A stretch of DNA of 20,655 bases from a virus, in the IMG/VR virus record IMGVR_UViG_3300047316_000450, positions 1-20,655 of that record. One strand, given 5' to 3'. A model generated the notes under the pieces. That model did no database searches. It was given only the letters and a program-made list of their open reading frames with translations, and was not told where the DNA came from. Position numbers and translations under genes: made by a program. Of this stretch, positions 1 through 20,655 are shown piece by piece (position 1 is the first letter of the stretch; each line of letters starts with the position of its first letter).

Positions 1-7988: not shown

Positions 7989-8234
7989 CTATTCGACGGC
8001 GGCGGTTTTCAACCGGACTCGTATGCCCCTACGCACGAGTTGGCCGGCACGCTCAGGGGATAGGCAACCAAGTTCCTTGGCAATCTGAGCATACGTCATG
8101 CCGGCCTCGTGGGCTTCCAATGCGGCCAAGGCCCGGGCGTCGGTCAATTCCCGTGGGATTTGACCGTACACCTGACGAGATCGCCAGCCACGGCCAAAAG
8201 CATAAGCCCATTCCGGGGGCGGCTTCCATATCAT
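7989..8234 (-). CDS. Small helix-turn-helix protein
   Basis: This is an 81-residue protein. Residues about 38-70 (LEAHEAGMTYAQIAKELGC, then ERAGQLVRRGIR) form a sigma-region-4-like or GcrA-like helix-turn-helix, with the common MTYxxIAxxLG signature. The N-terminus is Trp/aromatic-rich (MIWKPPPEWAYAFGRGW). A basic tail follows. It probably binds DNA as a small regulator, perhaps of the surrounding small-gene array; the target is unknown. The ribosome-binding site before ATG 8234 is weak (GGATG), and the start is three bases after the upstream stop, which fits translational coupling. Confidence 0.7.
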   Translation of the reverse strand: MIWKPPPEWAYAFGRGWRSRQVYGQIPRELTDARALAALEAHEAGMTYAQIAKELGCLSPERAGQLVRRGIRVRLKTAAVE

Positions 8235-8237
8235 GGT

Positions 8238-8281
8238 TCATCCAAACAGCTTGACAATCGTGGCACCGAGCGCGAAGCCGG
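8238..8281 (-). repeat. 44-bp direct repeat, source copy
   Basis: This is the 3' end of the membrane-protein gene, including its TGA stop. It is identical to 7915-7958. Confidence 0.85.
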
Positions 8282-8453
8282 CCGCCAACAGCGCGGCGCC
8301 CGCGGTCATGCTGGCGAATGCAACTTGCCACGGCGCATGGCGCATTTCCTGATGCCGGCGATCCGATTCGGCAAAGTTGCGATGGATCTCCGTCAGCATC
8401 TTGTCGATGCGAACGGTCTGCTCGCGCGCGTCAATTGGGTTGATGTCTGGCAT
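8238..8453 (-). CDS. Small single-TM protein, paralogue of the gene at 8684
   Basis: This is a 71-residue protein. The N-terminal 45 residues are a charged helix (REQTVRIDKMLTEIHRN, ESDRRHQEMRHAPW), followed by one membrane segment of about 20 residues (SMTAGAALLAAGFALGATIV) and a short KLFG end. It aligns with the 70-residue product at 8684-8893 across its length (RID-ML, R-QE, APW, TAGAAL-AAG, KLF), so the two are tandem paralogues separated by one other gene. The AGAGGACC ribosome-binding site precedes ATG 8453. Size and topology fit a holin-like or membrane-anchored accessory protein, but there is no endolysin nearby to support lysis. Confidence 0.75.
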   Translation of the reverse strand: MPDINPIDAREQTVRIDKMLTEIHRNFAESDRRHQEMRHAPWQVAFASMTAGAALLAAGFALGATIVKLFG

Positions 8454-8471
8454 TTGGTCCTCTGGGCACTT

Positions 8472-8672
8472 TCAAACAAACATCTTGAACAGGATTGCGC
8501 TTGTCATCGCCATGTTGGTGCCGACCATCCATTTCAAGACCGTGAGATCGGTTTCGATCCTGCCGGCCCGGTTTTCATAGCCGGCGGCCTCTTCGGCAGC
8601 GGCGCGCGCGATCTCGTCCGGCACGTCGCCGGCCCGCAATGCAGCGTAGAGTTTTGCCATCATGACGGTCAT
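8472..8672 (-). CDS. Small tail-anchored membrane protein with helical N-terminus
   Basis: This is a 66-residue protein. Residues 5-40 are a charged amphipathic helix (LYAALRAGDVPDEIARAAAE, then ENRAGRIETDL), and residues 46-66 are a membrane segment (LKWMVGTNMAMTSAILFKMF). This layout recalls CCDC90/DUF1640-type small proteins found in phages and proteobacteria, but the match is by eye. ATG 8672 is preceded by AGGACGA, the same ribosome-binding stretch used through the cassette region at 9.2-12.4 kb. It lies between two paralogous membrane proteins and may work with them. Function is unknown; holin or antiholin are possible. Confidence 0.7.
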   Translation of the reverse strand: MTVMMAKLYAALRAGDVPDEIARAAAEEAAGYENRAGRIETDLTVLKWMVGTNMAMTSAILFKMFV

Positions 8673-8683
8673 TTTTCGTCCTG

Positions 8684-8893
8684 TCAGCCGTCAAACAATT
8701 TCATAAAAGCCGCGCCGGCCGCGAACAAGGCCGCACCGGCGGTTAGCAGACCAACCGCGACCGGAAGCAGAAGCACCCACGGCGCGTAGCTGATTTCCTG
8801 CCGCTTGCGGTCATGGTCGGCAAGCATTTGATCGATCCGCGCAATTTGTTCGCGGATATTCAACTCGCCTTCAGGGTGGTGGATGTCGGTCAT
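8684..8893 (-). CDS. Small single-TM protein, paralogue of the gene at 8238
   Basis: This is a 70-residue protein with a charged helix (IREQIARIDQMLADHDRKRQ) followed by APW and a hydrophobic span of about 25 residues (LLLPVAVGLLTAGAALFAAG), ending KLFDG. ATG 8893 overlaps the stop of the upstream exported-protein gene as ATGA, which decides the start over the longer frame to 8986. Full-length similarity to the product at 8238-8453 shows a local duplication followed by divergence. Paired small membrane proteins of this kind sometimes act as holin and pinholin, but that is only a possibility here. Confidence 0.75.
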   Translation of the reverse strand: MTDIHHPEGELNIREQIARIDQMLADHDRKRQEISYAPWVLLLPVAVGLLTAGAALFAAGAAFMKLFDG

Positions 8894-9240
8894 TTCAGCT
8901 CTTTTGCTGTAAGCCAAGGATACTTGCGCAGGAATCCGAAATCGGTCAGGACGTCCTGAAAATTCTGCAATGGATGCGCCTGGCAATGACCATCAAGCCA
9001 ATATGCCACCGCATCGCTGTCGAGACCATCCAATGGATTGAGGTCATCGGTGGACGCGGCCATACCGCTCAGGAATCCCAGCGCCCAATTGCCCAACGAG
9101 TACCAATTTCCGCTCTGCCGATCAGCAAGCCACGTTCCACACGTAGCGCCGGCACCAGCACCGGCGCTTTTAATTTGGCGTGCTTGGACTGCAGTGGCCG
9201 CCAGCAAGCTAACGCCAATCGCAAAGAGTATTCGCTTCAT
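8890..9240 (-). CDS. Exported small protein (Rap1a/HdeA-like cysteine pattern)
   Basis: This is a 116-residue protein. Residues 1-21 (MKRILFAIGVSLLAATAVQA) form a Sec signal peptide with an AxA cleavage site. The mature part has two cysteines, in ATCGTWLADR and DGHCQAHPL, with a WALGFLSG helix between them and DAVAYWLDGHC before the second. The spacing resembles Rap1a/Tai immunity proteins and HdeA-like periplasmic proteins, in which the cysteines form a disulphide; this is a fold-level impression. ATG 9240 is preceded by the conserved leader (hairpin plus AAGCGAGGAC), which decides it over the longer frame to 9321. A periplasmic role such as host-envelope or superinfection function is plausible. 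Confidence 0.7.
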   Translation of the reverse strand: MKRILFAIGVSLLAATAVQARQIKSAGAGAGATCGTWLADRQSGNWYSLGNWALGFLSGMAASTDDLNPLDGLDSDAVAYWLDGHCQAHPLQNFQDVLTDFGFLRKYPWLTAKELK

Positions 9241-9282
9241 TGATCTGTCCTCGCTTGTTGCGGGCGCCCGCCAAGGCCGCCC
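9241..9282 (-). promoter_or_regulatory. Cassette leader: UUGGCG-loop hairpin and AGCGAGGAC site
   Basis: On the minus strand a 7-bp hairpin with one bulged G spans 9282-9262, with loop UUGGCG. It is followed by CAACAAGCGAGGACAGATCA and ATG 9240. Hairpin loop and ribosome-binding stretch match the other cassette leaders. Confidence 0.6.
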
Positions 9283-9305
9283 CGGTTCCGGTAATATTGC
9301 GCACA

Positions 9306-9319
9306 GCGCCATATGGCGC
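9306..9319. repeat. 14-bp perfect palindrome
   Basis: GCGCCATATGGCGC lies in the 209-base gap between the two exported-protein genes. It could be an operator or a transcript hairpin; there is no further evidence. Confidence 0.4.
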
Positions 9320-9408
9320 AAGAGCGGCGGCCTCTGTTAATGTTTAATCATTCCGTCCGCCGGGCCGGCTGCTTCGGTCCTCGCGGCAGCCTAGCCCGCG
9401 GAAGGATA

Positions 9409-9439
9409 GGGCCGGCCGGGACGCCAATCCCGCCGGCCC
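9409..9439 (-). other. Orphan UUGGCG-loop hairpin after a stop codon
   Basis: Ten bases after the stop of the gene at 9450, the minus strand forms a GC-rich hairpin (CGGGA, loop UUGGCG, UCCCG at 9432-9417, extended by flanking GCCGG pairing). There is no U-run, so it is a poor intrinsic terminator. Downstream lies a GCGAGGACCGAAG stretch and a four-codon frame (ATG near 9349). It looks like a cassette leader whose gene has been lost. Confidence 0.5.
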
Positions 9440-9449
9440 GCCCCGCCGT

Positions 9450-9764
9450 TTACCAGACTTGCCACCAATTTTTGTCGGATACGGGTGGCTTCAGGCAATC
9501 CGCTATTGATGGCTTGGCAACGCGCTCGACGTAATCGGCCGGAAGTTTTCCGTTTGCGATGAAGTATGTGCCGTCCTCCATCGTGCTCCGGTTGGCGGCG
9601 GCGAGGACGTAACAACTGCAATAAGCGTTGTTGTTGTTCATTCCCGCCAGACAAGTTGCCATTGCCTCCTTTATAAAGGCGAGCGTGTTCGCCTGGTCCA
9701 GCGGGGTCGCATGCGCCGCAACAGGCAACAGCAGCGTGCTTGCAAGCAATAATCGTTTCATCAT
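9450..9764 (-). CDS. Exported small cysteine-containing protein
   Basis: This is a 104-residue protein with a Sec signal peptide (MMKRLLLASTLLLPVAAHA, AHA cleavage site). The mature domain contains four cysteines (TCLAGM, YCSCYVL, ADCLKP), probably forming disulphides in the periplasm, with NRSTMEDGTYF between. I do not recognise the family. The start is ATG 9764 or the adjacent ATG 9761; AAGGACC upstream is the variant ribosome-binding stretch of this cassette. Hammerhead ribozyme 1 lies just upstream, so this would be the first gene on the 3' cleavage product. Confidence 0.7.
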   Translation of the reverse strand: MMKRLLLASTLLLPVAAHATPLDQANTLAFIKEAMATCLAGMNNNNAYCSCYVLAAANRSTMEDGTYFIANGKLPADYVERVAKPSIADCLKPPVSDKNWWQVW

Positions 9765-9800
9765 GTTCGTTGGTCCTTGCTATGTGCCGCGCCATGCGGC
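9765..9800 (-). promoter_or_regulatory. Cassette leader: AUGGC-loop hairpin and AGCAAGGAC site
   Basis: A 5-bp hairpin (GCCGC, loop AUGGC, GCGGC, 9800-9786) is followed by ACATAGCAAGGACCAACGAA and ATG 9764. This is the pentaloop variant of the UGGC-loop leader family. Confidence 0.55.
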
Positions 9801-9813
9801 GGTTGGGTCTACT

Positions 9814-9870
9814 GGACTCATCAGCTGCCGCGTCACGGCAGGACGGGGAGATCAGTTCCCCGTTTCGTCC
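9814..9870 (-). ncRNA. Type II hammerhead ribozyme 1
   Basis: Read on the minus strand 5' to 3': GGAC (stem II), GAA, stem III (ACGGGGA pairing with UCCCCGU, 7-base loop), C as the cleavage nucleotide at 9842, stem I (CUGCCG, loop UGACG, CGGCAG), then CUGAUGA and GUCC (stem II). Every conserved core position is present: CUGANGA, GAA followed by the A15.1-U16.1 pair, and H17 = C. Stem II is the open stem, giving the type II topology. Predicted cleavage falls between 9842 and 9841. The 5' strand overlaps the last codons of the gene at 9852, whose stop lies in the stem III loop. Confidence 0.92.
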
Positions 9871-10037
9871 TTGTGGTCGCGAGCCTCCAGCCAGGCCCGC
9901 TCGAGCCGCGCGATCATGACAGCGGCGCGGTGGCATAGGTCGGCGGTGGTGGAAGAGCGTCCCGGGTGCGCCTCGGTCAGCTCGCGCGAGATGGCCTCAA
10001 CCTCGGCCTGCGTCGGTGGGCCTTGATCTGTTTTCAT
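9852..10037 (-). CDS. Small helical protein of unknown function
   Basis: This is a 61-residue protein, mostly helical and charged (QAEVEAISRELTEAH, TADLCHRAAVMIARLERAWL). ATG 10037 overlaps the upstream stop as ATGA, so it is translationally coupled as the third gene of its cassette. Its last codons (KDETG) are at the same time the GGAC-GAA-A strand of hammerhead ribozyme 1, and the TGA falls in the stem III loop. Codons here are therefore constrained by RNA function. I do not recognise the family. Confidence 0.65.
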   Translation of the reverse strand: MKTDQGPPTQAEVEAISRELTEAHPGRSSTTADLCHRAAVMIARLERAWLEARDHKDETGN

Positions 10038-10237
10038 GATCGCACCGCCATCAACAGCACAAGCGGCCCGGCGCCACCGCCAACCCAATAGCGGCCGGCC
10101 TTGGTCAACTCAGAAAGAGCATGGAAGTATTCAGGGTCACGATGCTCTGCAGCGTCTGGGAAGCAGTCGCGCAAATCACATTGACCGCGCAATGTTTCGT
10201 TGTCGTTGTTGTCGTAATCGTAAATCTTTACCATCAT
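10034..10237 (-). CDS. Small acidic protein of unknown function
   Basis: This is a 67-residue protein, acidic at the N-terminus (VKIYDYDNNDNETLRGQCDL, then RDCFPDA), with a Gly-rich hydrophobic end (YWVGGGAGPLVLLMAV). Two cysteines are seven residues apart. ATGs at 10237 and 10234 are both possible; the first overlaps the upstream stop. It is the middle gene of a three-gene coupled set (10461 to 9852) bounded by hammerhead ribozymes 2 and 1. No family is recognised. Confidence 0.6.
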   Translation of the reverse strand: MMVKIYDYDNNDNETLRGQCDLRDCFPDAAEHRDPEYFHALSELTKAGRYWVGGGAGPLVLLMAVRS

Positions 10238-10461
10238 GACACACCTCCCGGCGTCACCACGCGCACAAGCTCGCGGCTGTTGGCGCCGGCAACCGTAAAA
10301 TTGCGGATGACGTACAGCGGCGAGTAGGGGTTGAGATTGAATATCAGTAGCGTCTTGCCGGTGCGGTCCGCGTCTTGCTGCGCCAGCGCAATGATTCGAT
10401 CGAGCTTGGTTACTTTGTCGTGCGCGCGGTCTATGTGCTTCAATTCAGATTTGCTAGGCAT
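10234..10461 (-). CDS. Small protein of unknown function
   Basis: This is a 75-residue protein. A basic helix at the N-terminus (SELKHIDRAHDKVTKLDRII, ALAQQDADR) is followed by a beta-rich part (LLIFNLNPYSPLYVIRNFTV, RELVRVV). ATG 10461 is chosen over a longer frame to 10491 because TGCGAGGACGAGGACA, the conserved ribosome-binding stretch, precedes it and the longer frame would run toward ribozyme 2. It would be the first gene on the 3' product of ribozyme 2 cleavage. The function is not recognised. Confidence 0.65.
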   Translation of the reverse strand: MPSKSELKHIDRAHDKVTKLDRIIALAQQDADRTGKTLLIFNLNPYSPLYVIRNFTVAGANSRELVRVVTPGGVS

Positions 10462-10477
10462 TGTCCTCGTCCTCGCA
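10462..10477 (-). promoter_or_regulatory. Conserved cassette ribosome-binding stretch (no hairpin)
   Basis: TGCGAGGACGAGGACA directly precedes ATG 10461. It matches the AGCGAGGACGA consensus, but here no UGGC-loop hairpin precedes it; ribozyme 2 ends 16 bases upstream. Confidence 0.6.
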
Positions 10478-10493
10478 TTGAGCTGGGTCATCT

Positions 10494-10553
10494 GGACTCG
10501 TCAGGCGCCGCATCACGGCGCGACCGGGCACAACAAAGTGCCCGGTTTCGTCC
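10494..10553 (-). ncRNA. Type II hammerhead ribozyme 2
   Basis: Minus strand 5' to 3': GGAC directly after a TAA stop, GAA, a 9-bp stem III (ACCGGGCAC pairing with GUGCCCGGU, loop UUUGUU), C17 at 10522, stem I (GCGCCG, loop UGAUG, CGGCGC), CUGACGA and GUCC. Compared with copy 1, the two outermost stem I pairs changed in compensation (CU/AG to GC/GC), as did stem III, while the core stays intact. Position 7 is C, which the core tolerates. Cleavage is predicted between 10522 and 10521. Confidence 0.93.
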
Positions 10554-11015
10554 TTATGCCGCCGATCGACCGCGATCTATCCCCCAGGGCGCGGTCTCGT
10601 AATCGGGCAAGCCGCGGATTGCCGCCGCGCGGATTGCCGCAATTATCCGGTGCGCGACCGTCTGCCTATAATCGTCGGTCTCGCAAGCCTGATAGTCGAA
10701 GCAATCGCAATTCTTGATTACCCAAACGCAGCGCTTCGTGTGCTGCATGTGGACGAACGGCTCGAAATACCGGAACGCATAGGCGCTCGCGTCCTCACCG
10801 ATCTTGCCCGGCATGTTGCCAGGCCCACAATCCGGGTAACGATGGCAGACCGAGCGCTCGTTCTCCGCTAGTAGAACGCGGCCGATGTCGGTCCAATCAA
10901 ACAATCCAGCCTTGCTAGGCTGGATAAAATAGCCGAGCTGGTCTTTCATCCGCTTGTCCTTAGCAAACGAAAGCAGCGCGTCGATATGGTCGTGGGAGAC
11001 TACGAAAGCAGACAT
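10554..11015 (-). CDS. Conserved phage protein of unknown function (SAFVVSHDHIDAL type)
   Basis: This is a 153-residue protein. The opening MSAFVVSHDHIDALLSFAKD resembles an N-terminus I recall from many phage and prophage hypothetical proteins, where it is followed as here by an ENERSVCHRYPD segment. Residues about 95-130 contain VWVIKNCDCFDYQACET and YRQTVAHRIIAAI. No catalytic motif is clear. ATG 11015 follows a UUGGCG-loop hairpin and CAGCGAGGACGAAG. The TAA stop abuts stem II of hammerhead ribozyme 2. A host-takeover role would fit the accessory location but is not shown. Confidence 0.75.
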   Translation of the reverse strand: MSAFVVSHDHIDALLSFAKDKRMKDQLGYFIQPSKAGLFDWTDIGRVLLAENERSVCHRYPDCGPGNMPGKIGEDASAYAFRYFEPFVHMQHTKRCVWVIKNCDCFDYQACETDDYRQTVAHRIIAAIRAAAIRGLPDYETAPWGIDRGRSAA

Positions 11016-11056
11016 GGTTCTTCGTCCTCGCTGTGCTTCCCTCTCGCCAAAGAGGG
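11016..11056 (-). promoter_or_regulatory. Cassette leader: UUGGCG-loop hairpin and AGCGAGGACGA site
   Basis: A perfect 6-bp hairpin (CCCUCU, loop UUGGCG, AGAGGG, 11056-11039) is followed by AGCACAGCGAGGACGAAGAA and ATG 11015. Confidence 0.65.
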
Positions 11057-11116
11057 CCGGCTTGATTGCCGCCGATAGGCGCCCGCAATGGAGCGCCCAT
11101 CAACTGCAATCACGCC
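11057..11116 (-). ncRNA. Candidate structured RNA element E, copy 1
   Basis: Minus strand, starting right after the stop of the gene at 11117: outer pairing GAUUGC (11111-11106) with GCAAUC (11069-11064), and an inner 8-bp stem AUGGGCGC with GCGCCUAU around loop UCCAUUGCGG. An alternative CGGC/GCCG pairing near the 3' end would exclude the outer stem. Copy 2 at 11688-11744 keeps the architecture with different stem bases. I cannot match it to hammerhead, twister, pistol, hatchet or twister-sister from memory. Confidence 0.45.
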
Positions 11117-11644
11117 TTACGCTACCTGCCGTGCTTCGCTGGCATCGCGCGCATAGCTCTCAGCATTTGGAACCCCGCGACACATGCGAGCGGAATTGGC
11201 CGGCGTGATCGATATATCCAGTTCCCAGCGCGCAATGACCTTGCCCTCGCGCCGAACGTCCAAGTAGAGCGCATCGGCATGTAACCCGCCCATCGCGACA
11301 TATCCGTTCGTGTGGGCGTCCGGATAAAATCGGAATGTGATCTCGTCATCGGCGCGCAATGTCTTGAGGATGCACGACGCGCTAGTATGCTGCGAGTGAT
11401 AGACACCGATCATCGCAAAGCATTGCACGTCGCCGGCTTTCATCGCTTCGCGCCCGCGCGAGGTATCAATCTCCACCTTAGCCGTGACATTGTGCTCTAT
11501 GTCCGTCGCAAACGGATCGGGGTTGCCATAACCCTTGCGCTTGATCGCGCGCACCAGGCCGTCCGGGCTCTTGCTGTTCAGATGCACGCAAATGTCGTCG
11601 CACTTGCGCAATGCAGTAATGTCGAGCTTCGTTAAGGTAGTCAT
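11117..11644 (-). CDS. Protein of unknown function
   Basis: This is a 175-residue protein, mixed alpha/beta, with no motif I can name. Notable stretches are a helical start (LTKLDITALRKCDDICVHLN), then VTAKVEIDTSRGREAM, an EITFRFYPDAHTNGY segment and a beta-rich KVIARWELDISITP. ATG 11644 is chosen because the conserved leader (UUGGCG hairpin, AAGCGAGGACGAACG) ends directly at it; the frame extended to 11740 would translate the leader and element E. It sits between two E elements rather than ribozymes. Confidence 0.7.
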   Translation of the reverse strand: MTTLTKLDITALRKCDDICVHLNSKSPDGLVRAIKRKGYGNPDPFATDIEHNVTAKVEIDTSRGREAMKAGDVQCFAMIGVYHSQHTSASCILKTLRADDEITFRFYPDAHTNGYVAMGGLHADALYLDVRREGKVIARWELDISITPANSARMCRGVPNAESYARDASEARQVA

Positions 11645-11687
11645 CGTTCGTCCTCGCTTATGTTGTTGGACATCCGCCAAGATGTCC
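11645..11687 (-). promoter_or_regulatory. Cassette leader: UUGGCG-loop hairpin and AGCGAGGACGA site
   Basis: A perfect 7-bp hairpin (GGACAUC, loop UUGGCG, GAUGUCC, 11687-11668) is followed by AACAACATAAGCGAGGACGA and ATG 11644. Confidence 0.65.
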
Positions 11688-11744
11688 CGGCATGATCGCC
11701 GACCATGCCGCCCCCATGGAGCGGCATGCGCTGCAATCAATCCG
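11688..11744 (-). ncRNA. Candidate structured RNA element E, copy 2
   Basis: It starts right after the stop of the gene at 11745. The outer pairing is GAUUGC (11738-11733) with GCGAUC (11699-11694, one U-G wobble). The inner 8-bp stem is CAUGCCGC with GCGGCAUG around loop UCCAUGGGG. Compared with copy 1, the inner stem sequence changed while pairing was kept, and UCCAU in the loop and GAUUGCAG at the start are conserved. It occupies the place ribozymes hold in other cassettes. Confidence 0.45.
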
Positions 11745-11909
11745 TTATTTGAAATCCGCCATAATTGCGGTAATGGCGTCGTTTATTCGATACATAAGAG
11801 CCGATAATTTTTCGTCTTTTGGCAATAGCGGCAGCCATTCAAATGCCGCTATGACAGCATGTGTTGCATCGTCGCAAGCATCATCAAATTTGTCTTCTTG
11901 ATTAATCAT
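11745..11909 (-). CDS. Small acidic helical protein of unknown function
   Basis: This is a 54-residue acidic helical protein (QEDKFDDACDDATHAVIAAF, EKLSALMYRINDAITAIM). It has no recognised domain, signal or membrane span. ATG 11909 follows the cassette leader (hairpin, CATAGCGAGGACGAAGACT). It is the first gene downstream of hammerhead ribozyme 3. The standard leader is the main evidence that it is expressed. Confidence 0.65.
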   Translation of the reverse strand: MINQEDKFDDACDDATHAVIAAFEWLPLLPKDEKLSALMYRINDAITAIMADFK

Positions 11910-11953
11910 AGTCTTCGTCCTCGCTATGTTGTCGGACACTCGCCAAAGCGCCC
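11910..11953 (-). promoter_or_regulatory. Cassette leader: UUGGCG-loop hairpin and AGCGAGGACGA site
   Basis: A 7-bp hairpin with two G-U pairs (GGGCGCU, loop UUGGCG, AGUGUCC, 11953-11934) is followed by GACAACATAGCGAGGACGAA and ATG 11909. Confidence 0.6.
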
Positions 11954-11967
11954 TGGTTCGTTCGTCT

Positions 11968-12019
11968 GGTCTCGTCAGTGACGGCCTAACCGCCAGACGG
12001 CCCTGGGGCCGTTTCGACC
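11968..12019 (-). ncRNA. Type II hammerhead ribozyme 3
   Basis: Minus strand 5' to 3': GGUC, GAA, stem III (ACGGCC pairing with GGCCGU, loop CCAG), C17 at 11996, stem I (UGGCGG, loop UUAGG, CCGUCA with one G-U pair), CUGACGA and GACC. Stem II is GGUC/GACC here against GGAC/GUCC in the other copies, a compensated base-pair change that strongly supports real pairing. It begins three bases after the TGA of the gene at 12023. Cleavage is predicted between 11996 and 11995. Confidence 0.92.
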
Positions 12020-12022
12020 TGT

Positions 12023-12211
12023 TCAGTAGTTGGTGACCCAGTCGCAGCCGTGAAGCTTGGCGAGCACCTCTGCGCGACGCTCCGCTTTGACCCTGCGGCC
12101 TTTGCCAGAGAAATGGCTGTCCGCTTCCAAGCTGTCATCCTCGAAGAGGACATCAACCGTGAAATCATCGCCATTGTCAGAACATTGAATGGTGCGGGCC
12201 TTGCTGATCAT
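12023..12211 (-). CDS. Small protein of unknown function
   Basis: This is a 62-residue protein with a beta-rich acidic first half (ARTIQCSDNGDDFTVDVLFE, DDSLEADSHF) and a basic helix (RRVKAERRAEVLAKLHGCDW). I do not recognise it. ATG 12211 overlaps the stop of the gene at 12208 as ATGA and has GAGG seven bases upstream, deciding it over the longer frame to 12280. Its TGA lies three bases before hammerhead ribozyme 3. Confidence 0.65.
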   Translation of the reverse strand: MISKARTIQCSDNGDDFTVDVLFEDDSLEADSHFSGKGRRVKAERRAEVLAKLHGCDWVTNY

Positions 12212-12378
12212 GATTGCACCTCGCAAGCGCATGCGAGAGTGTAGAGCAAACCCTTGCTGCAGTAGTTGACGAGAAACCATTGCTCGGCATCAAAGCTCGA
12301 TGAGCATCCTCGCGGTGCCAGCATGTAACCTTCATGGTAGTCCCGGCCGTGGTAACAAAAAGCTATCCTAAAGCGCAT
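12208..12378 (-). CDS. Small protein of unknown function (56 residues)
   Basis: This short frame reads MRFRIAFCYHGRDYHEGYML, then residues to YTLACACEVQS, with five cysteines in all and many aromatic residues. Support comes from both ends: a UGGC-loop hairpin and AAAGCGAGGATCAGGACA lead directly into ATG 12378, and its TGA overlaps the next ATG as ATGA. No family is recognised. The cysteines might bind a metal, but their spacing fits no named finger. Confidence 0.6.
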   Translation of the reverse strand: MRFRIAFCYHGRDYHEGYMLAPRGCSSSFDAEQWFLVNYCSKGLLYTLACACEVQS

Positions 12379-12427
12379 TGTCCTGATCCTCGCTTTGCGC
12401 CCGAGCCATTCGGGCTTGCAATCAACA
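12379..12427 (-). promoter_or_regulatory. Cassette leader with AUGGC-loop hairpin and an element-E-like start
   Basis: UUGAUUGCA (12425-12417), as at the start of element E, is followed by a 6-bp hairpin (GCCCGA, loop AUGGC, UCGGGC, 12415-12399), then GCAAAGCGAGGATCAGGACA and ATG 12378. Confidence 0.55.
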
Positions 12428-12472
12428 ATCTATCAAACAAACACAAATGCACAACCGTAAAGATTGGCACAT

Positions 12473-12485
12473 ATCCGCACATTTC
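12473..12485 (+). repeat. 13-bp direct repeat flanking HNH gene, left copy
   Basis: ATCCGCACATTTC, one base from the HNH stop. The identical sequence is at 12908-12920 on the other side of the gene. Confidence 0.6.
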
Positions 12486-12486
12486 G

Positions 12487-12876
12487 TCATTTTGGACGCG
12501 CTGCGAATTTGCCACTCGCGCGGGGCTGCCCAATGTAGCCATGAGCGGATTTATTCACACAGTTCTGTGAATGATTACACTCTCGTAGGTTACTCCATCG
12601 ATTGTCATCACGAATCCGGTTGATGTGATCTAGTTCAGGATCAGGGTCGCGCCCGGTTACCATTTTCCAGATGATGCGATGTACGCGATATTCCTCATAT
12701 TCAATTGTAACGCTGCGATAGCCCCAACGCTTGCTACGCCACCCAGCTTCCATGCCAGGCCGAATGCGAGGCCCGCGGATTCTCCAGGTGAGCAAGCCGG
12801 TTTCCTTGTCATAGTCGAATAGAATTCGCAGCAAGGAAGCCGGCGGCAAAGGAAGCATCTTCCCATTCCATGTCAT
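12487..12876 (-). CDS. HNH homing-type endonuclease
   Basis: This is a 129-residue protein. The N-terminal NUMOD4-like region (LLRILFDYDKETGLLTWRIR) is followed by a beta-beta-alpha-metal HNH fold: YRVHRIIWKMVTG (His66), LDHINR (Asp83-His84), DDNRWSNLREC (Asn92) and NHSQN (His102). This spacing is that of free-standing phage HNH endonucleases. Many relatives continue into an AP2-type DNA-binding repeat; here only HGYIGQPRASGKFAARP remains before the stop, so the C-terminus looks shortened. ATG 12876 is chosen because the family's usual N-terminus starts there. It lies between 13-bp direct repeats, which fits a mobile insertion. Confidence 0.88.
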   Translation of the reverse strand: MTWNGKMLPLPPASLLRILFDYDKETGLLTWRIRGPRIRPGMEAGWRSKRWGYRSVTIEYEEYRVHRIIWKMVTGRDPDPELDHINRIRDDNRWSNLRECNHSQNCVNKSAHGYIGQPRASGKFAARPK

Positions 12877-13207
12877 GATCAGATTATATCCCAGATTAAC
12901 CGGAAAGATCCGCACATTTCCGCACACGAACAAGAAAGATTGTTGCGTAGGGCCGCTCTCGATTTGTGCCATCGCGCCGGCGGGCCGGGAAAAGTCCGTG
13001 GTTCCGGGTGGGTTACGGAGGAGGGATTTGCTTAACATGAGCAAAAGTCCGTTCCGCCTTGGCGAAGGACAATCCGCGCGGTGCGCACTGCACGCGTGAG
13101 GGCCGCGAGCGCCTAAGCCCGCTGATATCATTGCATTGTGATAGTGGGGTGTGCTGGGATCGATGCCTGGAGTATAGTTCTAGACCCTCTACGACCAGCG
13201 GCGGGCC
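12877..13207. other. Intergenic region without a supported gene
   Basis: Open frames on both strands here lack family-like composition and ribosome-binding sites. The minus strand has TATAAT (around 12885-12890) just before the HNH start, but no convincing -35 box. Apart from the right-hand 13-bp repeat I see nothing further. Confidence 0.5.
12908..12920 (+). repeat. 13-bp direct repeat flanking HNH gene, right copy
   Basis: Identical to 12473-12485. It lies 31 bases upstream of the HNH start. Confidence 0.6.
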
Positions 13208-13537
13208 TCAATCTCCCCCGTCTTTAACGGGAGTTTTTCGGATGAATGCTCCGGGGGCTACTTCCTTGCCCCGGGCGCCGTGGAATGGATTTGTCCCCAT
13301 CCTATACGGCCATAACGGGCAACGGACAGCCGTACAGCGCCGGACCTCGGATTGCTGGTAGCAGCAGCAATCTAGGCATTTCGCCCGGATAACCGCCATA
13401 ATCGAACGCTTTTGATGCGCTTGCCCTAGGACTTCAAGCGCCAGGTCGTCCGGATGCCGGCCTTCCGTCGAGCCGTCCGAATGCCGGACGATGAAGGCTT
13501 CTGATAACGAATTCGGTCCAATATCATCGATGGGCAT
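13208..13537 (-). CDS. Cysteine-cluster (zinc-ribbon-like) phage protein
   Basis: This is a 109-residue protein. The N-terminal half is acidic (MPIDDIGPNSLSEAFIVRHS). Residues 47-85 hold the diagnostic segment AKCLDCCCYQQSEVRRCTAV, then RCPLWPYRMGTNPF, with cysteines at 54, 57, 58, 59, 68 and 73. The pattern CxxC-x10-C-x4-CPLWPYRxG recurs in rhizobial and other proteobacterial phages and prophages, as I recall it, and suggests zinc binding. ATG 13537 has a strong GGAGGT site five to six bases upstream; the longer frame to 13759 is low-complexity shadow. It is the first gene downstream of the long regulatory region and could be an early regulator. Confidence 0.75.
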   Translation of the reverse strand: MPIDDIGPNSLSEAFIVRHSDGSTEGRHPDDLALEVLGQAHQKRSIMAVIRAKCLDCCCYQQSEVRRCTAVRCPLWPYRMGTNPFHGARGKEVAPGAFIRKTPVKDGGD

Positions 13538-13901
13538 GGTGACCTCCAATCCAGGTTGCTTTGCCAAGTGGCCGGGCGGCGCCTTCAACGCCGCTCGGCT
13601 GCGCCTATGGTAGCACAGCTCGCGCCAACGAACATCCTCGCACCCCCACGCGCAATTTTGTTGCGGAGAGCTGCGCTTTCCTTCCAGCTCGATCCCGATC
13701 GCCGCCGCCCCGGTACACCCCCCGCCGCCCCGGGGGGACGCTGGCCAGGCCACCCCCATCGATCTTCTATCTCAGTGCCCCTGAAATATCTGGGCGCTGT
13801 TTTCCCATTACAACCGTTAGTATAGAATTCGGCTATGGTTCGCCTTGTTGGTTTTAGAACTTTGATTTTGGGTTTCCCCTATATAGGACTAGACCTTGTC
13901 C

Positions 13902-14094
13902 TGTCCCAAAACCGCTCCCCTGCCGGGTATGGATTCCGGCGTGGGCGTTGGGACAAGAGTTGTCCCAGGCTTTTTTGTTGTTTTACGGTAGCTTGGTTGA
14001 TTTTGGGACAAATGGGACAAAACGGCTGTCCCAATATAAAAAAAGCGTAAAAAACCCGAAAAGTTTGCTTGGTTTTGGGACACAACCTGTCCCA
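13902..14094. repeat. TGGGACA/TGTCCCA motif array
   Basis: The 7-base motif occurs eight times in both orientations: 13902-13908, 13949-13955, 13961-13967, 14004-14010, 14013-14019, 14027-14033, 14076-14082 and 14088-14094. The pair at 13949-13967 is a perfect 8-bp inverted repeat around GAG, followed by GGC and six T (also a possible plus-strand terminator). The pair at 14076-14094 is a 7-bp inverted repeat with a 5-base spacer. Confidence 0.7.
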
Positions 14095-14170
14095 GATTGT
14101 GACAGCCAAGAAGTGGGGGTGATTTTGGGGTTTTGGCGGGCTTGAGGCGAGGCGCTGGGTCAGCGGCGCT

Positions 14171-14195
14171 GCCGGGAGGGTAGGCACCTCCCGGC
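14171..14195. repeat. 9-bp perfect inverted repeat
   Basis: GCCGGGAGG (14171-14179) and CCTCCCGGC (14187-14195) surround a 7-base loop. There is no U-run on either strand, so it is either a factor-dependent stop or an RNA/DNA structure downstream of the ATPase gene. Confidence 0.5.
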
Positions 14196-14230
14196 GCGAT
14201 GAGCGGCCGTGCCGTGTCCGCCAAGAGGGG

Positions 14231-14261
14231 AGAGACCACGATGATATGGATCGTGATCTCT
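14231..14261. repeat. Operator-like dyad
   Basis: AGAGA and CACGAT pair with ATCGTG and TCTCT around GATATGG, with a small mismatch between the two blocks. Size and symmetry fit a repressor site; no supporting promoter was identified. Confidence 0.4.
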
Positions 14262-14379
14262 ATAACCATCAGAAAGCACCGCGCACGACTGACCATCAAA
14301 GTGCGGTGGTTCTGACGCGAAGCCGGGGGGGCGGGTTAGGGCTCGCCCCTCCACCCCGGAATCTAGGACGACCGGCCGC

Positions 14380-15804
14380 TTAGAACAAGTTCTTTTGGCC
14401 ACCGGTATTCTGTTGCCGGTTGAAGCGGAGGACGGCTTGGCGGGCGGCGTCTTTGCCTTCGTCGGTGAGGTGCCACTTATTACGGAGTTTGGTTGTTAAT
14501 TTAGGCTTCTTCTTTTCGAGGTCATTGACGAGGCGCTCGACCTTTTTCCGGTAGGCTTCGCCGCTTTCGGAGACCCATCCGAGATCGCTTGCCCAGTTGG
14601 CGAATGATCCGCCGTGGTCGGCGGGCATATTGAGCATGGCGGCCAACACCCGGTCTTCGTCTTCCTCGGCCTTGTCGGTATGCTGTTCTTCCTCGCGCTG
14701 GGAGATGGGGACGGCGCGCACGGTGGTGATTTGCCTGCCTTTTTGGTCGACGAGGGCTGGGGATTTGATGGGCTCGAGCTTGAAGGACATGGCTTGGAAG
14801 CCGGGGCCGCGGATTTTGTTGTAGTGGAGTTCGACCACGTCGTCGGTGGTTCTAGCGAGGGTGAGGTTGCCGTCCATTTCGGCGAGATATGCGCCGCCGC
14901 CGCGGGGGAGGAGTTGGGAAGGGTCGGTGACGTATTTGATGGGGTGGCACAACACGAGGACGCAGGGTTGGCCCGGCAACGTCGTGAGCCTTCGAAGCGT
15001 CCTGGCGTAGGCGCCCATCTGGGTATTGCTGAGTTCCTCGTTGCCCAAAAAATACGCCGCGCTGGTATCGACGATGATGAGGCTGAATTCGCCCACGACC
15101 TTGCCGTCGGCCTCGATTGTGGGCCACATCTGCTCGATGTCGAAGACGCCGGGGAGGAAGTAGATGGTGTCCTTGTCGGGGTTGTCGTTTCGGAAGCTGT
15201 TGGCGCCGATGACGCGCATGCGGATATCGTCGGGGTTTTCGCCGACGAAGTAGAGGACGCGGCCTTTTTCGAGGCGGTGGGAACCGAACATGGCGTTGCG
15301 GTCGAGGCAGGCGACGCGCTCGGCGAGGTGGAGGGCGACGGCGGTCTTGGCGTGGCCGGTCTGGCCGGTCAGGGCGTAGATGAAGCGGCGCTGCAGGATG
15401 CCTTCGACCAGGTAGTCGGGCGGGATGAAGCCCAGGATGAATTCGGCCTGGCTGAGGACTTTGCGGGGCGCGGCCGCGGTCTTGGGGCCGGAGGGTTTGT
15501 GGCCCCCCTTGGTGGGGCCGTTGCTGCCTGGTGGGGGCGGCCGCTGGACCCCGGCGAAAGCGGCCGCGATCCGGGTCTGCAGCGCGTCCTCGCCCAACGC
15601 AGCGACCAGCCCGTGGGCCTGCGCCATCTCGTAGAGGGCATCGATTGCCGTGGCCATGGGGAGGCCGCCCGCGACGTAGCCGGCGGCGTCCTTGGCGGCC
15701 TCGTCGAAGACCGTGGCGCGCGCCTCGAGGTCGCCCTCGCCCAGGCTGGCCAGCACCGCCCGCCAGTTCGCCAAACCTTCCCGGAAGCGATCGTCGATGG
15801 TCAT
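14380..15804 (-). CDS. RecA-like replicative ATPase/helicase (RepA/AAA_25 type)
   Basis: This is a 474-residue protein. Residues 1-85 are helical, 86-115 form a Pro/Gly/Lys linker, and the ATPase core begins near 120. Walker A is G147QTGHAKT154, Walker B is LIIVD (242-246) and a VLVLCHPIK strand follows, as in RepA/DnaB-like hexameric helicases and related AAA_25 proteins. Residues about 385-450 look like a winged helix (WASDLGWVSESGEAYRKKVE, then KLRNKWHLTDEGKDA). Its likely role is unwinding or helicase loading during phage replication. ATG 15804 overlaps the stop of the methyltransferase gene as ATGA; the longer frame to 16305 is shadow. It is the last gene of the replication operon. Confidence 0.88.
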   Translation of the reverse strand: MTIDDRFREGLANWRAVLASLGEGDLEARATVFDEAAKDAAGYVAGGLPMATAIDALYEMAQAHGLVAALGEDALQTRIAAAFAGVQRPPPPGSNGPTKGGHKPSGPKTAAAPRKVLSQAEFILGFIPPDYLVEGILQRRFIYALTGQTGHAKTAVALHLAERVACLDRNAMFGSHRLEKGRVLYFVGENPDDIRMRVIGANSFRNDNPDKDTIYFLPGVFDIEQMWPTIEADGKVVGEFSLIIVDTSAAYFLGNEELSNTQMGAYARTLRRLTTLPGQPCVLVLCHPIKYVTDPSQLLPRGGGAYLAEMDGNLTLARTTDDVVELHYNKIRGPGFQAMSFKLEPIKSPALVDQKGRQITTVRAVPISQREEEQHTDKAEEDEDRVLAAMLNMPADHGGSFANWASDLGWVSESGEAYRKKVERLVNDLEKKKPKLTTKLRNKWHLTDEGKDAARQAVLRFNRQQNTGGQKNLF

Positions 15805-16595
15805 GGCCGGTAGACCCTCGCGATATGGCGCGCTAGAGGCTGCGGGATCTTCGCAATCATGGCGCTGGCGAACTTGCGGGCGGGGGACTTGGAATTGCCG
15901 CGCCGCAATGGCGTGTCGTCCCAGCCGAAGTTGCCCGCATAGCCGCCGAGGCCGTCCTTGGATGTTTTCCGCCCATCCGGGTTTCGCCCCTTGCCGCTGG
16001 TCGTGTTGTGGGCGACGGCGAACCACGAGCCGCCGGTGTTCTTGATGTTGCGCTCGGCGTGCGTATTGAACGCCTGCCCTCGATAATTCGGGTCGCCGTT
16101 CTTGTACCCATTCCAATCCAAGCCGCCGACCTTCACCGCCTTGGCCGTCACCGGCATCAGCGCCGGCACGTCGCCCCACAGGTAGAACGAGCCGAAGTTC
16201 CAGCGCGCCCGCCCGACCCATTTCTGCGCCCCGCGCACGTTCTCGACGATCAACGGGACATGCCGCCCGGCCGCCTCCGATGCCTCGCGCTGGATGCGAA
16301 AGCACGCCTCGAACAGCGTGTTATCGGGCGGCGGCAGCGCCTTGGCGCGCTTCCACGGCATCGCCCGATAGCTGTAGGCTTGGCAGGGCGGCGAAGCGAC
16401 GATGAGAGTGGCATCCCGGAACTGGCTGCCGTGCAGCGTCAGCACGTCCTGGATGACCAGCGTGGCCGGGTAGCGGTGCGCGCCGTAGACGTGCCGCTCG
16501 ATGTCGAAGCCGATTACTCGATAATTTTCAGCCAGCAGCGCCTCGGTCCAGCCGCCGAGGCCGCAGAACAGGTCGATGGCGAGAGGGCGCTTCAT
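15801..16595 (-). CDS. DNA cytosine-C5 methyltransferase
   Basis: This 264-residue enzyme transfers a methyl group from S-adenosylmethionine to cytosine C5. Motif I is DLFCGLGGW (8-16), motif IV is SPPCQ with catalytic Cys71, and motif VI is VENVRG with Glu118. The C-terminal RKFASAMIAKIPQPLARHIA supplies motif X. The target-recognition region is short for the family, as in compact phage enzymes. No restriction endonuclease is nearby, so it is a solitary methylase, probably protecting phage DNA from host restriction. It is coupled at both ends by ATGA overlaps. Confidence 0.93.
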   Translation of the reverse strand: MKRPLAIDLFCGLGGWTEALLAENYRVIGFDIERHVYGAHRYPATLVIQDVLTLHGSQFRDATLIVASPPCQAYSYRAMPWKRAKALPPPDNTLFEACFRIQREASEAAGRHVPLIVENVRGAQKWVGRARWNFGSFYLWGDVPALMPVTAKAVKVGGLDWNGYKNGDPNYRGQAFNTHAERNIKNTGGSWFAVAHNTTSGKGRNPDGRKTSKDGLGGYAGNFGWDDTPLRRGNSKSPARKFASAMIAKIPQPLARHIARVYRP

Positions 16596-16807
16596 ACGGG
16601 GAAATACCCAGCGAACGGATTGCAGATGATGGCCTCGCAGGCCGAGATGCCCAGCAGGTCGATGAGGCCAGCCTTGAACGCGTATTGCAGCAGTGGATCG
16701 GTCGCCGCGCCGTAGTCGAATTCATTGCAGCCGTAGAGCAGCGCCCGGGCCTCGGCGCGCACGCGCAGAACCTCGATCGGCGCCACTTTTTGCGTTCTGC
16801 CCGACAT
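16592..16807 (-). CDS. Small protein of unknown function
   Basis: This is a 71-residue protein with a helical N-terminus (PIEVLRVRAEARALLYGCNE) and a hydrophobic helical C-terminal part (LLQYAFKAGLIDLLGISACE). I recognise no family. ATG 16807 has GGAGA five bases upstream, and the stop overlaps the methyltransferase start as ATGA, so it should be translated with that enzyme. A small partner or regulator of the methyltransferase is conceivable, but only from position. Confidence 0.65.
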   Translation of the reverse strand: MSGRTQKVAPIEVLRVRAEARALLYGCNEFDYGAATDPLLQYAFKAGLIDLLGISACEAIICNPFAGYFPV

Positions 16808-16825
16808 GCCGTCTCCAGCCCACGG

Positions 16826-17155
16826 TCAGTTCGCCTCAATCAGGGCAACCGCGCGATCCAGAACCTCGATCTGCGCATCGAGCGCGTTGACGACGTGCTG
16901 CACCTGCGCCCGCCGCTCGGCCAGGATGCCGCGCTGCAGGCGCAGCTTATCCCCAAGCGACCGCAGTTCCTCGCCGCTCTGGTCCGCGATGATGTCGATC
17001 GCGTCGGGGGTGCCCTTTTGATTGAAGGCGACGTGGACCGCCTCATTGACCGCGCTCGCCGTCACATCCTTACTGAGTCTCTTCGACACTGGTTGCTCCT
17101 CCTCTTTTTGCTCCGGGACTGCGGGACTAGGTCGCTGCGGGACCAGGTCGCTCAA
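16826..17155 (-). CDS. Coiled-coil protein of unknown function
   Basis: This is a 109-residue protein. The N-terminal 25 residues are Pro/Glu-rich and encoded by a short tandem-like repeat. Residues about 60-109 are a long heptad helix (EELRSLGDKLRLQRGILAER, AQVQHVVNALDAQIEVLDRA). ATG 17155 overlaps the upstream stop. A gap of 18 bases separates it from the next gene. It may be an oligomerising accessory protein of the replication operon; nothing more specific can be said. Confidence 0.65.
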   Translation of the reverse strand: MSDLVPQRPSPAVPEQKEEEQPVSKRLSKDVTASAVNEAVHVAFNQKGTPDAIDIIADQSGEELRSLGDKLRLQRGILAERRAQVQHVVNALDAQIEVLDRAVALIEAN

Positions 17156-17370
17156 GCCCCTCTCGGCGGGAACAGCTTTTTCAACGCATCCATAGCTCGC
17201 TCGTCGTCCTCATCGACGGCGCGCGTCATCAGCGCGTAGACGAACGGTTTCATCGTGTCGCTCGGCTCGGGATAGTCGTGGTCGAATATCCACCCGAGGC
17301 GGGCTTGGGCGCGGCGCCAATAGGCCAACGCCTTTGCCTTGGCTTGCTCCAGCTCGAGGTCGTCGGTCAC
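17152..17370 (-). CDS. Small protein sharing a DERAxxxLKKLF end with its neighbour
   Basis: This is a 72-residue protein, helical at the N-terminus (ELEQAKAKALAYWRRAQARL) with WIFDHDYPEPSDTMKPFVYA in the middle. The end DERAMDALKKLFPPRGA closely matches DERALETLKKLFRAGRD of the gene at 17408, and the DNA is similar too, pointing to partial duplication. The start is GTG 17370, overlapping the stop of a 14-codon frame as GTGA. The function is not recognised. Confidence 0.65.
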   Translation of the reverse strand: MTDDLELEQAKAKALAYWRRAQARLGWIFDHDYPEPSDTMKPFVYALMTRAVDEDDERAMDALKKLFPPRGA

Positions 17371-17411
17371 GCGCCCTCCACCTCGTCGGACAATGGAACA
17401 ATGTGCTTCAT
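17367..17411 (-). CDS. Possible 14-codon bridging ORF
   Basis: ATG 17411 overlaps the upstream stop as ATGA, and its TGA overlaps the next GTG start as GTGA. It encodes MKHIVPLSDEVEGA. IVPLSDE repeats the VVPLSDE of the preceding gene, so the frame may be a relic of duplication or a device that carries ribosomes to the next start. Confidence 0.35.
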   Translation of the reverse strand: MKHIVPLSDEVEGA

Positions 17412-17644
17412 ATTAAGTCCCTCCCGGCGCGAAACAGCTTTTTCAACGTTTCCAAAGCTCGCTCATCGGACAATGGAACAACAACAAACCCCTGGTCCCA
17501 CAGCCATGCCAACAGGTGCGTCACGGCGTCATCGGTGTCTTCGGCCGTGTCAAAATGCGAGGCAAAATATCGCTGCAACGCTTCCTTGGCGCCGTTGCCG
17601 TCCTGGGTGGCTTCTGGAGCCATCCGACCAGTGGCTTTCGTCAT
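17408..17644 (-). CDS. Small protein of unknown function with DERALETLKKLF end
   Basis: This is a 78-residue protein. Residues 20-55 are helical (EALQRYFASHFDTAEDTDDA, VTHLLAWLWDQGF), then VVVPLSDERALETLKKLF. The C-terminal 20 residues are related to those of the gene at 17152. ATG 17644 overlaps the stop of the VRR-NUC gene as ATGA. No family is recognised. Confidence 0.65.
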   Translation of the reverse strand: MTKATGRMAPEATQDGNGAKEALQRYFASHFDTAEDTDDAVTHLLAWLWDQGFVVVPLSDERALETLKKLFRAGRDLI

Positions 17645-18285
17645 TGTGCTTTAATCCCGGTTCTAACCGCGCCCCATTGCTGCAGTGTCGCAAGCGCAAG
17701 CTCGTAGGTGTCGGCAATTTGAAACGGATAGTGGTTGGCACGCGCCCAAAACTCGAACTCGACCTGCGCGTCCGACAAGCGGCCACCACGCCGTTTCAGC
17801 TCGAGGAAATGCGTCCGCAACTCAGGCCAGTCCTGCGGCGGGAACAGCAGGAAATCAGGCAAACCAGCCCGCAGTCCCATCCGCTTTAATCTCGCGCCCG
17901 CCGCCGATGGTCGCTCCTCGCCGGCAGGGAAATGCGTCGAAACCCAGTTTGCCGATCGCCAACGCTCCAGCGTGTCCGCCACCTGGCAATGCAATTGGAA
18001 CTCCGACGGGCCAACATCGACCCGCTCGCCGCGCTGACGCTTGCCCCGAAAGAGATTGAGTTGCCGCTCGGCGGTGCGGTCGGTGACTTCGCCGCCATGC
18101 TCGGACTTTGTCCGCAATAGATCGTCACGGATGGCTCGGGCGAGGGGTGAACGCTTGCCCACCGCCGTCGTTGGCTCGATCTTGATGCCGCGGTAGGTCA
18201 CCGTGCGCTCGACTTCGGCTTCGCCGCGCGCGATGGCGAGAGCTTCATCTGCGGCCTTGATCAGGCGCTTGCCGAGCTTGGTCAT
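17641..18285 (-). CDS. VRR-NUC domain nuclease
   Basis: This is a 214-residue protein. The C-terminal 110 residues carry the VRR-NUC signature of the PD-(D/E)XK superfamily: KRMGLRAGLPDFLLF supplies the catalytic Asp, THFLELKRRGGRLSDAQVEF supplies the ExK pair, and a closing helix precedes ADTYELALATLQQWG. Phage VRR-NUC proteins act as structure-specific nucleases in replication or recombination. The N-terminal 100 residues are basic, with no clear domain. ATG 18285 has a strong AAGGAGG site seven bases upstream and overlaps the previous stop, so the longer frame to 18369 is rejected. Confidence 0.88.
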   Translation of the reverse strand: MTKLGKRLIKAADEALAIARGEAEVERTVTYRGIKIEPTTAVGKRSPLARAIRDDLLRTKSEHGGEVTDRTAERQLNLFRGKRQRGERVDVGPSEFQLHCQVADTLERWRSANWVSTHFPAGEERPSAAGARLKRMGLRAGLPDFLLFPPQDWPELRTHFLELKRRGGRLSDAQVEFEFWARANHYPFQIADTYELALATLQQWGAVRTGIKAQ

Positions 18286-18410
18286 GAGCGCGCCTCCTTG
18301 AGGATGCGCTCGGCCTTGCGATGACGCTTCCAGAACACGCGCTTCCACTTGCGCAGGTGCTTCCACCATTGCGGGGCAGGAACTAGAATTACTTTTTTCA
18401 CGGTTGCCAT
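18282..18410 (-). CDS. Very small basic protein
   Basis: This is a 42-residue, strongly basic protein (MATVKKVILVPAPQWWKHLR, then KWKRVFWKRHRKAERILKEA). Its stop overlaps the VRR-NUC start as ATGA, and its own start lies one base after the stop of the upstream gene. The high Lys/Arg/Trp content suggests nucleic-acid or membrane contact. The family is unknown. Confidence 0.55.
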   Translation of the reverse strand: MATVKKVILVPAPQWWKHLRKWKRVFWKRHRKAERILKEARS

Positions 18411-18411
18411 C

Positions 18412-18633
18412 TCAAGCGAAGCCTCCCAGAGCCTCCGGCTCCACGCATTTGCACTGGCACGGCCACCACATGAGACAAGACCATTCCCCGTGGATCGGAC
18501 CAAGATCGGCCGCCCAAAGCCACCCAAGCGCTTCGTAGGCGCGCACGCGGCCATGCGGCACATAGCGATAGGCGCCGTCGAACCTCATGCCTCGCTGGCG
18601 CCAGGTCGCCACGTCGAGCGCGAGGATGTCCAT
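18412..18633 (-). CDS. Small phage protein of unknown function
   Basis: This is a 73-residue protein, aromatic-rich: MDILALDVATWRQRGMRFDG, AYRYVPHGRVRAYEALGWLW, then GEWSCLMWWPCQCKCVEPEA. Three cysteines in CQCKC and the preceding SC suggest a metal site. ATG 18633 is chosen because AAGGA lies five bases before it; an upstream in-frame ATG at 18660 has no such site. The gene type is familiar from rhizobial prophages by appearance, but I cannot name a role. Confidence 0.6.
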   Translation of the reverse strand: MDILALDVATWRQRGMRFDGAYRYVPHGRVRAYEALGWLWAADLGPIHGEWSCLMWWPCQCKCVEPEALGGFA

Positions 18634-18647
18634 GATCATCCTTCTCC

Positions 18648-19319
18648 TCATCGATGCCAATCGGATTCGATTTGATCGAAAATAAATTGGCGCATTCCCT
18701 CGAACTCGGCCTGGCTAGCGCCGAGCCAATCAAGCATTTTACAAATCTCTTCGACGCGCGGCATATCCTTGAGCCATCGATCTTGCCCAGTCCTTGAGTT
18801 TTTGCCGTGGAAAAATCGGCGCAGGCGATCGGGGTCGAATGTCAGAATGCGACTGAACTGCCTTACATCCCAGCTATCGATATCATAATCCGGATGGTTT
18901 GATCGTCTCGGCTCGCCCAATTGCTTGAACGTGGCAGCAAGAATTTCTGCTTCTGTAATACTGAGAATTGAAAGCACCACTGGCTGCTTCCATAGGACCT
19001 CGGCCCTCCGATATTCCAACCGCTTGCCGCGGTCTATACCTTCTTCGCTGCGAGAACTGACGCGAGGATTATCGTTTGGGCTTCCACCTCGCCATTGTTC
19101 GTGATGCTCCTTGGTCTTAAACTCTAGGAAAAATCTCGCAGTCTTAAGCGCATTCGCGTCCGGTGCCGTGATCGTTGCTACAAAACCATGCAACAGCGGT
19201 GCGCGTCTGAACGTGCGGTCGGCCAGCGGTTCCAATAAAACGCGAAGGCGCCAATAAACACCGAACTGTAGAATCTCGCCGAGGCGACCTTTGCGCCATT
19301 CTTTGGTATCGGTCAGCAT
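18648..19319 (-). CDS. Protein of unknown function
   Basis: This is a 223-residue, soluble, alpha/beta protein with no motif I can assign. Segments include a beta-rich front (FGVYWRLRVLLEPLADRTFR, GFVATITAPD), a charged middle (RSEEGIDRGKRLEYRRAEVL), and a helical end (DRLRRFFHGKNSRTGQDRWL, then EEICKMLDWLG). It overlaps the end of the adenine methyltransferase gene by seven bases, so it is co-translated with it. An accessory to DNA modification is possible from context only. Confidence 0.7.
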   Translation of the reverse strand: MLTDTKEWRKGRLGEILQFGVYWRLRVLLEPLADRTFRRAPLLHGFVATITAPDANALKTARFFLEFKTKEHHEQWRGGSPNDNPRVSSRSEEGIDRGKRLEYRRAEVLWKQPVVLSILSITEAEILAATFKQLGEPRRSNHPDYDIDSWDVRQFSRILTFDPDRLRRFFHGKNSRTGQDRWLKDMPRVEEICKMLDWLGASQAEFEGMRQFIFDQIESDWHR

Positions 19320-20146
19320 GGTCTCGTCACAAATCCGATTGACTTGAACCGTTCAACAAATAGCGACACCTCGTCGCCGAAGTAGAAAAACGCCTGCCCC
19401 TGTGTCGGTGCCGCGATCTCATCGCCGGAATAGAATTTGACGCGGCCACGCATAAAGCAGATCGCCGCAGCCTCGCCTGCAAGCTCGTGAAACCACGCTG
19501 TATCGGTGTAATTGTGCGTCAGCATGATCGCCGCCTCGACCCGGCCGGCACACCGCTCGGCCACCATCTTCGAAGCAAACTCGGCGATGAACGGCTGCGC
19601 GTAGGGCGGATTGAGCCAAATGCGCCCGCACCATTCTTGCTTCAAGCCGTCGTCGGTCTTGGTGAAATACTGCGCGGCCTGGATGATCCGCTGCGCCTCA
19701 TCGCTGCTCGCGGGATCGAGATCGATCTCACCCAGCACCTGCCGCGCGAGCTCAATGTATTCCGGCGGCGTGAACCATTCGTTCTCGCCCGTGCCCTGCG
19801 TGCCCCGGACGTTGTCGTTTCCCCAAAGCTCACGGCTGATGCGCAATGCTTCCGGCGCTTCCAAATGTTGCGTTGACGCACCATTTGAGGCCAGTTTCAT
19901 CAGGCGAGTAGCCGTAGCTCGACCCTCAAACCCCAACGTTTCGCTATTCGCCTTGAGCCACGGCAACCATTCGCCATGCTCTAGCGAATCTTTCTTCGCA
20001 ATGAGACGCATCCCCGCCTCGATCGAGAATTTTACGCTGTCAACAATCGAGGTGCGCGCCTTGCGATATAGGGTGCCGATCTCGACGGCGTCGTTGTCGA
20101 GCACGACGCCGGATTTTGGGACAAACAATTCGAGAGCTTTGCTCAT
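19313..20146 (-). CDS. Phage DNA N6-adenine methyltransferase with DUF3102-like N-terminus
   Basis: This is a 277-residue protein. Residues about 25-90 look like DUF3102 (SIEAGMRLIAKKDSLEHGEW, RATATRLMKLA). The catalytic part starts with NEWFTPPEY (122-130), continues with EIDLDPAS (140-147) and contains the DPPY-class motif NPPY (179-182), here as WLNPPYAQPF. This is the phage Dam type (PF05869), methylating adenine N6. No cognate nuclease is visible; together with the C5 methylase it would mark phage DNA with two modifications. Both ends are coupled to the neighbouring genes. Confidence 0.92.
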   Translation of the reverse strand: MSKALELFVPKSGVVLDNDAVEIGTLYRKARTSIVDSVKFSIEAGMRLIAKKDSLEHGEWLPWLKANSETLGFEGRATATRLMKLASNGASTQHLEAPEALRISRELWGNDNVRGTQGTGENEWFTPPEYIELARQVLGEIDLDPASSDEAQRIIQAAQYFTKTDDGLKQEWCGRIWLNPPYAQPFIAEFASKMVAERCAGRVEAAIMLTHNYTDTAWFHELAGEAAAICFMRGRVKFYSGDEIAAPTQGQAFFYFGDEVSLFVERFKSIGFVTRPC

Positions 20147-20448
20147 GCCGCTGCCCTCTTGCTACGTGCGATCAAGTAATGCCCCGGCTGGTACCGGCAG
20201 CCCTCGCGGCGAATCCGCACGCCGCTGCCGGCGAGCAACTCGTTGAGTTGCTGGATATGCGACTTGACGGTGTTGCGGTTGCTGCCGCCCGTGCCCCAGA
20301 CGGTCGCAATCAGGTCGTCGACGCCGATCCCAATATCGCCGGCCGCCGCGATCGCGTCAACGATGCGCGCCTTCAGCGGCGGCAGGTAAATGCCGAATCG
20401 CTCAAGCCTGATCGGTTGGTGGCACCGCGGGCACGTCTGGCAATCCAT
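20143..20448 (-). CDS. Zinc-finger and winged-helix regulator-like protein
   Basis: This is a 101-residue protein. The N-terminus MDCQTCPRCHQPIR contains CxxCxxC, which could bind zinc. Residues about 20-95 have a winged-helix layout (LKARIVDAIAAAGDIGIGVD, NRNTVKSHIQQLNELL) with a final strand pair (VRIRREGCRYQPGHYLI), like response-regulator output domains. It is likely to bind DNA and may control the replication operon it precedes. The stop overlaps the methyltransferase start as ATGA. Confidence 0.75.
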   Translation of the reverse strand: MDCQTCPRCHQPIRLERFGIYLPPLKARIVDAIAAAGDIGIGVDDLIATVWGTGGSNRNTVKSHIQQLNELLAGSGVRIRREGCRYQPGHYLIARSKRAAA

Positions 20449-20476
20449 GTCGCGCTCTCATCGTCGATGCAGGCTG

Positions 20477-20655
20477 TCATCGTTTCCGAGCCAGGGCGCG
20501 ATCACTACGGCCCATGTCGCGCAGCGCTTCCCGAGTTTGATCAATAGTCGGGCGATGAAAGTCCGGGTCCGTCTGAATGAGTAGGGACTCGAGCCGGAGG
20601 AGCCGCGTGCGGAGTTCATGAAGTTCATTGCGGGCGTGCTCATCGGATTTGCGCT
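20477..20655 (-). CDS. C-terminal part of a coiled-coil protein (start outside window)
   Basis: This is an open frame with no start inside the window. The last 58 residues are visible: RKSDEHARNELHELRTRLLR, LESLLIQTDPDF, then a charged end RALARKR. It is a charged leucine heptad helix and looks more protein-like than the overlapping frame at 20458-20643 that has an ATG. Function is unknown. Confidence 0.5.
   Translation of the reverse strand, partial: RKSDEHARNELHELRTRLLRLESLLIQTDPDFHRPTIDQTREALRDMGRSDRALARKR

Follow-up and report, generated by a model that had tools for sequence, protein, structure and literature searches.

Hammerhead ribozymes arrayed around prophage genes, type II forms included, were reported in 2011 (Perreault et al., PMC3088659), and ribozyme arrays of this sort have been known since that report. 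An Agrobacterium triple array cut itself in vitro and in E. coli, and processing of long phage transcripts was proposed for such arrays (PMC3088659). The role of prokaryotic hammerheads is described as an open question in a 2017 review (PMC6155905). The Rfam family for this class is RF02276, Hammerhead_II.

Cluster K mycobacteriophages carry a different kind of intergenic repeat, the Start-Associated Sequences and ESAS. A 13-bp asymmetric sequence, GGGATAGGAGCCC, lies 3-7 bp before start codons, and RNA pairing in the ESAS had little support according to the authors (PMC3203893).

The window analyzed here is the whole 20,655-nt stretch of viral record IMGVR_UViG_3300047316_000450. Three segments of it are type II hammerheads:

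11968..12019, minus strand: hammerhead ribozyme 1, type II; stem II GGUC/GACC, core CUGACGA, predicted cut 11996/11995
10494..10553, minus strand: hammerhead ribozyme 2, type II; stem II GGAC/GUCC, core CUGACGA, predicted cut 10522/10521
9814..9870, minus strand: hammerhead ribozyme 3, type II; stem II GGAC/GUCC, core CUGAUGA, predicted cut 9842/9841

A motif scan found the invariant core (CUGANGA, GAA, A15.1-U16.1, and H17) in all three, with C as the cleavage-site base each time. Stems I and III are closed by loops and stem II is open in every case, which is the type II topology. Stem III is 6, 9, and 7 bp in ribozymes 1, 2, and 3. The 6-bp stem I carries the loop UUAGG, UGAUG, or UGACG, respectively, and folding adds a U-G pair within these loops. 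By sequence, the three segments are complete type II hammerheads and are predicted to self-cleave. They share the core, open stem II, and helix order of RF02276. They differ from that family in a stem II of 4 bp, in mostly lacking a pseudoknot, and in scoring below the family cut-off.

The scan recovered the coordinates, strand, core, stems, and topology proposed in the initial annotation, as well as its compensated stem II variation between ribozyme 1 and ribozymes 2 and 3. The 5'-OH ends it had named (11995, 10521, and 9841) agree with the cleavage positions computed from sequence, and its gene blocks (12378-12023, 11909-10554, 10461-9852, and 9764 onward) coincide with open reading frames. 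Its placement of the ribozymes among accessory phage genes also stands. None of the 10 small surrounding genes has a Pfam match, and two have weak PHROG matches, both of unknown function. Phage structural genes lie near the array, and the record contains terminase and portal-like genes.

Folded alone as a single strand, each segment adopts the three-stem fold as its minimum-energy structure. The fold z-scores are -1.54, -4.56, and -3.07 for ribozymes 1-3, so ribozyme 1 is unremarkable by energy alone. A strict scan gave no matches in 300 dinucleotide shuffles of the window, both strands, and a loose scan gave one. A covariance model, R1, built from 16 hammerheads of other viral contigs, scored the three at 64.1, 60.7, and 59.6 bits (E 1.5e-22 to 7.8e-21), and the next-best place in the window reached 14.2 bits (E 0.004). 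All three thus score significantly with R1, and the shuffles and R1 scores together led to the rejection of a chance origin. In related phages, 10 of the 16 stem pairs are altered on both sides. Pairing is kept in 99.7% of cells across 23 distinct rows of relatives and in at most 47.4% in slid controls; the underlying alignment is model-fitted, one of its rows is weak (L260, 15 bits), and control (b) is the fairer control. Pair tables taken from the strict scan are biased because the scan itself requires pairing.

RF02276, the model that the initial annotation proposed as a check, came out differently. The sole match in the window is 11960-12019 (35.4 bits, E 5.9e-4), so ribozyme 1 is listed below the gathering cut-off of 37. 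Ribozymes 2 and 3 are not listed in the window even at E 1. The cut-off is a curator's choice and not a property of the ribozyme. It was reached by 2 of 30 scan-found ribozymes in 17 other viral loci and by 0 of 26 in six further loci (2/56 comparable ribozymes, 23 loci tested). RF02276 was consequently rejected as the sole test, and numbers of phage hammerheads are probably underestimated because the model passes so few.

All three ribozymes lie on the coding strand, between the small genes of a leftward series. Ribozyme 1 starts 3 nt past the stop codon that closes the frame at 12023, and ribozyme 2 directly adjoins the stop codon of frame 11015-10554. Ribozyme 3 overlaps the end of frame 10037-9852, whose stop codon falls inside the stem III loop. 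This overlap, two further hairpin families in the same gaps, and the larger joint described below were absent from the initial annotation. Intrinsic terminators (a G+C-rich stem plus a T run) were not found in the gaps of the minus strand between 9400 and 12400. The two terminator-like sites in that interval are both inside frame 11015-10554, and six such sites occur on both strands of 9400-14400 against 5.0 expected. A terminator reading of the gaps was rejected because they hold no terminator-like site.

The remaining elements of the gaps are as follows:

12399..12415, minus strand: element B, loop AUGGC, a start-associated hairpin before the ribosome-binding site of frame 12378-12208
11934..11953, minus strand: element B with a UGGC loop, between ribozyme 1 and frame 11909-11745
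11918..11924, minus strand: GCGAGGA ribosome-binding site, in the joint behind ribozyme 1
11693..11739, minus strand: element A copy 1, a long hairpin 5 nt past the stop of 11909-11745, in the slot held by a hammerhead in other gaps
11668..11687, minus strand: element B with a UGGC loop, between element A copy 1 and frame 11644-11117
11063..11112, minus strand: element A copy 2, a long hairpin 4 nt past the stop of 11644-11117
11039..11056, minus strand: element B with a UGGC loop, between element A copy 2 and frame 11015-10554
9786..9800, minus strand: element B with the loop AUGGC, between ribozyme 3 and frame 9764-9450
9262..9283, minus strand: bulged B-like hairpin with a UUGGCG loop ahead of frame 9240-8890, recognized by eye and uncounted by the B scan

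The joint runs from the stop codon through a hammerhead or element A, hairpin B, and GCGAGGA to the start codon. In the related group, 19 of 22 hammerheads (without L277, L279, and L280) are followed by the UGGC-loop hairpin B before the ribosome-binding site; the other three lack it, and ribozyme 2 of the window has no B. The stem letters of B covary with pairing kept, and the loop is nearly constant. Of 45 leaders with UGGC, 37 form a stem of at least 5 bp, compared with 57 of the 1894 UGGC found elsewhere in these loci. Among the 37 rows of the B pair table, one (L280, TTGCG stem) is probably due to chance. In the six loci remaining without those fetched by the joint pattern, the counts are 28/32 and 32/1108. 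Other hammerhead phages have two B-like sites in 1.07 Mb, and element B is therefore not needed for the ribozymes as such.

Element B is like the Cluster K Start-Associated Sequences in being a repeat that precedes many non-structural gene starts and is common to different families; in Cluster K, an inverted repeat lies upstream in about half of the cases (PMC3203893). It differs from the ESAS described there in that the stem varies in sequence but stays paired, the loop is near-constant, and a ribozyme is attached. On reading, the Cluster K sequence GGGATAGGAGCCC was not seen in the leaders here, which carry GCGAGGA and a variable-stem hairpin.

Element A, with a stem of 16-21 bp, replaces the hammerhead in two gaps of the window. 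In T7-like phages, RNase III processing hairpins separate early genes. Element A resembles these as an intergenic hairpin occupying the slot of a cutting element, a likeness drawn here from sequence alone. No Rfam family covers element A or B in the window at E up to 1. Neither element was found described in the open-licence literature on phage hammerheads and Bradyrhizobium hammerheads; a narrow search on hairpin leaders gave no papers.

The joint stays alike between different genes. Around the first hammerhead, blastp separates 6 upstream and 7 downstream protein families in nine non-identical loci, window included (L268, L271, and L278 were left out of this count). These proteins come from mechanically called reading frames, and homology between small proteins can escape blastp. 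For pairs of loci with different upstream families, mean identity rises from 0.25 immediately left of the ribozyme to 0.98 over its first 12 nt. For pairs with different downstream families, it is 0.90 in the last 28 nt of the ribozyme and 0.28 past the start codon. This set of nine excludes L253, L268, L271, L278, and L281 as copies of included loci. Part of the identity is a selection effect, since the core is required by the scan and three of the nine loci (L277, L279, and L280) were fetched by the joint pattern. When these three are left out, the same four values are 0.23, 0.97, 0.92, and 0.33 in the remaining six loci. From hammerhead to ribosome-binding site, these six are 0.85 identical with gaps. 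Ungapped identities are 0.63-0.64 in 10 nt of the tail and 0.48-0.50 in the B stretch, the latter low because the comparison was made without gaps. The identity of 1.00 at the ribosome-binding site is uninformative because the site was located by its own letters.

Related phages thus hold the ribozyme constant between different genes, with sharp boundaries at the stop and start codons. This separates a ribozyme that serves a particular gene from one that serves the joint, and the latter is directly testable. As in other clustered hammerheads, several lie on the coding strand around a few genes whose identity is not constant. The likeness of the stop-to-start joint between different genes sets the locus apart from the prophage arrays of Perreault et al. 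(PMC3088659). So does the make-up of the ribozymes, most of which here are without a pseudoknot between loop I and the 3' tail and most of which are then followed by hairpin B. The arrangement of stop codon, ribozyme, B, and start codon with unlike flanking genes was not found described in the open-licence literature.

The locus is probably a processing joint, at which ribozymes would cut a long mRNA and a conserved joint would tolerate gene exchange. Judging from its family, each ribozyme would fold in the nascent polycistronic RNA and cut just past the C that ends stem III. Stem III would be left last on the upstream fragment and stem I first on the downstream fragment. The upstream mRNA would therefore end as a hairpin with a 2',3'-cyclic phosphate, and the downstream mRNA would begin with a 5'-OH hairpin. 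Since the ribozyme usually begins immediately after the stop codon, the cut would leave the upstream coding sequence undamaged.

The ribozyme forms the left half of the conserved joint in this phage group. The joint most likely supplies any gene placed there with its own mRNA ends and ribosome-binding site, and serves as a shared stretch for the gain and loss of cassettes. Exchange at the joint is deduced from present-day sequences. A more specific form of this reading is offered tentatively. Accessory genes might be swapped at a ribozyme-insulated cassette joint of ~110 nt (hammerhead, B, and ribosome-binding site). Self-cleavage on the left would give each newcomer its own mRNA ends, the right side would provide its own translation signal, and element A would be an interchangeable, protein-cut left half.

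Placement at the stop codon could also indicate a regulated switch, in which the 5' part of the ribozyme is masked by a ribosome terminating at the stop codon, and cutting follows only if the upstream gene is poorly translated. At the three ribozymes of the window, the end of the stop codon lies between 3 nt ahead of the ribozyme and 19 nt within it. The footprint of a ribosome at a stop codon reaches such distances, but simple processing behind a gene would need the same spacing. In the whole-leader fold of ribozyme 1, the tail pairs with the cleavage site. A conserved off-state of this kind was dropped because the pairing tail is absent from L266 and no energy gap is seen for 5 of 8 first ribozymes. 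With no conserved alternative structure in the leaders, the switch is an unlikely explanation.

A pseudoknot between loop I and the 3' tail (at least 4 pairs in the first 8 nt of the tail) can form in 3 of 20 distinct ribozymes of the group, taken from 12 loci, against 5% in a shuffled control. In other contigs it can form in 23 of 123 against 15.7%. This pseudoknot is reported for a majority of type II hammerheads, not all, and hence is not defining. Because it is not general here, fast cleavage would need another contact. It also counts against the processing reading that, in the leaders of ribozymes 1 and 2, a competing structure is more stable than the hammerhead by 1.6 and 1.3 kcal/mol, and in relatives by up to 7.4 kcal/mol.

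Among the related records, 16 of 18 carry 1 to 4 hammerheads. A survey of viral contigs used a pattern with fixed GGAC/GUCC; the 119 other loci among the matches listed are a sample, 14 duplicate ribozymes were dropped, and some counts on hammerheads of other viral loci took in 80 of these loci. Among the matches listed, a sense stop codon ends at most 12 nt ahead of the ribozyme or at most 3 nt inside it for 134 of 190 distinct hammerheads, against 455 of 9500 random places. At least two hammerheads occur in 37 of the 119 loci, with a maximum of nine in one locus, and in each of these 37 all hammerheads share one strand. Three in one locus is not exceptional. The initial annotation had called three in ~2.2 kb striking, which is not supported in view of these counts and the Agrobacterium triple array (PMC3088659).

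Cutting might instead be a by-product, with hammerheads persisting in a recombination-prone gene island without a selected role in expression. Such persistence fits the inconstant neighbouring genes, here and in PMC3088659. It also fits relative L273, which keeps the ribozyme with a core changed to CCGATGA; some sites may therefore do without the ribozyme. Against it, sequence changes in the stems leave the core and pairing intact, and placement directly behind a stop codon recurs in other viral contigs. Because both indicate selection on the ribozyme, the by-product explanation is improbable.

Excision of a circle or splicing, in which the ends of a segment between two hammerheads re-form stem II and are rejoined, is very unlikely. 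Stem II of ribozymes 2 and 3 is mutually compatible (GGAC/GUCC), and that of ribozyme 1 is GGUC/GACC, as in every relative in which the scan found the first hammerhead. The kinship of stem II may be mere descent, and spliced or circular products were sought and not detected in the arrays of PMC3088659. That the three are chance or inactive look-alikes is scarcely credible given the shuffle control, R1 scores, and covariation, and the listing of one of the three by RF02276, below its cut-off, carries little weight when that model misses most comparable ribozymes elsewhere.

The array has no match in annotated phages. The nearest of these by terminase are four Rhizobium phages (47.6%), and 26.7 kb of one of them contained no type II hammerhead by scan and R1. 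A terminase search of genome contigs gave two Bradyrhizobium loci (54%), in which the motif scan found no type II hammerheads. R1 found none over the Bradyrhizobium genomes either, a weak result, as 150 of more than 7000 first-look candidates per genome were scored. The pattern of hammerhead plus element B gave no match in the genome contigs searched and 15 stretches in viral contigs. The element A pattern gave 12 rows, real only in four related contigs. The leader pattern TTGGCG...GCGAGGAC gave at least 120 rows in viral contigs, and among the matches listed only L097 and L110 looked real.

The 20,655 bases of the window form a viral record whose genes include a terminase, a portal-like gene, a DNA methyltransferase and an HNH gene. 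A sequence scan finds a full type II hammerhead at all three places named in the initial annotation:

12019-11968, minus strand, ribozyme 1
10553-10494, minus strand, ribozyme 2
9870-9814, minus strand, ribozyme 3

For a covariance model, 16 hammerheads were taken from other viral contigs; the set of 123 ribozymes to which they belong has no sequence in common with the 20 of this phage group. The model finds the three window hammerheads at E-values of 1.5e-22 to 7.8e-21; the fourth-best place in the window reaches only 0.004 (14 bits). When the window was shuffled 300 times, the strict scan gave no matches and the loose scan gave one.

Related contigs were sought with two genes of the array, returning 9 and 11 loci, and with a pattern of the joint between cassettes, returning 15 stretches that lie partly in contigs already found by the two genes. 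Hammerheads are present in 16 of 18 related records searched whole, one to four in each, and a terminase in 15 of the 18. An alignment of 23 distinct ribozymes to the model (one weak row included) has 99.7% of its cells paired. Both sides are changed in 10 of 16 pairs, and the covariation score is 0.515, compared with 0.129 or less after sliding the partner. By the model, the shuffles and this covariation, the initial observation is correct, and its interpretation as type II hammerheads is correct with respect to identity.

In the proposed check against RF02276, the Rfam type II hammerhead model, one of the three ribozymes is listed, under the cut-off, and the other two are unlisted. RF02276 misses most comparable ribozymes in the loci tested, and its low score is therefore no counter-argument to identity. 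Our scan finds 26 hammerheads in six loci, one from a relative and five from other viruses; RF02276 lists 9 with E no higher than 0.5, and none reaches its cut-off. Of 30 hammerheads in another 17 viral loci, 2 pass. The subtype with a 4-bp stem II is under-called by RF02276, and its loop I to tail pairing is without clear excess.

Five points speak against the proposed working, in which the RNA would cut itself at the joints between gene cassettes. A loop I to tail pseudoknot is not general among these ribozymes. An alternative leader fold is better by 1.3 to 1.6 kcal/mol for two of the three window ribozymes, and by up to 7.4 kcal/mol for one ribozyme in a relative. Hairpin B, a start-associated hairpin before the ribosome-binding site, stands behind ribozymes 1 and 3 and is absent behind ribozyme 2. 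The hammerhead of one relative (L273, 4628-4679) reads CCGATGA where CUGAUGA is expected and still scores 56.5 bits; this natural core mutant is probably a dead copy. Lastly, blastp is the sole measure by which the small flanking frames were grouped.

The joint is composed of a stop codon, a hammerhead or element A, hairpin B, GCGAGGA and a start codon. The comparison was made at the first hammerhead in each of 9 loci, one of which is the window. The flanking small frames, grouped by blastp alone, fall into six families upstream and seven downstream; the intervening stretch is common to the loci. In pairs with different upstream families, mean identity rises from 0.25 (20 to 6 nt left of the ribozyme) through 0.38 (the 5 nt adjoining it) to 0.98 (the ribozyme's first 12 nt). 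Where the downstream families differ, the mean falls from 0.90 over the ribozyme's last 28 nt to 0.27 in the 6 nt preceding the start codon, and is 0.28 past it. Six loci fetched by proteins alone give 0.23, 0.39 and 0.97 upstream, and 0.92 at the ribozyme end, 0.24 before the start codon and 0.33 after it downstream; between hammerhead end and ribosome-binding site, their identity is 0.85 with gaps allowed. The identity within the ribozyme is partly due to how the sequences were picked, because our scan demands the catalytic core; the sharp fall on both sides of the joint is not.

Hairpin B has a UGGC or AUGGC loop, usually lies 5 to 10 nt ahead of GCGAGGA and the start codon in this phage group, and varies in its stem letters between copies. 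Distinct leaders that combine a GCGAGGA-type ribosome-binding site with an open frame of 40 codons or more number 59, and UGGC lies at most 30 nt upstream in 45 of them. A stem of at least 5 bp is formed in 37 of these 45 versus 57 of 1894 other UGGC of the same loci. In six loci not fetched with the joint pattern, the figures are 28/32 versus 32/1108. B-like sites number 2 in 1.07 Mb of the other hammerhead loci listed, versus 2 to 7 per locus in 12 loci of this group. In 10 loci of the group with 22 hammerheads in all, 19 hammerheads have B and a ribosome-binding site within the next 110 nt. Single copies fold with energies that do not stand out from those of shuffles, so the case for B rests on comparison.

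Two window gaps have element A in place of a hammerhead, 4-5 nt after the stop codon. This hairpin has 16 to 21 bp; its outer parts are nearly constant (UGAUUGCAG in 7 of 8, followed by CGGCRAUC), and its inner stem covaries, with 5 pairs altered on both sides among 8 sequences. No description of a conserved joint with hairpins A and B was found in the open-licence papers searched; the joint and its two hairpins make the array a variant deserving specialist attention.

Sequence, pairing and placement of the elements, and the differing neighbours, are direct observations. As for the most likely working, the RNA would cut itself at the hammerheads, the hairpins of stems III and I would then cap the two new RNA ends, and cutting and capping would make each cassette independent of its neighbours. 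The joint would be the place of cassette exchange. No terminator-like sites were found in the gaps of the array (9400-12400, minus strand), which fits the reading of self-cutting, independent cassettes. Ribozyme 3 overlaps the last codons of the preceding frame, whose stop codon (TGA in the window, TAA in two relatives) lies within the stem III loop; a ribosome finishing that frame must therefore open ribozyme 3.

Arrays of this kind were surveyed in 119 viral loci listed from a hammerhead pattern search. By our scan, 114 hold at least one hammerhead, and 37 hold two to nine of type II, invariably on one strand, nine being the largest count in one of these loci. Three hammerheads in 2.2 kb, initially described as striking, are thus ordinary. 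In 22 of these loci tested, the hammerheads mostly do not reach the Rfam cut-off. A sense stop codon ends between 12 nt before and 3 nt inside the start of 134 of the 190 distinct ribozymes, versus 455 of 9500 random places; these ribozymes therefore commonly sit immediately after a stop codon. Perreault et al. 2011 (PMC3088659) already report such arrays from prophages, put forward processing to operon- or gene-length mRNAs, and describe cleavage of ~2-kb transcripts of three arrays, with spliced or circular products not seen. The window array as such is a further case of these.

The phage probably infects a rhizobial alphaproteobacterium, because the nearest terminases among those found are from Bradyrhizobium (54%) and Rhizobium phages (47.6%). 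By eye, several GGGACA/TGTCCC copies lie within an AT-rich stretch at ~13940-14110 (minus strand) that adjoins a helicase-like gene (15804-14380). The stretch resembles an operator or a region controlling replication; one copy scored as terminator-like on the plus strand. TGTGCGGAAA-like repeats, possibly regulator sites or a promoter region, lie upstream of the array at 12420-12500 and 12900-12930 (minus strand), and also upstream of the array in the related contig L279 and of the p5 homologue, within the array, in L273. The small frames 9764-9450 and 9240-8890 both start with a signal-peptide-like stretch by eye and have no match in Pfam or PHROG. Frames 8890-8684 and 8453-8238 resemble paralogues (44% over part), and the end of the latter is covered by an exact 44-nt repeat (7915-7958 and 8238-8281, 323 nt apart). 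A weak match to PtaRNA1, an antisense RNA family, occurs in the window and in L270, a related contig (28.5 and 29.1 bits, cut-off 47), and may be a chance resemblance inherited by both:

13531-13606, plus strand, window, PtaRNA1-like match (Rfam, under cut-off)
5586-5661, minus strand, L270, PtaRNA1-like match (Rfam, under cut-off)
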